NCBI RefSeq assembly: GCF_030818485.1
Contig: NZ_JAUTAJ010000001.1
Coordinates: 1-64,000, forward strand
Length of the DNA stretch: 64,000 bases
Direction of reading: 5' to 3'
Source: Pseudoroseomonas cervicalis
Lineage (GTDB): Bacteria; Pseudomonadota; Alphaproteobacteria; Acetobacterales; Acetobacteraceae
Shown one piece after another: positions 1-64,000 of the stretch. Made by a program: the position numbers and the translations under genes. The notes beneath the pieces were generated by a model. It did no database searches and was not told the origin of the DNA. It saw nothing but the letters and a program-made list of their open reading frames with translations. Each line of letters begins with the position of its first letter. Positions within the stretch are counted from its first letter, which is position 1.

Positions 1-1
1 G

Positions 2-703
2 CAGCGCATCGCCGCGCATGAGGTCGGCATCAGCCGCGCCGTGCTGCCGCCGCTGCTGGTCGCGCGCCTCACCGAATGGCTGTCGCGCATCGGCCGCTGC
101 TCGCTGCCGAACTACGTGCCGCTGCGGCCGGGCGCGCCGAATGCGCACCGCGTCAATCGCTGGGATGAGCGCTCCTTCGTCAAGGCGAACTACCACCAGT
201 TCTCCTTCCTGCCCTGGAACCAGGATCCGTTCGACCTGTTCCGCCTGACCGCGCCGGTCTTCCGGCTGCGCAACCTGCTGGCCGGGCTGCCGCCGCAGAA
301 ATATCTGGGCCGCGCGCCGGAGGAGGGCGCCATCGCCCGGCTGCTGTTCCATTTCTACCCGGCGGGCGAGGGCTGCATGAACCTGCACCAGGACCCGGTC
401 GGGCCGCATCAATGCGCCGTGCCGCTGATGATGCTGTCGCGCTTCGGGCAGGATTACAGCGAGGGCGGGCTGGTGCTGCAGGAGAAGGGCGGCGCGCTGC
501 GCGGCGTCGATGCGGCGCTCGCCCCGGGCGATGTGGTCTGGTTCCACCCGCAGCAGGCGCATGGCATCGAGACGATCGATCCGCAGCGCCCCTGCGACTG
601 GCTGGCCTTTCGCGGCCGCTGGTCGGGCGTCTTCGCGGTGAACAAGCTGCAGGATGCGGCGGGCATCGCCGATGCCGCCGATCTCGGCCGCGCGGGCGGC
701 TGA
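2..703 (+). CDS. 2OG-Fe(II) oxygenase-like protein, 5' end outside window
   Basis: The reading frame is open from base 2 without a start, so the true N-terminus lies before the window. The visible part is about 233 residues. It contains an HxD pair in the segment FYPAGEGCMNLHQDPVGPH and a distal His in HPQQAHGIETID, the facial-triad layout of Fe(II)/2-oxoglutarate-dependent oxygenases, within a double-stranded beta-helix-like context (GDVVWFHP). The stop lies 4 bases before the ATG of the ATP-grasp gene, so the two are probably co-transcribed and act on one substrate. The substrate is not recognisable. The family assignment rests on motifs only. Confidence 0.6.
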   Translation, partial: QRIAAHEVGISRAVLPPLLVARLTEWLSRIGRCSLPNYVPLRPGAPNAHRVNRWDERSFVKANYHQFSFLPWNQDPFDLFRLTAPVFRLRNLLAGLPPQKYLGRAPEEGAIARLLFHFYPAGEGCMNLHQDPVGPHQCAVPLMMLSRFGQDYSEGGLVLQEKGGALRGVDAALAPGDVVWFHPQQAHGIETIDPQRPCDWLAFRGRWSGVFAVNKLQDAAGIADAADLGRAGG

Positions 704-707
704 ACGG

Positions 708-2012
708 ATGGCGCCGCGCCCGTCGATGCCGCGCCTGCTGGTCCTGGGCGCCGGGCTCGGCCTGGTGCCGCGCATCCGCGCCGCCCGCGCCGCCGGCTTC
801 TTCTGCATCGTCGCCGACGACCTGCCGGTGCCGCATGGTTTCGTGGTGGCCGATGCGGCGCTGCAGGTCAGGCCCGATGATGTCGCGGCGCTGCGCAAGG
901 GGGTCGCGGCCCTGGGCGGGGTGGATGCGGTGCTCGGCACCAATGAGGCGACGGCGCTGGCGGCGGCGCAGCTCGGCCGGGCGCTCGGCCTGCGCGGCGC
1001 GGCCGAGCCGGAGATCGTGGCGCAGGGGCTGGACAAGCTGGCGCAGCGCCAGGCCTGGCAGCGCCGGGCGCCGGAATACCACGTGCCGCACCGCCTGCTG
1101 CGCGGGCCGGAGGAGCTGCCGGGCCTGGCCGCCGCGCTGGGCGGCTTCCCGCTGGTGCTGAAGCCGCAGCGCAGCACCGGCGGCTCGCGCGGCGTCAGCC
1201 TGGTGGAGGGGGAGGCGGGGCTGGCCGAGGCCTATGCCTTCGCCGCCACCAGCGGTCTGCCGGGCAGCGCCGTGCTGGCCGAGGCGGCGCTGCCGGGGCC
1301 GCAATTCAGCTGCGAGACGCTGCTGCGCGACGGCGTCGCCCATTGCGTCGCGGTCGGACGCAAGGTGAAGTCGCCGCCGCCGGCGCGGGTCGATCTGGCC
1401 GTGGTCTATGATCGCGACGCCGATCAGTGGCGGGCGGAGGCCGCGCGCATGGTGGGCGCGCTCTGCGCCGCGCTCGGCTTCCGCGATGGCGCCACCCACA
1501 CCGAATTCGCCGCCACGCCCGCGGGGCTGCGGCCGATCGAGCTGGCGATGCGCTGCGGCGGCGGGCTGACGCCGGACCTGGCCGGCCGCGTCGGGGGCGT
1601 GGACCCCTTCCTGGCCGAGGCGCGCCGCGCCTGCTCCCTGCCCGAGACCCTGCCGCCGCCGGCCGCGCCGATCGCGGCGGAGGCCTGTTTCCGCTTCCTG
1701 CTCTTCCCGCCCGGCCAGGCGCTGCGGGCGGAGATCCCCGAGGGGCTGCGGCAGGAGCAGGGGGTGGTCGCGGCGGAGATCTTCCTGGCCGGGGATGGCC
1801 GCATCGCGCCGCTGCGCTGGACCTCGCAGCGCAGCGGCTGGATCGGCCTGGCGCAGCCGCCGGAGGCCAGCCCCGGCGTGGTGGCGCGCAGCGAGGCGCT
1901 GGCGGCGCGCCTGCGGCTGCACTACGCCGATGGCAGCGCGCATCCGCCGCTGCCCTGCGGCGCGGCGGCGGCCGGCCCGGCCGAGCCCGCCCGGCACCAT
2001 CCGGCGGCCTGA
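708..2012 (+). CDS. ATP-grasp domain ligase-like protein
   Basis: A 434-residue protein with a Rossmann-like N-terminus (PRLLVLGAGLGLVPRIRAAR, then VADDLPVPHG) and an ATP-grasp core. FPLVLKPQRSTGGSRGVSLV is the ATP-binding lysine and flexible loop. The segment around HTEFAATPAGLRPIELAMRCGG carries the metal-binding acidic residues. The layout resembles carbamoyl-phosphate-synthase-like and peptide-ligase ATP-grasp enzymes that join a carboxylate to an amine. The start at 708 follows the upstream stop by 4 bases; a second in-frame ATG at 726 is possible. Coupling to an oxygenase suggests small-molecule or cell-surface modification, but the product is unknown. Confidence 0.7.
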   Translation: MAPRPSMPRLLVLGAGLGLVPRIRAARAAGFFCIVADDLPVPHGFVVADAALQVRPDDVAALRKGVAALGGVDAVLGTNEATALAAAQLGRALGLRGAAEPEIVAQGLDKLAQRQAWQRRAPEYHVPHRLLRGPEELPGLAAALGGFPLVLKPQRSTGGSRGVSLVEGEAGLAEAYAFAATSGLPGSAVLAEAALPGPQFSCETLLRDGVAHCVAVGRKVKSPPPARVDLAVVYDRDADQWRAEAARMVGALCAALGFRDGATHTEFAATPAGLRPIELAMRCGGGLTPDLAGRVGGVDPFLAEARRACSLPETLPPPAAPIAAEACFRFLLFPPGQALRAEIPEGLRQEQGVVAAEIFLAGDGRIAPLRWTSQRSGWIGLAQPPEASPGVVARSEALAARLRLHYADGSAHPPLPCGAAAAGPAEPARHHPAA

Positions 2013-2028
2013 GCGCCGGCGGCCGGCC

Positions 2029-2589
2029 TCAGCTGCGCTCCACCGCCAGGGCGGCGGCATCGATGGCCGCGGCGATGGCCTGGGCGGCCTCCGGCGCCAC
2101 GGCCCGGCCGCGCAGCCGCAGGCGCAGCGCCAGCTTCAGATTCTCCATGGCGCGCAGCACCGGGTCGGGGATGCCCGCCGGCGGGCCGCCGCCGCCGCGC
2201 GCCAGCAGCGCCGTGGCGGCCGCGGCATTGGCCTGCAGGAAGGCCTCGCCCTCGGCGGTCAGGCGGTAGCGCTTGCGGCCGGCCTCGGCCGGTTCGGGGC
2301 GCGCATAGCCCATGTCGTCCAGCCAGGCGAGGGTCGGGTAGATCACCCCCGGGCTCGGCGAATAGGCGCCGGCGAAGCGCTCCTCGACCGCCTTGATCAG
2401 CTCATAGCCATGGCGCGGCTGCTCGCCGATCATCGCCAGCAGCAGCAGGCGCAGCTCGCCATAATCGAACAGCCGGCGGCCATGCCGGCGATCGACATGG
2501 CCATGGCGATGCCCATGACGATGCTCGCGGCCGGGCGCGCCGTCGCCGCCGCAGGGCGGTGCCTCGGGGTGGTGGTGGCGGTGCCGCAT
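2029..2589 (-). CDS. yqjI: PadR-family regulator with His-rich N-terminus (YqjI-like)
   Basis: 186 residues. The first 40 are rich in His with one Cys (HRHHHPE, then HRHGHRHGHVDRRHGRR). A PadR winged helix follows: FDYGELRLLLLAMIGEQPRHGYELIKAVEERF, then YSPSPGVIYPTLAWLDDMGY. The helical C-terminus has a segment RAMENLKLALRLRLRG. This order matches E. coli YqjI, a nickel-responsive repressor whose N-terminal extension binds metal. Metal control is therefore inferred here. The gene lies 23 bases downstream of the DUF2218 gene in the same orientation, so both probably form an operon that the regulator itself controls. Confidence 0.8.
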   Translation of the reverse strand: MRHRHHHPEAPPCGGDGAPGREHRHGHRHGHVDRRHGRRLFDYGELRLLLLAMIGEQPRHGYELIKAVEERFAGAYSPSPGVIYPTLAWLDDMGYARPEPAEAGRKRYRLTAEGEAFLQANAAAATALLARGGGGPPAGIPDPVLRAMENLKLALRLRLRGRAVAPEAAQAIAAAIDAAALAVERS

Positions 2590-2612
2590 CGGGGTGCCTC
2601 CTGCCGCCGGGC

Positions 2613-2942
2613 TCAGCCGGCGGCGCCATCCTGCCAGTCGAAGCGCAGCGGCGCCTCGCGGAAGGCGAAGCGCTCCAGATGCCGCTCCACCGCGCCCTGC
2701 AGCGCGGCGAGCTGTCCCTCCGCGCTGGCCTCCAGCGCGCAATGCAGCCCGTCCGGCGCGGCGCGCAGCTGCAGCACCGCCTCGCCCGGCCAGTCGGCGC
2801 CGCGCGCGTCGCGCGGGAAGACGACACGGCCCTGCTCGGGGGTGAAGTCGACGGCCAGGCTGTGGGCCCAGTGCTTGCAGAGCTGCTGCAGATAGCGGCC
2901 GGCCTGGGCGGTGGGCAGCGTGGCGTGGCTGTGGAGGGGCAT
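2613..2942 (-). CDS. DUF2218 family protein
   Basis: 109 residues. The segment AGRYLQQLCKHWAHSLAVDF followed by GRVVFP is characteristic of DUF2218, a small domain often found beside or fused to siderophore-interacting ferric reductases. Its biochemical role is not established. An AGGA box lies a suitable distance before the ATG. It is the first gene of a two-gene operon with the YqjI-like regulator, which in E. coli controls a ferric reductase; the context points to iron or nickel homeostasis. No reductase gene is seen in this window. Confidence 0.8.
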   Translation of the reverse strand: MPLHSHATLPTAQAGRYLQQLCKHWAHSLAVDFTPEQGRVVFPRDARGADWPGEAVLQLRAAPDGLHCALEASAEGQLAALQGAVERHLERFAFREAPLRFDWQDGAAG

Positions 2943-3000
2943 GGCGCATCCTGTCTCGAAGGGGAGGGGGGCCGGCCGGGCCGGGCCTCCGCCGCGTTCA

Positions 3001-3019
3001 GATGCATCTCGATATATCG
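3001..3019. promoter_or_regulatory. Palindromes upstream of the DUF2218-padR operon
   Basis: Two short palindromes, GATGCATC at 3001-3008 and CGATATATCG at 3010-3019, form the only AT-rich patch between the LysR gene and the DUF2218 start. PadR regulators commonly autoregulate through such palindromes, so this is a candidate operator. Inference from position and symmetry. Confidence 0.4.
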
Positions 3020-3023
3020 GAAT

Positions 3024-3944
3024 TCAAGGGCCGGTGCCGTGCCCGCCGCGCCCCTGCTGCCGCAGATGGTCGATCAGCGCGCGCAGCTTGGGGGCGAGGT
3101 TGCGGCGGCTCGGGAAGTACAGGAAGAAGCCGGGGAAGCTCGGGCAGTATTCGGCCAGCAGCGGCACCAGCTCGCCGCGCTCGATCCAGGGCCGGAAACT
3201 GTCCTCCATGCCGAAGGTGATGCCCTGGCCGGCGCAGGCCAGGCGGATCATCAGCTGCATGTCGTTGGTGGTGACATAGGGCGCCACCTCGACATCGAAT
3301 TCCTCGCCATCCTCGCCGAATTCCCAGCGATAGGGCGGCAGATCGGGCGCCGGGCGCCAGCCGATGCAGCGATGCGCCGGCAGCTCGCGCGGATGCGCGG
3401 GTTTGCCCTGGCGCGCCAGATAGGCGGGGGCGGCGACCGCCAGCTGGCGCTGCGGCGTGGCCACCGGCACGGCGATCATGTCCTGCGCGATCACCTCGCC
3501 CAGCCGCACCCCGGCATCATAGCCCTCGGCCACGATGTCGAATTCCTCGTCGGTGACGGTGACGTCGAGGCGGATCTCCGGATGCGCCTCCAGGAAGGCG
3601 CCGAGCAGCGGGCCCGAGAGAAAACTCTCGGCGATCGAGGATACGGCCAGCCGCAGCAGGCCGGAGGGGCGGCCGCGCAGCGCGCCCGCGGCCTCCGCCG
3701 CCTGGCCGATCTCCGCCAGCCCGGCGGCGACGCCGGCATGGAAGCGCGCACCCGCCTCGGTCAGGCTGACGCTGCGGGTGGTGCGCAGCAGCAGGGCGAT
3801 GCCGAGCTGCGCCTCCAGCTTGCGCATGGTCTGGCTGACCGCCGAGCGGGTGACGCCGAGCCGGTCGGCGGCGGCGCGGAAGCTGCGGGTCTCGGCCACC
3901 GCCGCGAAGACGGTGAGGGCGTTGAGGTCAAGGCTCATTGTCAA
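3024..3944 (-). CDS. LysR-family transcriptional regulator
   Basis: 306 residues. The N-terminal winged helix-turn-helix (residues about 4-63) reads LNALTVFAAVAETRSFRAAADRLG then SAVSQTMRKLEAQLG, typical of LysR proteins. A periplasmic-binding-like effector domain follows (about residues 95-300). An in-frame ATG two codons downstream is an equal start candidate. It is divergent from the short-chain dehydrogenase gene at 4055 with about 110 bases between them, the classic LysR regulator/target layout, so it probably controls that gene. The effector is unknown. Confidence 0.9.
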   Translation of the reverse strand: MTMSLDLNALTVFAAVAETRSFRAAADRLGVTRSAVSQTMRKLEAQLGIALLLRTTRSVSLTEAGARFHAGVAAGLAEIGQAAEAAGALRGRPSGLLRLAVSSIAESFLSGPLLGAFLEAHPEIRLDVTVTDEEFDIVAEGYDAGVRLGEVIAQDMIAVPVATPQRQLAVAAPAYLARQGKPAHPRELPAHRCIGWRPAPDLPPYRWEFGEDGEEFDVEVAPYVTTNDMQLMIRLACAGQGITFGMEDSFRPWIERGELVPLLAEYCPSFPGFFLYFPSRRNLAPKLRALIDHLRQQGRGGHGTGP

Positions 3945-4054
3945 GCGAGGCTAACCGCTTCGGTCAGCAATGGGCAAGTTCTCTGGACGGCACGGCCTGG
4001 CTACCTCCTGACCAGCGCCGGCCTCCGCCGGCCAGCCAGGAGAGGAGCTTTCCC

Positions 4055-4777
4055 ATGGACAAGGTCGTTCTGATCACCGGCGCTTCCAGCGGCATCGGCG
4101 CCGCCATCGCCCGCGAACTGGCCACCGCCGGCGCGAAGCTGCTGCTGGGCGCGCGCCGCACCGACCGGCTGGAGGCGCTGGCCGAGGAGCTGAATGCCGC
4201 CGGCGGCACGGTGCGGGTCCGGCGCCTCGACGTCACCGACCGCGCCGATATGGCGGCCTTCGCCGACACGGCGCTCGGCGCATGGGGCCGCATCGACGTG
4301 ATGGTGAACAATGCCGGAATCATGCCGCTCTCGCCCATGGCCTCCCTGAAGCTCGACGAGTGGGAGCGCATGGTGGATGTCAACATCAAGGGCGTGCTCT
4401 GGGGCATCGCCGCCGTGCTGCCCGTGATGCAGCGCCAGGGGCAGGGGCATGTCGTCAACATCGCCTCGATCGGCGCGCTCAGCGTCTCGCCCACCGCGGC
4501 GGTGTATTGCGCGACGAAATACGCGGTGCGCGCCATTTCCGACGGGCTGCGGCAGGAGAGCCAGGCGCTGCGCGTCACCTGCATCCATCCCGGCGTGGTG
4601 GAGAGCGAGCTGGCCGACACCATCACCGACGCCGCGGCGGCGTCGCTGATGCGCGACTACCGCGCCATCGCGCTGAAGCCGGACGCCATCGCCCGCGCCG
4701 TGCGCTACGCCATCGAGCAGCCGGGCGATGTCGACGTCAACGAGATCGTCGTGCGCCCGACCGCCGCGGCGCACTGA
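4055..4777 (+). CDS. Short-chain dehydrogenase/reductase
   Basis: 240 residues with the full classical SDR signature: TGASSGIG nucleotide-binding motif near residue 8, NNAGI near residue 83, catalytic Ser in INIASIGALS-like VNIASIG, and YCATK (Tyr/Lys pair) near residue 152. PG at HPGVVESE follows. The ATG at 4055 is preceded by AGGAGAGGAG. Classical SDRs of this type oxidise or reduce alcohols and ketones with NAD(P)(H); the substrate is not evident. Divergent to the LysR gene that probably regulates it. Confidence 0.9.
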   Translation: MDKVVLITGASSGIGAAIARELATAGAKLLLGARRTDRLEALAEELNAAGGTVRVRRLDVTDRADMAAFADTALGAWGRIDVMVNNAGIMPLSPMASLKLDEWERMVDVNIKGVLWGIAAVLPVMQRQGQGHVVNIASIGALSVSPTAAVYCATKYAVRAISDGLRQESQALRVTCIHPGVVESELADTITDAAAASLMRDYRAIALKPDAIARAVRYAIEQPGDVDVNEIVVRPTAAAH

Positions 4778-4799
4778 CCACGCGCCTCCAGGCGCCGGA

Positions 4800-4831
4800 G
4801 GCGGGGCGGGGGCCTGGGCGCCCGCCCCGCC
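4800..4831. terminator. GC-rich hairpin between convergent genes
   Basis: Perfect 11-bp inverted repeat (GGCGGGGCGGG at 4800-4810 and its complement at 4821-4831) with a 10-base loop, located between the convergent SDR and exported-protein genes. No T-run, so it could be a transcript-end structure rather than a textbook intrinsic terminator. Confidence 0.5.
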
Positions 4832-4851
4832 CGCACTTCGGGGCGCGCCCT

Positions 4852-5373
4852 TCAGCGCGGACCGCAGCCCGCTTCCAGCGCCGCGACACCCGGCTGCGCG
4901 CCGGAGAGCGGGATGCTCTCGGTCTGGCCCTCCAGCGTCACGCGCAGGGTCTGGCCGCGCAGGATGCGCAGCAGCGCCGCATCCAGCGGCAGGTCGCCGG
5001 CCAGCACGATCTGGTCGTCCAGCTCCTCCTGCTGCGCCGGCAGGCGCAGGCCGAGGCGCCCACCCTCGGAAGCCAGTTCCAGCCCCGCGGTCGTGCCGGC
5101 GCGCACCCGGTCGCGATCATCGACATAGCGCAGCGACAGGCGGCGCCGCGCGGTGTCGCAGACCAGCAGCAGGCTCTGCTCGCTGCTCTCGGGAACCTCA
5201 TAGGCCAGATAGAGGCGGCCCTCGCCCTGGCGCTGCTCCCAGCGCATCGCCTGCGCCGCGGCCGGTGTCGCCGTGGCGAGCAGCGCCAGCCCTGCGGCCA
5301 TGCCCAGCGCGCGCAGCATCGCGCCCCGCTGCGCCGCGCCGCGCGACTCCCCGCTGCGCGCATTGCCCGACAT
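4852..5373 (-). CDS. Hypothetical exported protein
   Basis: 173 residues from the ATG at 5373, chosen because GGAG sits 6 bases before it; an internal ATG at 5319 would give 155 residues. A hydrophobic stretch LGMAAGLALLATATPAAAQA looks like a signal peptide with an AxA cleavage site. The mature part is soluble, beta-rich and acidic, with two cysteines (LLVCDTARRRLS and the C-terminal AGCGPR) that could form a disulfide in the periplasm. No family was recognised. Confidence 0.6.
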   Translation of the reverse strand: MSGNARSGESRGAAQRGAMLRALGMAAGLALLATATPAAAQAMRWEQRQGEGRLYLAYEVPESSEQSLLLVCDTARRRLSLRYVDDRDRVRAGTTAGLELASEGGRLGLRLPAQQEELDDQIVLAGDLPLDAALLRILRGQTLRVTLEGQTESIPLSGAQPGVAALEAGCGPR

Positions 5374-5583
5374 GCCTGTCTCCATCGTCATCCTGCGCAA
5401 GCCATCCCGCCGGCGCCGCATCGCGGCAAGCGGGGCGCGCGGAACATTCGCGTGAGAGCGGCATGGCGACGACAACGCTGAGCGGGATGTGAGCGTCTCT
5501 CTCCCGATCGTGCGCAGCCCGGCTCTGGATGCGGCGACGCCGGCGGCGCAGTGAAGCGCCGTCACTTCTATTTCGGAGGAATC

Positions 5584-6213
5584 ATGACCCGTCTCCTGGC
5601 CACCGCGACCGTCCTGGCGCTCGGCGCGGCGCCGCTCTTCGTCACCGCCGCCGAGGCGCAGCCCACCAATCTGCGGCCGACCCGCGACGTCACCGTCGCC
5701 TACCGCATGAGCATGGCCGGCGCGCCGCCGCAGGAGATGCAGATGGCCTTCTCCCCCAGCACGGGCAAGCAGCGCGTCGACATGCCGGGCAATGCCGGCT
5801 GGATGCTGCTCGACCGCCAGGCCAACACGGCGACCATGGTGATGGAGGCGCAGCGCGCCACCATGGCGATGCCGCCGGCGACGGTTGCCGCCATGACGCA
5901 GGAAGCCCCTCCGGGCGCGACCTTCACCCGCAAGGCGACGGCGACGGTCGCCGGCCAGTCCTGCACCGAGTGGGAGATGGTGGCGGGCCAGGTGCGCGGC
6001 ACCTCCTGCTTCACCGATGACGGCGTGCTGCTGCGCTCGGTCGGCACCGGGCCGAACGGCGCCTCGGTGACGATGGAGGCGACGCAGGTGACCTATGGCA
6101 CCGTCGACCCGGCCAAGCTGACCCTGCCCACCGGCTACACCGCCATGCCGGCGCCGGGCCAGGCCCCGGCCGCGCCGGGTGGCGCGGCCCCGGGCGCGCG
6201 CCCGGCCCGCTGA
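5584..6213 (+). CDS. Hypothetical secreted protein (DUF4412-like)
   Basis: 209 residues starting at an ATG preceded by GGAGGAATC. The N-terminus LLATATVLALGAAPLFVTAAEA is a signal peptide. The mature protein has repeated Met-rich stretches (MVMEAQRATMAMPP), a pattern ACTEWE-like QSCTEWEMVAG and a second Cys in GTSCFTDDG, suggesting one disulfide. It ends in an Ala/Pro/Gly tail. It resembles the DUF4412 type of periplasmic proteins in general shape, but this is weak. Role unknown. Confidence 0.65.
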   Translation: MTRLLATATVLALGAAPLFVTAAEAQPTNLRPTRDVTVAYRMSMAGAPPQEMQMAFSPSTGKQRVDMPGNAGWMLLDRQANTATMVMEAQRATMAMPPATVAAMTQEAPPGATFTRKATATVAGQSCTEWEMVAGQVRGTSCFTDDGVLLRSVGTGPNGASVTMEATQVTYGTVDPAKLTLPTGYTAMPAPGQAPAAPGGAAPGARPAR

Positions 6214-6458
6214 GGCCTTTCGGCAGGCGCGGCCGCTCCCCCGCGGGGCGGCCCCACCCTGCCGGCGTCGCGCGGCGGGCCTTGCCGCCGGCCGCGCATC
6301 CCCGCCCAGCCTCGAGCCGGCTGGCGGGGAAGGCGGCTGTCCAGGCGATCAGGCCTGCCGGCAGCGGGCGCCCGGCAGGGGCACCGGGGGAGCGGCTGGC
6401 ACTGTCGGCATGCTGCCTTCCGCATAATCTATCTTATGTAAAATAAGCCCCGGGACGC

Positions 6459-9107
6459 TCAGTCCGCGGCCACCGGTGGCGCCGCATCCGCCGCCCCCTC
6501 CAGCCGCGCCAGCGCCTCGGCCCGCTCCGCCGCATAGCGCTGCAGATAGGCCTCGATCGCCCCGGGCGGCATCGGCCGGCCCAGCAGGAAGCCCTGCACC
6601 TGGCCGCAGCCCTGGCGGGTCAGCCAGTCCAGCTGCTCCTGACTCTCCACCCCCTCCGCCGTGGTGCCGATGCCGAGCGCGCGCGCCAGGCCCAGGATCG
6701 AGGTGACGATCTTCTGGCTGTCGTCGCGCTCGATCAGCCGGCGCACGAAGACCTGGTCGATCTTCAGCTTGTGGAAGGGAAAGCGCTGCAGATAGCTCAG
6801 CGAGGCATAGCCGGTGCCGAAATCATCCAGCACCACCATCACGCCGAGGTCGCGCAGCGCGTGCAGCACGGCGAGATTCGCCTCGCTGTCCTGCAGCAGC
6901 ACGGATTCGGTGATCTCGAGCTTCAGCCGCCCCGGCGCCAGCCCGCTCTGCCACAGCGCCTTCTGCACCGTCTCCACCAGCCCCGGGCTGCGGAACTGCG
7001 CCGGGGAGAGGTTGACGGCGACGCGCATCGCCTCCGGCCAGCTCGCCGCCGTGGCGCAGGCGCTGCGCAGCGCCCAGGCGCCCATGGCGACGATCAGCCC
7101 GCTCTCCTCGGCCACCGGGATGAACTCGGCCGGGGAGACGGCGCCGCAGCGCGGATGCTGCCAGCGCATCAGCGCCTCGAAGCCGGCAACGCGGCGCGAG
7201 GGCAGGTCGATCAGCGGCTGGTAGACCAGCGAGAATTCGGAGCGCAGCATCGCCTCGCGCAGATCCTGGCGCAGCCGCTGGCGCTGCTCCATGCGCTGCA
7301 GCATGACGGAGGTGAAGCGGCGGATGCCGCCGCGCCCTTCCTCGCGCGCCCGGTGCATGGCGATGCTGGCGGCCTGCAGCAGCGCATCCGCGCCCCCGCC
7401 ATGCCGCGGCGCCAGGGCGATGCCGATGCTCAGGCCCAGCACCGCCACGCTGCCCTCGACGAAGAAGGGCTGGGCGATGGCGCGCAGCACCGCCTCGGCG
7501 CGCTGCTCCGCCGCCTCGCCCTCCACCGGGCCGGGCAGCAGCAGGGCGAAATCCTCGCCGCCCAGATAGGCCACCACCTCGCCCGGCGCGCCGCCCTCGC
7601 GCAGGCGCTGCGCCACCTGGCGCAGCAGCGCCTCGCCGGTGGCAGGCCCCAGCGTGCCGGCGGCGATGCGGAACTCCTCCAGGCCGAGATACAGCCAGGC
7701 GCCATGGCCACCCCCCTCGGCATCCGGCGCGCGGCAGCGCTGGCGCAGGAAGGCGCGGTTGGGCAGGCCGGTCAGCCCGTCATGCAGCGCCTGGTGCAGC
7801 AGGCGCTGCTGCGCCTCGGCGCGCTCCTGCTCCAGCCGGCGCTGCTCGCTGATGTCGCGCAGGAACAGCGACGTGCCCTGCGGCGTCGGGAAGGCATGCA
7901 CCTCGAACCAGCGGCCCTGGCGCGGGCTGTACCAGTCGAAGCGCGCGGCTTGGCCGAGCGCGCGGCCGCGCAGCAGCTGGCGCTGCAGCTCGCTGTTCTG
8001 CAGCTCCGGCAGCGCCTCCCACACCACCCGGCCGAGTGCTGCGCGATAGGCCGGCACGCGCAGCAGCGGGCCGTTCAGATAGGTCACGCGCCAGTCGAGA
8101 TCGAGAAAGGCGACCCGGTCGGTCGTGCTCTCCAGCACGGTGTCCAGCCGGTCGCGCATCTCGGCCGCCGAAGCCTCGGCCAGGCGGCGCTCATGCACAT
8201 CCTCGATGGTGCCGTACCAGCGCAGGATGCGCCCGGCCGCGTCGCGCCGCGGCGCGGCGCGGCTGCGCATCCAGCGCAGCGCGCCATCGGCGCCCTGCAG
8301 CGGGAATTCGCTGTCGAGCGGCTCGCCACTGGCCATCGCCCGGCCGAAGGCGGCCTCCGCCGCCTCGCGCTCGGCGGGCGGCACCCAGCGCAGCCAGCCG
8401 CGGCCGCGCAGCGCCTCGGCCGGCTGGCCGAGCCAGGCCAGCAGCCCGGGCCCGACCTCGAGGATGCTGCCCTCGGGATCGGCGGTCCAGGGCGCCTGCG
8501 GCGCCAGCGTCGTGGCCCAGCGCTGGTTCTCCTGCGTCTCCTGCCAGCTCGCCGCCGCCTGCTCCATGCGGAACACGGCGCCGAGGCCGAAGGCCAGGTC
8601 GCGCAGCGTGTCGAGCTGGGCCTGCGACAGGCGGCGCGGCTGGCGGTCGAGCACGCAGAGCGTGCCCATCGGCCGGCCTTCATAGTCGAGCACGGGAATG
8701 CCGGCATAGAAGCGGATCGCCTCGCTGCCGGTGACCAGCGGGTTGGCGGCGAAGCGCGGGTCGCGCGTCGCGTCCTCGACGATCAGCGGCTGGCCGGGCT
8801 GCAGCAGCGCATGGGCGCAGAAGGCGATGCTGCGCGGCGTGCCGTCGCCCTGGCGGAAGCCCTGGGCGGATTTGAACCATTGCCGGTAGCGGTCGACCAG
8901 GGTGAACAGCGCGATCGGCACGTCGAGCAGCCGCGCCGCCAGCCGGGTGAAGGTGTCGAACCGCGCATCCGCCTCGGTGTCGAGCAGGCCGGAGCAGTAG
9001 AGGGAGTGCAGCCGCGCCTCCTCATCCGGCGGCAGCGGCGCCGACAGCGCGGCGTAGCGGTCCGTCTCCGGCGGGCGGATGCCCGGCTCGCCCGCAACCT
9101 CGTCCAT
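6459..9107 (-). CDS. GAF-PAS-PAS-GGDEF-EAL cyclic-di-GMP protein
   Basis: 882 residues with no membrane segment. GAF domain about 30-185, PAS about 200-310 (RWYGTIEDVHERR end), second PAS about 322-425, GGDEF about 445-600 and EAL about 615-865. The GGDEF signature is degenerate (YLGGEDFALL), so diguanylate cyclase activity is doubtful. The EAL half looks intact: GFEALMRW, NLSPAQF, EITESVLL, LDDFGTGYASLSYL, KIDQVFV and TTAEGVE are present, so a c-di-GMP phosphodiesterase is likely, with the GGDEF part perhaps sensing GTP. GAF/PAS domains presumably sense a cytoplasmic signal. AGGGA precedes the ATG. Confidence 0.9.
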   Translation of the reverse strand: MDEVAGEPGIRPPETDRYAALSAPLPPDEEARLHSLYCSGLLDTEADARFDTFTRLAARLLDVPIALFTLVDRYRQWFKSAQGFRQGDGTPRSIAFCAHALLQPGQPLIVEDATRDPRFAANPLVTGSEAIRFYAGIPVLDYEGRPMGTLCVLDRQPRRLSQAQLDTLRDLAFGLGAVFRMEQAAASWQETQENQRWATTLAPQAPWTADPEGSILEVGPGLLAWLGQPAEALRGRGWLRWVPPAEREAAEAAFGRAMASGEPLDSEFPLQGADGALRWMRSRAAPRRDAAGRILRWYGTIEDVHERRLAEASAAEMRDRLDTVLESTTDRVAFLDLDWRVTYLNGPLLRVPAYRAALGRVVWEALPELQNSELQRQLLRGRALGQAARFDWYSPRQGRWFEVHAFPTPQGTSLFLRDISEQRRLEQERAEAQQRLLHQALHDGLTGLPNRAFLRQRCRAPDAEGGGHGAWLYLGLEEFRIAAGTLGPATGEALLRQVAQRLREGGAPGEVVAYLGGEDFALLLPGPVEGEAAEQRAEAVLRAIAQPFFVEGSVAVLGLSIGIALAPRHGGGADALLQAASIAMHRAREEGRGGIRRFTSVMLQRMEQRQRLRQDLREAMLRSEFSLVYQPLIDLPSRRVAGFEALMRWQHPRCGAVSPAEFIPVAEESGLIVAMGAWALRSACATAASWPEAMRVAVNLSPAQFRSPGLVETVQKALWQSGLAPGRLKLEITESVLLQDSEANLAVLHALRDLGVMVVLDDFGTGYASLSYLQRFPFHKLKIDQVFVRRLIERDDSQKIVTSILGLARALGIGTTAEGVESQEQLDWLTRQGCGQVQGFLLGRPMPPGAIEAYLQRYAAERAEALARLEGAADAAPPVAAD

Positions 9108-9343
9108 CAGCTGGTCCCTTCGCGCTGCGCGGCCGACCGCGCCTTATGGGCGGCGGGGATGAACAGCTTCTTACCACGAACCGGTCACACACCGGCCCGC
9201 CATGCTAGGCGATCGCCGCGCCGGCGGCATCCGCGGATTGGCCGCTGCAGACCCGGCGCCGGCGCGGCCCTGGCGCCACCCCGCGCGGGGCGCCATGATC
9301 GCCGGCCAACCGCCCCAGAGTCCGCCCGAGCCTGCCAGAGACC

Positions 9344-10000
9344 ATGCCCCTGCCCCGCCCCGAGACCCGCCTGATCGACGGCCCCGCCGGCCGCCTGCAG
9401 CTGACCCTGAACCACCCGGCGGAAGGGGTGGCGCCGCGCGGCCTGGTGCTGGTCAGCCATCCGCAGCCGCTGCTCGGCGGCTCGCCGCGCCACATCGTGC
9501 CGCACAGCGCGGCGCGCCGCCTGGCCGAGGCCGGCTGGATCGCGGTGCGGCCGAGCTTCCGCGGCGTCGACGGCTCCGAGGGCGAGTATGCCGAGGGCAT
9601 CGGCGAGGCGGAGGATGCCGCCGCCATCGCCGCGCTGCTGCGCGCCGAGCATCCCGGGCTGCCGCTCGGCCTGCTCGGCTTCTCCTTCGGCGCGCATGTC
9701 TATGCCCGGCTGGCCTGCCGGCTGGAGGCGGAGGGCGCGCCGGCCCGCGGCATCGTGCTGATGGGGCTGCCGGTCGGTGTGGTGCCGGGCGGGCGCGACT
9801 ATCCGGCGCTGCCGATCCCGCCCCGCACCCTGCTGCTGCATGGCGAGGAGGATGCGATGGCGCCGCTGCCCTCGCTGCTGGGCTGGGGCCGGGCGACGCA
9901 GCATCCGGTGGTGGTGTTCCCCGGCGCCGACCATTTCCTCAAGGGCTGCCTGGACCGCGCGCTGGATCTGGCGCTGGCGCATCTGGCCGCGGCGGCCTGA
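9344..10000 (+). CDS. Alpha/beta hydrolase
   Basis: 218 residues in the alpha/beta-hydrolase fold. Nucleophile elbow GFSFGAH (Ser about residue 119), acidic residue in HGEEDAMAP and His in GADHFLKG complete a catalytic triad. SHPQPLLGGS near residue 40 supplies the oxyanion region. The family with this SHPHP-like motif includes small serine hydrolases of unknown substrate. No signal peptide, so cytoplasmic. It stands alone between two minus-strand genes. Confidence 0.85.
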   Translation: MPLPRPETRLIDGPAGRLQLTLNHPAEGVAPRGLVLVSHPQPLLGGSPRHIVPHSAARRLAEAGWIAVRPSFRGVDGSEGEYAEGIGEAEDAAAIAALLRAEHPGLPLGLLGFSFGAHVYARLACRLEAEGAPARGIVLMGLPVGVVPGGRDYPALPIPPRTLLLHGEEDAMAPLPSLLGWGRATQHPVVVFPGADHFLKGCLDRALDLALAHLAAAA

Positions 10001-10086
10001 CGCGGTTCAGCCGGCGCGCGGCAGCGCCGCCCCCGGCGACGCGCCCGGCCGCCGGGCGCCCCCCCCTCGCCCCGTCCCGGCCGGCC

Positions 10087-10644
10087 TCAGCTCACCTTCT
10101 GGATGACGCTCTGGAGGGATTGCTGGATGGTCTGCATGGTCTGGTTCATCAGCTCCGTCGCCTGGCCGAAACTGTTCATCTGCTGCTGCAGCTTCAGCAT
10201 GTCGTGCTGCGACATCTGCTGCATGCCGTCCATCGTGTCCTTGATCGCCTGCACCGTCTGCGACACCTCGCTCTGGCTCAGGCTGCCATTGCCATCGCCG
10301 TCCAGGGTGATGTCGTGCTGCTGCAGCCAGGCGGCGACATCCTGCTGCTGCCCGGCATGGTCGGTGAACTGGCCGAAGCCCTCGGCCCCCGGCGCGTCGC
10401 CGCGCAGCACGCCCAGCACCGTGTTGAAGTCCCGCAGCAGGTCGTTGCGGTCCCGCATCTCCTGCAATTGCTGCTGGAGGGCGCTGTCGAGGCCGGGGGC
10501 CTGCTGGCCGATCAGCGCCTCATAGCCGCCCTCCGGCAGGCTGCCGAAGCCCTGCGTGACCCCCGCCCCGGCGCCGCCGCTGACCCTGTCCAGCGCCGCC
10601 TCGTCGAGCCGCTGCAGGCCGGCCTTGTCCTGGTTCTGCGCCAT
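10087..10644 (-). CDS. EF-hand protein with double-glycine-like N-terminus
   Basis: 185 residues; the ATG at 10644 is preceded by GGGAGGACAGC. The N-terminus LQRLDEAALDRVSGGAGAG resembles the leader of double-glycine-processed secreted peptides (LxxxELxxVxGG). The middle has one canonical EF-hand loop, LDGDGNGSLSQSE, predicted to bind calcium. The C-terminal 60 residues are Gln/Met-rich and helical (MDGMQQMSQHDMLKLQQQMN). No signal peptide. No peptidase-containing ABC exporter is found in the window. A calcium-binding, possibly exported protein; function unknown. Confidence 0.7.
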   Translation of the reverse strand: MAQNQDKAGLQRLDEAALDRVSGGAGAGVTQGFGSLPEGGYEALIGQQAPGLDSALQQQLQEMRDRNDLLRDFNTVLGVLRGDAPGAEGFGQFTDHAGQQQDVAAWLQQHDITLDGDGNGSLSQSEVSQTVQAIKDTMDGMQQMSQHDMLKLQQQMNSFGQATELMNQTMQTIQQSLQSVIQKVS

Positions 10645-10780
10645 GCTGTCCTCCCGCTTCGCCCAGGGCATGCGGGCCGGGGCATGCCGGGCAGGATAGG
10701 GGCGGACGGAACGCCGCCGCAACCAGCGCCCCGGCGGGGGGCGGGCCCGGCCGGACAATCCGGGGTGAGGCCGGGCGGCC

Positions 10781-12172
10781 TCAGCCGGCGGCGCCCGGCC
10801 GCAGCACGGGGATGACCAGGCGGAAGGCGGCGCCGCCCAGCCGCGAGGCGCCGACCGAGACGCCGCCGCCATGCAGCACCGCCGCGCGCTGCACGATGGC
10901 CAGCCCAAGCCCGGCGCCGCCGCGCCGCCGGTCGGCCCGCCGCCGGCTGCGCCAGAAGCGGCGGAACACCAGCTGCCGCTCATGCTCCGGCACGCCGGGG
11001 CCGGCATCCTCGACCAGCACGCTGCCATCCTCGCCCACCGTCACCTCCACCGCGCTGCCCGGCGGCGCATGGCCGATGGCATTCTCCAGCAGGTTGGCGA
11101 TGGCCTGGGACAGCGCCTCCTCCTCGGCCAGCACGGGCACCGCGGCGGCGGGCTGGCGGGTGCGCAGCGCCACGCCGCGCAGCGCCGCCATCGGCCGCAG
11201 CAGCGTCGCCAGGTCGTCGGTCAGCGCCCGCAGGTCCAGCCGCGTGTCCGGCCGCAGCCCGGGCGCGTCCAGCGCGGCGATGGCCAGCAGCTGGCCGACC
11301 AGCCGCTCCAGCACGGCGAGGTCCTTCTCCAGCGCCGCGGCGGCGCCGCGATCGGCCATCAGGTCGATATGCGCCTGCAGCACGGCCAGCGGCGTGCGCA
11401 GCTCATGCGCCGCATCGGCCACGAATTCGCGCTGCTCGGCCTGGCCGGCCTCGATGCGCTCCAGCGCCCGGTTCATGCCGCGCACCAGCGGCACCAGCTC
11501 GCTCGGCACCGCCGCCTCGCTCAGCCGCTCGCCGGGCGCGTCGGCGGAGATGCGGCTGGCCTCGGCGGCCAGCAGCGTCAGCGGCTGCTTGACCCGGCGC
11601 AGCATCCACAGCGTGGCGCAGCCCAGCGCCAGGAAGACCGGCAGCACCACCCAGGCGACGTCGCGCAGGAAGCCGGAGGCGGCATCGTCGAGCAGCACGT
11701 CGGGGTGGCGCAGATCCTCGGCCACCTGGATCGACAGCGACCAGCCATCGAGCCGCACCGGCAGCGCCAGGCCGCGCCATTCGCGCCCGTCGCGCTCCAG
11801 GGTGAAGGGAAGCGGCACGCCGCGGCGGCCGGGCGGCGCGGCGGAGGGGATCAGCAGCGGCGTGTCGGTGTTGCTGCCGAGCAGGTAGTCGCCATGCTGG
11901 TCGACCACCGCATAGGCGGCGCGGCCATAGAGGCTGGAGAAGGCGGCGGCGATGTCGGGCGGCAGGCTGAGCCGCCAGCCGCGCTCGGGCGCGTAGGTCA
12001 GGTGGCGGGCGATGCTCTGCGCCCGCTGGGTCAGGGCGCGGCTCTCCAGCTGGCGCATCGCCTGGTCGTTGCGCAGCGCCAGCAGCCCGACCAGCAGCAG
12101 CGCCGCGGCCAGCAGCGCCGCCAGGAAGGCCAGGGTGGCGCCGGCCGCCAGCGAGCCGGGGCGGCCCCTCAC
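10781..12172 (-). CDS. Two-component sensor histidine kinase
   Basis: 463 residues with a GTG start that overlaps the regulator stop by 4 bases. Transmembrane segment near residues 11-31, a periplasmic sensor of about 130 residues, second membrane helix about 168-188, HAMP linker, HisKA box DAAHELRTPLAVLQAHIDL (His about 256), then HATPase N-box NLLENAIGHAPPGS, G1 DAGPGVPE and G2 GAGLGLAIVQ. The architecture is that of QseC/TctE-type kinases paired with OmpR-type regulators. The signal is unknown; the divergent porin is a plausible target. Confidence 0.9.
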   Translation of the reverse strand: MRGRPGSLAAGATLAFLAALLAAALLLVGLLALRNDQAMRQLESRALTQRAQSIARHLTYAPERGWRLSLPPDIAAAFSSLYGRAAYAVVDQHGDYLLGSNTDTPLLIPSAAPPGRRGVPLPFTLERDGREWRGLALPVRLDGWSLSIQVAEDLRHPDVLLDDAASGFLRDVAWVVLPVFLALGCATLWMLRRVKQPLTLLAAEASRISADAPGERLSEAAVPSELVPLVRGMNRALERIEAGQAEQREFVADAAHELRTPLAVLQAHIDLMADRGAAAALEKDLAVLERLVGQLLAIAALDAPGLRPDTRLDLRALTDDLATLLRPMAALRGVALRTRQPAAAVPVLAEEEALSQAIANLLENAIGHAPPGSAVEVTVGEDGSVLVEDAGPGVPEHERQLVFRRFWRSRRRADRRRGGAGLGLAIVQRAAVLHGGGVSVGASRLGGAAFRLVIPVLRPGAAG

Positions 12173-12858
12173 GCCGCCTGGTCCTGGCTGACCTCGACGA
12201 GCCGGTAGCCGAGGCCGCGCTCGGCGCGGATGCCGAGGCCGGTGCCGAGCTCGGCCAGGCGGCGGCGCAGGCGGGAGACATGCACCTCCACCGCATTGCC
12301 GCCGATCTCGCGGCCGAGCCCGCCCAGGCTCTCCTCCAGATAGGGTTTGCTGACCAGCCGGTGCCGGGCGCGCAGCAGCAGCTCCAGCACCATCATCTCG
12401 CGCCGCGGTAGCGGTTGCACCACGCCATCGACGCTGAAGCTGCGCTCGGCCGGCGCCAGGGCGATACGGCCCATGCGCAGCTCGGTCTCGGCCGGGCGGT
12501 CGGCGCGGCGGCAGGCGGCGGCGATGCGCGCCACCATCTCCTCCAGCGCGAAGGGCTTGACCAGATAATCATCGGCGCCGGCATTCAGCCCCTTCACCCG
12601 GTCGGAGAGGCGGCCGCGCGCGGTCAGGATCAGGATCGGCAGGCCGCGATCGCGCTGGCGGATCGCCTGCAGCAGCGCCATGCCATCGCCATCCGGCAGG
12701 CCGAGATCCAGCACCAGCGCATGATAGCGGAAGGATTTCAGCGCCAGATCAGTCTCCTCGGCGCTCGCGACAGTATCGACCGACCAGCCCAGCTGACGAA
12801 GCCCGCGGCTCAGCAGATCAGACAGCCTGGCATCGTCCTCGGTCAGCAGAATGCGCAT
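12169..12858 (-). CDS. OmpR-family response regulator
   Basis: 229 residues. Receiver domain 1-115 with acidic pocket TEDD, phospho-acceptor Asp in LVLDLGLPDGDG (about residue 51), Thr in ILTARG and Lys in YLVKPFAL. A winged-helix OmpR/PhoB DNA-binding domain follows (about 125-222), with EVHVSRLRRRL and RGLGYRL. Partner of the kinase whose start overlaps its stop. Long upstream in-frame extension lacks coding character, so the ATG at 12858 is taken. Confidence 0.92.
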   Translation of the reverse strand: MRILLTEDDARLSDLLSRGLRQLGWSVDTVASAEETDLALKSFRYHALVLDLGLPDGDGMALLQAIRQRDRGLPILILTARGRLSDRVKGLNAGADDYLVKPFALEEMVARIAAACRRADRPAETELRMGRIALAPAERSFSVDGVVQPLPRREMMVLELLLRARHRLVSKPYLEESLGGLGREIGGNAVEVHVSRLRRRLAELGTGLGIRAERGLGYRLVEVSQDQAA

Positions 12859-13187
12859 CTGAAACCTGTCCTGTCCTGGCGCGTTTAGTTGACGCCTATC
12901 TCTCACGCAATGCGGAAAACTGTTCCGGCTGTCAGCTTCATGCAAGCTTGGCGGATGAGAACCGTCCTGCCGCCACGGCAAGGCTCGCAAGGGCCAAGGC
13001 AGGACCAGGGCGGGCGGGGCGTCCGCGCATGCGCCCCGCCATCCCGCCGCGCCTCCCGCCCCCCGGGAGCCTCCCCCTGCCCCCTTCGCAGCCTGGCCGG
13101 CGGCCTGTCGCAACGCCCTGCGGCAGCGCCCTTCCGCCTGCCGCCCCGCGCAGCCCTGCGCCACGGGCCCGTTTCCGGAGAGACTGC
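12859..13187. other. Divergent intergenic region (329 bases)
   Basis: Lies between the response regulator (minus) and the porin (plus). About 12880-12950 is AT-richer than its surroundings and probably holds both promoters. No convincing palindrome or conserved box was found, and the frames open across it show no protein-like composition. Confidence 0.5.
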
Positions 13188-14651
13188 GTGTCCCAAACGC
13201 CTGCTTCGCGCCGTGGCGCGACCCTTCGCCATGGCCTGCTCGGCGGCGCGGCGCTGGCCGCTGCCCTCGCCTTCGCCCAAGCCGCCGCCGCGCAGGGCAC
13301 CGCCGGCCTGCGCCAGGAGATCGACGCGCTGCAGCGCCGGCTCGCCACGATCGAGGCGCAGCAGCAGCGTGACGCCGCCGCCGCCGCCGAGGCGCGCGCC
13401 GCCCAGCAGCAGATCGCGGAGCGCCTGTCGCAGCAGAGCGACCTGACCGGCAGCTTCCCGCGCTCGGTGCGCATCCCCGGCACCGAGACCTCGGTGCGGC
13501 TCTACGGCTTCGTGCGGCTGACCGGCTCGCGCGATGTCGAGGGCCGCAACCGCTCCGACGTGCAATCCGCCAACACCGTGCCGCTCTCCCGCGGTCCGGC
13601 GGCGCGCCAGGGCGGCGATTTCCAGTTCGGCGCCCGCCGCTCGCGCCTCGGCGTCGAGACCCGCACCAACACCGCGCATGGCGTCGCCCGCAGCGTGCTG
13701 GAGATGGATTTCGCCGGCGCCCAGTCCAGCGCCAGCACCGCCAGCCAGAACAACTGGATCCCGCGCCTGCGCCACGCCTATGTCGAGTTCGCGGGCTTCA
13801 CACTGGGCCAGACCACCACGCTGTTCGGCGACACGGTGAATGGCGAGTTCCTCGACAGCTTCAGCTTCCTGGGCCTCGGCGGCCCGCGCCAGGCGCAGCT
13901 CCGCTACACCGCGCCGCTCGGCGGCAGGGCGAGCTTCGCCATCGGCCTCGAGAACCCGCTGAGCGACTTCACCTACAATGCCGGCGCCCGCCTGCCCGAC
14001 ACCGACGGCACCGTGCCCTCGGTCACCGTCAACCGCCTGCCGGACCTGACGGCGCGGCTGATGACGACGGGGTCCTGGGGCCATTTCGCGCTGCAGGGGC
14101 TGCTGCGCCGCATCGACTACACCAACAAGGGCAGCACCACCGTCGAGGAGCGCTTCTCCGACGAGGCCTGGGGCTTCGGCGTGTCGCTGAACGCCTCGGT
14201 CAACACCCTGGGCAAGAGCCGCGCCTTCGGCCGTGTCTCCTATGGCGAGGGGGTCGGCCGCTATCTCGACATCCTGGGCTCCGGCGCCACCAGCGATGTG
14301 GGCCTGCCCGGCATCGATGCGCGCAACGCCTCGCTCGACCTGGTGAAGGTCTCGGTGGGCACGCTCGGCTACCAGCATTTCTGGGCGCCGACGCTGCGCA
14401 GCACGGTGGCCGGCGGCCTCGCCCGGCTCAGCTATCCGAGCTACGCCAGGGAGTTCTCGGCCGGCACGCAGAATCTGCAGAACCGCACGCTGGGCCAGGT
14501 GATCGCCAATCTGGTCTGGTCGCCGATCCCCGATCTCGATGTCGGCGCCGAATACAATTACGCTGAGCGCTCGCTGCTCTCGCGCGGCGCCGAGGGCGCG
14601 CAGCGCGGCATCGGCCAGCGTGTGCTGGCCACCGCGACCTACCGCTTCTGA
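13188..14651 (+). CDS. Outer-membrane porin, DcaP-like
   Basis: 487 residues from a GTG preceded by GGAG at 7 bases. Signal peptide ALAAALAFAQAAAAQ. A short coiled coil follows (LRQEIDALQRRLATIEAQQQ), then SVRLYGFVRLTGSRD and a beta-barrel ending in aromatic TYRF, with the terminal Phe typical of BamA-inserted barrels. The N-terminal coiled coil plus barrel is the layout of DcaP-type trimeric porins for organic acids. Divergent from the two-component system, which may control it. Long nonsense frames upstream of 13188 are not part of it. Confidence 0.85.
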   Translation: MSQTPASRRGATLRHGLLGGAALAAALAFAQAAAAQGTAGLRQEIDALQRRLATIEAQQQRDAAAAAEARAAQQQIAERLSQQSDLTGSFPRSVRIPGTETSVRLYGFVRLTGSRDVEGRNRSDVQSANTVPLSRGPAARQGGDFQFGARRSRLGVETRTNTAHGVARSVLEMDFAGAQSSASTASQNNWIPRLRHAYVEFAGFTLGQTTTLFGDTVNGEFLDSFSFLGLGGPRQAQLRYTAPLGGRASFAIGLENPLSDFTYNAGARLPDTDGTVPSVTVNRLPDLTARLMTTGSWGHFALQGLLRRIDYTNKGSTTVEERFSDEAWGFGVSLNASVNTLGKSRAFGRVSYGEGVGRYLDILGSGATSDVGLPGIDARNASLDLVKVSVGTLGYQHFWAPTLRSTVAGGLARLSYPSYAREFSAGTQNLQNRTLGQVIANLVWSPIPDLDVGAEYNYAERSLLSRGAEGAQRGIGQRVLATATYRF

Positions 14652-14702
14652 CCGGTCGCGCCGGCGGCGGGACCCTTCACCCTTCCCCGCCGCCGGTGCC
14701 CC

Positions 14703-14763
14703 GGGGTCCGCTCTGCCGGGCGGACCCCATGGGAGAGGGCGCCCCTGCCCCACGGGGGCGCCC
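14703..14763. terminator. Two tandem hairpins between convergent genes
   Basis: Hairpin 1: 9-bp stem GGGGTCCGC at 14703-14711 with complement at 14720-14728. Hairpin 2: 9-bp stem GGGCGCCCC at 14737-14745 with complement at 14755-14763. They sit between the convergent porin and yqaA-like genes, as expected for a bidirectional transcription end. Confidence 0.6.
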
Positions 14764-14773
14764 CTCCTTGCCT

Positions 14774-15214
14774 TCAGCCGGACCAGCCCAGCACCAGCGC
14801 CGCCAGCACCAGATAGCGGCCGAGCTTGGCGATCGTCACCAGCGCCAGGAAGACGGGGAAGGGCTCGCGCAGCACCCCGGCCACCAGGGTCAGCGGATCG
14901 CCCACCACCGGCAGCCAGCTGAGAAGCAGACTCCAGCGGCCCCAGCGGCGGTACCAGGCCTTGGCCTTCTCCAGCGACGCCGGCCCGACCGGGAACCAGC
15001 GCCGCCCGGAGAACCGCTCCAGCGAGCGGCCGAGCAGCCAGTTCACCACCGAGCCCAGCACATTGCCCGAAGCGGCGCTCAGGATCAGCAGCGCGGCCTC
15101 ATAGCGGCCGGAGAGCAGCAGCCCGGCCAGCAGCGCCTCGGACTGCGCCGGCAGCAGGGTGGCGGCGGCGAAGGCGGCCAGGAACAGCCCGGCACAGGCG
15201 GCGAGCGCCTCCAA
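14774..15214 (-). CDS. yqaA: YqaA-family (SNARE-associated/DedA-like) membrane protein
   Basis: 146 residues from the TTG at 15214; this start gives the usual family length (E. coli YqaA 142), whereas the TTG at 15262 would overlap the lrp gene. Several hydrophobic helices, with the family segments AAATLLPAQSEALLAGLLLSG, GNVLGSVVNWLLG, and LLLSWLPVVGDPLTLVAG. YqaA proteins are small relatives of DedA, which transport or flip lipids; the exact role is unsettled. Starts 10 bases beyond the lrp stop, so probably co-transcribed with lrp. Confidence 0.8.
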   Translation of the reverse strand: MEALAACAGLFLAAFAAATLLPAQSEALLAGLLLSGRYEAALLILSAASGNVLGSVVNWLLGRSLERFSGRRWFPVGPASLEKAKAWYRRWGRWSLLLSWLPVVGDPLTLVAGVLREPFPVFLALVTIAKLGRYLVLAALVLGWSG

Positions 15215-15224
15215 GCCCGGCGCC

Positions 15225-15719
15225 TCAGCCGGCGCGCTGCAGGGCGAGCGGCAATTGGGCAAGCGGCAGGGGGGCGTGTTCCTTCACCTCCTCCATCACC
15301 GCATAGGTGCGGGTCTCCTTCACGCCGGGCAGGCTCAGCAGCACCTCGCCCAGGAAATGGCGATAGGCGCTCATATCCTTCAGACGCACCTTCACCAGAT
15401 AGTCGAAGCCGCCGGCCACCATGTGGCATTCCAGCACCTCCGGCGCGCGGTTCACCGCCTCGGCGAAGCGGGAGAAGGCGTCGGGCGTGGTCTTGTCCAG
15501 CAGCACCTCGACAAAGGCGAGCAGGCCGAAGCCCAGCCGGTGCGGGTCCAGCCGGGCGCTGAAGCCGGTGACGTAACCCTCCTTCACCAGCCGCCGGAAG
15601 CGCTCGCTGGTGGTGGCCGGGGAGAGCCCGATCTGCTCGGCCAGCTCCAGATTGGTGATGCGGCCATCGCGCTGGATGATGCCCAGGATCCTGAGGTCGA
15701 TCCGGTCCATTTTTCCCAT
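15225..15719 (-). CDS. putR: Lrp/AsnC-family regulator, probable PutR
   Basis: 164 residues from 15719, or 161 from the ATG at 15710. Helix-turn-helix at residues about 8-50 (DRIDLRILGIIQRDGRITNLELAEQIGLS) and a RAM ligand domain (HMVAGGFDYLVKVRLKDMSAY). In alphaproteobacteria an Lrp-type activator transcribed divergently from putA (PutR) induces proline catabolism, and this gene has exactly that position. This fits the lack of a DNA-binding domain in the neighbouring PutA. Identity as PutR is inferred from context. Confidence 0.85.
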   Translation of the reverse strand: MGKMDRIDLRILGIIQRDGRITNLELAEQIGLSPATTSERFRRLVKEGYVTGFSARLDPHRLGFGLLAFVEVLLDKTTPDAFSRFAEAVNRAPEVLECHMVAGGFDYLVKVRLKDMSAYRHFLGEVLLSLPGVKETRTYAVMEEVKEHAPLPLAQLPLALQRAG

Positions 15720-15733
15720 TTCTTTCGGAAAAT

Positions 15734-15749
15734 TCAGGGTTTGCCCTGA
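15734..15749. promoter_or_regulatory. Candidate Lrp/PutR operator
   Basis: TCAGGGTTTGCCCTGA, a 6-bp perfect inverted repeat with a 4-base centre, lies in the 134-base divergent region 15 bases from the lrp start and 105 bases from putA. Symmetry and position suggest the regulator's binding site. Not verified. Confidence 0.45.
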
Positions 15750-15853
15750 TATCCTATGGCAGAACGGCCAAAACGTCACGTAGGGATCCGGCGCGGCACG
15801 GCGTAGCCTTTTCTTCCGATCCCGGCGGCCGCGCCGGAGCCTGGAGAGCCTGG

Positions 15854-18800
15854 ATGCGCCCCGCCGACGCCCCTTCCCCCGCCCCCTTCGCCGCCTTCCT
15901 GGCCGATGCCGCGCCGCGCGACGCGCTGCGCCGCGCCATCACCGCCGCGACCCGCCTTCCGGAGCCGGACTGCCTGCCGAAGCTGATTGAGGCCGCCCGC
16001 CTCTCCCCCGCCGAGCGGCAGGCCAGCGGCGCCCTGGCGCGCCGGCTGGTGGAGGCGCTGCGCGCCAAGCCGCAGCGCGGCGGGGTCGAGGCGCTGGTGC
16101 AGGAATTCTCCCTGTCCAGCCAGGAGGGCATCGCGCTGATGTGCCTGGCCGAGGCCCTGCTGCGCATCCCCGACGCGGCGACGCGCGACGCGCTGATCCG
16201 CGACAAGCTCGGCCATGGCGATTGGCGCGCGCATCTCGGCCAGTCGCCTTCGCTCTTCGTCAATGCGGCGACCTGGGGGCTGGTGGTCACCGGCAAGCTC
16301 ACGGGCCAGGGCGACAGCAGCCAGGGGCTGGGCGAGGCACTCACAAAACTGCTGGCCCGCGCCGGCGCGCCGGTGATCCGCCGCGGCGTCGACATCGCCA
16401 TGCGGCTGATGGGCGAGCAATTCGTCACCGGCCAGACCATCGACGCCGCCCTCTCGCGCGCCCGCAAGCTGGAGGCGAAGGGCTTCCGCTATTCCTACGA
16501 CATGCTGGGCGAGGCGGCGATGAACGCCGCCGATGCGGCGCGCTATCTCGGCGATTATGAGAAGGCGATCCATGCGATCGGCACCGCCTCGGCCGGGCGC
16601 GGGCTGATCGAGGGGCCGGGCATCTCGATCAAGCTCTCGGCGCTGCATCCGCGCTATGCCCGCGCCCAGCGCGCCCGCGTGCTGGCCGAGCTGCTGCCGC
16701 GGCTGCAGGGCCTGGCGCAGCTCGCGCGCCGCTACGATATCGGCCTCAACATCGATGCCGAGGAGGCCGACCGGCTGGAGCTGTCGCTGGAGCTGCTGGA
16801 GGGCCTTTGCCAGGACCCGGCGCTGGCGGGCTGGAACGGCATCGGCTTCGTCGTGCAGGCCTATCAGAAGCGCGCGCCCTATGTGCTCGACTGCGTCATC
16901 GACATGGCGCGGCGCAGCGGGCGGCGCATGATGGTGCGGCTGGTCAAGGGCGCCTATTGGGACAGCGAGATCAAGCGCGCGCAGCTCGACGGCCTCGCCG
17001 ATTTCCCTGTCTATACGCGCAAGATCCACACGGATGTTTCCTACCTCGCCTGCGCGCGCAAGCTGCTGGCGGCGCCGGACGCCATCTTCCCGCAATTCGC
17101 GACCCACAACGCGCTGACGCTCGCCGCCATCCACAGCATGGCCGACCCGGCGCGCTGGACGCCGGCGCAATACGAATTCCAGTGCCTGCACGGCATGGGC
17201 GAGCCGCTCTATGAGGAGGTGGTGGGGGCGGAGAAGCTGAACCGCCCCTGCCGCATCTACGCCCCCGTCGGCACGCATGAGACGCTGCTGGCCTATCTGG
17301 TGCGCCGGCTGCTGGAGAACGGCGCCAACACTTCCTTCGTCAACCGCATCCATGACAAGGCGGTGCCGGTCGCCGCGCTGCTCGAGGATCCGGTGGAGGC
17401 CGCCGCCGCGCTGAGCCCGGTCGGCCGGCCGCATGACCGCATCGCCGCCCCCCCTGCCCTGTTCGCGGATCGCCGCAATGCGCGCGGCTTCGACCTGGCC
17501 GATGAGGACGGGCTGGCCATGCTGGCCAGCGCCATGCGCGATGCCGCCGCGACGCCGCTGCGCGCCGCGCCGATGCCGCCCGCGCCCGGCGGCACGCTGC
17601 CCCCGCGCGAGATCCGCAACCCGGCCGATGCCGCCGATCTCGTCGGCCATGTCGAGGAGGCCGGCCCGGCCGCGCTGCACGCCGCGCTGGAGCGTGCCGA
17701 GGCCGCCGCCCCGGCCTGGGCGGCAACGCCCGCGGCGGACCGCGCCGCCCTGCTGGAACGCGCCGCCGACCTCATGGAGGCGCGCGCGCCCAAACTCTTC
17801 GCCACGCTGATCCGCGAGGCCGGCAAGTCGCTGCCCAATGCGGTGTCCGAGCTGCGCGAGGCGGTGGATTTCCTGCGCTACTACGCCACCCAGGCGCGCG
17901 CGCTGCAGGGTGAGGCGGCCCGCCCGCTCGGCCCGGTGCTGTGCATCTCGCCCTGGAACTTCCCGCTGGCGATCTTCACCGGCCAGGTCGCGGCGGCGCT
18001 GGCCGCCGGCAATGTGGTGCTGGCCAAGCCGGCCGAGGAGACGCCGCTGGTCGCCGCCCAGGCCATCGCCCTGCTGCACGAGGCCGGGCTACCCGAGGGC
18101 GCCGTGCAGCTGCTGCCCGGCGAGGGCGAGGTGGGCGCCGCGCTGGTCGGCGATGCGCGGGTGCAGGGGGTGATGTTCACCGGCTCCACCGAGGTGGCGC
18201 AGGCGATCCATCGCAGCCTGGCGCAGCGGCTCGGCCGCGATGGCCGCCCCGTGCCGCTGATCGCCGAGACCGGCGGGCAGAACGCCATGATCGTCGACAG
18301 CTCGGCCCTGCCGGAGCAGGTGGTGGCGGATGTGCTGGCCTCGGCCTTCGATAGCGCCGGGCAGCGCTGCTCGGCGCTGCGCGTGCTCTGTTTGCAGGAG
18401 GAGGCGGCGGAGCGCATCCTGACCATGCTGCGCGGCGCCATGGCGGAACTCTCGCTCGGCCGCACCGACGCGCTGTCCACCGATATCGGCCCGGTGATCA
18501 GCGAGGGCGCGCGCGCGGGCATCGAGGGCCACATCGCCGCGATGCGCGCGGCCGGCCGCCCGGTGCACGCCCTGCCGCTGCCGGAGGGCGCCGCGCGCGG
18601 GCATTTCGTGGCGCCGACGCTGATCGAGCTGGACAGTCTTTCCTCCCTCACGCGCGAGGTGTTCGGCCCCGTGCTGCATGTGCTGCGCTGGCGGCGCGAG
18701 GCGCTGCCCGATCTGCTGCGCGACATCGCCTCCACCGGCTATGCGCTGACCTTCGGCCTGCACACGCGGCTCGACGAGACGGTGGCCGCACTCACCGAGG

Positions 18801-19540
18801 CGGCGCCGGCCGGCAATGTCTATGTCAACCGCAACATCATCGGCGCCGTGGTCGGCGTGCAGCCCTTCGGTGGCCATGCCCTCTCTGGCACCGGGCCGAA
18901 GGCGGGCGGGCCGCTCTATCTGCGCCGCCTGATGGTGGAGGCGCCCGCCGAGCCGCCGCTGCCCGCCGCGCCCGCCCCGGCACCCGCGGCGCTCGGCTTC
19001 CGCGACTGGCTGGCGGCGAATGGCCAGACGGAGGCCGCCGCGCATTGCGCCGCCCAGGCGGCGCGCAGCCGGCTCGGCCTGGCGCTGGACCTTCCCGGGC
19101 CGGTCGGCGAGCGCAACCGCTATCTGCTGCAGCCGCGCGGCACGCTGCTCTGCCGCCCGGTGAGCGAGGCCGGGCTGTGGCGCCAGCTCGGCGCCGCTTT
19201 GGCCACCGGCAACCGCGTGGCGCTGCAGGCCGATTCTTTTCTGCTGGCGCGGGTGGAGGCGCTGCCGGAGGGGCTGCGCACCCGAATTGCGATCGCCGGC
19301 CCCGGCGTGCCGGCCGATTGCGATGCCGTGCTGGCGGAGGCCGAGGGCGCGGCGCTGCTCGCCCTGGCGGGCGCGCTGGCGGCGGCGGAGGGCGCGGTGC
19401 GCCCGCTGCTGGCCCTCAGCCCCGCCGCGCTGGCTGCCGGCGCCGACTACCCGCTGGAGCTGCTGCTGGCCGAGCGCTCCATCTCCATCAACACCGCCGC
19501 CGCCGGCGGCAATGCCAGCCTGATGCGGCTGGAGGCCTAG
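15854..19540 (+). CDS. putA: Bifunctional proline dehydrogenase/P5C dehydrogenase PutA
   Basis: 1228 residues. An N-terminal helical region is followed by the FAD-dependent proline dehydrogenase barrel (about 120-490; GPGISIKLSALHPRY, NIDAEEADRLE, VRLVKGAYWD, FATHN). The P5C dehydrogenase domain (about 560-1010) has SPWNFPLAIFTGQ, ETGGQNAMIVD and catalytic Cys839 in GQRCSALR. A C-terminal ALDH-like tail (about 1030-1228) marks the longer PutA class. The ribbon-helix-helix DNA-binding domain of trifunctional PutA is absent. The enzyme converts proline to glutamate with channelling of P5C. Preceded by GGAGAG. Confidence 0.97.
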   Translation: MRPADAPSPAPFAAFLADAAPRDALRRAITAATRLPEPDCLPKLIEAARLSPAERQASGALARRLVEALRAKPQRGGVEALVQEFSLSSQEGIALMCLAEALLRIPDAATRDALIRDKLGHGDWRAHLGQSPSLFVNAATWGLVVTGKLTGQGDSSQGLGEALTKLLARAGAPVIRRGVDIAMRLMGEQFVTGQTIDAALSRARKLEAKGFRYSYDMLGEAAMNAADAARYLGDYEKAIHAIGTASAGRGLIEGPGISIKLSALHPRYARAQRARVLAELLPRLQGLAQLARRYDIGLNIDAEEADRLELSLELLEGLCQDPALAGWNGIGFVVQAYQKRAPYVLDCVIDMARRSGRRMMVRLVKGAYWDSEIKRAQLDGLADFPVYTRKIHTDVSYLACARKLLAAPDAIFPQFATHNALTLAAIHSMADPARWTPAQYEFQCLHGMGEPLYEEVVGAEKLNRPCRIYAPVGTHETLLAYLVRRLLENGANTSFVNRIHDKAVPVAALLEDPVEAAAALSPVGRPHDRIAAPPALFADRRNARGFDLADEDGLAMLASAMRDAAATPLRAAPMPPAPGGTLPPREIRNPADAADLVGHVEEAGPAALHAALERAEAAAPAWAATPAADRAALLERAADLMEARAPKLFATLIREAGKSLPNAVSELREAVDFLRYYATQARALQGEAARPLGPVLCISPWNFPLAIFTGQVAAALAAGNVVLAKPAEETPLVAAQAIALLHEAGLPEGAVQLLPGEGEVGAALVGDARVQGVMFTGSTEVAQAIHRSLAQRLGRDGRPVPLIAETGGQNAMIVDSSALPEQVVADVLASAFDSAGQRCSALRVLCLQEEAAERILTMLRGAMAELSLGRTDALSTDIGPVISEGARAGIEGHIAAMRAAGRPVHALPLPEGAARGHFVAPTLIELDSLSSLTREVFGPVLHVLRWRREALPDLLRDIASTGYALTFGLHTRLDETVAALTEAAPAGNVYVNRNIIGAVVGVQPFGGHALSGTGPKAGGPLYLRRLMVEAPAEPPLPAAPAPAPAALGFRDWLAANGQTEAAAHCAAQAARSRLGLALDLPGPVGERNRYLLQPRGTLLCRPVSEAGLWRQLGAALATGNRVALQADSFLLARVEALPEGLRTRIAIAGPGVPADCDAVLAEAEGAALLALAGALAAAEGAVRPLLALSPAALAAGADYPLELLLAERSISINTAAAGGNASLMRLEA

Positions 19541-19663
19541 CGGGATCGCGGTCGGGGCGCCACGGCGCACCCGGCCGCTTCCCTGGCATGCGCCAAAGCG
19601 GGTTCATGTCTCGTCAAGGAACGACCCGCAGACAGGCGCATCGCCTGCCGCTAGGGACTCGCC

Positions 19664-20545
19664 ATGGCCAGCTACAGCACCGCCTATTTCAACCTGCTCA
19701 CCCCGAACGGGGATGGCAGCTACGGCATCAATTACAGCGTCACCCAGCCCTCCACCCTGACAGAGTTTGGCGCAGGCAATGCCACCCTCGCGCCGGGCGA
19801 GCAGCTGTCGCACAACATGTTCGGCATCGTCACCTATCTGGGCTATTCCGGCGATGGTGTCGTCGTGCTGCTGGACGATGGCGAAACCCATTTCCTGCTT
19901 TCCGAAACGCCGCGCAGCCTGTCCGACACCGTCACCCCGACCGCCGCGGACTACGCCATCTGCTTCCTGGCCGGCACCGCCATCGCCTGTGAGGGCGGCG
20001 AGCGCGCGGTGGAGGAGCTCGCCATCGGCGACCGGGTGCGCTGTGCCGATGGTTCGCTGCAGGCGGTGCGCTGGATCGGCCGGCAGAGCATCGTCAGCCG
20101 CTTCGCCGACCCTGCCCGCGCCGCGCCCATCCGCATCCGCGCCGGGGCCCTGGCCGAGGGGCTGCCGCAGCGCGACCTGCTGGTCTCGCCCGACCACGCG
20201 CTGCTGCTCGACGGGCTGCTGGTGCAGGCGCATGCGCTGGTCAATGGCCACAGCATCCGCCAGGAGCCCTGGCCGGCCGAGCGCTTCACCTACTACCATG
20301 TCGAGCTGGCCGCGCACGGGCTGCTGCTGGCCGAGGGCACGCCGGCGGAAAGCTTCGTCGACAACGTCACCCGCGCCCGCTTCGACAATCACGCCGAGTT
20401 CCTGGCCCTCTATGGCGCGAGACCGGAGCCGACCGGCGAGATGGCGCTGCCGCGCGTGAAGTCGCAGCGCCAGCTGCCCGCCGCGCTGCGCGCCCGGCTG
20501 GCGGCGCGCGCCGCGCAGCTCGCCCCGCTGGCCGAGGCCGCCTGA
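19664..20545 (+). CDS. Hint (hedgehog/intein) domain protein
   Basis: 293 residues; AGGGA precedes the ATG. The N-terminal 100 residues are a beta-rich module. A Hint_2-type domain follows from CFLAGTAIACEGGERAVEELAIGDRV, with the nucleophilic Cys at about residue 106 and RWIGRQ. The block around LLVSPDHALLLDGLLVQA supplies the conserved His residues. In bacteria such single Hint domains occur at the C-termini of secreted or surface proteins and may autoprocess. The C-terminal extension is Ala/Arg-rich. No signal peptide or exported partner is evident. Confidence 0.85.
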   Translation: MASYSTAYFNLLTPNGDGSYGINYSVTQPSTLTEFGAGNATLAPGEQLSHNMFGIVTYLGYSGDGVVVLLDDGETHFLLSETPRSLSDTVTPTAADYAICFLAGTAIACEGGERAVEELAIGDRVRCADGSLQAVRWIGRQSIVSRFADPARAAPIRIRAGALAEGLPQRDLLVSPDHALLLDGLLVQAHALVNGHSIRQEPWPAERFTYYHVELAAHGLLLAEGTPAESFVDNVTRARFDNHAEFLALYGARPEPTGEMALPRVKSQRQLPAALRARLAARAAQLAPLAEAA

Positions 20546-20551
20546 CCGGCA

Positions 20552-20579
20552 CCGGGCGGCGGATCGCCCCGCCGCCCGG
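20552..20579. terminator. Hairpin between convergent genes
   Basis: 10-bp perfect stem (CCGGGCGGCG at 20552-20561, complement at 20570-20579) with an 8-base loop, between the Hint-protein stop and the stop of the oppositely oriented PEP mutase-family gene. Probable shared transcription end. Confidence 0.55.
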
Positions 20580-20580
20580 C

Positions 20581-21456
20581 TCAGCCGCCGAATTCCTCCG
20601 CCCAGCCTTGCTGCTCGGCGAGCCCGACCACGGCCGCGAACTCGGCATAGCTCGCCATGGCGGGCGCGCGGGAGGCCGTGCTGCCCTCGCACCGCAGCGC
20701 GGCCAGCGTCTCGCCGATGGCGCGGATCGCGGTGAACAAGGTGGAGACGGCGTAGAGCGCCAGGCTGAACCCCATCTGCTGCAGTTCCTCGGCGCGCAGC
20801 GCGACGGTCTCGGTGCCGTCGACGATGCTGACCACCTTGGGGCCCGGCAGAGCGCGGGCGATCTCCTCCAGCTCGGCGAGGCGCTTCACGCCATCGACGA
20901 AGACCAGATCCACCCCCGCATCCTGGTAGCGCCGGGCGCGGTCCAGCGCCTCCGCCATGCCCATGGCCGGCAGCGCATCGGTGCGGCCGATCACCAGCAG
21001 CTTCTCCGCCCCGCGGGCGGCGAGCGCGGCGCGCAGGCGCAGCGCCGCCTCCTCGGCCGGCACCAGGCGGATGCCGGCCAGCTGGCCGCAGCGCTTCGGG
21101 CTCTGCTGGTCCTCCAGATGCAGGGCGGCCACCCCGGCCTGGGCGTAGTCCTGCACCGTGCGGCGGATGTTCAGCACGCCGCCATAGCCGGTGTCGGCAT
21201 CGGCGATGACGGGGATGGTGACGGCGCGCGTCAGGTCGCGCGCCTGCGCCACCATCTCGCTGCCGCTCATCAAGCCGAGATCGGGCAGGCCGAGCCGCGC
21301 CGCATTGGCACCGAGCCCGGTCATGTAGAGCGCCGGGAAACCGGCCTGCGCGATCATGCGCGCGGTCAGCGCATCCGGCGCGCCCGGCGCCATCACCAGC
21401 CCCTGGGCCAGCGCGGCGCGCAGCGCCTCCGCCGGATGCGGCCTTGCCTGAGACAT
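20581..21456 (-). CDS. Isocitrate lyase/PEP mutase family enzyme
   Basis: 291 residues; GGGAGGAACAC precedes the ATG. TIM-barrel motifs of the superfamily: GAPDALTARMIAQAGFPALYMTG, PVIADADTGYGG (metal-binding Asp), HLEDQQSPKRCGQL, and VIGRTDA. The active-site loop is KRCGQ instead of the usual K(K/R)CGH of methylisocitrate lyases, keeping the Cys but changing the His. Members cleave or rearrange C-C or C-P bonds of oxo-acids (methylisocitrate lyase, oxaloacetate decarboxylase, carboxyPEP mutase). Substrate not assignable. Confidence 0.85.
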   Translation of the reverse strand: MSQARPHPAEALRAALAQGLVMAPGAPDALTARMIAQAGFPALYMTGLGANAARLGLPDLGLMSGSEMVAQARDLTRAVTIPVIADADTGYGGVLNIRRTVQDYAQAGVAALHLEDQQSPKRCGQLAGIRLVPAEEAALRLRAALAARGAEKLLVIGRTDALPAMGMAEALDRARRYQDAGVDLVFVDGVKRLAELEEIARALPGPKVVSIVDGTETVALRAEELQQMGFSLALYAVSTLFTAIRAIGETLAALRCEGSTASRAPAMASYAEFAAVVGLAEQQGWAEEFGG

Positions 21457-21525
21457 GTGTTCCTCCCATGCTTGCTTGGCCGCCAGCCTCACGCGGCGGG
21501 GCGGCGTGCGCAAGCGGGGGGGAGA

Positions 21526-22941
21526 TCAGCGCGGCCGCGTCCAGGCGCCGCGCCACAGCGCAAGCGCCAGCGTGCTGCCATACAGCACCAGGCCAAGGGC
21601 GGCGGCGAGGAACAGCGCCGCCAGCGAGCCGGTGAGGTGCAGCGCCAGCCAGCCGCCGCCAAGCGCCACCACCATGCGCAGGAAGCCGCTGGCCAGCGGC
21701 CAGCCCAGCCGCCCGGCGCCCTGCGAGGCGAAGTAGAGCGCCAGCCCCAGCCCGAAGAAGCCATAGGCCGGCCCGACCAGCCGCAGATACAGGCTGCCGG
21801 TCTGCAGCATCGCCGGCTCGGCGCTGAACAGCGACAGCCAGGCGACCGGCCAGAGCGCGGCGAGCAGCCCGATCGTGCCGGTGATGAGGAAGGCAACGGC
21901 GCCGCCGGTGAAGGCGATGCGCAAGGCGCGCTGCGGCTGGCCGGCGCCGATATTGGTGCCGACCAGCGCCACCAGCGGCGCGCCCAGCCCGAAGGCCAGC
22001 GGCACCAGCAGATATTCCAGCCGCGCGCCGGTGCCGAAGCCGGCCACCGCGTCGCGCCCCGCCTGGGCGGCGACCATGCCGGTCAGCAGCGCGATGGTGA
22101 CGTTGGTCTGCAGCGAGGAGACGGCGCCGACCGCGCCGATGCGCAGGATGTCGGCCAGCGGCGCCCAGCGCGGCCGCACCGAGCGCAGCCGCGCCAGGTT
22201 GCGTCCGGACAGCACATACCAGCCGAGCACGACAACCCCCATGACGTAGAAGGCGACCAGCGCCAGCCCGCCGCCGGCGATGCCGAAGCCCGGCAGCGGG
22301 CCGAGCCCGTAGATCAGCAGCGGCGAGAGCGGCACCAGCAGCGCGACGCCGGCGCAGATCACCAGCGCCGGCACCAGCATGTTGCCGGTGCCGCGGATCA
22401 CGCTGGCCAGCCCGTTCATCAGCCAGAGCAGCGGATTGCCCAGGAAGACGATGTCGGAATAGGCCAGCGCCGCCTGCAGCGCCCCGCCCTCCGCCCCCAT
22501 GGCGCGGTACAGCGCCTCGCCCCAGAGCAGCATGGCCAGGGAAAAGAAAAGGCCGATCGCCGTGCTGGCCAGCAGCGCGTGCAGCACCAGCGCATCGGCG
22601 GCATCCCGCCGCCCGGCGCCCAGCGCCCGGGCGATGGCGGAGGAAATGCCGCCGCCCAGCGCGCCGGCCGAGATCATCTGCATCAGCATCACCGGCGGGA
22701 AGACCAGCGCCATGCCGGCCAGCGCATCGGTGCCCAGGCGGGCGATCCACCAGGTCTCGATCAGGCCCGTCGAGGCCTGGGCCAGCATGATCAGCAGGTT
22801 GGGCCAGGCCATGCGCAGCAGCATGGGCAGGATCGGGTCCTGCAGCATGCGCCGGGTGCGCGGGTCGAGGGCGCGGGCCGGCGGGGGCGGCGCCGCCCCT
22901 GCCTCCACCAGGCCGGCGGCGGCCGGCAGCACCGCGCTCAC
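21526..22941 (-). CDS. MATE-family efflux transporter
   Basis: 471 residues with about 12 hydrophobic helices in two similar halves. The N-terminus is soluble and Pro/Ala-rich for about 30 residues. Motifs include MAWPNLLIMLAQASTGLIETWW and GTNIGAG in the second half, both common in MATE (NorM/DinF type) sodium- or proton-coupled drug exporters. The GTG start at 22941 overlaps the upstream SDR stop (GTGA), so translation is coupled. Controlled with the SDR probably by the divergent TetR protein. Substrate unknown. Confidence 0.88.
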   Translation of the reverse strand: MSAVLPAAAGLVEAGAAPPPPARALDPRTRRMLQDPILPMLLRMAWPNLLIMLAQASTGLIETWWIARLGTDALAGMALVFPPVMLMQMISAGALGGGISSAIARALGAGRRDAADALVLHALLASTAIGLFFSLAMLLWGEALYRAMGAEGGALQAALAYSDIVFLGNPLLWLMNGLASVIRGTGNMLVPALVICAGVALLVPLSPLLIYGLGPLPGFGIAGGGLALVAFYVMGVVVLGWYVLSGRNLARLRSVRPRWAPLADILRIGAVGAVSSLQTNVTIALLTGMVAAQAGRDAVAGFGTGARLEYLLVPLAFGLGAPLVALVGTNIGAGQPQRALRIAFTGGAVAFLITGTIGLLAALWPVAWLSLFSAEPAMLQTGSLYLRLVGPAYGFFGLGLALYFASQGAGRLGWPLASGFLRMVVALGGGWLALHLTGSLAALFLAAALGLVLYGSTLALALWRGAWTRPR

Positions 22942-23738
22942 GCCGCGGCCGGCAGGTAGCGCGGCGCCGGGGTGTCGCGCGACAGGTTGGGCGCCAGGGC
23001 CAGCCGCGCCGCCTCCACCGCCTGCCAATCGGCGAGCTCGGGCAGGGAGGGGATGGTGACCAGCTCCCCGGCATCCAGCCCGGCCAGCGCGGCATCGACC
23101 ATCGCCTCCGGCGCCATCACCATCCCGGCGGGGAAGCTGGCGAGGTCGACGCCCGCGCTGTCCCAGATCGGGGTGCGGGTGGCGCCGGGCAGCACCGCCT
23201 GCACCCGCACGGCGCTGCCCTGCAGCTCCGCCGCCAGCCCCTGGCTCAGCACCAGCAGGAAGGCCTTGCTGGCGGCATAGGCGCCGTTGAACAGCTCCGG
23301 CGCCACGGCCAGCACCGAGGCGATATTGACCAGCGTGCCGCCGCCCCGCGCCTGGAAGGCCGACGCCGCCGCCTGCGCCAGCCGCGCCGCCGCCAGCACA
23401 TTGAGCTGCAGCATGGCGCCGAGCCGCGCCGGATCGGTCTGCAGCACGCCGCCCGCCTGGGCCATGCCGGCATTGTTCACCAGCAGGGTGATGGCGGCAT
23501 CGTCGCGCAGCCTGGCGGCCAGCGCCTCCACCGCCGCCGGGTCCTGCAGATCGGCGGCCAGGGTCTCGACCTGGCGGCCGGTCTCGCGGCGCAGCCGCCC
23601 GGCCAGCGCCTCCAGCCGCGCGGCGCCGCGGGCGACCAGCAGCAGGTCATGGCCGCGCCGCGCCAGGCGCTCGGCATAGACGGCGCCGATGCCGGAGGAG
23701 GCGCCGGTGACCAGGGCAATATTGGAGGGGGAGGACAT
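22938..23738 (-). CDS. Short-chain dehydrogenase/reductase
   Basis: 266 residues from the ATG at 23738 (GGAG 7 bases before). TGASSGIG at residue 12, NNAGMAQ about residue 88, catalytic Ser in VNIASVLA and YAASK near residue 155 complete the classical SDR active site. PGATRTPIW follows. First gene of a two-gene operon with the MATE exporter, and divergent to a TetR regulator; together they look like an inducible detoxification unit: modify, then export. Confidence 0.9.
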   Translation of the reverse strand: MSSPSNIALVTGASSGIGAVYAERLARRGHDLLLVARGAARLEALAGRLRRETGRQVETLAADLQDPAAVEALAARLRDDAAITLLVNNAGMAQAGGVLQTDPARLGAMLQLNVLAAARLAQAAASAFQARGGGTLVNIASVLAVAPELFNGAYAASKAFLLVLSQGLAAELQGSAVRVQAVLPGATRTPIWDSAGVDLASFPAGMVMAPEAMVDAALAGLDAGELVTIPSLPELADWQAVEAARLALAPNLSRDTPAPRYLPAAA

Positions 23739-23778
23739 GGGAGGACTCCGCGACGGGTTTTGATGGCGATCGTAATCT

Positions 23779-23807
23779 TTGACATTGATGGCGAGCGCCA
23801 CTAAATC
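23779..23807 (+). promoter_or_regulatory. Probable sigma70 promoter of the tetR gene
   Basis: TTGACA at 23779-23784 and TAAATC at 23802-23807 with a 17-base spacer, 43 bases upstream of the TetR start in an unusually AT-rich stretch. A direct repeat GATGGCGA (23762-23769 and 23788-23795) could be a repressor half-site. Confidence 0.5.
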
Positions 23808-23849
23808 CTGTCAAGCGGTTTCACGCCGCATCGCAGCAGGAGGCAGGCC

Positions 23850-24485
23850 ATGCGGGTGTCCCGCGAACAGGCGGCGGAGAACCGGGCGCGCATCCTGGAA
23901 CAGGCCTCGCGGCTGTTCCGCGAGCGCGGCCTGTCGGGGGTCGGCGTCGATGCGCTGTCGGAGGCGGCGGGGCTGACCCATGGCGGGCTGTACAGCCGCT
24001 TCGGCTCGAAGGAGCGGCTGGCGGCGGCGGCGCTGGAGGCGGCGCTGGAGCGCGGCCTGCTCCACCGCATCGGCAGCGAGGGCGGGCCGGAGCCGACGCT
24101 GGAGGCGGTGCTGGCGCGCTATCTCTCGCCCACGCATCGCGACGCGCCGGGCCAGGGCTGCGCCATGGCGGCGCTGGGCTGCGAGGTGTCGCGCCAGCCC
24201 CCTCCGGTGCGCCACGCCTTCACCGAGGGGCTGCGCCGCAAGATCGCGCCGCTGGCCGCGCTGCTGCCGGGCGGCAAGGGCCGGGCCCGAGAGGACCAGG
24301 CCCGAAAGGACCAGGCCAGCGAGGATCAGGCCCGGGAGGATCAGGCCCTGGCGCTGATGGCCGGCCTGGTCGGCGCCATGATGCTGGCGCGCGCGGTGGA
24401 TGATCCGGCGCTGTCCGACCGCATCCTGGAGGCCAGCCGCGCCGAATGGCGGCGCCGGCTGGCGGCGGCGGAGGACGCCGCCTGA
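23850..24485 (+). CDS. TetR-family transcriptional regulator
   Basis: 211 residues; GCAGGAGGCAGGCC precedes the ATG. N-terminal helix-turn-helix: NRARILEQASRLFRERGLSGVGVDALSEAAGLTHGGLYSRFGSKERL. The C-terminal ligand domain is of the YcdC/NemR-like kind (GQGCAMAALGCEVSRQ). Residues about 146-165 are a fourfold repeat of the pentapeptide AREDQ/ARKDQ/ASEDQ in a surface loop. Divergent to the SDR-MATE operon, which it probably represses. Confidence 0.9.
   Translation: MRVSREQAAENRARILEQASRLFRERGLSGVGVDALSEAAGLTHGGLYSRFGSKERLAAAALEAALERGLLHRIGSEGGPEPTLEAVLARYLSPTHRDAPGQGCAMAALGCEVSRQPPPVRHAFTEGLRRKIAPLAALLPGGKGRAREDQARKDQASEDQAREDQALALMAGLVGAMMLARAVDDPALSDRILEASRAEWRRRLAAAEDAA
24286..24345 (+). 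repeat. Four tandem 15-bp repeats inside the tetR gene
   Basis: Units at 24286, 24301, 24316 and 24331, of the type CCCGAGAGGACCAGG with one to four changes each. They encode a charged pentapeptide repeat. Being in frame multiples, copy-number change would lengthen or shorten the loop without breaking the protein. Confidence 0.85.
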
Positions 24486-24494
24486 CGGCCAGGC

Positions 24495-25208
24495 TCAGCC
24501 GCCGAGGCGCGTGACCTCGCCGGCGCCGATCACCGCGCCATTGTCCAGCACCAGCTGCAGCGTGCCATTGCTGTCGCGGCGCAGCTCCGTCACCTTGCCG
24601 CTCATCGTCAGGCTGCCGGCGGTCTGGCGCTTGCCGGTCTCGTCATCGCCGACCACGCGGGCGGTGTAGCGGCCCGGCGTCAGCGCATTGCCATTGCCGT
24701 CCTTGCCGTCGAAATTCAGCTGGTTGGTGCCGGCGGTCAGGTTCACCCGGCGCAGCACGTCGCCGCGCGCATCCAGCACCTCAAGCCGCAGATTGCGCAG
24801 CGTGCCGCTGGCGACATCGATGGTCAGCGGCACGCTGCCGCCGCCCTCGGGCACGCTCACCGTCTCCGACTGCGTCTTCACCGCCTTGCCGAGCAGCGCA
24901 GCATTCTCCGCCAGATTGGCCTGGCCGGAGAGGGTGGCGGCGATGCCCTGCAGCAGCGTGTTGGTCTTGGTCTGCTGCTCCACCTGGGAGAATTGCGCCA
25001 GCTGCGCCACGAATTGCGTCGCATCCGTGGGGTTCATCGGATCCTGGAACTGCATCTGCGCCGTCAGCAGCTTCAGGAAGCGGTCGAAATCGGCGCTGCT
25101 GGCGCTGGGCAGCTGGGTGGTGGGCGGCGTATTGCTGGTCAGCGCCGGTGTGGTGGTGCTGGTGTTGGCGGCGGCGCTGGTGGCACCGACAGGGCTGGTG
25201 GTGGCCAT
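24495..25208 (-). CDS. flgD: Flagellar hook assembly protein FlgD
   Basis: 237 residues; GGGAGACCCAGCC precedes the ATG. The N-terminal conserved FlgD segment reads DFDRFLKLLTAQMQFQDPMNPTD then FVAQLAQFSQVEQQ (residues about 40-80). A Tudor/FN3-like beta domain follows with FDGKDGNGNALTPGRYTARV. FlgD caps the growing hook and lets FlgE polymerise. Downstream of fliK in the order cheY-cheZ-fliK-flgD, all on the minus strand and tightly spaced. Confidence 0.95.
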   Translation of the reverse strand: MATTSPVGATSAAANTSTTTPALTSNTPPTTQLPSASSADFDRFLKLLTAQMQFQDPMNPTDATQFVAQLAQFSQVEQQTKTNTLLQGIAATLSGQANLAENAALLGKAVKTQSETVSVPEGGGSVPLTIDVASGTLRNLRLEVLDARGDVLRRVNLTAGTNQLNFDGKDGNGNALTPGRYTARVVGDDETGKRQTAGSLTMSGKVTELRRDSNGTLQLVLDNGAVIGAGEVTRLGG

Positions 25209-25234
25209 GGCTGGGTCTCCCGGCGATGCGCGGC

Positions 25235-26944
25235 TCAGGCGATGAGGTCGATCAGGCTGTCGGAAGGCGGGCGGCGCGGCGCCCCGCCCGCTTCCGCCCC
25301 GGCCTCGGCGGCGGCCTCGCCGCCGGCCTGGCCGAGCCGCGCGGCGAGCTCCGCCTCAGCCTCCTGCCGCGGCAGCGCGCCATGCTGCAGGTCGAGGCCC
25401 GACTGGCCGAGCTGCAGCCCGGCCTGCTCCATCTGCTGCAGCAGGCCCGGCCGGTCCTGGCGCAGCGCCTCGAAGGTGTCGGCGCGCTCGGCGGCCATCA
25501 CCACCTGATGCACCTGGCCCTCGCGGAAGGTCAGCCGCAGCTCGACCTTGCCGAGCTCCGGCGGGTTCAGCGCGACGGAGACCGTCTCCTCCCCCTGCTC
25601 GGCCGCCCGGCTCAGGCGCAGCACCAGCTGCGGCCCGGCCTCGGCGGCGATGCGCTGCAGATGCGGCGGCGCGGTGGGCACCGTGAAGGCGGGGGCCGCC
25701 GCCGCGGCGGCCGGTGCGGCCCCGGCCGGCGGCGGAGCGACGGGCCAGGGCGGCGGCTCGGCCGGGCGGGCGGCCAGCGCGGGCACGGCCTCCTCGCGCA
25801 GCGGCGGCAGGGGTTCGGGCGCCGCGGCCTCGGCCCGCGCGGCGGCGGCCGCGCCCGGCGCCGCCGGGACGGCCGGCGGCAGCGGGTTCTCCGGCGGGGC
25901 GGGCGTTGCGCTGCCGGCCGGATCGGGGCGCGGCGCGGCGGCCGGCCGCGCGGTGCCCCCCGGCGGCATGGGGGTGGCCAGGGCGGTTGCCGGGAGGGCG
26001 GCCAGAGGGGCGGCCAGCGGAGCGGCCATGGCCGGCGGCGGCGAGGCCTCCGCCGCCGCGGCGGGCGGCAGGCCGGTGGGCAGGACGGCGGCGGCCAGGG
26101 TGGCCGCGGCCTGCTGCGCCTCCGCCGCCGGGGCGGGCGGCGCCGCCGGCAGGCCGGGCAGGGCCGGCTCCGGCGCGCGGCCGTTTGTCGCGGCCGGGCC
26201 GGGCTGCCCGGCGGCCGGGGGCGCCGCCGGCAGGGGCAGGCCGGGCGGCGCCTCGGCCAGGGCGGCCGGCGCGGCGGGCAGTGGCGCCGGGTCGGGGAGC
26301 CCACGGACCGGCGCGGTGCCAGGGGATGAGGCAGCGGCGGGTGCGGCCGGCGGCACGGCGGGGCGCGCGACCGGCATGGCGGCAAGGATGGCCGGCGCGG
26401 CGGCATCGCCAGCCGGCGCCTCGGCCGCAGGGGCGGCGCCGGAGAGGGCGGGCGGCAGCGCCGCCAGGCCGGGCAGCAGCGACGCATCCGGCGCCGCGGC
26501 CTGCAGGGCCGGGACCGGCGGCGGCGCGGGCAGGTCGGCCAGGGCCTCCGGCTCGGCCGGGGGCGGCGCGGGCGGCCAGCCGGAGGGGCCCGGCCATTGC
26601 CGCAGCGCGGCGAGCTGCCCCGCCTCCTCCGCCGCGGCCGCCAGCAGATCCCAGGGCAGGCCGGACTGGGCCAGGTCGGGCGGCGCCGCTGGCTCGGGGG
26701 GGGCAGCGGACGGGCCGGCGGACGGGCCGGCGGAAGGTGCGGCGAGCGCGGCGGGCGGCGCCGCCGCGCCGGCGGCGAGGCCCGGCGGCGCGCCCTCCGG
26801 CCCGGCCATCACCCCGGCCAGCAGCTGGGCGAAGCCGGGCAGGCCCGCCCCCGCCGGGGCGGGCTGGCCGGGTGCGCGCGGGACGTCGCCCTGGATGGGC
26901 GGGCGGCCGAGGCCGGCCATCTCGGAACCGATCGCTGGAGCCAT
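25235..26944 (-). CDS. fliK: Flagellar hook-length control protein FliK
   Basis: 569 residues from the ATG at 26944 (GGGAAG before it). The first 430 residues are an extremely Ala/Pro-rich, low-complexity ruler region. The C-terminal domain carries the FliK signature VSVALNPPELGKVELRLTF followed by a helix DTFEALRQDRPGLLQQMEQAG and LGQSGLDLQHG. FliK measures hook length and switches export specificity to filament proteins. The coding assignment over the low-complexity part rests on frame continuity with the conserved C-terminus. Confidence 0.9.
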   Translation of the reverse strand: MAPAIGSEMAGLGRPPIQGDVPRAPGQPAPAGAGLPGFAQLLAGVMAGPEGAPPGLAAGAAAPPAALAAPSAGPSAGPSAAPPEPAAPPDLAQSGLPWDLLAAAAEEAGQLAALRQWPGPSGWPPAPPPAEPEALADLPAPPPVPALQAAAPDASLLPGLAALPPALSGAAPAAEAPAGDAAAPAILAAMPVARPAVPPAAPAAASSPGTAPVRGLPDPAPLPAAPAALAEAPPGLPLPAAPPAAGQPGPAATNGRAPEPALPGLPAAPPAPAAEAQQAAATLAAAVLPTGLPPAAAAEASPPPAMAAPLAAPLAALPATALATPMPPGGTARPAAAPRPDPAGSATPAPPENPLPPAVPAAPGAAAAARAEAAAPEPLPPLREEAVPALAARPAEPPPWPVAPPPAGAAPAAAAAAPAFTVPTAPPHLQRIAAEAGPQLVLRLSRAAEQGEETVSVALNPPELGKVELRLTFREGQVHQVVMAAERADTFEALRQDRPGLLQQMEQAGLQLGQSGLDLQHGALPRQEAEAELAARLGQAGGEAAAEAGAEAGGAPRRPPSDSLIDLIA

Positions 26945-26982
26945 GGAGTTCTTCCCTGTCGCGCCGCCAGGGCGGCGGAGAT

Positions 26983-27031
26983 CTGGCGCGATGGCGCCAG
27001 GGGCGGCGGAAGCCTGGCGCGACGGCGCCAG
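26983..27031. repeat. Two tandem copies of an 18-bp hairpin
   Basis: CTGGCGCGATGGCGCCAG at 26983-27000 and the same with one base changed (GAC for GAT) at 27014-27031, each a perfect 7-bp stem with a 4-base loop. Located in the 127-base gap between cheZ and fliK. Could act in transcript processing or be a small palindromic repeat. Confidence 0.6.
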
Positions 27032-27071
27032 GGGAGGCATGCGGCGGATCGGCGGCAGCGCCGCCGGGCGG

Positions 27072-27701
27072 TCAGCCGAACAGGTCGTCGACGGCGCTCT
27101 GGCCCAGCCCGCCCTGGGCGGAGGAGCTCGGCCCGTTCAGCAGATGGCTGTCATTGCGGCCATCCTTCGGCGCCTCCCAGACCTCGCTGCTGGCTTCCTC
27201 GGGCTGGATGCCCATCAGCCCGACCAGCGTGGTCACCCGCGCCTCGACGGCGCGCATGGTGGAGAGGATCTTGCGCAGCCGCTGGCCGGTGATGTCCTGG
27301 AAGGCGCAGGCGAGGACGATGCTGGTGGCGGCGTCGTTCACCTCGGCCAGGTCGGCGCGGGTGTCGGTCGAGGTGCCGGCATAGAGCCGCCCCGCCGCCG
27401 CCTGGGCACGCTCGGCCTGGCGCAGGATCTCGAAGGCGGCGCCCTCGGTGTCGACCACCACGGCGTCCAGCGTGTCGCCGAGCCCGACCGGCGGCGGCGA
27501 GAGGCCGATCACCTCGGCCCGCGTCTCCGCCAGCAGCTTCGACATGCCGCGCATTTCATCCAGTGCCTGGGCCAGCTTGTCGATCGAGGCCGCATCCCCC
27601 GCCGAGCCCAGGCCCAGCAGCTTGTCGACCTCGCCGGCGATGGCCGCGGCATGCCCGGAGATGCGGGCCAGCCCGGCAGCGGGCGATGACGTCTGGCTCA
27701 C
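27072..27701 (-). CDS. cheZ: Chemotaxis protein phosphatase CheZ
   Basis: 209 residues with a GTG start (GAGGGGGCAGC before it). The long helical hairpin ends in ACAFQDITGQRLRKIL, containing the catalytic Asp/Gln pair of CheZ. The C-terminus SAVDDLFG matches the short CheY-binding tail of CheZ. The protein dephosphorylates CheY-P. It starts 9 bases after the cheY stop, which supports the assignment. Confidence 0.92.
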   Translation of the reverse strand: MSQTSSPAAGLARISGHAAAIAGEVDKLLGLGSAGDAASIDKLAQALDEMRGMSKLLAETRAEVIGLSPPPVGLGDTLDAVVVDTEGAAFEILRQAERAQAAAGRLYAGTSTDTRADLAEVNDAATSIVLACAFQDITGQRLRKILSTMRAVEARVTTLVGLMGIQPEEASSEVWEAPKDGRNDSHLLNGPSSSAQGGLGQSAVDDLFG

Positions 27702-27710
27702 GCTGCCCCC

Positions 27711-28073
27711 TCAACCCACGACGGATGCGATCTTCGCCCTCAGCGTTTCCGCCGTGAACGGCTTCACGATGTACTGCGAGGCGCCGGCCTGCTTGGCGGC
27801 CACGACGTTTTCCGTCTTGCTCTCGGCCGTCACCATGATGAAGGGCATCTTGGCGAGATTCGCATCGCCGCGAACCTCCTTCAGCAGCTCCAGCCCGGTC
27901 ATCGGCTCCATGTTCCAGTCGGAGATGACCAGGTCGTAGCGCGAGACTTTGATCTTCTCGAGCGCCTCAGCGCCGTTCCCCGCCTCCTCGACATCCTTGT
28001 AGCCGATCTGGTCGAGCAGGTTTCGCACGATGCGCCGCATGGTCGGGTAGTCGTCGACAACCAGGATTCTCAC
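27711..28073 (-). CDS. cheY: Chemotaxis response regulator CheY
   Basis: 120 residues, a lone receiver domain: VDDYPTMRRIVRNLL, phospho-acceptor Asp in LVISDWNMEPMTGLELL, Thr in IMVTAES and Lys in YIVKPFTAETL. The GTG at 28073, preceded by a GGGGGA box, gives the standard CheY length; an upstream extension is excluded. CheY-P controls the flagellar switch. First gene of the cheY-cheZ-fliK-flgD cluster. Confidence 0.95.
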   Translation of the reverse strand: MRILVVDDYPTMRRIVRNLLDQIGYKDVEEAGNGAEALEKIKVSRYDLVISDWNMEPMTGLELLKEVRGDANLAKMPFIMVTAESKTENVVAAKQAGASQYIVKPFTAETLRAKIASVVG

Positions 28074-28184
28074 GCGCCGGTCCCCCTTCTGCGTTCCGGC
28101 CGCATCTTTCGCGCCGCCTCCGATTTTTCGCAAGAAGTTTTGCGCACGCGCTGCGCCTCGCACCGGCCTCCGCCGGCCGCGCTC

Positions 28185-29501
28185 TCAGCCGCCGAACCAG
28201 GCGGCATTGCCCAGGCGCTCGGACCCCACGCGCTCCGGCGCGCCGGCACCACCCGCCTCCGCCGGCAGGCAGAGCTGCGACAGCCCCCAGCAGGGCACCA
28301 GCAGCCGCACCGGCGCGCCGCAGGCCTGGGCCAGGCCGCGCGCCAGGCGCAGCGCCGCCGCCGGGCCGCCCGGCGCCACCTCGGCCAGGCCGGCCAGCAG
28401 CGCCGCATCGCTGCCGCCGGCGCGCATCTCGCGATCGGCGCCGAGCAGCCGCAGCGCATAGGGGCCGCTGCGCGGGTCCTCGGGCAGCAGCAGCGCCGCC
28501 GGGTCGGCGGAGAGGGCCGGGCGCGCGGCGCGCAGGAAGGCGTGGCGCCGCGCCGGCCGCCAGGCCTCGCCCCAATCGGCGGCGGCGATGCCGAGCAGCA
28601 GCGCCGCCTCGGCTTCGGCCAGCAGCGCCGCGGCGCGCGGCCATTGCTCCAGCGCGGCCAGCCCGGCCGGCCGGTCCCAGGGCGAGGCGAAGCCGCCCGG
28701 CAGCAGCCCGACCGCATCGGCCAGCCGGCTGGCCAGGCAATCCTCGCCATCGGTCCAGCAGGCGATCAGCGCGTAGCGCAGCCGGTCGCTCACCTCATTG
28801 CCCAGCAGCTCGTCCAGATGCGCGAACAGCCCGGTGGAGAAGAGCGGGAAGCGGTCATCCCCCTCCGGCAGGTCCCAGGCCTCGGGCGAGAGCGGCGCGC
28901 CATCGCGCGGCAGCGCCTCGCCGGCGACGCTGGCGCCCAGCGCCAGCTCCGGCGGCGCCGGCGCCATGCGCCAGGCGACGGCCCCGCCGGGGCACCAGCG
29001 CAGCAGCGCCGGCCCCTCCCAGCCCAGCGCGCGCGGCAGCAGCGGCGCCAGCGCCGCGCCCTCGGGCAGCAGCGTCATCGCCTGGGCGGCGGCGGCGGGC
29101 GGCAGGCCGGGGCGATGGCTGAGCCCGGCCGGGCCATGCACCACGCTGGACAGGCCGGAGCAATGCGGCAGCAGCCGGCGCAGCGCATCCAGCGCCGCCC
29201 CCTGCAGCGCCGCGGCCGAGCCCGGCTCGGCCAGCAGCACCCGCCCCCCCTGGCGCAGCGCCAGTGCGCCGCCCGGCAGCACCAGCAGCCCCTCGGCGCG
29301 GTCGGCCAGCGGCACCCGGCAGGCCAGCTCGCGCACCGCCGCCCGCTGCGCCGCCTCGCCCAGCCGGCGCAGCCTGGCGTCGAACTGGCGCAGCATCGCC
29401 ATGCCCTCCCCGGTGCCGAGATCCAGCCCTGGCGTCCGGCCGAAAGGCGTGTCGGCCAGGGGGGCGGGCGGCGTGGCGAGCGGAGCGGCCGGGGGGATCA
29501 T
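28185..29501 (-). CDS. Hypothetical protein, chemotaxis/flagellar neighbourhood
   Basis: 438 residues from the ATG at 29501 (AAAGG box 5 bases before). No signal peptide or membrane helix; composition is Ala/Leu/Gly-rich and helical. The best-conserved-looking block is DRFPLFSTGLFAHLDELLG followed by DRLRYALIACWTDGEDCLASRL, and the C-terminus has several Trp and Cys residues. No family recognised. It precedes cheY in the same orientation with a 111-base gap containing the recurrent TTGCGAAAAAT motif, so it may belong to the same regulon. Confidence 0.7.
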   Translation of the reverse strand: MIPPAAPLATPPAPLADTPFGRTPGLDLGTGEGMAMLRQFDARLRRLGEAAQRAAVRELACRVPLADRAEGLLVLPGGALALRQGGRVLLAEPGSAAALQGAALDALRRLLPHCSGLSSVVHGPAGLSHRPGLPPAAAAQAMTLLPEGAALAPLLPRALGWEGPALLRWCPGGAVAWRMAPAPPELALGASVAGEALPRDGAPLSPEAWDLPEGDDRFPLFSTGLFAHLDELLGNEVSDRLRYALIACWTDGEDCLASRLADAVGLLPGGFASPWDRPAGLAALEQWPRAAALLAEAEAALLLGIAAADWGEAWRPARRHAFLRAARPALSADPAALLLPEDPRSGPYALRLLGADREMRAGGSDAALLAGLAEVAPGGPAAALRLARGLAQACGAPVRLLVPCWGLSQLCLPAEAGGAGAPERVGSERLGNAAWFGG

Positions 29502-29665
29502 GGCGCCTTTCTCCCGCATGGGTTGAGGAATCAGCTACACATTTCCCGCGCGCCCCGTCAACGAACTCCGCCACGCCGCGAATGGCGACGTTCTGCGAAA
29601 AATCATGGACGAGGGCAGGGCCGGCATGGCAGAGAGCCAGGGTCGATCGCTTCAGGAGAAGCCGG

Positions 29666-30040
29666 ATGCAGATCAACCGACGCGGCCCGGGCGAGGCCAG
29701 CCTTGTCGAGGAGGGGCGCGAACTGCTCGACCTCGTCGCCGCCGAGGCCAGCGAGGCCGAGTTCGATGCGCTGGTCGAGCGGCTGGCGGCGCTGCTCGCC
29801 GCCGGCCCCGGCCTGCCGCGCGTGGCGCTGAGCTACCAGGGCGGGCTGCTCGGCCCGGTGCTGGCGGAGCTGCCGCTGCGCCTGATGGTGCTGGAGGAGG
29901 ACCCGCAGGACGAGCCGCCGCTGCGCCTGCTGCAGCGCGAGGTGGCGGCCGACCCGGCCGCGCTGGCCGCGCTGATCGGCCAGGCGGAGCGGCGCATCGC
30001 CGCCCTGCCGCGGCCCCCCCTGCCCGGCGGCGCGCCATGA
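29666..30040 (+). CDS. Hypothetical small protein
   Basis: 124 residues, acidic; AGGAGAAGCCGG precedes the ATG. It begins QINRRGPGEASLVEEGRELL and has no membrane segment. LMVLEEDPQDEPPLRLLQREV in the middle suggests a helical, soluble protein. Its stop overlaps the next ATG (ATGA), so the two genes are translationally coupled. No family recognised. Divergent from the 438-residue unknown protein. Confidence 0.7.
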   Translation: MQINRRGPGEASLVEEGRELLDLVAAEASEAEFDALVERLAALLAAGPGLPRVALSYQGGLLGPVLAELPLRLMVLEEDPQDEPPLRLLQREVAADPAALAALIGQAERRIAALPRPPLPGGAP

Positions 30041-30720
30041 GCGCCGCCCCGCGCCAGGCGCGGCTGGAGCTGGATGCGGCGCTGCGCCAGCCGCTGCCGC
30101 GCGACGCGGCCGAGGCGCTGGTGGCGCTGCTGGCCGGCCGGCTGCCCCGCCCCGCCCCCTGCCACGCGCTGTTCCGCTGGCCGGAGGCGGCGCTGCTGCT
30201 GACCGGGGAGAGCCTGGACCATCTGACCGGCGGCTCGCGCATCCTGCAGGAGGAGGACGGGCCGCATCTGCTGGCCTCGGCCAGCCTGCCGCCGCTGCGC
30301 GGGCTGCTGGAGGCGGCGCTGGACTGGCTCTCGCCGCTGCTGCGCGCCGAGCCCGGCGCGCTGCTGGGCTATATCGTGCCGCCCGGCAGCCACCGGCACG
30401 ATCTGCGGCTGCTGGCCTGGGACGGGGCGCGGCTCCGCCTGCTGGGGAAGCTGCCCGAGCCGGAGGAGGGCGATTGCAGCCCTGAGGCCTTCCGCCAGGC
30501 GGCCGGCCTGCCGGCGCCGGAGGCGCCAGCCGCGCAGCTGGCGCCGGCGATGCGCCGGGTGGTGCTGGCGCAGCTGGCCCGCCGCGCCTTGCCGGTGGCC
30601 CAGGCGCGGCTGGACGGCGCCTATCGCGGCCCGGCGCAGTTCCGCGCCTGGCTGGCCGAGGCCGCCGCGCAGCGGCACGGCTTCACCACCCGGGTGGCGC
30701 CGCTGCTCAGCGCCGCCTGA
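30037..30720 (+). CDS. Hypothetical protein
   Basis: 227 residues, soluble and leucine-rich. Segments include HALFRWPEAALLLTGESLDH, PPGSHRHDLRLLAWDGARLRLLG and a C-terminal helical part [16 protein letters not shown]. It overlaps its upstream partner by ATGA and ends 154 bases before minC. No family recognised. The pair lies exactly between the chemotaxis cluster and the min operon. Confidence 0.7.
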   Translation: MSAAPRQARLELDAALRQPLPRDAAEALVALLAGRLPRPAPCHALFRWPEAALLLTGESLDHLTGGSRILQEEDGPHLLASASLPPLRGLLEAALDWLSPLLRAEPGALLGYIVPPGSHRHDLRLLAWDGARLRLLGKLPEPEEGDCSPEAFRQAAGLPAPEAPAAQLAPAMRRVVLAQLARRALPVAQARLDGAYRGPAQFRAWLAEAAAQRHGFTTRVAPLLSAA

Positions 30721-30874
30721 TTCGCCTGCCGCCACGCGTGGCGGCAAAATCGATTTCTCTTGCGAAAAACTTCGAAGCCCTCTATCCGGATCAGGCGCTC
30801 ATGCGAAATTTCCCGGAAGCCTCATGGCGGGGCGTTCCGGGCCCCGCAGGCGCCGGCAGAAGGCAGGCGAGACC

Positions 30875-31570
30875 ATGCAGGACAGCACCAGGGCGGCGCC
30901 CCTCCACGACACGCTGCGGCTGCGCGGGCGCAGCTGCCCCTTCCTGACGCTGGAGATCGGCGCCGGCGACGCGGCGGAGCTGGAGGCGGCGCTGGCCGCG
31001 AGGCTCGCCGCCAGCGCCAGCTTCTTCCGCCACGCCCCCGTGCTGCTGGAACTCGGCGCCCTGCCGGAGAGCGCGGCGCCGCGCCTGGCCGGGCTGATCC
31101 AGGCGGTGCGGCGCATGGGGCTGGTCCCGGCCGCCTTCCGCGGCGCCCGCCCGGCGGTGGAGCAGGCGGCGCTGGCCGCCGGCCTCGGCCGCATGCTGGA
31201 GGCCGAGCCGCGCCAGGAGCTGGCCGAGCCCTGCACCCGCCGCCCCAGCGTCGTCGTCACCGAGCCGGTGCGCTCCGGCCAGCGCATCTACGCGGCGGAG
31301 GCCGATCTGATCGTGCTGCATTCCGTCTCGCGCGGGGCGCAGCTGCTGGCCGATGGCTGCATCCATGTCTATGGCGCGCTGCGCGGCTCGGCCAGCGCCG
31401 GCATCGCCGAGGATCCGCATGCGCGGATCTTTGCGAAAATCATGGACCCAGAGCTGGTCTCGATCGCCGGGCTGTGGCTCGGCGCCGAGGAGATCCCCGA
31501 GGCATGGGTCGGCCGCCCCGCCCAGCTCGCGCTGCGCGAGGGCGGGCTGCGCTTCGCCCCCCTGCCCTGA
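30875..31570 (+). CDS. minC: Septum site-determining protein MinC
   Basis: 231 residues from the ATG at 30875. The N-terminal domain (about 10-105) inhibits FtsZ assembly. A linker is followed by the C-terminal beta-helix domain: VVVTEPVRSGQRIYAAEADLIVL then GAQLLADGCIHVYGALRGSASAGI, with the conserved Gly-rich surface used for MinD binding. First gene of minCDE. A longer frame upstream lacks a ribosome site and conservation. Confidence 0.95.
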   Translation: MQDSTRAAPLHDTLRLRGRSCPFLTLEIGAGDAAELEAALAARLAASASFFRHAPVLLELGALPESAAPRLAGLIQAVRRMGLVPAAFRGARPAVEQAALAAGLGRMLEAEPRQELAEPCTRRPSVVVTEPVRSGQRIYAAEADLIVLHSVSRGAQLLADGCIHVYGALRGSASAGIAEDPHARIFAKIMDPELVSIAGLWLGAEEIPEAWVGRPAQLALREGGLRFAPLP

Positions 31571-31585
31571 CGCCCACCAGAACGA

Positions 31586-31627
31586 CCCGACAGACGAAGC
31601 CCGACAGACGAAGCCCGATAGACGAAG
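31586..31627 (+). repeat. Three tandem 14-bp repeats before minD
   Basis: CCCGACAGACGAAG at 31586-31599 and 31600-31613, and CCCGATAGACGAAG at 31614-31627. They fill the 71-base minC-minD gap. They may be a slippage expansion or a translational spacer. Confidence 0.8.
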
Positions 31628-31641
31628 ACAGGGAGAACCCG

Positions 31642-32493
31642 ATGTCCGCGACCGTCATCACCATCACCTCCGGCAAGGGCGGGGTGGGCAAGACCACCAC
31701 CACCGCCGCCTTCGGCGCGGCGCTCGCGCTGCGCGGCCACCGCGTCTGCGTGGCCGATTTCGATGTGGGCCTGCGCAATCTCGACCTCGTCCTCGGCATC
31801 GAGAAGCGGGTGGTCTACGACTTCCTGCATGTGGCGAGCGGCCAGGCCAAGCTCGGCCAGGCGCTGATCCGCGACAAGCGGATCGACAATCTCTACGTGC
31901 TGGCCACCTCCCAGACGCATGAGAAGGACGCGCTGACGGCCGAGGGCGTGGCGCGGGTGATGGCCGAGCTGCGCCAGGAATTCGACTACATCCTGTGCGA
32001 CAGCCCCGCCGGCATCGAGCATGGCGCGCTGATGGCGCTGTACCACGCCGACCACGCCATCGTGGTCTGCAACCCCGAGGTCAGCTCGGTGCGCGACGCC
32101 GACCGCATCCTGGGCTTCGTCGCCGCCCGCTCGAAACGCGCCGAGGAGGGGCGCGAGCCGGTGCGCGAGCATCTGCTGGTCACCCGCTTCGACCCCGAGC
32201 GGGTGAAGCAGGGCGAGATGCTGCCGCTCTCCGACATCCAGGACATCCTCTCGGCCGAGCTGCTGGGCGTCATCCCGGAGAGCAAGGCGGTGCTGAAATC
32301 CTCCAATGCCGGGCTGCCGGCGAGCCTGGACGACAGCACCGATGCCGGCCGCGCCTATCGCGAGGCGGTGGGCCGGTTCCTGGGCGAGCAGCGCAGCCCG
32401 ATCCGCCTGCCCGCCGGCCTGCCGGCGGCCGCCATGGTGGCGGAGCTGGCCGAGCCGCGCGGCTTCCTGCGGCGGCTGTTCCGCTTCGCCTGA
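31642..32493 (+). CDS. minD: Septum site-determining ATPase MinD
   Basis: 283 residues; GGGAGAACCCG precedes the ATG. Deviant Walker A SGKGGVGKTTTT at residue 10, FDVGLRNLDLVLG, switch region CDSPAGIEHGA and the C-terminal amphipathic membrane-targeting helix RGFLRRLFRFA. The ATPase binds the membrane, recruits MinC and is released by MinE. Central gene of minCDE. Confidence 0.97.
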   Translation: MSATVITITSGKGGVGKTTTTAAFGAALALRGHRVCVADFDVGLRNLDLVLGIEKRVVYDFLHVASGQAKLGQALIRDKRIDNLYVLATSQTHEKDALTAEGVARVMAELRQEFDYILCDSPAGIEHGALMALYHADHAIVVCNPEVSSVRDADRILGFVAARSKRAEEGREPVREHLLVTRFDPERVKQGEMLPLSDIQDILSAELLGVIPESKAVLKSSNAGLPASLDDSTDAGRAYREAVGRFLGEQRSPIRLPAGLPAAAMVAELAEPRGFLRRLFRFA

Positions 32494-32505
32494 AGGAAAC
32501 CGGAC

Positions 32506-32751
32506 ATGTCCCTGATCGCCCTGATCCATCGCCGGCGCGGCAGCGCCGGCATCGCCGCCGCCAGGCTGCGCCGGCAGATCACCGCCGACCGCCTGGCGGT
32601 GTTCGGCGACGACATCACCCAGCGCATCCAGGATGCCTGCCTGCGGGAGATCCGCAAGCTGGCGCGCGGCGGCCATGTGCGGGTGAAGATCGGCAGCTCG
32701 CCCACGCTGGAGCTGCGCGAAATCGATATCGACCTGACCCCTGGACGCTAG
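32506..32751 (+). CDS. minE: Cell division topological specificity factor MinE
   Basis: 81 residues. N-terminal membrane/MinD-contact part SLIALIHRRRG, then AAARLRRQITADR and the dimerisation domain ending LELREIDIDL. It stimulates MinD ATPase and drives pole-to-pole oscillation. 12 bases after minD. Confidence 0.95.
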   Translation: MSLIALIHRRRGSAGIAAARLRRQITADRLAVFGDDITQRIQDACLREIRKLARGGHVRVKIGSSPTLELREIDIDLTPGR

Positions 32752-32759
32752 GAGATGCG

Positions 32760-32987
32760 ATGCTGATCTCGGCCTCCCAATGCCGCATGGCGCGCGCCGC
32801 CCTCGGCATGAGCATGCGCGAACTCGCCGCCGCTGCCGGCGTCTCGGTCAACACGCTGAGCCGCATCGAGGGCGATGGCAATGTCACCAGCCGGACGCTG
32901 GCCAAGGTGCAGGACATCCTGGCGCAGAGCGGCGTGGTGTTCCGCCGCGACGGCTCGGTGACGGTGCAGAGCGCGCTGCACAACTGA
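32760..32987 (+). CDS. Small XRE-type helix-turn-helix protein
   Basis: 75 residues; TAGGAGATGCG precedes the ATG, 8 bases after minE. One helix-turn-helix domain: CRMARAALGMSMRELAAAAGVSVNTLSRIEGDGNVTSRTLAKVQDIL. The C-terminus GVVFRRDGSVTVQSALHN resembles the tail of small XRE regulators with a beta strand. Its tight linkage makes it part of the min operon. It may regulate min or the neighbouring replication gene; neither is shown. Confidence 0.85.
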   Translation: MLISASQCRMARAALGMSMRELAAAAGVSVNTLSRIEGDGNVTSRTLAKVQDILAQSGVVFRRDGSVTVQSALHN

Positions 32988-33029
32988 GCGGCGCCGCAGG
33001 GCTTGGCGCCGCAGAAGGCGGCGCGGCAG

Positions 33030-33049
33030 CCGCGGGCCGAAGCCCGCGG
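33030..33049. terminator. Hairpin after the min operon
   Basis: 8-bp perfect stem (CCGCGGGC at 33030-33037, complement at 33042-33049) around the tetraloop CGAA, in the gap between the convergent XRE gene and repA. Probable transcription end. Confidence 0.5.
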
Positions 33050-33137
33050 TCCTGGCTGGCGGAAGCGCCGGCCGCTGATGGGAGGGTGGGGGAAGAATCC
33101 CCTGCCCGCCCCTTCCCCTTCTGCCGCTCGGCCCGCC

Positions 33138-34127
33138 TCAGGCGGCGCGGCGACGCCCCGCGACGGCCGGCTTCGGCGCCGCCTCCGCCATTTCGGCCGC
33201 ACCCTCCACCGCCTCGACATCATCCTCCTCGAGCAGCGGCATGCTCTCGAGCGGCGTCAGCGCGGTGATGTTGGTGGTGGGGTAGAAGGCGACCAGCCAG
33301 GATTTCAGCGGCGTCTGCCCGGCGGGCTTCGGGAAGCCCTTGTCCAGCGCGCGGCGCAGCCGCGGGTCGATCAGCGCGATGCCGTAATCCGGCAGGCTGC
33401 GCTTGTGCGTGGCATAGGCGGCGAGCTCCGCCTTGAAGCGGCGCAGATCCTGCGTGGTGCCGACGCGGTTGCGCAGCTTGGACAGCCCCATGCGGAAGCC
33501 GCCCGGCGGGCCGCTGCGGGCGATCTCATAGAGCCGCTTGGCCACCGGCGGCAGCTCGAAATATTTCGGGCTGTAGGTCAGGAAATGCTTGTCCTGCACG
33601 ATGGCGCGGAACAGCCAGGCGCAGAGGGTCAGCTCCACCGCGCGCATCTGCTTCTGCCCGTCGCGGCCGCGGCGGTAGAGGATCTTGTATTCGTCGAGCC
33701 AGCCGAAGCCGCGATCCTCGCCCTCGCCGCCGGTCTCGATATTGGTGCGCACGAAGGTCGATTTCAGCCGCGCCAGCGATTCCTCGAGCCGCTCATAGGC
33801 CGAGCCGCCCGGCGTGCTGCCGGTGGTGATGAAGAAGTCATGCGCGGTGAAGGTGATGCGGGCGGATGGCGCCTCGCCGCGGTTGATCTTGTCGGCGATG
33901 AGCGAAGCCGAATAGACCAGCAGCTCCTTGTCCCAGATCGAGGCGACGCCGTGCTTGGTGCCGACCACCTCGATCCAGGTCTTGCCATCATCGTAGCGGG
34001 GCAGCTCGGTCTCCTTTTCCCGCCGCAGCGAGAAGAAGTTGTAGACCATGGTGTTGCGGTCGCCCTTGACCTTGCCAACCAGCGGGCTGTCGGTCGGGCC
34101 GAAATTGAAGGCCTGCTGATCGTCCAT
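33138..34127 (-). CDS. repA: Replication initiator protein RepA (RPA family)
   Basis: 329 residues, basic. It begins MDDQQAFNFGPTDSPLVGK and shows the blocks NFFSLRREKETELPRYDDG, SIWDKELLVYSASLI, and FTAHDFFITTGSTPGGSAYERLEESL typical of the RPA replication initiator family of alphaproteobacterial plasmids. YSPKYFELPPVAKRLYEIAR is also present. Tandem winged-helix folds in this family bind iterons and start replication. Its upstream region holds the iterons, so it probably also represses itself. This gene makes the window part of a plasmid-like replicon. Confidence 0.92.
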   Translation of the reverse strand: MDDQQAFNFGPTDSPLVGKVKGDRNTMVYNFFSLRREKETELPRYDDGKTWIEVVGTKHGVASIWDKELLVYSASLIADKINRGEAPSARITFTAHDFFITTGSTPGGSAYERLEESLARLKSTFVRTNIETGGEGEDRGFGWLDEYKILYRRGRDGQKQMRAVELTLCAWLFRAIVQDKHFLTYSPKYFELPPVAKRLYEIARSGPPGGFRMGLSKLRNRVGTTQDLRRFKAELAAYATHKRSLPDYGIALIDPRLRRALDKGFPKPAGQTPLKSWLVAFYPTTNITALTPLESMPLLEEDDVEAVEGAAEMAEAAPKPAVAGRRRAA

Positions 34128-34199
34128 GCCGCGTCCACGCCTCCTGCGCCTCCGTTTTGGACGAGCCCGCGGCGCGATGCCAGCCTTGCCTGCTGCCCT

Positions 34200-34719
34200 G
34201 TCGGCGTGGCGACGAGTCTTTTTGCCGCGCCCCCTCGTCGTGACGCCGACACTGCGGGTCGGGCGGCCGCGCGGCACTTGTCCACAGGCTTCCCTCGTCG
34301 TGACGCCGACAGGCGGCGCGCTCCTCGTCGCCACGCCGACACAGCGTCGTCCTTTGGCCGACGCGGACTCGGCGCCACGCCGTCACGGACTCGGCCCGAC
34401 ACCGACGCATCCTCGTCGGAACGCCGACGAATTTCTCCGCAGATCACTGAAAGTAAAAGGGTTTTCGGCCACCATAACCTTGTGACCTGATAACTCTGCA
34501 ACTGCTGTGACACGCTAGAAGGGCAGAGAGGGACAGCGCGCACGGCGCGCCTGGCCGCCCTGCCCGGGGGCCGGTGCGCGGGTGCGTCGGCGTAAGGACG
34601 AGTCCAGTCCGGCCATGAAGGGCAAAATATCAACCTCGGGTTGATTTGCGGTCGGCGCAATCGATCCGGAAGTAAAAGCCGGCCATGGACAACCGCGATA
34701 GCTCGTCGTGACGCCGACA
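34200..34719. repeat. oriV: Replication origin with iterons
   Basis: The 763-base region 34128-34890 between repA and the next gene holds repeats of CTCGTCGTGACGCCGACA. Plus-strand copies are at 34234, 34294, 34324 (TG to CC), 34412 (TG to GA) and 34702. Inverted copies are at 34200-34216 and 34586-34602, and degenerate ones at 34369 and 34390. An AT-richer stretch occupies 34430-34500 and another 34620-34680. This is the standard build of an iteron-controlled origin. The rest of the region shows no protein-like frame. Confidence 0.85.
34278..34286 (+). promoter_or_regulatory. DnaA-box-like site in the origin
   Basis: TTGTCCACA differs by one base from the consensus DnaA box TTATCCACA and lies between iteron copies, as in many plasmid origins that recruit host DnaA. 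Confidence 0.5.
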
Positions 34720-34890
34720 CGCCCCGCGGCCGAGAAAAGCCGCGTCGAATATTTCGGTTCGATCATGACAAAGGAGTCCCAGCGGCGCGAGCACCCGGCG
34801 GGCGGCTATGCGAAAAATCTTGAAGCGGGCGAATCGATGCGCGACAATGCCGCCGCCGCGCCCCCCGCGGCCCTGACGGGAGAACCCCCC

Positions 34891-35169
34891 ATGCTCGACG
34901 GTCGGCTGATCGGCCCGCTCCTGCTGCTGCTGGGCAGCGGCTTCCTGATCTTCCCTGAGGCCTTCCTGCCCTGGCTCAGCCTGCAGGAGGGCGCGCTGGC
35001 CGGTTTCGCCAGCATCGCGCTTGGCCTCGCGGCCTCGCTGGTGGGCTGGCGCGGCGAATTGGCCGATGCCTCCTTCCACGCCCATGCCGCAATGCGGCAT
35101 ATGGCAGCCGGGCGCGGCAGTGCCGGCCCCGCGAAGCGTCTGCGCATCCGCATCCGCTGCGCGCGTTAA
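34891..35169 (+). CDS. Small membrane protein, unknown
   Basis: 92 residues from the ATG at 34891, chosen because of GGGAG 8 bases before it; in-frame ATGs at 34837 and 34765 are alternatives. Two hydrophobic helices (IGPLLLLLGSGFLIF and AGFASIALGLAASLVGW) joined by a short loop. The C-terminus is very basic (RLRIRIRCAR) and presumably cytoplasmic. No family recognised. It is the first gene past the origin. Confidence 0.55.
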   Translation: MLDGRLIGPLLLLLGSGFLIFPEAFLPWLSLQEGALAGFASIALGLAASLVGWRGELADASFHAHAAMRHMAAGRGSAGPAKRLRIRIRCAR

Positions 35170-35236
35170 TGAGGTCGGCGCCAGGACAGGCCCCGCAACG
35201 GGGTGGCGCCGTCAGCCCTGCATGGAAGGACGACAG

Positions 35237-35464
35237 ATGAGTGATCCCCTGAACGGCCGCGAGATCTGGGTGGTCTGGGGCGGGGTCTTCCGGGATACCA
35301 GCTTCCAGGATCTGGAAGAGGGCACGGAAGAGCTGCACGGTCCCTTCCACAGCGAGGCGGCGGCCGAGAAGGTGTGGCTCGAGCGCATGCGCCGCATGGT
35401 CGACATCGCCTCGCACCGGCTGTTCGTGCTGCGCGCCGTCCCGGTGCCGGGCAAGGCCGGCTGA
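35237..35464 (+). CDS. DUF4170 family protein
   Basis: 75 residues; GGAAGGA precedes the ATG. Core WVVWGGVFRDTSFQDLEEGTEELHGPF then VWLERMRRMVDIASHRLFVL matches the DUF4170 family of small alphaproteobacterial proteins of unknown function. Its stop overlaps the next start (TGATG). Confidence 0.8.
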   Translation: MSDPLNGREIWVVWGGVFRDTSFQDLEEGTEELHGPFHSEAAAEKVWLERMRRMVDIASHRLFVLRAVPVPGKAG

Positions 35465-35835
35465 TGCCCGCCCTCCCGGCCCTGCTGCTGCGGAGCGCGC
35501 CCCGGCGTGACGCAGGGGCGGCCGGGACCGCCTGGCTGGCGCCCTGCCGCGCGCTGACCCGGCAGATCGGCCAGGGCTGGCGGGGCCTGGCAGCCCCCCT
35601 GCCCCGGGCCGTCTCGCGGCTCGCCCCGCCGCAATTCTGGCGCGAGCGGGCGATCGAACGCGCCATGGACGCCATGGCCGCGCGCGTGGCGCAGGCGGAG
35701 CTCGCCCTGCTGCGCGAACAGCGGCAGAGCCGGCAGCAGGCGCAGCGGGCCGAGCAGGCCGAGGCCGCCCTGGTCCGGCTGCAGGACATGCTCGACCAGC
35801 TGCGGCGCGAGCAGCGCGAGCGCAACCCCGCCTGA
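35464..35835 (+). CDS. Hypothetical coiled-coil protein
   Basis: 123 residues, very basic. The C-terminal half from about residue 60 (WRERAIERAMDAMAARVAQAELALL) is a long Ala/Gln/Arg coiled coil. No membrane segment. Translationally coupled to the DUF4170 gene by TGATG. No family recognised. Confidence 0.65.
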   Translation: MPALPALLLRSAPRRDAGAAGTAWLAPCRALTRQIGQGWRGLAAPLPRAVSRLAPPQFWRERAIERAMDAMAARVAQAELALLREQRQSRQQAQRAEQAEAALVRLQDMLDQLRREQRERNPA

Positions 35836-35839
35836 CGGG

Positions 35840-36025
35840 CTAGCCCTGGAACAGCTTCGCCAGCCGCGCCGCCCGCTCGGCGGGGGCGAGCTGCAGCAGC
35901 GGGGCCGGCCGGGCCGTGGCGCCGGCGGGACCGGCGGCGGCGGCGGCCTCCTGATGGCGCCAGGCGAGGCCGAGCCCGGCCAGCAGCAACAGCATCAGCG
36001 ACAGGGTGGCGAGGCGGAGGGGCAT
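35840..36025 (-). CDS. Small single-pass membrane protein, unknown
   Basis: 61 residues from the ATG at 36025, chosen for the strong AGGTGA box 5 bases before it. One hydrophobic helix PLRLATLSLMLLLLAGLGLAW, then an Ala/Pro-rich linker and a C-terminal helix QLAPAERAARLAKLFQG. Could be a membrane-anchored or exported small protein. No family recognised. Confidence 0.55.
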   Translation of the reverse strand: MPLRLATLSLMLLLLAGLGLAWRHQEAAAAAGPAGATARPAPLLQLAPAERAARLAKLFQG

Positions 36026-36073
36026 GGCGGTCACCTGGGCGGCGGCCCGGGGCGGGCCTGTCGCGCGGGCCCA

Positions 36074-36103
36074 TATTAACCATCCGTCAATAAAAAGCGA
36101 CAA
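36074..36103 (-). promoter_or_regulatory. Probable promoter of the 61-residue membrane protein gene
   Basis: On the minus strand TTGTCG (36103-36098) and TTAATA (36079-36074) are 18 bases apart, in an AT-rich island about 50 bases before the start at 36025. Confidence 0.4.
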
Positions 36104-36226
36104 GCCTTAAAAATGAGGCACCGGCCCTGCGGCAGACGCACGCCGTTGCGGTAACCTGTCCGTGATCGGTCGCGCCCCGCATCCAGGCAGGATACCGGAG
36201 CGGGGCGGCCGCTGGAGCCCGAGTGG

Positions 36227-36937
36227 ATGGACCTGACGCAGGTGCCGCGCTTCATCGCGCCGCATTTCATCGAGATCGAGGGAAGCGCCGACATCCCAGG
36301 CCCGGTGCGCCGGGCCTGTTCCTTCACCACCGCAGCCCCGGGCTGGCCGCGCGATGCCGAGGGCGCGACGCACCGGCATCGCTGCGAGCTGCGCTCGCTG
36401 AGCGGCCGCTGGCAGGAGGCGGGTCCGGTCGCCTGGCGCACCGAGACCTGGCCCTGCGAGGCGAGCCTGGGCGAGGCCGCGCAGCTCAGCGAGGGCACGG
36501 CGCCCGATCTGATGCATGCGATCGCCGCCGCCCTGGGTGCGGCCCATATGCCGCCGCAGCCCGGCCAGGCGCATCGCGCCGCCGTGCTCTGCGTGGCGCC
36601 GGGCTTTGTCGAGATGCAGCGCGAAGCCGGCCTGCCGCGCATCTGGACCAGCGCGCATCTGAGCGCCGCCGGTCCGGTCTCCGCCACCCAGCCCTGGACG
36701 CATCTGCTGACCGCCTTCATCCGCGAATGGCCGGGCCGGCAGGGCAGCGCCTATCGCTGCGAGCTGGAGACCCTGCCCTATGCCGCGGTGATGCCGGGCC
36801 TGGCGCCGGCCGCCGCCACGCTGAGCGAGACCGTCACCTGGGAGGCCGCCACGCTGGAGGCGGCGATGCAGGGCTGCCTGTCGCGCATCTTCGCCCCGCG
36901 CGTGGTCGCGCCGGAGCCCGGCTACGGCGCCGATTGA
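36227..36937 (+). CDS. Hypothetical protein upstream of parA
   Basis: 236 residues; GGAG lies 9 bases before the ATG. Soluble, no signal peptide, slightly acidic with several Cys, His and Trp residues (THRHRCELRSLSG, WRTETWPCEASLG, AYRCELETLPYAAVMPG). No family recognised. It is in the same direction as parAB, but a 111-base gap with operator-like palindromes separates them. Confidence 0.65.
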   Translation: MDLTQVPRFIAPHFIEIEGSADIPGPVRRACSFTTAAPGWPRDAEGATHRHRCELRSLSGRWQEAGPVAWRTETWPCEASLGEAAQLSEGTAPDLMHAIAAALGAAHMPPQPGQAHRAAVLCVAPGFVEMQREAGLPRIWTSAHLSAAGPVSATQPWTHLLTAFIREWPGRQGSAYRCELETLPYAAVMPGLAPAAATLSETVTWEAATLEAAMQGCLSRIFAPRVVAPEPGYGAD

Positions 36938-36944
36938 GGATCAA

Positions 36945-36973
36945 CCGTCAACGTTGCAAGTTGACGTTGACGG
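36945..36973. promoter_or_regulatory. Inverted repeat upstream of parA
   Basis: 10-bp perfect arms, CCGTCAACGT at 36945-36954 and ACGTTGACGG at 36964-36973, with a 9-base centre. Located 75 bases before parA. ParA has an N-terminal helix-turn-helix and such proteins autoregulate, so this is a candidate par operator. Confidence 0.5.
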
Positions 36974-37008
36974 CGGTGTGCCGCTTTGGCAGCTTCCGGC
37001 CCGGCGGG

Positions 37009-37022
37009 TTCTGACGTCAGAA
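37009..37022. promoter_or_regulatory. TTCTGACGTCAGAA palindrome, copy 1 (candidate parS/operator)
   Basis: Perfect 14-bp palindrome 26 bases before the parA ATG; flanking GGG and TCCC extend the symmetry imperfectly. Identical cores occur after parB and at 54359. A repeated palindrome beside parAB is the expected look of a ParB binding site. Confidence 0.55.
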
Positions 37023-37048
37023 TCCCGCCCGGATCGCTGGGGGGCGGC

Positions 37049-38071
37049 ATGGACGGGGACGCGCTGCGCAGGCTGCGCCAGCAGCTGAGGCTGAGCCAGT
37101 CGGAGCTGAAGGAGGCGCTGAACACGGCGCTCGGCCGCAGCTATGACAAGCCGCGCATCTCGCGCTGGGAGAATGGGCGCGAGCCGATCCCGGAGGAGGT
37201 GGCGCGCAGCATCGCCGCCCTGGCGGATGCCAGGCCGCGCCATGCCCGCATCCTGGTGCTGGCCAACCAGAAGGGCGGCGTCGGCAAAACGACGTCGGCG
37301 CTGAACCTGGCCTGCGGCCTGGCCCGGCAGGGGGAGCGCGTGCTGCTGGTCGATCTCGACCCGCAGGCCACCGCCTCGGTCGCGCTGCTGGCCGCCGGCC
37401 ATGTCGAGGCCTGGCGCCAGGGCCGCACCATGGCCCATGTCATCCTGCGCGACCAGCCGGTGGAGCAGGCCATCCTCGGCCATGACGACCCGCTGCTGGC
37501 CGGCCGCGCCCCCTTCGACCTGGCGCCGAGCCATATCGAGCTGGCCGAGACCGATGGGCGGCGCGAGCCCGGCTTCGATGTCGCGCTGCGCGAGGCGCTG
37601 GAGGCGGTGCGCGGCCGCTACGACACCATCCTGATCGACGCGCCGCCCAATCTCGGCATGCTGACGGTGATGGGGCTGGCGGCGGCGGATGCCGTCATCA
37701 TCCCGGTGCGCACCGAACCCTATGACAGCATGGGCGTCGGCCTGATCCTGTCGACCATCGGCAAGGTGCAGCGGCGGCTGAACCCGGCGCTGCGGCTGGC
37801 CGGCATCCTGCCGACGCAGTATGGCGCCCGCAAATCGGTCGATCGCGAGGTGCTGGAGCAGCTGGTCGCCATCATGCAGGGCCGCGCCCCGGTGCTGGAG
37901 CCGGTGCCCTCCTCCGCCATTTTCGGCCATGCCGCGCGCAATGGCCGCATCGCGCTCGAAGCCTCGCCCGGCGCCGCGGCGGTCGCCGTCTATGCCCGGC
38001 TGGCCGCGGCGCTGGCGGGCGGCACCGCCCTGCCCGAGGCCCGCCTGACGCCCATGGAGGAAAGCGCATGA
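37049..38071 (+). CDS. parA: Partition ATPase ParA with N-terminal DNA-binding domain
   Basis: 340 residues. N-terminal helix-turn-helix (about 1-60: LRRLRQQLRLSQSELKEALN, KPRISRWENGREPIP), then the ATPase with deviant Walker A NQKGGVGKTT near residue 74, DLDPQATASVALLA, and IDAPPNLGMLTVMGL. The HTH plus ATPase layout is that of type Ia partition ATPases, which also repress their own operon. ParA moves ParB-bound plasmid DNA over the nucleoid. parB starts in an ATGA overlap. Confidence 0.93.
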   Translation: MDGDALRRLRQQLRLSQSELKEALNTALGRSYDKPRISRWENGREPIPEEVARSIAALADARPRHARILVLANQKGGVGKTTSALNLACGLARQGERVLLVDLDPQATASVALLAAGHVEAWRQGRTMAHVILRDQPVEQAILGHDDPLLAGRAPFDLAPSHIELAETDGRREPGFDVALREALEAVRGRYDTILIDAPPNLGMLTVMGLAAADAVIIPVRTEPYDSMGVGLILSTIGKVQRRLNPALRLAGILPTQYGARKSVDREVLEQLVAIMQGRAPVLEPVPSSAIFGHAARNGRIALEASPGAAAVAVYARLAAALAGGTALPEARLTPMEESA

Positions 38072-38937
38072 GCCGCGCCCGCAACCGTCCCGCCTCCCCC
38101 GTGCTGGGTGCCGCCATGTCGGTGATCGGCGCCGCGGCCGAGGGGCTGGTGCCGCAGGACAGCCGCTTCCGCCACAGTTTCGAGGCGCCGCTGGAGCGCA
38201 TCCACCCCGACCCCGACCAGCCGCGCAAGCATTTCGACGCGGCGGAGATCGCGGCGCTGGCCGCCACCATGGCGGCCGAGGGCCAGCTGCAGCCGGTGCT
38301 GCTGCGCCGCCATCCCGAGCGGCGCGGCGAATGGATCCTGGTCGCCGGCGAGCGCCGCTACCGCGCGGCGAAGCACAATGGCTGGTCCAGCCTGCTGGCC
38401 ATCGAGCATGAAGGCGATGCCGCGCTCGCCGCCCTGCTGGAAAACCTGCAGCGCCAGGATCTGACGCCGGAGGAGGAGGCGCGGGGCCTGCAGCGCCTGC
38501 TCGCGACACGCGGCATGACCCAGGTCGCGGCGGCCTCGCTGCTCGGCCGCAGCACCGCCGAGATCAGCGCGACGCTGCGCCTGCTGACCCTGCCGGAGGA
38601 CTTCCTGTCCCGCGCCGTCACCCTGCCGCGCAACCTGCTGGTGGAGCTGGCGCGGCTGGAGGACGGACCGCTGCGGGAGAAGCTGCTACGCCAGGCGGAG
38701 GCCGGGACGCTGACGGTGCGCGGCCTGCGCGCCGCGCGCAGCGCCCCTGCCCTGCCCGCGCTGTCGTCCGAGCCTGCTTCCGGGCGCCCGTCGACCGCCC
38801 GCCTCGGCGCCGCCCTGTTCGACCGGATGGAGGCGGCGCTGGAGCAGCGCCATGCCGAGGAGACCCCGCTCAGCGCCGCCGAGCGGCGGCGCCTGCTGGC
38901 GCTCAGGGCGCAGATCGAGGCGCTGCTCGAAGCCTGA
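38068..38937 (+). CDS. parB: Partition protein ParB
   Basis: 289 residues. N-terminal ParB/Srx domain with HPDPDQPRKHFD, LQPVLLRRHP, VAGERRYRAAKHNGW, and ENLQRQDLTPEEEA (CTP-binding boxes). Central helix-turn-helix MTQVAAASLLGRSTAEISATLRLLTLP. A C-terminal dimerisation tail follows. Binds parS and loads with CTP. Overlaps parA by 4 bases. Confidence 0.95.
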   Translation: MSRARNRPASPVLGAAMSVIGAAAEGLVPQDSRFRHSFEAPLERIHPDPDQPRKHFDAAEIAALAATMAAEGQLQPVLLRRHPERRGEWILVAGERRYRAAKHNGWSSLLAIEHEGDAALAALLENLQRQDLTPEEEARGLQRLLATRGMTQVAAASLLGRSTAEISATLRLLTLPEDFLSRAVTLPRNLLVELARLEDGPLREKLLRQAEAGTLTVRGLRAARSAPALPALSSEPASGRPSTARLGAALFDRMEAALEQRHAEETPLSAAERRRLLALRAQIEALLEA

Positions 38938-38944
38938 CGGGGGT

Positions 38945-38968
38945 GGAGATTCTGACGTCAGAATCTCC
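38945..38968. promoter_or_regulatory. 24-bp palindrome, copy 2 of the TTCTGACGTCAGAA motif
   Basis: Perfect 24-bp palindrome starting 8 bases after the parB stop; its centre (38950-38963) is the 14-bp motif also found at 37009 and 54359, extended by GGAGA and its complement. Strong candidate parS; it could in addition fold as a terminator hairpin for parAB. Confidence 0.6.
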
Positions 38969-38985
38969 GCACCCGCCAGAGCGGC

Positions 38986-40368
38986 TCAGCCCCCTGCCCC
39001 GTCCGGCGCCTTGTCCGGCCGCGCCGTCATCACCTCGGCCGCGGCGGCCAGCATCTCGCCCAGCTGGCGCTGCGTGCCATCCAGCGCATCGCCGAGCCGC
39101 GAGGCCGCTTCCACCTGCCGTTCCAGCGCCCCGAGCACCGGCTGCAGCTCCGCCTGCGCGTCGCGCTGGCCGAGGATGCTGACCAGCGCCTGCAGCCGCA
39201 CCGCGCTGGTCTCGATGGTGCCGGCGCCGGCGGCGAAGCGGTCGGTGGTCTCGGTCAGGTAGCGCGCGGCGTCGCCCAGCGTCGCCTCGTTGCGCTGCAG
39301 CCGGTCGACATAGGCGGAGAGGCTGCGGATCTGGCCGGCCAGCGCCTCGCTGCCGCCCGCGCCCTCCGTCGTCGCCGGCGCGCTGCCCAGACGCTGCTCG
39401 GCCGCATCCAGCAGCGCCTGGCCGCGCTCGGCCAGCGCCGCCAGCTGCCGCCCCTGCCCCAGTGCGGCCTCCAGCTGGCCGCCCAGCGTCCCGGCCGCCT
39501 CGGCCAGCAGCGCGGCGCTCTGCGGCACCGGGCCGAGCGCCCTGCCCGCCCCCTCCACCGTCGTCTCCACCGCCTGGGCCGCCGCCTGCAGCCGCGCCAC
39601 GCCCTCGGCCAGCGCCGTGGCGGTCGCCGGCAGCGCCAGGGCCGGCGCGGCCGCCTCCTCCAGCCGTTCGGCGCAATGCTCGATGCGCGACAGCGCCGCC
39701 TGCGGCAGCGCCTGTTCCAGCTGGTGCAGCACCCGCTCCAGGCGCTGCGGCAGGATCTCGCCAGGCTGGAAGGCCAGCGCCTCGCCGGGCTGCGCCTTCT
39801 CGGCCCGCTCGGCCATGGTCATCAGCCGCGCCGTGGCGGCGCCCAGCTCGGCATCGACCCAGGACACGGTCTGCCGCAGTGAGGCCAGCAGCGCCCCGGC
39901 ATCCTCGCCCCCCGCCTCGCCGGCGCGGTCCAGCGTCTGGCGCAGCTGCTTCTCGGCGGCGCGGGCCAGGCCGGAGAGCTGCGCGCCGGTCGCGACCGCG
40001 CGGCCGACGGCGGCGGTCGCCTCATGCATCTGCAGCCGCTGCTCCTCCAGCAGGCTGCGCAGCCCGGCCACCAGCTCCGGCGCCGCGACCGGCTCGGCCT
40101 CGCCCGGGGCGGCGCCCAGCGGGCTGCCCAGCAGGGCGCGCAGCATCTGCAGCCCGCTGCCCAGCGCCAGCAGCGCCGCGACCGTGGCGCTGGCCAGGGC
40201 CGCCGGCATCGGCCAGGTGGCGCCCGGCGCCAGCAGCGCGGTCTGCGGCAGCAGCGCCAGCAGGGGCGTGGCCAGCAGCAGGCCCAGCGCCAGCTTCCAG
40301 GGCCAGCCCAGCAGGGCCACCATCTCCCCCAGCGGGGGCTCGTCCTGTGTCATCGCATTCGCGCTCAT
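38986..40368 (-). CDS. Membrane-anchored coiled-coil protein, unknown
   Basis: 460 residues; AGGAGACCGGC precedes the ATG. Two hydrophobic helices near residues 22-45 and 54-76 (LALGLLLATPLLALLPQTALL and AALASATVAALLALGSGLQML), then a long cytoplasmic helical region of about 350 residues. That region has heptad-like Ala/Leu/Glu/Gln repeats reminiscent of chemoreceptor or ZapG-like signalling helices, but the chemoreceptor hairpin tip is not visible. Third in line after the Hsp20-like and GvpF/L-like genes; spacing 72 bases. Function unknown. Confidence 0.65.
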   Translation of the reverse strand: MSANAMTQDEPPLGEMVALLGWPWKLALGLLLATPLLALLPQTALLAPGATWPMPAALASATVAALLALGSGLQMLRALLGSPLGAAPGEAEPVAAPELVAGLRSLLEEQRLQMHEATAAVGRAVATGAQLSGLARAAEKQLRQTLDRAGEAGGEDAGALLASLRQTVSWVDAELGAATARLMTMAERAEKAQPGEALAFQPGEILPQRLERVLHQLEQALPQAALSRIEHCAERLEEAAAPALALPATATALAEGVARLQAAAQAVETTVEGAGRALGPVPQSAALLAEAAGTLGGQLEAALGQGRQLAALAERGQALLDAAEQRLGSAPATTEGAGGSEALAGQIRSLSAYVDRLQRNEATLGDAARYLTETTDRFAAGAGTIETSAVRLQALVSILGQRDAQAELQPVLGALERQVEAASRLGDALDGTQRQLGEMLAAAAEVMTARPDKAPDGAGG

Positions 40369-40440
40369 GCCGGTCTCCTGCCGGGATGGCCGGCGGCGCG
40401 GGGCCGCCGGCGCTCGTGAAATTCGGATGTCGGCCGCCGC

Positions 40441-41310
40441 TCAGGCGGGCGCGTCGCAGGGCACCAGCCGGCGCCGCGACAGCGGCAACAGCCGCGCCAG
40501 CTCGACCGGCCCGGCCTCGCGGAACAGCGGCGCCAGCCGCCCCTGGGCGGGTGTCGCGGGCAGGGCCAGGCCGTGGCGCGGACGCAGCGCCGCGACCTCG
40601 ACCCCTTCGGGCGGGCCGAGCAGCGCCCAGGCGGCGCGCAGGGCGCCCGCCTCGGCCTCGGCCACCTGCCAGGCATGGAAGCCGAGCGGCGGCATCGGCC
40701 CGTGCAGATCGGCGACCGCGCCGCGCCCGGTCTCCGGCGGCAGGCCGAGCAGCGCCGTCTCGATCGCCGCCTCCTGGCCGCGCGGCACCAGCAGCAGGTA
40801 GCGCAGCGTGGCGGGGGCGGCCTCGGCCTCGCGCCGCACCCGCAGCAGGGCAGGGCGCAGCGCCGCCTCGACCCGCCGGGCGCGGCGGGCCAGTTCCGCG
40901 CCGGCGCCGCCCGGGGCGGCCTGCAACGCGGCTTCGGGCCAGCGCAGGGTCAGGCTCCATTGATGCGTGCCGGCATGCTCGGCCAGGGCCAGGCGCAGCC
41001 GGGGCGCGGCGATCTCCAGCAGCGCCGGCAGCTCGGCCGCGGGGCAGAGCGCGGCGGCGGGCGCGGCGGGCAGGAAGGGGCCGGCCAGGCAGGCGGCCTC
41101 CAGCCGGCGCTGCACCAGCAGCAGGGCGCGCTGCCGCTCGGCCTCGGGCACGGCGGGGCGGGGCCCGCCCGGCACCGGCTGGGCGAAGGCGACCATGTCG
41201 CCGGCGCGCTGCTGCGACAGAGGCGGGCCGGCATGGCGCGTCATCGCCAGCTGCACCGGGGCCGCCGCCTCGGCCGGCGCCAGGCCGAGCAGCCTCACCA
41301 GCCCCGGCAC
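40441..41310 (-). CDS. GvpL/GvpF-family gas vesicle-like protein
   Basis: 289 residues from the GTG at 41310, preceded by GGAGGATGCGCC. The order of segments follows GvpF/GvpL. There is an N-terminal LVRLLGLAP and a helix ending in GPFLPAAPAAALCPAAELPALL, where the family has the LPxRFG block. LRYLLLVPRGQEAAIETAL corresponds to the AYLV...F part and DLHGPMPPLGFHAWQ to the GPwPPYsF block. The RFG residues are lost. GvpF/L proteins help build the gas vesicle shell. No gvpA/gvpJ is in the window. A divergent member; assignment by pattern only. Confidence 0.55.
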   Translation of the reverse strand: MPGLVRLLGLAPAEAAAPVQLAMTRHAGPPLSQQRAGDMVAFAQPVPGGPRPAVPEAERQRALLLVQRRLEAACLAGPFLPAAPAAALCPAAELPALLEIAAPRLRLALAEHAGTHQWSLTLRWPEAALQAAPGGAGAELARRARRVEAALRPALLRVRREAEAAPATLRYLLLVPRGQEAAIETALLGLPPETGRGAVADLHGPMPPLGFHAWQVAEAEAGALRAAWALLGPPEGVEVAALRPRHGLALPATPAQGRLAPLFREAGPVELARLLPLSRRRLVPCDAPA

Positions 41311-41329
41311 GGCGCATCCTCCGGGCGCG

Positions 41330-41731
41330 TCATGGCAGTTCCTCGGCGCCGCGCCGGGCCAGCGCCGCCTCCAGCAGGCCATGCGCGCAATGCCAGCGCA
41401 GGCTGTCCGGCGCGGCGGCGGCGGGCAGCGGGATCTCGGCGGCGAAGGGGCAGGGGCCGGACGTCAGCAGCAGCAGCCGCCCCCCGGCGCAGGCCAGCTG
41501 CACCGCGGCGGGGGCGACGCCCGGCAGTTCGACCCGCAGCTGCCAGCCTTCTGTCGTGGCCAGCCAGGCATGGCGCGGCCGGCGCGGGGCGAGGGCGCTG
41601 CCGCCCTGGCGGTGCAGCGCCGCCTGCAGCGCGCCGCGCAGCGCGGCGGGGTCGGGCGGCGGCAGGGTCTGGCCCAGGCGCCGGGCGAGGCCGGGCAGGG
41701 CGCTGTCGGTGAAAAGACGATGCGCGGCCAT
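41330..41731 (-). CDS. Hsp20/alpha-crystallin-like protein
   Basis: 133 residues. The C-terminal two thirds follow the alpha-crystallin pattern: WQLRVELPGVAPAAVQLACAGGRLLLLTS (the VELPGV strand), CPFAAEIPLPAAAAPDSLRW and HGLLEAALAR. The C-terminal I-x-I tail of full small heat-shock proteins is missing. Some gas vesicle clusters include an Hsp20-like GvpH, which fits the next gene being GvpF/L-like. It ends 20 bases before that gene's start. Confidence 0.6.
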   Translation of the reverse strand: MAAHRLFTDSALPGLARRLGQTLPPPDPAALRGALQAALHRQGGSALAPRRPRHAWLATTEGWQLRVELPGVAPAAVQLACAGGRLLLLTSGPCPFAAEIPLPAAAAPDSLRWHCAHGLLEAALARRGAEELP

Positions 41732-41929
41732 GGCTCAGCCAGGGCCCGTGGGGTGCGCCAGGGGCGCGGGCCCGGCGCAGGCGGGCGGGGAAAGGGTCAT
41801 GCGCGGCTCAGCCTTCTGCTGATGCGGAGTGAAGGCAGCCTATGCGAAAAATGATAATGAGGCGCTAAGCCGGGCGAAGGCGGGAAGGGGGCCAGGCGAC
41901 CGTGGCGGGGAAAGGCAGGGTTCTAGGAA

Positions 41930-41983
41930 AAAATACCCTGTGGCGGGCGAAGCCCGGCCCGCCGCCCCGGTCCAGGGCGGCGG
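41930..41983 (-). terminator. Terminator of the kdp operon
   Basis: On the minus strand after kdpE: a 9-bp stem CCGCCGCCC (41975-41983 with 41959-41967), a smaller hairpin CGGGCTTCGCCCG, then a run of six T (GGGTATTTTTTCC). Good intrinsic terminator. Confidence 0.65.
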
Positions 41984-42002
41984 CACTGATACCCTGCGGC
42001 GC

Positions 42003-42698
42003 TCAGTCCGGCTCGCCCAGCCGGTAGCCGATGCCGGGCTCGGTGCGGATCAGCGCCCCGGCCGGGCCGAGCTTCTGGCGCAGATGGCCGATATAGACCC
42101 GCAGATATTGCGCATCCTCGGCATGGGCCGGGCCCCAGACCGCCTCCAGCAATTGCCGGTGGGTGGTGACGCGCCCGGCGCCGCCGCGCGCCAGCGCCAC
42201 CAGCAGCGACCATTCGCGTGGCGTCAGCTTCAGCCGCTCGCCATCCTCCAGCCGCGCCACGCGCTGCGCCAGGTCGATGCGCAGCGGGCCAACGGAAAGA
42301 AGCGTCTCGGCGGCGCGGGCCTGGCCGGCGCGGCGCAGGGCGGCGCGCAGCCGCGCCAGCAGCTCCGCCAGGGCGAAGGGCTTTTCGACATAGTCATCGG
42401 CGCCGGCATCGAGGGCCGCGACCTTCTCCGCCTCCCGCTCGCGCGCCGAGACCACCAGCACCGGCGCGTCGCTGAAGCCGCGCAGCCGCTCCAGCACCGT
42501 CTTGCCGTCGAGATCCGGCAGGCCGAGATCGAGCAGCACGGCGGCGGGCGCGGCGGTGGCCGCCAGGCGCAGCGCCTCCGCCCCCGTCTCGGCGCGCAGC
42601 GGGGCATAGCCGGCGGCGGTCAGAGCCGGCCCCAGGAAGCGGTGGATCTGCGTCTCGTCATCCACCACCAGCACGGCGGGGCCAGGGGGGTCGGTCAT
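42003..42698 (-). CDS. kdpE: KDP operon response regulator KdpE
   Basis: 231 residues. Receiver with VVDDETQIHRFL, phospho-acceptor Asp in VLLDLGLPDLDG, VSARERE and YVEKPFAL. Winged-helix output domain with PREWSLLVALARGG, WGPAHAEDAQYLRVYIGHLRQKL and GIGYRL, characteristic of KdpE. Activates kdpFABC when K+ is scarce. The ATG overlaps the kdpD stop by 4 bases; last gene of the operon. Confidence 0.96.
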   Translation of the reverse strand: MTDPPGPAVLVVDDETQIHRFLGPALTAAGYAPLRAETGAEALRLAATAAPAAVLLDLGLPDLDGKTVLERLRGFSDAPVLVVSAREREAEKVAALDAGADDYVEKPFALAELLARLRAALRRAGQARAAETLLSVGPLRIDLAQRVARLEDGERLKLTPREWSLLVALARGGAGRVTTHRQLLEAVWGPAHAEDAQYLRVYIGHLRQKLGPAGALIRTEPGIGYRLGEPD

Positions 42699-45349
42699 GC
42701 CGGGAACCTTGCGGTGATGCGGGTGCCGCGCCCCGCCGCCAGCGGGCTTTCCGCGGCGATGCGCCCGCCCATGGCCTGGACCAGGCCGCGGCTGATGGCA
42801 AGGCCCAGCCCGCTGCCGGCGGCCACCCGGTCGGTGCGGCTGGCGCGGAAGAAGGGGTCGAAGATGCGGTTGAGATCGGCGGGCGGGATGCCCGGCCCGT
42901 CATCCTCGACGGCGATCGCCATCTCGGCCCCGTCGCGCCACAGGCGCAGCACGACGCGGCCCCCGGGCCCGGAGAATTTCACCGCATTGTCCAGCAGATT
43001 GCCCAGCACCTGGTCGAGCAGCAGCGGGTCCAGCCGCGCCAGGCGCAGCCGCTCGCCCGCCTCGACCGCGATGGCGCGGCCGCTGGCGCGGGTGATGCGG
43101 CGCGCCGCGGCCTCCGCCGCCTCGGCCAGGTCGACCGGCTCGGCGCGCACCCGCACCTCGCCATTCTCGATGCGCACGATGTCGAGGATGTTGGCGATCC
43201 AGCGCGACAGCCGCTCCGCCTCCTCCTCGGCGGTGGCCAGCAGATCGTCGCGCTGCTCCGGGCTGAGCGCGGCGCCGGCGACCCGCAGCGTGCCGATCGC
43301 CCCCCGCACCGAGGTCAGCGGCGTCTTCAGATCGTGGCCGAGCGAGGTCAGCAGCGCGCTGCGCAGGCTCTCGCTCTCGGCGCGGGCGGCGGCGCGGGCG
43401 CGCTCCTCCATCAGCTCCAGCCGCTCCAGCGCCACGGCGGCCTGGTCGAGCAGCGCGTCGAGCGCGCGGTCGGTCTCGGCATCGGGCAGGCCGTGCTCGG
43501 GCTTCAGGCCGAGCAGGCCGGCGGTCGCGCGCGCCGTGCGCATCGGGCGGAACTGCCAATCGGTGCCGGCCGGCAGGGTGTCGGTGCCGCGCCCGGTCGG
43601 CCGGCCATGCGCCAGCGCCCAGCGCGCCGCCGCCATGCCGGCCTCGTCCGGCACCGCCTGCAGCGGCACGGCGGCGCGGGGGACGGGTTCCGGCATGGTC
43701 TCGCCCGGGGCGGGGGGGAGGGGCATCAGCACGCAGACCGGGCCATGCGTCAGCCGCTCCGCCTCGCGCGCCACGGCCTCCAGCAGATCGCCGCGCTCGC
43801 TGGTGGCGCCGAGGCGGCGGCTGAACTCCACCAGCCGCCGCAGCCCCAGCAGCCGCGCCTGGGCGGCGCGCACCGAGCGGCCGAGCCCGCCGGTGGTGCC
43901 GGCCAGCAGCAGCGCCACCAGCGCGAAGACCACGGCGCCCACCACATCCTGCGGCCCGGCGATGGCCAGGGTGTAGCGCGGCGGCAGGAACAAATAGTTC
44001 CAGGACAGGAAGGACAGCGCCGCCGCCAGCAGCCCGGGCAGCGCGCCGCCGATCACCGCCGTGCCGATCAGCGCCGGCAGGTAGATCATGCCGAGCACAC
44101 CCTCCGGCACATCGCCATCCAGCAGGCTGGCCACCAGCGAGGCGCCGGCCACCAGCAGCGGCGCCGCCGCCCAGCCCAGCCAGCGCGGCAGGGCAGGGGA
44201 GGGGGCGGGGGGCGCCGGGCGCGGCAGGGCCGGGTCGGGCACCAGATGCAGGGCGAAATCGCCGCCGCGCCGCAGCAGCGCGGCCGAGAGGGTGCGGCCG
44301 GAGAGCCGCCGCCAGGCCGGCGGCCGGCCGCGGCCGATCACCAGATGCCCGGCATTGCGGGCCCGCGCCGCGGCCAGGATGGCGGCGGGCAGGTTGGTGG
44401 CGACGATGGTCTCCACCTCCGCCCCCAGGCTCTCGGCCAGGCGCAGGGCGGCGGCGACGCGGCCGGGATCGCCGGGGGCGGTCGGGCGCTCGACATGCAG
44501 CGCCAGCAGGGGCGCGCGCAGCGCCTCGGCGATGCGGCTGGCATGGCGCACCACGCTCTCGGCGGCCGGGTCGGCGCCGACCAGCGCCAGCACCCGCTCG
44601 CCCGAGGGCCAGGGTCCCGCGATGGCATTGGCGCGCATATAGGAGGTGACGTCGGCATCGACGCGCTCGGCGGTGCGGCGCAGCGCCAGCTCGCGCAACG
44701 CCGCCAGATTGCCCTCGCGGAAGAAGCCGCGCAGCGCCCGCGGCACCTGCTCGGCGCGGTAGATTTTTCCCTGGCGCAGCCGCTCCAGCAGCTCGCCGGG
44801 GGGGATGTCGATCAGCTCGACGGCGTCCGCGCCGGCCAGCACCGCATCCGGCACCGTCTCGGCCACCCGCACCCCGGTGATGCGGGCGACCGCGTCGGAG
44901 AGGCTTTCCAGGTGCTGGACATTCATCGTCGTCCAGACCTCGATGCCGGCCTCGCGCAGCTCCTCGACATCCTGCCAGCGCTTGGGGTGGCGGCTGCCGG
45001 GCGCGTTGCTGTGCGCCAGCTCGTCCAGCAGCAGGATCTGCGGCCGGGCGGCCAGCGCCGCGTCGAGGTCGAATTCCTCCAGCACCTGGCCGCGATGGGC
45101 CAGGCGCGCGCGGGGCAGCAGCGGCAGGCCGGAAAGCTGCGCCGCCGTCTCCGCCCTTCCATGCGTCTCCACCAGCCCGACCAGCAGCTCGGCGCCGCCG
45201 GCCTGGCGGCGCCTTGCCTCGGCCAGCATCTCCCAGGTCTTGCCGACGCCGGGGGCGGCGCCCAGGAAGACCTTCAGCCGGCCGCGCCCCTCCCGCCGGG
45301 CGAGGGCGAGAAGGGCGTCGGGATCGGGGCGCGGGGCGGGGTCGCTCAT
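42695..45349 (-). CDS. kdpD: Osmosensitive K+ channel histidine kinase KdpD
   Basis: 884 residues. N-terminal KdpD domain with Walker A GAAPGVGKTWEML (about residue 30), DELAHSNAPGSRHPKRWQDV-like block and VWTTMNVQHLES. A Usp-like domain follows (about 250-365), then four membrane helices (about 395-495) and a GAF region. The kinase core has LGHDLKTPLTSVRGA (His about 665), NLLDNAVKFS, DDGPGIPP and GSGLGLAISRG. Senses low K+ and phosphorylates KdpE. Lies 10 bases after kdpC. Confidence 0.97.
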   Translation of the reverse strand: MSDPAPRPDPDALLALARREGRGRLKVFLGAAPGVGKTWEMLAEARRRQAGGAELLVGLVETHGRAETAAQLSGLPLLPRARLAHRGQVLEEFDLDAALAARPQILLLDELAHSNAPGSRHPKRWQDVEELREAGIEVWTTMNVQHLESLSDAVARITGVRVAETVPDAVLAGADAVELIDIPPGELLERLRQGKIYRAEQVPRALRGFFREGNLAALRELALRRTAERVDADVTSYMRANAIAGPWPSGERVLALVGADPAAESVVRHASRIAEALRAPLLALHVERPTAPGDPGRVAAALRLAESLGAEVETIVATNLPAAILAAARARNAGHLVIGRGRPPAWRRLSGRTLSAALLRRGGDFALHLVPDPALPRPAPPAPSPALPRWLGWAAAPLLVAGASLVASLLDGDVPEGVLGMIYLPALIGTAVIGGALPGLLAAALSFLSWNYLFLPPRYTLAIAGPQDVVGAVVFALVALLLAGTTGGLGRSVRAAQARLLGLRRLVEFSRRLGATSERGDLLEAVAREAERLTHGPVCVLMPLPPAPGETMPEPVPRAAVPLQAVPDEAGMAAARWALAHGRPTGRGTDTLPAGTDWQFRPMRTARATAGLLGLKPEHGLPDAETDRALDALLDQAAVALERLELMEERARAAARAESESLRSALLTSLGHDLKTPLTSVRGAIGTLRVAGAALSPEQRDDLLATAEEEAERLSRWIANILDIVRIENGEVRVRAEPVDLAEAAEAAARRITRASGRAIAVEAGERLRLARLDPLLLDQVLGNLLDNAVKFSGPGGRVVLRLWRDGAEMAIAVEDDGPGIPPADLNRIFDPFFRASRTDRVAAGSGLGLAISRGLVQAMGGRIAAESPLAAGRGTRITARFPA

Positions 45350-45359
45350 CGCCGCCAGA

Positions 45360-45962
45360 CTAGCGCGGCGGGGCGGCCTGCAGCGAATCCAGCGCCAGGT
45401 TCAGCCGCAGCACATTGACCCGCGGCGCGCCGAGCAGGCCGAGCTCCAGGCTCTCGGTCTCGGCCGCCAGCAGGGCGCGCAGGCGCTCTTCCGGCAGGCC
45501 GCGCGCGGCGGCCACCCGCGCCAGCTGCCGCGCCGCATTCTCCGGGCTGATATGCGGGTCGAGGCCGGAGCCGGAGGCGGTCGCCGCATCCGCCGGCACC
45601 GGGGCCGGGCCCAGCGTGGCGACGCGCTCCCGCACCGCCTCGAGCAGCGCCGCGCTGGTCGGGCCGAGCTGCGAGGCGGCCGAGGCGCCGGCATTGTAGG
45701 GCGCGGCGCGGGTCTGGCCCGGCTGCTCCGGATCGGCCTCGGTGGTGGCCGAGGGGCGCGGATGGAAATAGCGGCCGCTGGAAAAATCCTGGCCGAGCAG
45801 GGCGGAGCCGACCACGCGGCCCTCGCGTTCGACCAGGCTGCCATTGGCCTGCCAGGGGAAGGCCAGCTGCGCCAGCCCGGTGAAGCCCGCCGGCACGGCC
45901 AGGCCGAGCAGCAGGGTGAACAGCCCGACCATGGCGAAGGCCGGGCGGAGGAGGTCGGACAT
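45360..45962 (-). CDS. kdpC: Potassium-transporting ATPase subunit KdpC
   Basis: 200 residues with one N-terminal membrane helix (AFAMVGLFTLLLGLAVPAGF). Conserved GSLVEREGRVVGSALLGQDFSSGRYFHPRPSA split by the YNAGASAASQLGPTS block, then SGSGLDPHISPENAARQLARVAAARGL. KdpC stabilises the KdpA-KdpB complex. Starts 2 bases after kdpB. Confidence 0.97.
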   Translation of the reverse strand: MSDLLRPAFAMVGLFTLLLGLAVPAGFTGLAQLAFPWQANGSLVEREGRVVGSALLGQDFSSGRYFHPRPSATTEADPEQPGQTRAAPYNAGASAASQLGPTSAALLEAVRERVATLGPAPVPADAATASGSGLDPHISPENAARQLARVAAARGLPEERLRALLAAETESLELGLLGAPRVNVLRLNLALDSLQAAPPR

Positions 45963-45964
45963 GC

Positions 45965-48046
45965 TCAGGCGATCCCGATCAGGGTGAGGAACAGGTCGAT
46001 CAGCTTGATGCCGAGGAAGGGGGCCACGATGCCGCCCAGCCCATAGACCAGCAGGTTGCGCCGCAGCAGCGAGGCGGCGCCCACCGGGCGATAGGCGACG
46101 CCGCGCAGCGCCAGCGGCACCAGCGCCACGATGATCAGCGCATTGAAGATCACCGCCGAGAGGATGGCGCTCTGCGGCGAGGCGAGCTGCATGACGTTCA
46201 GCGCGCCGAGCTGCGGATAGGAGGCGACGAAGATCGCCGGCAGGATGGCGAAGTACTTCGCCACGTCATTGGCGATGGAGAAGGTGGTCAGCGCGCCGCG
46301 GGTGATCAGCAGCTGCTTGCCGATCTCCACCACCTCGATCAGCTTGGTCGGATCGCTGTCCAGATCGACCATGTTGCCGGCCTCGCGCGCCGCCTGGGTG
46401 CCGGTCTGCATGGCCAGCCCGACATCGGCCTGGGCCAAAGCCGGCGCGTCATTGGTGCCGTCGCCGGCCATGGCGACCAGCCGCCCTTCGGCCTGCATGC
46501 GGCGGATATAGCCGAGCTTGTCCTCCGGCGTCGCCTCGGCCAGCACGTCGTCCACCCCCGCCTCGGCGGCGATGGCGGCGGCCGTCAGCCGGTTGTCGCC
46601 GGTGACCATGACGGTGCGGATGCCCATCCGCCGCAGCGCCGCGAAGCGCTCGCGGATGCCGGGCTTGACGATGTCCTTCAGCTCGATGGCGCCGAGCAGC
46701 ACGCCGTCGCGCGCCACGGCCAGCGGCGTGGCACCCTGGCGGGCGATGCGCTCCACCGTCTCGGCCAGCGCCGGCGGCACCGGCAGGCCGAGACTCTTCG
46801 CCAGGCTGTCCACCGCGCCCTTGCGGTAGCGCGTGCCATCCGGCAGGTCGAGGCCGGAGAGCCGGGTCTGCGCGGTGAAGGGCACGATCTGCGCCCCCTC
46901 CGGCAGGGCGGGGGCCGCCAGCCCGTGCCGGGCCTGCGCATAGGAGAGGATCGAGCGGCCCTCCGGCGTCTCGTCGCCCAGCGAGGCGAGGATGGCGGCC
47001 TCGGCCAAAGCGCGTTCCTCGATGCCGGGGGCGGGGACGAGCGCGGCCGCCTGGCGGTTGCCATGGGTGATGGTGCCGGTCTTGTCGAGCAGCAGCACAT
47101 CGACATCGCCCGCCGCCTCCACCGCGCGGCCCGAGGTGGCCAGCACGTTGAAGCGCAGCAGCCGGTCCATCCCGGCGATGCCGATCGCCGAGAGCAGCCC
47201 GCCAATGGTGGTCGGGATCAGCGTCACCAGCAGCGCCGCCAGCACCGCGACCGAGGGCGGCTGGCCGTTCCAGGCGGCGAGCCCCACCAGGCTGGCCACC
47301 GCGATCAGGAAGATGATCGTCATGCCGGCCAGCAGGATGTCGAGGGCGATCTCGTTCGGCGTCTTCTGCCGCGCCGCCCCTTCGACAAGGGCGATCATGC
47401 GGTCGAGGAAGCTGGAGCCCGGGGCGGCGGTGACGCGCACCACCAGCCAGTCCGAGACCAGCATCGTGCCGCCGGTGACGGCCGAGCGGTCGCCGCCGGA
47501 TTCGCGGATCACCGGCGCGCTCTCGCCGGTCACCGCCGCCTCGTTGACGGCGGCGATGCCCTGCACCGCCTCGCCATCGGCGGGGATGAGGTCGCCGGCC
47601 TCGACCAGCACCAGGTCGCCGACGCGCAGATCGGCGGCGGGGCGGGGCTGCCACAGCGTCCGGTCATCGGCGCGCAGCAGCAGCTTCGCCGTGGTCTCGC
47701 CGCGGCTGCGGCGCAGGCTCTCGGCCTGGGCGCGGCCGCGCCCCTCGGCCACGGCCTCGGCGAAGGTGGCGAAGATCACCGTCAGCCACAGCCAGGCGGC
47801 GATGCCGGCGGAGAAGCCCCAGGGCTCGCCGCGCCAGGCGGCCAGCGCCGAGAGCAGGGTGACCAGGATGGAGACCGCCTCGGTGGTGAAGATCACCGGG
47901 TTGCGGACCAGCTGCGCCGGGTTGAGCTTGCGCAGCGCGTCGAGCGCGGCGCGGCCGAGCAGCGCCGGGTCGGCCAGCAGCGCGGCGGCGCCGCCCGCGC
48001 GGCGCTGCGTGCGCGCCGGGGGCAGGGCAGGGGAGAGGTCAGCCAT
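45965..48046 (-). CDS. kdpB: Potassium-transporting ATPase subunit KdpB
   Basis: 693 residues. P-type ATPase: TGES dephosphorylation loop (AVTGESAPV), phosphorylation site DKTGTITHG (Asp about 315), hinge [18 protein letters not shown] and [16 protein letters not shown]. Seven predicted membrane helices. The catalytic subunit that hydrolyses ATP for K+ uptake through KdpA. 11 bases after kdpA. Confidence 0.98.
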
Positions 48047-48057
48047 GTTCCGAACCC

Positions 48058-49755
48058 TCAGAAGGTCGTGCCGGCAAGCAGAAGAAAGTGTTCGGCCAGG
48101 GGGCCGAGGGCGAGGGCGGGCATGAATTGCAGCCCGCCCAGGATCAGGATCACCCCCGCCAGCAGCCCGGCGAAGAGCGGCCCATGCGTGGGCAGGCTGC
48201 CCGCGCCCTCCGGCGCGCGCGGCTTGGCGGCGATGGCGCCGGCCAGCGCCATCACCGGCACCACATAGGCGAAGCGGCCGAGCAGCATGGCCAGGCCCAG
48301 CGTGGTGTTCAGCCAGGGCGTGTCGGCGGTCAGCCCGCCAAAGGCCGAGCCATTGTTGCCGGCGGCCGAGCTGTAGGCGTAGAGCATCTCGGACAGGCCA
48401 TGCGGCCCGGCATCCTGGATCGAGCTGATGGCCGCCGGCAGCACCATGGAGATGGCGGCGAAGCCCAGGATGGTGGCGGGCAGCACCAGCACCGCCAGCA
48501 TGGCGAGCTTGACCTCGCGCGCCTGCACCTTCTTGCCGAGATATTCCGGCGTGCGGCCGACCATCAGCCCGGCGACGAAGACCGAGAGCAGGGCGAAGAC
48601 CAGCATGCCGTAGAGGCCGGAGCCGACGCCGCCGGGCAGCACCTCGCCGAGCTGGATCAGGAACAGCGGCATCAGCCCGCCGAGCGGGGTGAAGCTGTCC
48701 AGCATGGCGTTCACCGCGCCGCAGGAGGCGCCGGTGGTGGTGGCGGTGAAGAGCGCGGTCAGCGCCAGGCCGAAGCGCACCTCCTTGCCTTCCATGTTGC
48801 CGAGCGCGGGGTCGAGGCCGGCGGCCAGGTGCAGCGGGTTGCCCGCGGCCTCGGCCGCGTAGATCGCCGCCGTGGCGCCGACGATATAGATCAGCATCAC
48901 CGCCAGCAGGGCGCGGCCCTGCCGGGCATCGCCCACGATGCGGCCGAAGGCGAGGGCGAGCGCGAAGGGGATCACCTGCTGCCCCCAGATCTGCAGCGCG
49001 GTGACCAGCGCCGAGGGGCCTTCCAGCGGATGCGCCGAATTGACGCCGTAGAAGCCGCCGCCATTGGTGCCGAGATGCTTGATGGCGATCTGCAGCGCCA
49101 CGGGGCCGAGCGGGATGCCCTGCTGCGCGCCCTCCAGCGTCGTCGCCTGGGCCAGGGCGGAGAAGGTCTGCGGCAGGCCCAGCGCCACGAAGCCGAGGCC
49201 AAGCGCCAGGCTCAGCGGCAGCAGCAGATAGAGGGTGATGCGGGTGAAATCGGCCCAGAAATTCCCGAGCTCGCGCAGGTTGCCGGCGGCGAAGGCGCGG
49301 CTGATCGCCAGCGCCAGGGCGATGCCGGTGCTCGCCGAGAGGAAATTCTGCACGGCGAGGCCGGCCATCTGGCTCAGATGGCTCATCGCCACCTCGCCGC
49401 TATAGGCCTGCCAGTTGGTGTTGGTGACGAAGCTGACGGCGGTGTTGAAGGCGAGCCAGGGCGAGAGCCCGGGCAGGCCCTGCGGGTTCAGCGGCAGCGC
49501 GCCCTGCAGCCGCAGCAGCGCGTAGAGCAGCAGGAAGCCCAGCGCATTGACCGCCAGCATGGCCAGGGTGTAGCCGCGCCAGCCCTGGCCCTGCGCCGGG
49601 TCGATGCCGCCGGCGCGGTAGAACAGCCGCTCCAGCGGCGCGAGGAAGGTGACCCGCCCGGCCGCGATGGCGGCGATGTAGCGGGCCAGCGGCACCGCCG
49701 TCAGCAGGGTGACGGCCAGCACCAGGGCGATCTGCGCCCATCCATTGGCGGTCAT
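48058..49755 (-). CDS. kdpA: Potassium-transporting ATPase subunit KdpA
   Basis: 565 residues, about ten membrane helices. Four selectivity-filter repeats are visible: [44 protein letters not shown] and [12 protein letters not shown]. This is the K+ channel-like subunit. Start ATG 2 bases after kdpF. Confidence 0.98.
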
Positions 49756-49757
49756 GG

Positions 49758-49844
49758 CTACAGGCTCTCCGGCCGCAGCAGGGCCCAGAGCAGGTAAACG
49801 AGAAGCAGGGCGGCGGTGACGCCGCCCAGGATCAGCGCGGTCAT
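49758..49844 (-). CDS. kdpF: Small Kdp subunit KdpF
   Basis: 28 residues, too short for usual ORF cut-offs. A single hydrophobic helix begins [18 protein letters not shown] and ends [10 protein letters not shown], the standard KdpF pattern. It stabilises the KdpFABC complex. Directly before kdpA, and 4 bases after the preceding 27-codon gene. Confidence 0.9.
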
Positions 49845-49848
49845 GGCG

Positions 49849-49932
49849 TCACACCCGCTCACAGGCGGCCGCATAGGCGGCGAGCACCAGGAAGAGGCCG
49901 AGGCCGAGACCCGTCAGCAGCAGGTCGAGCAT
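49849..49932 (-). CDS. 27-residue membrane peptide at the head of the kdp operon
   Basis: Begins MLDLLLTGLGLGLFLVLAAY and ends AAACERV; one hydrophobic helix with a charged C-terminal end. It lies 4 bases before kdpF in the same direction, so it is probably the first gene of the operon. Short ORFs of this shape occur before kdpF in other proteobacteria. Whether it is a Kdp subunit or a leader peptide is unknown. Confidence 0.6.
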   Translation of the reverse strand: MLDLLLTGLGLGLFLVLAAYAAACERV

Positions 49933-50222
49933 GGCGAGGAGAGGCTCCGCTCAGGAATCAACATCCCTGGGCTTGTCGCGCCGTGCCGCCGAAAGGCGCC
50001 ATGCGAGTTCCGGCCCCGCCGCGTAAAGGCGGCATAAAAGCGGGGCGGGGAGGGTGGTCAGGCCGGTCGGTGTGGCCCGCGGCGATGCGCCGTGGCGCGC
50101 GGGCGTGGGAAGGGTCTGGCGGGATGGCCCGCGATGCGGGATCGTTGCGGTGTCACGGGGCGGTCCCGTGGCGCGGCGCCGGGGCCGCGCGTGCCGCCCG
50201 GCCGGCATGGCGAAGGACCCGC

Positions 50223-50786
50223 ATGAGGCTCAGGCTCCGCTCCGTCCCGCTGCTGTTTTTCGGGCTGCTCAGCCTGTCGCTGCTGCCGGCTGGTCGGGCG
50301 GCGGCGTGTTCTTCCACATACCTCGTCTTTTTCAACCCGGATTCCAGCATTGTCTCGGAACGGGGGGAGCAGGTGCTTGGGGCGTTCGTCGATCACATCA
50401 ACGGGCCACCGAGCTTTTTCGAGGTCTTCCCCGCCGGCTGCGGCAATCGAGTGCCGCCCAGCGACCGCAGCGTGATCCTCATGGCACATGCGCATGATCC
50501 GGAGACGCCCGACCAATGCGCGCTCAGCCTGGCCCGCGCCCTGGCGGTGCGGGAGCGGCTGATCGCGCTCGGCATCCCGGCCAGCTCCATCGCCCTGGAG
50601 ATCCTTGGCGATACCAGGAAGCTGGTACCCGCGGAGGATGAGGAGGCGCGTCGGCAGAACCGCCGCGTGCAGCTCACCACGGCCCCGGCCAGCGGCCTCC
50701 TTCGGGACAGCGGCGGGCGCTGGGTGCGCCCCCAGTATTGGGGCTGCCTGACACAAAGGCTGCGCGCGGACAGCCTGGCCGATTGA
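50223..50786 (+). CDS. OmpA-like domain exported protein
   Basis: 187 residues; AAGGA precedes the ATG. Signal peptide LLFFGLLSLSLLPAGRAAA. The mature part follows the OmpA peptidoglycan-binding fold: YLVFFNPDSSIVSERGEQVLG at the start, CALSLARALAVRERLIALGIPASSIALEILG, and the terminal RRQNRRVQL (NRRV signature). Four cysteines. Probably a periplasmic wall-associated protein. Divergent from the kdp operon, with 290 bases between; the intergenic region shows no clear box. Confidence 0.75.
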   Translation: MRLRLRSVPLLFFGLLSLSLLPAGRAAACSSTYLVFFNPDSSIVSERGEQVLGAFVDHINGPPSFFEVFPAGCGNRVPPSDRSVILMAHAHDPETPDQCALSLARALAVRERLIALGIPASSIALEILGDTRKLVPAEDEEARRQNRRVQLTTAPASGLLRDSGGRWVRPQYWGCLTQRLRADSLAD

Positions 50787-50864
50787 TCATGCCCCGGCCC
50801 GCCGGGGCCGGGGAGAGGTGAGCCGCGCTGCGCCCGGGACGTCATGGCGCCCGGCGCAAGACCC

Positions 50865-51296
50865 TCAGTTGCGGTCCCGCTCCGCCTCGCGCCCATGGCC
50901 ATAGGCGCGGTTCGGCGTGCCCGGCATCGGCAGGTCGGGGTCGCCGCCGCCGGCCTGCTCGACATGCGACTTCACGCTGTGCAGCGCCGCCTCCATGCCG
51001 TGCCGCACCGCCTCGGCGGGCGTCTCGGGCTCGGTCGGGTCGGCCGGGCGCATGGCGTCGCGCTGCACCCGCAGGGTCAGCCGCGTGACGCCCGAGACCT
51101 CCTCCGCCTGCCACTCGCCGGCCGGGTCGAAGGCCCAGCGGATGCGCCCCGTCGCGCGGTCGGCCTGCAGCCCCTCGCGCGGCAGCGGGCCTTCCTCGCG
51201 CCGCAGCTGCGGCAGCCAGGCCTCGAGATGCTCGGGATCGGCCAGCCAGGCCAGCACGGCGGCGGCGGGCCGGGCGATGGTGATATGCTGCTCCAT
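50865..51296 (-). CDS. SRPBCC (START-like) domain protein
   Basis: 143 residues from the ATG at 51296. The opening ITIARPAAAVLAWLADPEHLEAWLP, the central ATGRIRWAFDPAGEWQAEEV and the C-terminal helix ETPAEAVRHGMEAALHSVKSHVE form the helix-grip fold typical of polyketide-cyclase/START-like proteins that bind hydrophobic ligands. The last 25 residues are an extension of low complexity. Ligand unknown; it stands alone between two plus-strand genes. Confidence 0.75.
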   Translation of the reverse strand: MEQHITIARPAAAVLAWLADPEHLEAWLPQLRREEGPLPREGLQADRATGRIRWAFDPAGEWQAEEVSGVTRLTLRVQRDAMRPADPTEPETPAEAVRHGMEAALHSVKSHVEQAGGGDPDLPMPGTPNRAYGHGREAERDRN

Positions 51297-51516
51297 GCCC
51301 CGGCAACGCCCGAGGCCGTCCGCGGTTGCCGCCGCCCCGTGCGGCACCCTGCGCGGCTGCTCCGCGCCGCTGGGTGATCGACGGCGGCGGCCGCTTCCAT
51401 TACCACTGGCTGACAAAGCCCGCGCCAACCGACCTTCGCCACGGACTTGCCCGCATGCCCCTGCTCCCCGCCCGCCGAGACCGCTCCGCCGCCCGCCGCG
51501 CCAAGCGGGTCTGAGC

Positions 51517-53436
51517 ATGCCCGCGCCGCTGCTGCTCGCCGTCAGCCCGGACCCGGCACGGCGCGCCGAATGGGTCCGCCTGTTCCAGGAGAGCGGCCTG
51601 CGCCAGGCCGAGGCCGCGCCGGAGGAGGATCTGCCCTCCCTCGTCTCGCGGCTGGAGGCGGCGGCGCTGCTGCTGGAGGCCGGGCCGGGCGCCGAGCGCG
51701 CCGGCGCGCTCTGCGCCGCCCTGCGCCAGAGCCAGCCGGGCCTGGTGCTGCTGGCGGTGGGCGGCGCGGCGGAGCGGCTGGCGGCGCTGGAGGGCGGCGC
51801 GGATGCCGCCCTGCCGCCCGACACCCCGCCCGCCGAGCTGCGCGCCACCCTGCTGGCGCTGCGCCGCGCCCGGCTCGGCACCCTGCCGCAGCTGCTGGCC
51901 GCCGAGATCGCCGAGCGCCGCCGCGCCGAGGCGGTGGCCGATGGGCTGTATCGCCGCATCCCGCTGCCGCTGCACGGGCTGGACCCGGCCGGCCGGCTGC
52001 TGACCGTCAGCGACCGCTGGCTGGAGATCTTCGGCTATGAGACGCGGCGCGAGGTGATCGGCCGGCCGATCACCGAATTCCTCGCCGCCGACGGCATCGA
52101 GCAGTTCCGCGCCCTTTGGCCCAAGGTGCGCCAGGGCGAGGACATCCAGTGCGAGGTCGGCATGCTGCACCGCTCGGGCCGGGTGATGGACCTGCTGGTC
52201 ATCGCCCGGCCGGAGCTCGACCAGGCCGGGCGCTTCATGCGCTCGATCGCCGCGCTGGTCGATATCAGCGCCCGCAAGCGCGCCGAGGACGGGCTGCGCG
52301 CGGCGCAGAAGATGGAGGTGTTCGGCCAGCTCGCCGGCGGCATCGCGCATGACATGAACAACGTGCTGCAGACCGTGGTCAGCGGCACCCGCGTGCTCGG
52401 CCTGCAGGCCGAGGATCCGGAGATGGTGCGCCGCCTGGCCGGGCTGATGGCCGAGGCCGGGGAGCGCGGCATGGCGATCGGCCGCCGCCTGCTGAGCTTC
52501 GCCCGCCCCGGCGAGCTGCGCGCCAGCCGCGCCGACATCGCGGCCGTGATCGAGGATCTGCGCGAGATGCTCAGCTACACGCTGGGCAGCCGCATCCAGG
52601 TGCGGGTCGACGCCACGCCGGAGCCCGGCGAGGTCAGCGTCTTTGTCGACCGCCAGCAGCTGGAGACGGTGCTGCTGAACCTCGTCGTCAATGCCCGCGA
52701 CGCCATGCCGCAGGGCGGCGAGGTGACGCTCTCCGCCCGCCGCGTGACGGCGCCCGAGGGCGGCGAGGCCGTCGCGCTGCGCGTCGCCGACCATGGCAGC
52801 GGCATGGAGCCGGCGGTGCTGGCCCGCGCCCGCGAGCCCTTCTTCACCACCAAGCCGCGCGGCAAGGGCACCGGGCTCGGCCTCGCTTTGGCGCAGAGCT
52901 TCGCCGACCAGTCGGGCGGCAGCCTGGCGATCGACAGCGCGCCGGGGCAGGGCACGCGGGTGACGCTGACCCTCCCCCTCGGCCCGGCCGAGCGCGCCAC
53001 GCCGGCCCCGGCGCCCGCGCCCGCCGCCGCCGCCGGGCGCGAGCTGCCGCCGGCGCGGCTGTTGGTGGTCGATGACGACCCGCTGGTGCGCAGCGTGCTG
53101 GACACTGTCTTCCGCGGCCTCGGCCACCAGGTCGAGCTGCTGGAGGATGGCGCCGCGGCGCTGCGCCGGCTGCAGGAGGGCCCGGCCTTCGACCTGCTGC
53201 TGACCGACCTCGCCATGCCCGGCCTCAGCGGGCTGGACCTGCTGCGCGAGGCGCGGCGGCGCCATCCCGGCCTGCCCTGCATCCTGCTGACCGGCAATCT
53301 GGACGAGGCCAGCGCCGCCGCCCTGGCGCCGATCTCGGCCGGCGGGCCCTTCGCCGTGCTGCGGAAGCCGGCGGTGCCGGAGGCGCTGGCCTCGGCCATC
53401 GGCTCGCTGCTGGCGGCCGAGGCGGCGCCGGGCTGA
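51517..53436 (+). CDS. Hybrid sensor histidine kinase/response regulator
   Basis: 639 residues, soluble. Residues 1-115 look like a receiver fold without the phospho-acceptor Asp (pseudo-receiver). PAS about 140-260 (FGYETRREVIGRPITEF). HisKA with GGIAHDMNNVLQTVVSG (His about 283), HATPase with LLNLVVNARDAMPQGG, DHGSGM and GTGLGLALAQSFADQSGG. A Pro/Ala linker leads to a C-terminal receiver (about 512-635; VVDDDPLVRSVL, phospho-acceptor in LLLTDLAMPG, Lys in AVLRKPAV). Signal unknown. The LysR gene follows after 4 bases. Confidence 0.9.
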   Translation: MPAPLLLAVSPDPARRAEWVRLFQESGLRQAEAAPEEDLPSLVSRLEAAALLLEAGPGAERAGALCAALRQSQPGLVLLAVGGAAERLAALEGGADAALPPDTPPAELRATLLALRRARLGTLPQLLAAEIAERRRAEAVADGLYRRIPLPLHGLDPAGRLLTVSDRWLEIFGYETRREVIGRPITEFLAADGIEQFRALWPKVRQGEDIQCEVGMLHRSGRVMDLLVIARPELDQAGRFMRSIAALVDISARKRAEDGLRAAQKMEVFGQLAGGIAHDMNNVLQTVVSGTRVLGLQAEDPEMVRRLAGLMAEAGERGMAIGRRLLSFARPGELRASRADIAAVIEDLREMLSYTLGSRIQVRVDATPEPGEVSVFVDRQQLETVLLNLVVNARDAMPQGGEVTLSARRVTAPEGGEAVALRVADHGSGMEPAVLARAREPFFTTKPRGKGTGLGLALAQSFADQSGGSLAIDSAPGQGTRVTLTLPLGPAERATPAPAPAPAAAAGRELPPARLLVVDDDPLVRSVLDTVFRGLGHQVELLEDGAAALRRLQEGPAFDLLLTDLAMPGLSGLDLLREARRRHPGLPCILLTGNLDEASAAALAPISAGGPFAVLRKPAVPEALASAIGSLLAAEAAPG

Positions 53437-53440
53437 GCCC

Positions 53441-54364
53441 TTGGCGGCGCCGCCCCCCGATGAGCGCGCGCTGCGCTATTTCCTGGCGGTGACGCGCAGC
53501 GGCTCGATCCGCGGCGCGGCGGCGGCGCTGGGCGTCGCCGCCTCGGCGATCAGCCGCCAGGTGGCGGAGCTGGAGGCGCTGCTCGGCCAGCCGCTGCTGG
53601 AGCGCCTGCCGCGCGGCGTGCAGCCGACCGAGGCCGGCCGTGCGGTCGCCGAGCATGCCCGCGCGCAGGAGGAGGCGACGGCGGCGCTGCGTGAGCGGCT
53701 GCACCGGCTGCGCGGCGGCGCCGAGGGCACGGTGCGGCTCTGCTGCGGCGACGGCTTCCTGCCCGGCCTGCTGGAGGAGGGGCTGGCCGGTTTCGCCGCC
53801 GCCCATCCCGGGCTGCGCTTCGTGCTGCTGCATGGCGGCACCGACCGGGTGCTGGAGGCGGTGGCCGAGGGCGAGGCGGAGCTGGGCCTGGCCTACAACC
53901 CGCCGGCGCATCCGGCCCTCGTCAGCGCCGCGCGCGCCCGCCAGCCGCTGCTGGCGCTGCTGCCGGCCGGCATGGCGGCGCCGGCGGCGCCCGTGCCGCT
54001 TTCGGCCCTGGCGGAACAGCCCTGCGCGCTGCTCTTCCCCGGCCATGGCATCCGCCATCTGCTCGCTCGCGTCGAGGCCGATGGCGGCTTCCGCCTGGCG
54101 CCGCGGCTGGAGACCGGCTCGGTCGAGACGCTGCGCCGCTTCGTCCTTTCCGGCATGGGCCTGACCTTCCTGCCCGGCTTCGCCGCCGCGCGCGAACTGG
54201 CCGAGGGCCGGCTGCACGCCGTGGAACTGGCCGACCCGCTGCTGGCCGAGGCCAGCGCGCATCTGCTGCACCGCGCGGCGCGCCCGCTGCCCGCCGCCGC
54301 CGCCCTGCTGCTGGAGCATCTGGCGCGCCATCTCTCCCTCTTCGCCGGGATTGCGAGGTTCTGA
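53441..54364 (+). CDS. LysR-family transcriptional regulator
   Basis: 307 residues from a TTG start 4 bases after the hybrid-kinase stop. Winged helix-turn-helix: ALRYFLAVTRSGSIRGAAAALGVAASAISRQVAELEALLG. The effector-binding domain follows, with LCCGDGFLPGLLEEGLAGF and GSVETLRRFVLSGMGLTFLPGFAA. No divergent target gene, unusual for LysR; co-transcription with the kinase is likely. The stop codon falls inside the 14-bp palindrome. Confidence 0.88.
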   Translation: MAAPPPDERALRYFLAVTRSGSIRGAAAALGVAASAISRQVAELEALLGQPLLERLPRGVQPTEAGRAVAEHARAQEEATAALRERLHRLRGGAEGTVRLCCGDGFLPGLLEEGLAGFAAAHPGLRFVLLHGGTDRVLEAVAEGEAELGLAYNPPAHPALVSAARARQPLLALLPAGMAAPAAPVPLSALAEQPCALLFPGHGIRHLLARVEADGGFRLAPRLETGSVETLRRFVLSGMGLTFLPGFAAARELAEGRLHAVELADPLLAEASAHLLHRAARPLPAAAALLLEHLARHLSLFAGIARF

Positions 54365-54372
54365 CGTCAGAA
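54359..54372. promoter_or_regulatory. TTCTGACGTCAGAA palindrome, copy 3
   Basis: Perfect 14-bp palindrome overlapping the LysR stop codon, with the same core as the two copies flanking parAB about 15 kb away. Candidate distant parS. Confidence 0.5.
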
Positions 54373-54398
54373 GCTTGCGGCCGCGCCGCGGCGACCGA

Positions 54399-54413
54399 TA
54401 TCATTGAATGATA
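54399..54413. promoter_or_regulatory. Candidate ParD operator
   Basis: TATCATTGAATGATA, perfect 7-bp arms around one G, 14 bases before parD. RHH antitoxins bind such palindromes in their own promoter to repress the toxin-antitoxin operon. Confidence 0.6.
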
Positions 54414-54427
54414 GTCGGGAGGCGCCC

Positions 54428-54685
54428 ATGCCCAGCAGCTACACCATCGGCCCGCATTTCGAGGCCTTCGTGCAGCGCCAGCTCGCCAGCGGCCGCTACA
54501 GCTCCGCCAGCGAGGTGCTGCGCGACGGGCTGCGCCTGCTGGAGCAGCACCAGCGGCAGCAGGACTCCCTCGAACAGCTGCAGCGCGCCTGGCAGGAGGG
54601 CATCGCCAGCGGCGAAGCTGGCGCCCTCGACATCGAGGCGGTGAAGCAGGAAGCCCGCGCCCGGATGGCCGCGCGCGGACGCTGA
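54428..54685 (+). CDS. parD: ParD-type antitoxin
   Basis: 85 residues; GGGAGG precedes the ATG. Ribbon-helix-helix fold: SYTIGPHFEAFVQRQLASGRYSSASEVLRDGLRLLEQHQ, then a flexible charged tail that in the family wraps the toxin. Binds and neutralises ParE and represses the operon. The toxin gene begins 1 base after its stop. A plasmid-stabilising module. Confidence 0.93.
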   Translation: MPSSYTIGPHFEAFVQRQLASGRYSSASEVLRDGLRLLEQHQRQQDSLEQLQRAWQEGIASGEAGALDIEAVKQEARARMAARGR

Positions 54686-54686
54686 A

Positions 54687-54998
54687 TTGCTGCGCCAGAC
54701 CGCCCGCGCCCGCGCCGACCTGGTCGAGATCTGGACGCATGTCGCGCAACAGGACCCCGGCGCCGCCGACCGGCTGCTCGACCGCATCGCCGCGCGGCTG
54801 GAGATCCTGAAGGACTTCCCCAATGCCGGCACCGCCCTGCCGGCCCTCGCCCCCGGGGCGCGCATGCTGGTGGAAGCGCCCTATCTCATCCTCTACCGCA
54901 GCGACGAACAGGGCGTGCTGCTGGTCCGCGTGCTGCACGGGCGGCGCGACATCGACGCCGCCCTCTTCGCCGAAGGATATGACAGGCCGGGGGAATGA
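54687..54998 (+). CDS. parE: ParE-type toxin
   Basis: 103 residues from a TTG start 1 base after parD. RelE/ParE fold: RQTARARADLVEIWTHVAQ, AARLEILKDFPNAGTALP and RMLVEAPYLILYRSDEQGVLLVRVLHGRRD. Family members with this short form usually poison DNA gyrase. The stop codon lies inside the inverted repeat element that begins at 54987. Confidence 0.92.
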   Translation: MLRQTARARADLVEIWTHVAQQDPGAADRLLDRIAARLEILKDFPNAGTALPALAPGARMLVEAPYLILYRSDEQGVLLVRVLHGRRDIDAALFAEGYDRPGE

Positions 54999-55054
54999 AT
55001 TCCCCCGGACCCCCTTCTTTTCTCTGACAGGGCCGGCCGCCGCTGGCGGCCGGC
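54987..55054 (+). repeat. Structured repeat element, copy 1
   Basis: 68 bases made of a 10-bp-arm palindrome (54987-55008), a pyrimidine stretch CCCCCTTCTTTTCTCTG and a 10-bp stem with a 3-base loop (55032-55054). About 85-90% like the inverted copy at 57543-57611 by hand alignment. It follows parE and contains its stop, so it may end the parDE transcript. Confidence 0.8.
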
Positions 55055-55145
55055 GTTGCGCGCGCGGCAACGCACTGTTCGGAAATTCCCGGCTTGTGGC
55101 AACGCACGCTGCGCGAGACCCTGCGGCAATACCAGGGAGAACAGC

Positions 55146-56027
55146 ATGCAACTGCGCAGCATCGGCGTGGTGGGGCTGGGGCAGATGGGGCTCGGCATGG
55201 CCGCCAGCCTGCTGCGCGCCGGCTTCACCGTGCTCGGCCACGACATCAGCGACACCCGCCGCGCGCCCGCCGAGGCCGCCGGCATCGTCTTCGCCGACCT
55301 CGCCACCCTGCTGCGCCAGGCCGACGCGCTGGTCTTCTCCCTGCCCTATGCGCGGGATGTCGAGGCCGTGGCCACCGCTCCCGGCGGCCTGCTCGCCCGC
55401 TCCGACCGCAAGGTGGTGGTGATCGACACCTCCACCTCCGACCCCGGCACCACCCGCCGCCTGGCCGCCACCCTGGCCGCGGCGGGCCACGCGCTGCTCG
55501 ACGCCCCGGTCAGCGGCGGCCCCTCCGGCGCCGCCGCCGGCAGCCTCACCATGATGATCGGCGGCGAGGCGGAGGATCTGGAGGCGGTCCGCCCGGTGCT
55601 GGACGCGCTCTCGGCCAAGGCGGTGCATGTCGGGCCGTCGGGCGCCGGCAACATCGCCAAGCTGGTGAACAACATGCTGGTGGCCGCCCACCTCGTCACC
55701 ACCGGCGAGGCGATGCGCCTGGCCGAGGCCGCCGGCCTGCCCGCCGAGGCCGCGCTCGGCGTCGTCAACGCCGCCACGGGCCGCAGCGCCATCAGCGAGG
55801 TGATGATGCCGCGCTGGATCCTGCCGGGCAGCTTCGACAGCGGCTTCTCCGCCGGGCTGATGCGCAAGGATGTCACCCTGGCCATCGCGCTGGCCGCCGA
55901 GAGCGGCGTCGAGCTCCCCCTCTGCGCCCATGCCGCGCTTCTGTGGGAGGAGGCGCGCCCGCGCATCGCCGACAGTGATGATTTCACCCGCATGGCCGAT
56001 TACCGCCGCCCGGAGAACGCCGCATGA
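55146..56027 (+). CDS. 3-hydroxyisobutyrate dehydrogenase-family oxidoreductase
   Basis: 293 residues; CAGGGAGAACAGC precedes the ATG. Rossmann motif GVVGLGQMGLGMAASLLRAG at residue 6, substrate segment DAPVSGGPSGAAAGSLTMMIGG, catalytic Lys in NIAKLVNNML and the C-terminal helical domain FSAGLMRKDVTLAIALA. The family oxidises beta-hydroxy acids with NAD(P)+. The next gene, an aldehyde dehydrogenase, starts in an ATGA overlap, so the pair probably forms one catabolic route: hydroxy acid to semialdehyde to acid. Confidence 0.9.
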   Translation: MQLRSIGVVGLGQMGLGMAASLLRAGFTVLGHDISDTRRAPAEAAGIVFADLATLLRQADALVFSLPYARDVEAVATAPGGLLARSDRKVVVIDTSTSDPGTTRRLAATLAAAGHALLDAPVSGGPSGAAAGSLTMMIGGEAEDLEAVRPVLDALSAKAVHVGPSGAGNIAKLVNNMLVAAHLVTTGEAMRLAEAAGLPAEAALGVVNAATGRSAISEVMMPRWILPGSFDSGFSAGLMRKDVTLAIALAAESGVELPLCAHAALLWEEARPRIADSDDFTRMADYRRPENAA

Positions 56028-57571
56028 CCGCCCCCACCCTGCACGAGCTGATCGCCCGCCTGCTGCCCGGCGGGGCGGTCGGCAGCTGGGTCGGCGGCGA
56101 GATCCTGCCCGGCACCGGCGCGGCGCTGGAGCTGGTGAACCCGGCCAATGGCGAGGTTTTCCTCACCTATGCCGATGCCGGCGCCCCGGTGGTGGAGGCC
56201 GCCATGCAGGCCGCCCGCGAGGGCCAGCGCGCCTGGCTGGCGCTGACCGCCTCCGCCCGGGGCCGCGCGATCTGGGCGGTGGGGCAGGCGGTGCGCGCCG
56301 CCGCCGAGGATCTCGCCGCGCTCGAGAGCCTCTCCGCCGGCAAGCCGATCCGCGACACGCGGGTCGAGGTCGCCAAGGTGGCGGAGATGTTCGAATACTA
56401 TGCCGGCTGGGCCGACAAGCTGCATGGCGAGGTCATCCCCGTCCCCACCAGCCACCTGAACTACACCCGCCCTGAGCCCTATGGCACGGTGGTGCAGATC
56501 ACCCCCTGGAACGCGCCCATCTTCACCGCCGGCTGGCAGATCGCGCCCGCGATCTGCGCCGGCAATGCGGTGGTGCTGAAGCCCTCCGAGCTGACGCCGC
56601 TGACCTCGCTGGCGCTCGGCGTGCTGGCCGGGAAGGCGGGGCTGCCGCGCGGCCTGGTCAATGTGCTGGCGGGCGCGGGGGCCACCACGGGCGCCGCCGC
56701 GGTGGGCGATGCCGAGACGCGGCTGGTGGTGTTCGTGGGCTCCGCCGCCACGGGGGCGGCGATCGCGGCGCAGGCGGCGCGCAACATCGTGCCCTGCATC
56801 CTGGAGCTGGGCGGCAAATCCGCCAATATCGTCTTTGACGATGCCGATCTGGACCGCGCGGTGCTGGGCGCCCAGGCCGCCATCTTCTCCGGCGCCGGGC
56901 AGAGCTGCGTCGCGGGTTCCCGCCTGCTGGTGCAGGAGGGGCTGCGCCCGCGCCTGCTGGAGCGCCTGGCCGAGGCCGCGCGCCGCATCCCGGTGGGCGC
57001 GCCGCAGGACCCGGCGACGCAGATCGGGCCGATCAACAACCGCCGGCAATGGCAGCGCATCGACGGGCTGGTGCAGGCGGCGGTGCGGGGCGGCGCGGTG
57101 CTGGCCGCGGGCGGCGCATGCCCCGAGGCGCTGCGCGAGACGGGCGGCTTCTACTACGCGCCCACCATCGTCGATGGCGTGGGGCCGGAGGCCGAGATCG
57201 CGCAGGAAGAAGTGTTCGGCCCGGTGGTGACGGCGCTGTCCTTCCGCGAGGAGGAGGAGGCGATCGCGCTGGCCAATGCCACGCCCTATGGGCTGGCGGG
57301 GGCGGTGTGGACGCGCGATGTCGGCCGCGCGCACCGCGTGGCGGCGGCGGTGCGGGCGGGCACTTTTTGGATCAATGGCTACAAGACGATCAGCGTGATG
57401 TCGCCCTTTGGCGGGTTCGGCCGCAGCGGCTTCGGCCGTTCCTCGGGCCGCGAGGCCTTGCTGTCCTACACGCAAAGCAAGAGCGTCTGGGTGGAGACGG
57501 GCGGCGAACCCGCCCAGCGGCTTCGGCTACAGCCCGGATTGACGCCGGGCGCCAGCGGCGCCCGGCCCTGA
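56024..57571 (+). CDS. NAD(P)-dependent aldehyde dehydrogenase
   Basis: 515 residues. NAD-binding ITPWNAPIFTAGWQIAPA and FVGSAATGAAIA; general base Glu in LELGGKSANIVFDDADLD (about 262), catalytic Cys in GAGQSCVAGSRLLVQ (about 296), EEVFGPVV and the PFGGFGRSGFGR block. Betaine/aminoaldehyde-type ALDH by overall pattern; true substrate unknown. Overlaps the upstream gene by 4 bases. Its last residues (TPGASGARP) and its stop are encoded by copy 2 of the repeat element. Confidence 0.92.
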   Translation: MTAPTLHELIARLLPGGAVGSWVGGEILPGTGAALELVNPANGEVFLTYADAGAPVVEAAMQAAREGQRAWLALTASARGRAIWAVGQAVRAAAEDLAALESLSAGKPIRDTRVEVAKVAEMFEYYAGWADKLHGEVIPVPTSHLNYTRPEPYGTVVQITPWNAPIFTAGWQIAPAICAGNAVVLKPSELTPLTSLALGVLAGKAGLPRGLVNVLAGAGATTGAAAVGDAETRLVVFVGSAATGAAIAAQAARNIVPCILELGGKSANIVFDDADLDRAVLGAQAAIFSGAGQSCVAGSRLLVQEGLRPRLLERLAEAARRIPVGAPQDPATQIGPINNRRQWQRIDGLVQAAVRGGAVLAAGGACPEALRETGGFYYAPTIVDGVGPEAEIAQEEVFGPVVTALSFREEEEAIALANATPYGLAGAVWTRDVGRAHRVAAAVRAGTFWINGYKTISVMSPFGGFGRSGFGRSSGREALLSYTQSKSVWVETGGEPAQRLRLQPGLTPGASGARP

Positions 57572-57611
57572 CAGAAAGAAGAAGGGGGCCCGGGGGAATT
57601 CATTCCCCCGG
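57543..57611 (-). repeat. Structured repeat element, copy 2 (inverted)
   Basis: 69 bases, reverse-complement copy of 54987-55054. The stem at the distal end differs from copy 1 by a compensating base-pair change (GCCGGGCGCC/GGCGCCCGGC against GCCGGCCGCC/GGCGGCCGGC). It begins 16 bases after the rfbA stop in rfbA's direction, as copy 1 begins at the parE stop. Confidence 0.8.
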
Positions 57612-57626
57612 ACTTTTCTTCAGTTC

Positions 57627-58508
57627 CTAGCGGCTCCGCTCCGCCTCATCCGCCAGCCGCAGCAGGTGCTGCCCATAGGCGGTCTTGGCGAAGAGCTTGC
57701 CGCGCTCGCGCAGTTGCCCGACGCCGATGAAGCCGTTCAGGAAGGCGATTTCCTCCAGCGAGGCGATCGGCAGACCCTGGCGCTGCTGGATGGCGCGCAC
57801 GAACTCACCGGCATCGAGCAGCGAATCATGCGTGCCCGTATCCAGCCAGGCATAACCACGGCCGAGCTGTTCGACATGCAGCGCGCCGGCCTCGAGATAG
57901 GCCAGGTTGACGTCGGTGATCTCGAGCTCGCCACGGGCCGAGGGCTTCACCGCGGCGGCGATGTCGAGCACGCGGTTGTCGTAGAAATACAGCCCCGTCA
58001 CCGCCCAGTTGGAGCGCGGCTGGGGCGGCTTCTCGACGATGGAGAGGGCGCGGTTGGCGGCGTCGAACTCGACCACGCCATAGCGTTCCGGATCGTCGAC
58101 ATGATAGGCGAAGACGGTCGCGCCCTCGCGCCGCTCGCGCGCGCTGCGCATCAGCTCCGACAGGCCGGCGCCGTAGAAGATGTTGTCGCCCAGCACCAGC
58201 GCGACGGAATCATCCCCCACGAAGTCGCGGCCGATGATGAAGGCCTGCGCCAGCCCTTCCGGCTTGGGCTGCACCGCATAGGTGAAGGCAACGCCGAACT
58301 GGCTGCCATCGCCCAGCAGGCGCTGGTACATGTCGAGGAATTCGGGGGCGGTGATGATCAGGATCTCGCGGATGCCGGCCAGCATCAGCACCGAGATCGG
58401 ATAGTACACCATCGGCTTGTCATAGACCGGCAGCAGCTGCTTGTTCACGGCGAGCGTCGCCGGATGCAGCCGCGTGCCGGACCCGCCGGCGAGCACGATG
58501 CCCTTCAT
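57627..58508 (-). CDS. rfbA: Glucose-1-phosphate thymidylyltransferase RfbA
   Basis: 293 residues. Nucleotidyltransferase signature [32 protein letters not shown] at the N-terminus, then [12 protein letters not shown] and [14 protein letters not shown]. It makes dTDP-glucose from dTTP and glucose-1-phosphate, the first step of dTDP-L-rhamnose synthesis. Last gene of rfbCBDA; the start overlaps the rfbD stop by one base. Confidence 0.97.
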
Positions 58509-59425
58509 CACTTGGTCTCCTGCGGCGTGGCGCCGGTGTTGGGCGGGCCGATCAGCGTGTCCAGCACGACATCCAGCGAGCGGCGCCAATCGGCGGCCTG
58601 GATGCCATGCCGCGCGGCGATGCGGCGGCAGTCCAGCCGGCCATCGGCCGGGCGCCGGGCGCGGGTCGGGTAGTCGGCGGTGCCGATGGCCTTCAGGCGC
58701 GGCACCTTGTGGCCGCGCGCGGCGGCGCCGGCGAAGATCGCCTCGGCGAAGCCGTGCCAGCTGGTGTGCGGCGCGCCGGTCAGATGGAACAGGCCGAAGC
58801 GGGGATCGCCGGCCGGCGCCTGGAGCAGGTGCGGCGCCATGGCGCGCACCGCCTCGGCCAGATCGGCGGCGAAGGTGGGGGCGCCGCGCTGGTCGGCGAC
58901 CACGCCGACCTCGTCGCGCGTCGCGGCCAGGCGCAGCATGGTCTTGACGAAGTTGTTGCCATCCGCCGAGCAGACCCAGGCGGTGCGCAGGATGACGCTG
59001 CGCGGATTGGCGGCCAGCACCGCCTCCTCGCCCTCGCGCTTGGAGCGGCCATAGATTCCGAGCGGGCTGGTGGGCGCGTCCTCGGCATAGGGGGCGCCGC
59101 CGGCGCCGTCGAAGACGTAGTCGGTGGAGAAATGCACGAAGGGCGCACCCACACCGGCCGCCGCCTCGGCCAGCCAGGCGGCGCCGTCGCGGTTGACCGC
59201 GAAGGCGAGGGCCGCGTCATCCTCGGCCTTGTCGACGGCCGTGTAGGCGGCGGCGTTGACCACCAGCTCGGGCCGCGCGGCGGCGATGGCGGCGGCGATG
59301 CTGTCGCGGCTGGTCAGGTCCAGAACAGGGGGCTCAAGCGCGGTGACCTCATGCCCTTCGGGGGCGAAGGCGCGCAGCAGGGCCTGCGCCACCTGCCCCT
59401 CGCGCCCGGCGATCAGGATGCGCAT
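58508..59425 (-). CDS. rfbD: dTDP-4-dehydrorhamnose reductase RfbD
   Basis: 305 residues. N-terminal [10 protein letters not shown] nucleotide-binding loop, [23 protein letters not shown] and the YGRSKREGE Tyr/Lys pair. Final step of dTDP-L-rhamnose synthesis. The ATG overlaps the rfbB stop (TGATG). Confidence 0.96.
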
Positions 59426-60507
59426 CAGGAGGCGGCCTTGGCGGGGCTGGTCTGGTCGAGCAGCCCGATGCGCTCGCCGCCATAGACGCGCTGGCGCAGC
59501 GGCTGCCACCACCATTCATTCTCCAGATACCAGGCGATGGTCTTCTCCAGCCCGGTCTCGAAGCTTTCCGACGGTTCCCAGCCCAGCTCGCGCTTCAGCT
59601 TGCTGGCGTCGATGGCGTAGCGCGCGTCATGGCCGGGGCGGTCGGCGACGAAGCTGACCAGCCGGCGGCGCGGGCCGGCGGGGTCGGGGCGCAGCCGGTC
59701 CAGCGTGTCGCAGATGGCATGCACCACCTCGATATTCTGGCGTTCCGAATTGCCGCCGACATTGTAGGTCTGGCCGATCTGGCCCTGGCGCAGCACGGTG
59801 ATCAGCGCGCGCACATGGTCGTCCACGAACAGCCAGTCGCGCACATTCTCGCCCTTGCCATAGACCGGCAGGGTCTTGCCCTCGAGCGCGTTGAGGATGG
59901 TGAGCGGGATCAGCTTCTCGGGGAAATGGTAGGGCCCGTAATTGTTCGAGCAATTGGTCATCAGCGTCGGCAGGCCATAGGTCTCGTGCCAGGCGGCGAC
60001 CAGATGGTCCGAGCCCGCCTTGCTGGCCGAATAGGGCGAGCGCGGCGAATAGGGCGTGGTCTCGGTGAAATAGCCGGTGGGGCCGAGCGAGCCGAAGACC
60101 TCGTCGGTCGAGATGTGCAGGAAGCGGAAGGCCGCGCGCTTCTCCGCGTCCAGCGCGTTCCAATAGGCGCGCGCCGCCTCCAGCAGGGTGAAGGTGCCGA
60201 CGATGTTGGTGTGGATGAAGGGCGCGGCGCCGGCGATGGAGCGGTCCACATGGCTCTCGGCCGCCAGATGCATCACCGCATCGGGGCGGAACCCGGCGAA
60301 GGCCTGCGCCATGGCGGCGGCATCCGCGATGTCGGCCTGCAGGAAGCCGAAGCCGGGCTTGCCCTCGCAATCGCGCAAGCTGCGGCGCTCGCCCGCATAG
60401 GTCAGCTTGTCGACGACCAGCACGGCCTCGACCTGCTCCTGCAGCACCAGGCGGCGCACCAGGGCCGAGCCGATGAAGCCGGCACCGCCGGTGACCAGGA
60501 TCCGCAT
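59425..60507 (-). CDS. rfbB: dTDP-glucose 4,6-dehydratase RfbB
   Basis: 360 residues; GGAGGAATAGACCC precedes the [52 protein letters not shown] (catalytic Tyr/Lys) and [18 protein letters not shown] are all diagnostic. Second step of dTDP-L-rhamnose synthesis. Long N-terminal extension in the same frame is rfbC read out of frame. Confidence 0.98.
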
Positions 60508-60533
60508 GGGTCTATTCCTCCAGAGCGCGGCGA

Positions 60534-61160
60534 TCAGAAATAGGCCGGAAGCTCGGCGAGCTTCGGCTGGCGGGCATCCTTGTCGGACAGCACCGGCCCG
60601 CCCGGCGGCAGCGTCCAGGCGATGGCGAGGTCGGGATCGTCCCAGGCGACACCCTTGTCGCAGGCCGGGGCGTAGTAGCCGGTCACCTTGTAGGCGACCT
60701 CGCAATCCGGCTCGAGGGTGCAGAAGCCATGCGCGAAGCCCTCCGGCACGAAGAGCTGGTTGCCGGCCTCGGCGGTCAGCTCCACCGCGACATGCTGGCC
60801 ATAGGTGGGCGAGGCGCGGCGCAGATCGACGGCGACATCCAGCACCCGGCCGCGCAGCACCCGCACCAACTTGGCCTGCGGCTCCGGCGCGATCTGGAAA
60901 TGCAGCCCGCGCAGCGTGCCCACCGGCGCGGAGGTCGAGAAATTGTCCTGCACGAACTCCGCCTCGAGCCCGCAGGCGGCGAGGTCGCGGGCGCTCCAGG
61001 TCTCGGAGAAATGGCCGCGGGCGTCGCCGAAGCGGCGCGTGCCGATCAGCGCCGGCCCCTCCAGCGTGAAGCGGTGCAGGGTGAAGTTGCGCGAGCTCTG
61101 TTCCGTGGTCAGTTGGCCCGCACGGACGAGATCGGCCAGCGGGGAAGGCGAGGATGCCAC
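60534..61160 (-). CDS. rfbC: dTDP-4-dehydrorhamnose 3,5-epimerase RfbC
   Basis: 208 residues from a GTG preceded by AGGAG. Cupin fold with [37 protein letters not shown] (catalytic His in LRGLHFQ) and [14 protein letters not shown]. First gene of the operon; the 300 bases upstream (61161-61460) hold its promoter and no recognisable gene. dTDP-rhamnose made by this operon feeds surface polysaccharide. Confidence 0.96.
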
Positions 61161-61460
61161 GTCGGGAAGCTCCTGGGGAAAAGCGCCGGGACACCGGCCG
61201 GAGGGGCGGCCCCGGAGAAGGGCAGGGTCAGCAGGCAGGCAGGATGCCTAAATAAGCGGATGCGGCGGGCGGTCGCAATCCGGGGCCGGCCGGATCGCGG
61301 TGCTGTGGCCGGGCGGGGCCGGGCCGGCCCTGCGGACCCGGACGCCCGGCCGGCCGCTGCCCCTGGCGCGGCCCGGCCCGGCCATGCCAGGATTCCCGCC
61401 TCAGCGGAGCCTGCCGATGCGTCCCCTCCACCCCGCCACGCGCCATCCCCCCCGCCCCGC

Positions 61461-62099
61461 ATGAGCCCGCCGGCGGAAGGCGGCTTCGAGCGGCGGCAGC
61501 TTCCGGAGGGGGTGGAGTTCACCATCCACCCGGCCGCGCCGGCCCGCGGCTTCCTGGCCGCCGCGCTGCTGCTGGCGCTGCTGTTCGGCCTGCCGGCGCT
61601 GGCCGTGCTGGCCGATCCGCGCCGGCATGACGCGGTGTCGCTGGCGGCGGCGCTGGCCGGGCTGGCGGTGGCCGGGCTGGCGGCGGCGGCCTGGCGCGGC
61701 GCCCGGCGCGGCCGCCGCCCGCGGCGGCTGCGGGCCGATGCCGCCGGGCTGACCCTGCCGGAGGCGCATCTGCCCTGGCCGGCCCTGCGCGAGATCCGGC
61801 TGGAGCGGCGCGGCGCCGGCCGCCATGCCGAGGCCGCTTCCGGGGTGCATGCGCTGGCCGCCCGCATCGCCGCGCAGCAGCGCGCGGCGGAGACCCGGCT
61901 CTGGGCCGAGACGACGACACCGGGCGCGCCCCTGCTGCTGGCCGAGGGGCTGGGCGAGGGCGCGGCCAATGGCCTGCGCGCCGCGCTGCTGGCGCTGCGG
62001 CCGGCGGGGCCGGCGGCGATGGCCCCGGCCCCGCCGGCGCAGCCCGCCATGCCTGAGCTCCCGCCCGGCGCCGCGCCCGGAGGCGCGCCGCCTCAATAG
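61461..62099 (+). CDS. Hypothetical membrane protein
   Basis: 212 residues. Two hydrophobic helices about residues 31-50 and 58-77 (FLAAALLLALLFGLPALAVLA; SLAAALAGLAVAGLAAAAW), a basic loop, then a PH-like beta part (LRADAAGLTLPEAHLPWPALREIRLERRG) as in small membrane proteins with a bacterial PH fold. The Pro-rich tail ends in GGAPPQ. The stop region overlaps the flgH stop region by 7 bases on the opposite strand. Family not certain. Confidence 0.6.
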   Translation: MSPPAEGGFERRQLPEGVEFTIHPAAPARGFLAAALLLALLFGLPALAVLADPRRHDAVSLAAALAGLAVAGLAAAAWRGARRGRRPRRLRADAAGLTLPEAHLPWPALREIRLERRGAGRHAEAASGVHALAARIAAQQRAAETRLWAETTTPGAPLLLAEGLGEGAANGLRAALLALRPAGPAAMAPAPPAQPAMPELPPGAAPGGAPPQ

Positions 62100-62899
62100 G
62101 GCAGCACGCGCTCCATGATCTGCTGGCCCCAGCGCGGCCGCTGCAGGTCGCTGGCGACGCCGCGCCCGCCATAGGTGATGCGCGCCTCGGCGATCTTCTC
62201 CGAGGCGATGCGGTTGTTGGGGCGGATATCCTCGGGCCGGATCAGCCCGCGCAGCTGCAGCTCGCGCAGCTCGTTGTTGACGCGGATCTCCTGCGAGCCG
62301 GCGATCTCCAGATTGCCGCTGGGCAGCACGCGCACCACGGTCGCCGCCAGCTGCAGGCGGATCTTCTCGGTGCGGCGGATGCGGCCATTGCCCTTGGCGG
62401 TGCTGTCGCCGCCCAGCTCCACCGCCGGGTCCAGCCCGCCGCCGAAGGCGCGGCCCAGCATGCCCTGCAGGCCGAACAGGAAGGGCAGCTTGAAGGTCTG
62501 CTCGCTCTCCCGCTCAAGATCCGTGCGGTTGTCGAATTGCGCGCTGTCGTCGATCTCGATCTCGACGGTCAGCAGGTCGCCCACCGCGCGGGCGCGCTGG
62601 TCGCGGAAGAAGCTGCGCGCCCCGGGCCGCCAGAGCGAGCCCACCATGGTCGGCCCCATCCCGTCCAGCCGCGGCCGGCGCGCCACCTCGATCGGGCTGT
62701 CGCCCTCGATGCCGGGCGGGATCGCCAGCTCGCCGGGGGCGGAGACGGTGGGCGGCTTCTGGATATGGCCGAAACTGTCGCAGGCGGCGAGGCCGAGCGG
62801 CAGCAGCGCCAGCGGCAGCAGCCGGCCGAGGCGGCGGCGGGCCGGCGCGGCGGCGGGGGGGGCGGGGCGGGCGGCGTCCATCGGCCGGGTCCTTGTCAT
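62093..62899 (-). CDS. flgH: Flagellar L-ring protein FlgH
   Basis: 268 residues. Lipoprotein signal with lipobox LAAC (Cys about 40). The mature part has GSLWRPGARSFFRDQRARAVGDLLTV, QFDNRTDLERESEQT, GNGRIRRTEKIRLQLAATVVRVLPSGNLEIAGSQEIRVNNE split over the core, and RPEDIRPNN, all typical of FlgH. Forms the outer-membrane ring of the flagellum. The ATG overlaps the flgA stop (ATGA); an ATG 6 codons downstream is possible. Confidence 0.97.
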   Translation of the reverse strand: MTRTRPMDAARPAPPAAAPARRRLGRLLPLALLPLGLAACDSFGHIQKPPTVSAPGELAIPPGIEGDSPIEVARRPRLDGMGPTMVGSLWRPGARSFFRDQRARAVGDLLTVEIEIDDSAQFDNRTDLERESEQTFKLPFLFGLQGMLGRAFGGGLDPAVELGGDSTAKGNGRIRRTEKIRLQLAATVVRVLPSGNLEIAGSQEIRVNNELRELQLRGLIRPEDIRPNNRIASEKIAEARITYGGRGVASDLQRPRWGQQIMERVLPY

Positions 62900-63351
62900 G
62901 GCGCGCCGCGCACCTCGGCCGTGCCTTCGGCGACGACCAGGGCGCGGATGGTGCGGCCGCTCTGCGGGTTGTGCACGCGGATCTGCTCGCCGATGGCGCC
63001 GGCCTCGAGGGCGCGGCCCTCCAGCTCCAGCGAGATGCCGTTGCGCTTCCAGAAGACGCGGATCGGCTGCGCCGCGCGCACCGCGCTGCGCTCGCCGATG
63101 TCGCGCTCGGTGATGGCGATGCCGGCGCGCAGCCTTCGCTTCACCTCGAGGCCGATGATGTCGCGCTCGGCCTCGATCTGGCCGGCGGCGGCGCGGCGCG
63201 GCGCCTGCGGCTCGACATCCTCGGGCCGCAGCACATCGCCCGGCTGCAGCGGCCGCGTCGCGTGCCAGACCTCGCTGGCGCCGCCGGCCGGGCCGGCGAG
63301 CGGTGGGGCGGCGAGCAGGGCCAGGGCGAGGAGCAGCAGGCCAGCGCGCAT
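62896..63351 (-). CDS. flgA: Flagellar P-ring chaperone FlgA
   Basis: 151 residues with a signal peptide AGLLLLALALLAAPPLAG. SAF-type beta-clip domain: LQPGDVLRPEDVE, VKRRLRAGIAITERDIGERSAVRAAQPI and GAIGEQIRVHNPQSGRTIRALVV. Helps assemble the P-ring in the periplasm. Between flgG and flgH, typical of the alphaproteobacterial flgGAH order. Confidence 0.93.
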   Translation of the reverse strand: MRAGLLLLALALLAAPPLAGPAGGASEVWHATRPLQPGDVLRPEDVEPQAPRRAAAGQIEAERDIIGLEVKRRLRAGIAITERDIGERSAVRAAQPIRVFWKRNGISLELEGRALEAGAIGEQIRVHNPQSGRTIRALVVAEGTAEVRGAP

Positions 63352-63362
63352 CGGAGCTCTCC

Positions 63363-64000
63363 TCAGCGCACGTTGTTGGCGGTCTGCAGCATCTGGTCGG
63401 TCGCCTCGATCACCTTCGAGTTCATCTCATAGGCGCGCTGGGCGGCGATCAGCTGGGTGATCTCCTGCACGACATTGACGTTGGAGGCTTCGAGATAGCC
63501 CTGCCGCACCCGCGCATAGCCGGGGTCGGAGGGCAGGCCCTGATTGGGCTGGCCGGAGGCCTCGGTCTCCAGGAACTTGTTGCCGCCGATCGCCTCCAGC
63601 CCCGCCTCATTGGGGAAGATGAAGAGGTTCAGCCGCCCGGCATTCTGCTGCTGGCCATTGGCCTGGGTGACCAGCACCTCGCCCGCCTGGTTGACGGTGA
63701 CGTCGCGCGCATCGATCGGGATGTTGATCGCCGGCTGCACCGGATAGCCCTCGGTGGTGACGATCTGGCCTTCCTGCGAGAGTTTGAAGCTGCCATCGCG
63801 GGTATAGGCGACGGTGCCGTCCGGCAGGTCGATGCCGAAATAGCCGCGCCCCTCCAGCGCCAGGTCGTAGCGGTTGCCGGTCTCGCCCAGCGTGCCCTGC
63901 ACGGTGATGCGGTTGATCGCCGAGTTGCGCACGCCGAGCCCGACCTGCGTGCCGACCGGCAGCAGCGTGCCGGCCTCGGAGGAGGCGGAGCCCACGCGCT
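63363..64000 (-). CDS. flgG: Flagellar distal rod protein FlgG, 5' end outside window
   Basis: About 212 C-terminal residues are present; the frame stays open to the right edge. Core segments GTLGETGNRYDLALEGRGYFGIDLPDGTVAYTRDGSF, QIVTTEGYPV and the C-terminal VRQGYLEASNVNVVQEITQLIAAQRAYEMNSKVI (joined from shorter blocks) identify FlgG. Builds the distal rod. 11 bases before flgA. Confidence 0.97.
   Translation of the reverse strand, partial: RVGSASSEAGTLLPVGTQVGLGVRNSAINRITVQGTLGETGNRYDLALEGRGYFGIDLPDGTVAYTRDGSFKLSQEGQIVTTEGYPVQPAINIPIDARDVTVNQAGEVLVTQANGQQQNAGRLNLFIFPNEAGLEAIGGNKFLETEASGQPNQGLPSDPGYARVRQGYLEASNVNVVQEITQLIAAQRAYEMNSKVIEATDQMLQTANNVR

Follow-up and report, generated by a model that had tools for sequence, protein, structure and literature searches.

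In type Ia partition systems, such as F sopABC and P1 par, ParA has an N-terminal HTH, its operator lies before parA and the centromere lies after parB. The Bsr ParABS systems of Burkholderiales secondary replicons have their own ParB and a 16-bp palindromic parS, according to PMC5450999. This parS is described there as having a T-rich 5' end and a 6-bp core of 2 C, 2 G, 1 A and 1 T with a central CG. The same paper states that a replicon-specific parS avoids incompatibility. For ParB itself, PMC7383237 calls R173 and G201 absolutely conserved and finds N178 conserved in ParB and Noc. In the alphaproteobacterial repABC replicons the parS of a plasmid or megaplasmid lies inside or near the partition operon and sometimes at a distance, as PMC9040568 describes it.

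The window, by which we mean the whole 64-kb stretch of DNA that was analysed, belongs to a 120,470-bp contig (C1). The genome consists of five contigs and 4.89 Mb. The window has the marks of a type I ParABS system. The parA translation carries ANQKGGVGKTT, as expected of a Walker-type ATPase. Its ORF overlaps that of parB, whose product has ParB_N and an HTH. There is also a parS-type repeat on the same replicon, near parAB. The ParB has GERRYR at residues 94-99 and ENLQR at 125-129, which are putative CTP-binding motifs of ParB_N. The features are collected in the table.

Table. Features of the partition region and of the replicon, in window coordinates
Feature	Position	Strand	Remarks
RPA-type replication initiator of the replicon	33138..34334	-	PF10134, 164.9 bits
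TCAAC/GTTGA element	36941..36971	.	TCAAC at 36941 and 36948; GTTGAC at 36960 and 36966
parS candidate 1, TTCTGACGTCAGAA	37009..37022	.	exact match; 26 nt upstream of the parA ATG
parA, ParA ATPase with N-terminal XRE-like HTH, 340 aa	37049..38071	+	PF13614 (AAA_31), 150.9 bits; PF13560 (HTH_31); PF01381 (HTH_3)
parB, ParB_N + HTH_ParB, 289 aa	38068..38937	+	PF02195; PF17762; TIGR00180, 124.8 bits (cut-off 58.45)
ParB recognition-helix stretch, residues 160-173, GRSTAEISATLRLL	38545..38586	+	E165, S167 and A168 vary between motif classes
parS candidate 2, 24-bp perfect palindrome	38945..38968	.	core 38950-38963; directly after the parB stop codon
LysR-type regulator, stop codon (54362-54364) inside palindrome copy 3	53441..54364	+	
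parS candidate 3	54359..54372	.	exact match; overlaps the LysR-type gene stop codon; 55 nt before parD
parD (54428-54685) and parE (54687-54998), toxin-antitoxin pair	54428..54998	+	PF03693; PF05016; adjoins palindrome copy 3

Three known categories were tried for these genes and rejected. The ParB is not a Noc: it scores 126.1 bits against the NCBIfam Noc model, which has a cut-off of 315, and the Noc site (NBS), presumably TATTTCCCGGGAAATA, does not occur within 3 mismatches on C1. Nor are parA and parB the partition genes of a repABC replicon. They score 84 bits against a cut-off of 348.45 for RepA and 51.9 against 201.5 for RepB. The third category is the canonical chromosomal ParB/parS pair. 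The initial annotation had not seen the canonical parS, and indeed no TGTTTCACGTGAAACA is found within 3 mismatches on the whole of C1. When the ParB is aligned with the Caulobacter chain, T163 stands opposite R173, A168 stands at 178, and E193 stands opposite G201, where gaps nearby make the assignment less sure.

The initial annotation had proposed instead that a different 14-bp palindrome serves as parS. This palindrome, TTCTGACGTCAGAA, does occur three times in the window, each time exactly, and no further site is found there at up to 2 mismatches. It was right to call three chance copies improbable: 100 shuffles of the window gave a mean of 0.02 sites and none reached three. Around the middle copy the symmetry extends to a perfect palindrome of 24 bp, GGAGATTCTGACGTCAGAATCTCC, also just as described. 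A count across the replicon and the rest of the genome confines the motif to C1, which has 3, 0, 0, 0 and 6 sites at 0, 1, 2, 3 and 4 mismatches. The chromosome and the other three contigs have none at 0 or 1 mismatch, and only a single site at 2 mismatches, on the chromosome contig C4. An equal frequency on the chromosome, which the initial annotation had named as a refutation, is therefore not seen. The host chromosome has near-canonical sites of its own. Two of these are one mismatch off the canonical parS and lie about 1.5 kb before the chromosomal parB (3.02 Mb), and a third, two mismatches off, lies about 13.5 kb beyond it.

One could suppose that the palindrome after parB terminates transcription between two converging genes and has nothing to do with the other copies. 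It does sit between parB on the plus strand and an ORF on the opposite strand. However, there is no T-run at this palindrome, and the same core is found upstream of parA and inside the parB ORFs of relatives. What is conserved is the sequence, not merely the pairing. Of the explanations considered here, a terminator has the slimmest chance of being right.

We searched 397 genomes of the host's family for TTCTGACGTCAGAA and for the window ParB, with at most six ParB candidates scored per genome. The exact motif is found in 30 of the 397 genomes and its reversed control in none of them (0/397). Among the matches listed there are 48 ParB matches of at least 141 bits, in 46 genomes, and the next score at most 111 bits. 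Judged by these listed matches, 25 of the 46 genomes that have the family ParB also have the exact motif, compared with 5 of the 351 that lack it.

The motif comes in classes. Class I is TTCTGACGTCAGAA with one mismatch allowed, class II is TTCTGA, a variable centre and TCAGAA (TTCTGANNTCAGAA), and class III is ATGCAACGTTGCAT. Across the 46 genomes we count 70 sites that are class I or class I-like (TTCKGACGTCMGAA), 22 that match the class II pattern (TTCTGAWNTCAGAA) and 16 of class III. The reversed controls of the three patterns give 0, 1 and 1 matches. The contigs with the family parB hold 99 of these 108 sites (68 class I, 16 class II and 15 class III). These contigs make up about 2% of the sequence (4.39 of ~206 Mb, a ratio based on rounded genome sizes and a sum that includes short draft contigs). 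The nine sites on other contigs are in G108, G323 (three), G179, G307, G279 (two) and G376, and the sole exact TTCTGACGTCAGAA of the G108 genome lies on a contig other than that of its parB. It must be said that a site on a parB contig need not be of the class of that ParB: the class II pattern also matches TG-centred sites on the class I ParB contigs of G258 and G384.

Position was examined in 50 loci, which are the DNA around the family ParB matches plus two added loci (L046, L051). One copy with a masked stretch was swapped for the same contig fetched separately. In 46 of the 50 the palindrome or a class variant lies at the operon, inside it or within about 2 kb of it, so the idea that related parAB operons share the site holds. 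It extends to complete plasmids of the Azospirillaceae and Geminicoccaceae, picked by their ParB protein, which have the palindrome at parAB. Copies of TTCTGACGTCAGAA are few in three complete plasmids: one of 128,710 bp has 4 exact copies, one of 454,210 bp has 2, and one of 690,188 bp has 2 exact copies and two more with one mismatch. The 50 loci contain 91 sites. The stretch 1-200 bp before parA accounts for 26 of them, the stretch 0-200 bp after parB for 23, and parB itself, at about codons 150-189, for 14; another 23 are more distant on the upstream side and 5 on the downstream side. Several parB genes (those of L046, L158, L159 and L162) end in a stop codon that is part of the palindrome.

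These positions bear on two other readings. The first is that some other transcription factor, encoded by the plasmid or by the host, binds the palindrome, for example to control parD-parE or the LysR gene. Copy 3 would suit such a role by its place before parD. That place is the same in a close relative, the P. cervicalis plasmid pL11-D (L243 36148-36787), where the copy also overlaps the end of the LysR gene and parD-parE again follow. G130 likewise has scattered copies without the family ParAB. Against this, 63 of the 91 sites lie in parB, in the 200 bp that follow it or in the 200 bp that precede parA (the loci having been selected by their parAB), and the motif changes with the ParB helix, as described below. 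We think this reading highly improbable, if a little less so than a terminator.

The second is that the palindrome is the operator of ParA's N-terminal HTH, which would make it an autoregulatory site and no centromere. The 26 sites just before parA speak for this, and ParA's HTH also varies between the classes. But copies are also found after parB, within it and at distances of up to tens of kb. There is also a second repeat, TCAAC/GTTGA, which is present three or more times in the 130 bp before parA in 39 of 49 loci (27/31 in class I, 2/5 in class II, 7/7 in class III and 3/6 in unassigned loci). This repeat stays constant while the palindrome changes. Since it is common to classes whose palindromes differ, it is the likelier candidate for the operator of ParA's HTH, and for the same reason we reject the palindrome as that operator in our main reading. 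We still allow it a small chance, the largest of the three alternatives. The TCAAC/GTTGA element may perhaps overlap a -35 element.

Five of the 30 genomes with the exact motif have no family ParB (G130, G016, G018, G337 and G239). G130 has seven exact copies and three with one mismatch, scattered over large contigs that go with neither family ParA nor family ParB; of the five copies examined (L013, L203-L206), four are inside ORFs. G016 has two pairs of palindromes (L031 1501-1560 and L207 2049-2109) with 32-33 bp between the copies. Each pair comes directly after a DUF4170 gene, and a homologue of this gene is near parAB in the window at 35237-35464. A plasmid that once integrated may have left the G016 pairs behind. 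In G018 and in G337 there is a single palindrome. In G239, close to the end of a contig, the palindrome precedes a ParA match that four in-frame stops interrupt. One possibility is that lost or unassembled plasmids account for the genomes with the motif and without the family ParB.

A further argument is the relation between the motif and the ParB recognition helix. By the limits of the script, the 50 loci divide into 31 of class I, 5 of class II, 7 of class III and 7 that are unassigned. In three of these seven (G073, G142, G303) a variant of class I, TTCTGACGTCCGAA, is found 1.9-2.0 kb before parA; in G303 it is reached across the start of a contig taken as circular. The rule is that a helix with E-x-S-[AGS] goes with TTCTGACGTCAGAA, one with [DE]-x-N-G goes with TTCTGANNTCAGAA, and one with R-x-[SN]-R goes with ATGCAACGTTGCAT. 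Helix and motif class agree in 42 of the 50 loci and conflict in one; the other seven have no motif within the scripted limits. In class I, residue 165 is E or D, residue 167 is S in 30 of the 31 loci, and residue 168 is A, S or G. All five class II loci have D or E165, N167 and G168, and all seven class III loci have R165 together with R168. The sole conflict is L197, where the helix is of class II and the site centres are CG, CA and TG. Six of the seven unassigned loci have a class I helix and one has a class III helix. No site of their own class was found near parAB in L179 and L180 (class I helix) or in L195 (class III helix); in L182 (class I helix) the search yielded no more than an imperfect GTTTCGACGTCTAAAC, which lies within parB close to where its relatives have the site. 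Absent sites therefore break the rule in three class I loci and one class III locus. Six chromosomal-type ParBs of relatives have KSRSH[VI]AN at the recognition helix. As a separate observation, L182 (G220) has a CRISPR-like array of repeats spaced at 61 bp, with the core CCCCGCGCAGGCGGGG, directly after parB (at about 3955-4500 when parB is on the plus strand).

Other columns of ParB also follow the classes. At column 193 every class I and class II row has E, and the class III rows have G, S or Q. A scan of 32 dereplicated ParBs for class-linked columns ranked 193 2nd and 167, 168 and 165 6th, 10th and 12th, so the recognition helix is not first among the class-linked positions. Since the scan did not single out the helix, our claim of covariation rests on the table of helices and motifs, on the nine plasmids below and on the helix's known role. 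The classes are also clustered on the ParB tree, with 7 changes compared to 21.7 when the labels are shuffled. This implies that helix and motif are not independent observations at each locus; motif class and ParB phylogeny are confounded. One genome has two classes together. One plasmid of K. baliensis (G022) encodes a class I ParB and all its sites are of the class I type; another encodes a class II ParB and all its sites are of class II. This pair fits selection against cross-binding, which PMC5450999 argues for in Burkholderia.

We picked 15 further plasmids by their ParB match row among the matches listed (60 of 126 plasmid records). They were picked after the helix rule had been read off, and the rule was not formally registered beforehand. 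Nine of the 15 have a helix of one class, and all nine bear the motif of that class at parAB. Four are class I (P. cervicalis, Indioceanicola p2, Tistrella and R. mucosa), one is class II (K. saccharivorans p92689) and four are class III (K. saccharivorans CV1, Gluconobacter, A. pasteurianus and A. aceti). These are not nine independent tests. The ParB of the P. cervicalis plasmid is 93% identical to that of the window, and others among the nine resemble loci already used. Indioceanicola and Tistrella weigh the most, as they are from other families. Among the remaining plasmids, that of Acetobacter orientalis (L254) has the helix QSRVNK, with K at 168, and the palindrome ATGTCACGTGACAT twice. 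A Niveispirillum plasmid (L252) has RTQVNR, with Q at 165, and GTGCAACGTTGCAC twice. Indioceanicola p3 has TGTAAAACGTTTTACA twice, two Azospirillum plasmids have one or two unrelated palindromes, and the same scan found no palindrome in one further Azospirillum plasmid. On plasmid pL11-D, flagellar, chemotaxis and minCD genes lie near the replication and partition block (L243 6569-14448).

As a control of the method, the palindrome scan was run on 72 distant ParB loci. By a tally of rows it returned the canonical TTTCACGTGAAA in 29 and GTTCCACGTGGAAC in 8. Anywhere in the fetched DNA these are present in 36 and 8 of the loci, and the window motif is in 0 of the 72. Other recurring non-canonical palindromes are seen at distant parAB loci as well (GTGTCGGACGTCCGACAC, ATGCGACGTCGCAT, TATTTGACGTCAAATA and ATGTCGGGCGCCCGACAT; L052/L053, L058, L061 and L064).

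The palindrome is limited to the replicon with parAB, it is kept next to parAB in relatives, and it changes together with the ParB helix. These observations support the candidate parS of the initial annotation. We argue that the palindrome is very probably the parS centromere of the 120-kb plasmid, and we predict from sequence that it is read by the plasmid's own ParB. If this ParB works as others of its family do, a dimer would place one HTH on each half-site of the palindrome. It would load there with CTP and slide to the flanking DNA. It would then recruit ParA, which would move the plasmid copies apart, and by ParB reading the palindrome each daughter cell would receive a copy. Expression of parAB may in addition be subject to feedback through the site close to the parA promoter. 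On this view the palindrome differs from the chromosomal parS because the recognition helix of this ParB has changed. With both helix and site changed, the plasmid would not have to compete for the chromosomal ParB, nor the chromosome for that of the plasmid.

A stronger claim is that one plasmid ParB family of the acetic acid bacteria and their relatives has a readable specificity code. Residues 165, 167 and 168 of the helix, perhaps with 193, whose counterpart 201 is a known specificity residue, would set the centromere. S167 with A, G or S168 would give a central CG, N167-G168 a loosened centre, and R165 with R168 the half-site ATGCAAC. Taken as a whole, this claim seems to us as apt to fail as to hold. 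The plasmids of A. orientalis (K168, ATGTCACGTGACAT) and Niveispirillum (Q165, GTGCAACGTTGCAC) are natural intermediates, in which other nearby residues differ too. A code with natural intermediates implies that the family may hold at least five mutually blind ParB-parS pairs, and these may have been sorted by selection for coexistence in one cell.

The initial annotation called the parS novel, and this stands for the sequence. The exact 14-mer TTCTGACGTCAGAA, the class I motif searched as a string, was not found in the papers searched. A search for parS with Roseomonas gave no partition paper by title, one for ParB, parS or plasmid with Acetobacteraceae found nothing, and we recognised no paper in these searches as describing this plasmid ParB family or its parS. 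The window sequence is new as far as these searches go. The principle is not new, since replicon-specific parS palindromes are already known from the Burkholderiales Bsr systems (PMC5450999). What is added here is a proposed centromere sequence for a plasmid family found across the Acetobacteraceae, Azospirillaceae and Geminicoccaceae. The natural series of ParB helices and matching sites makes the evolution of partition specificity and plasmid compatibility directly testable, and it supplies candidate orthogonal ParB-parS pairs.

It remains to place the locus among the known systems. It is like repABC replicons in having the site of a plasmid inside or near the partition operon and sometimes at a distance, as PMC9040568 describes them. 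It differs in being replicated by an RPA-type initiator, and its parA and parB are far below the RepA and RepB cut-offs. ParA has an N-terminal HTH as in type Ia, and the candidate operator before parA and candidate centromere after parB would correspond to those of type Ia, but the sequence of the site differs from those of F and P1 and the sites here are dispersed and within genes. As with the ParB/Noc proteins of PMC7383237, a protein with ParB_N and an HTH would read a palindrome through its recognition helix, and a few residues would shift the site. The description of Bsr parS in PMC5450999 is matched by GTTCTGACGTCAGAAC (core GACGTC), the 16-bp form found in many relatives. This is a likeness of site description, and both the lineage and the sequence are different. 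The present family also departs from Bsr in having at least three site classes within one plasmid ParB family, a class II without the central CG, and a site that is often inside parB.
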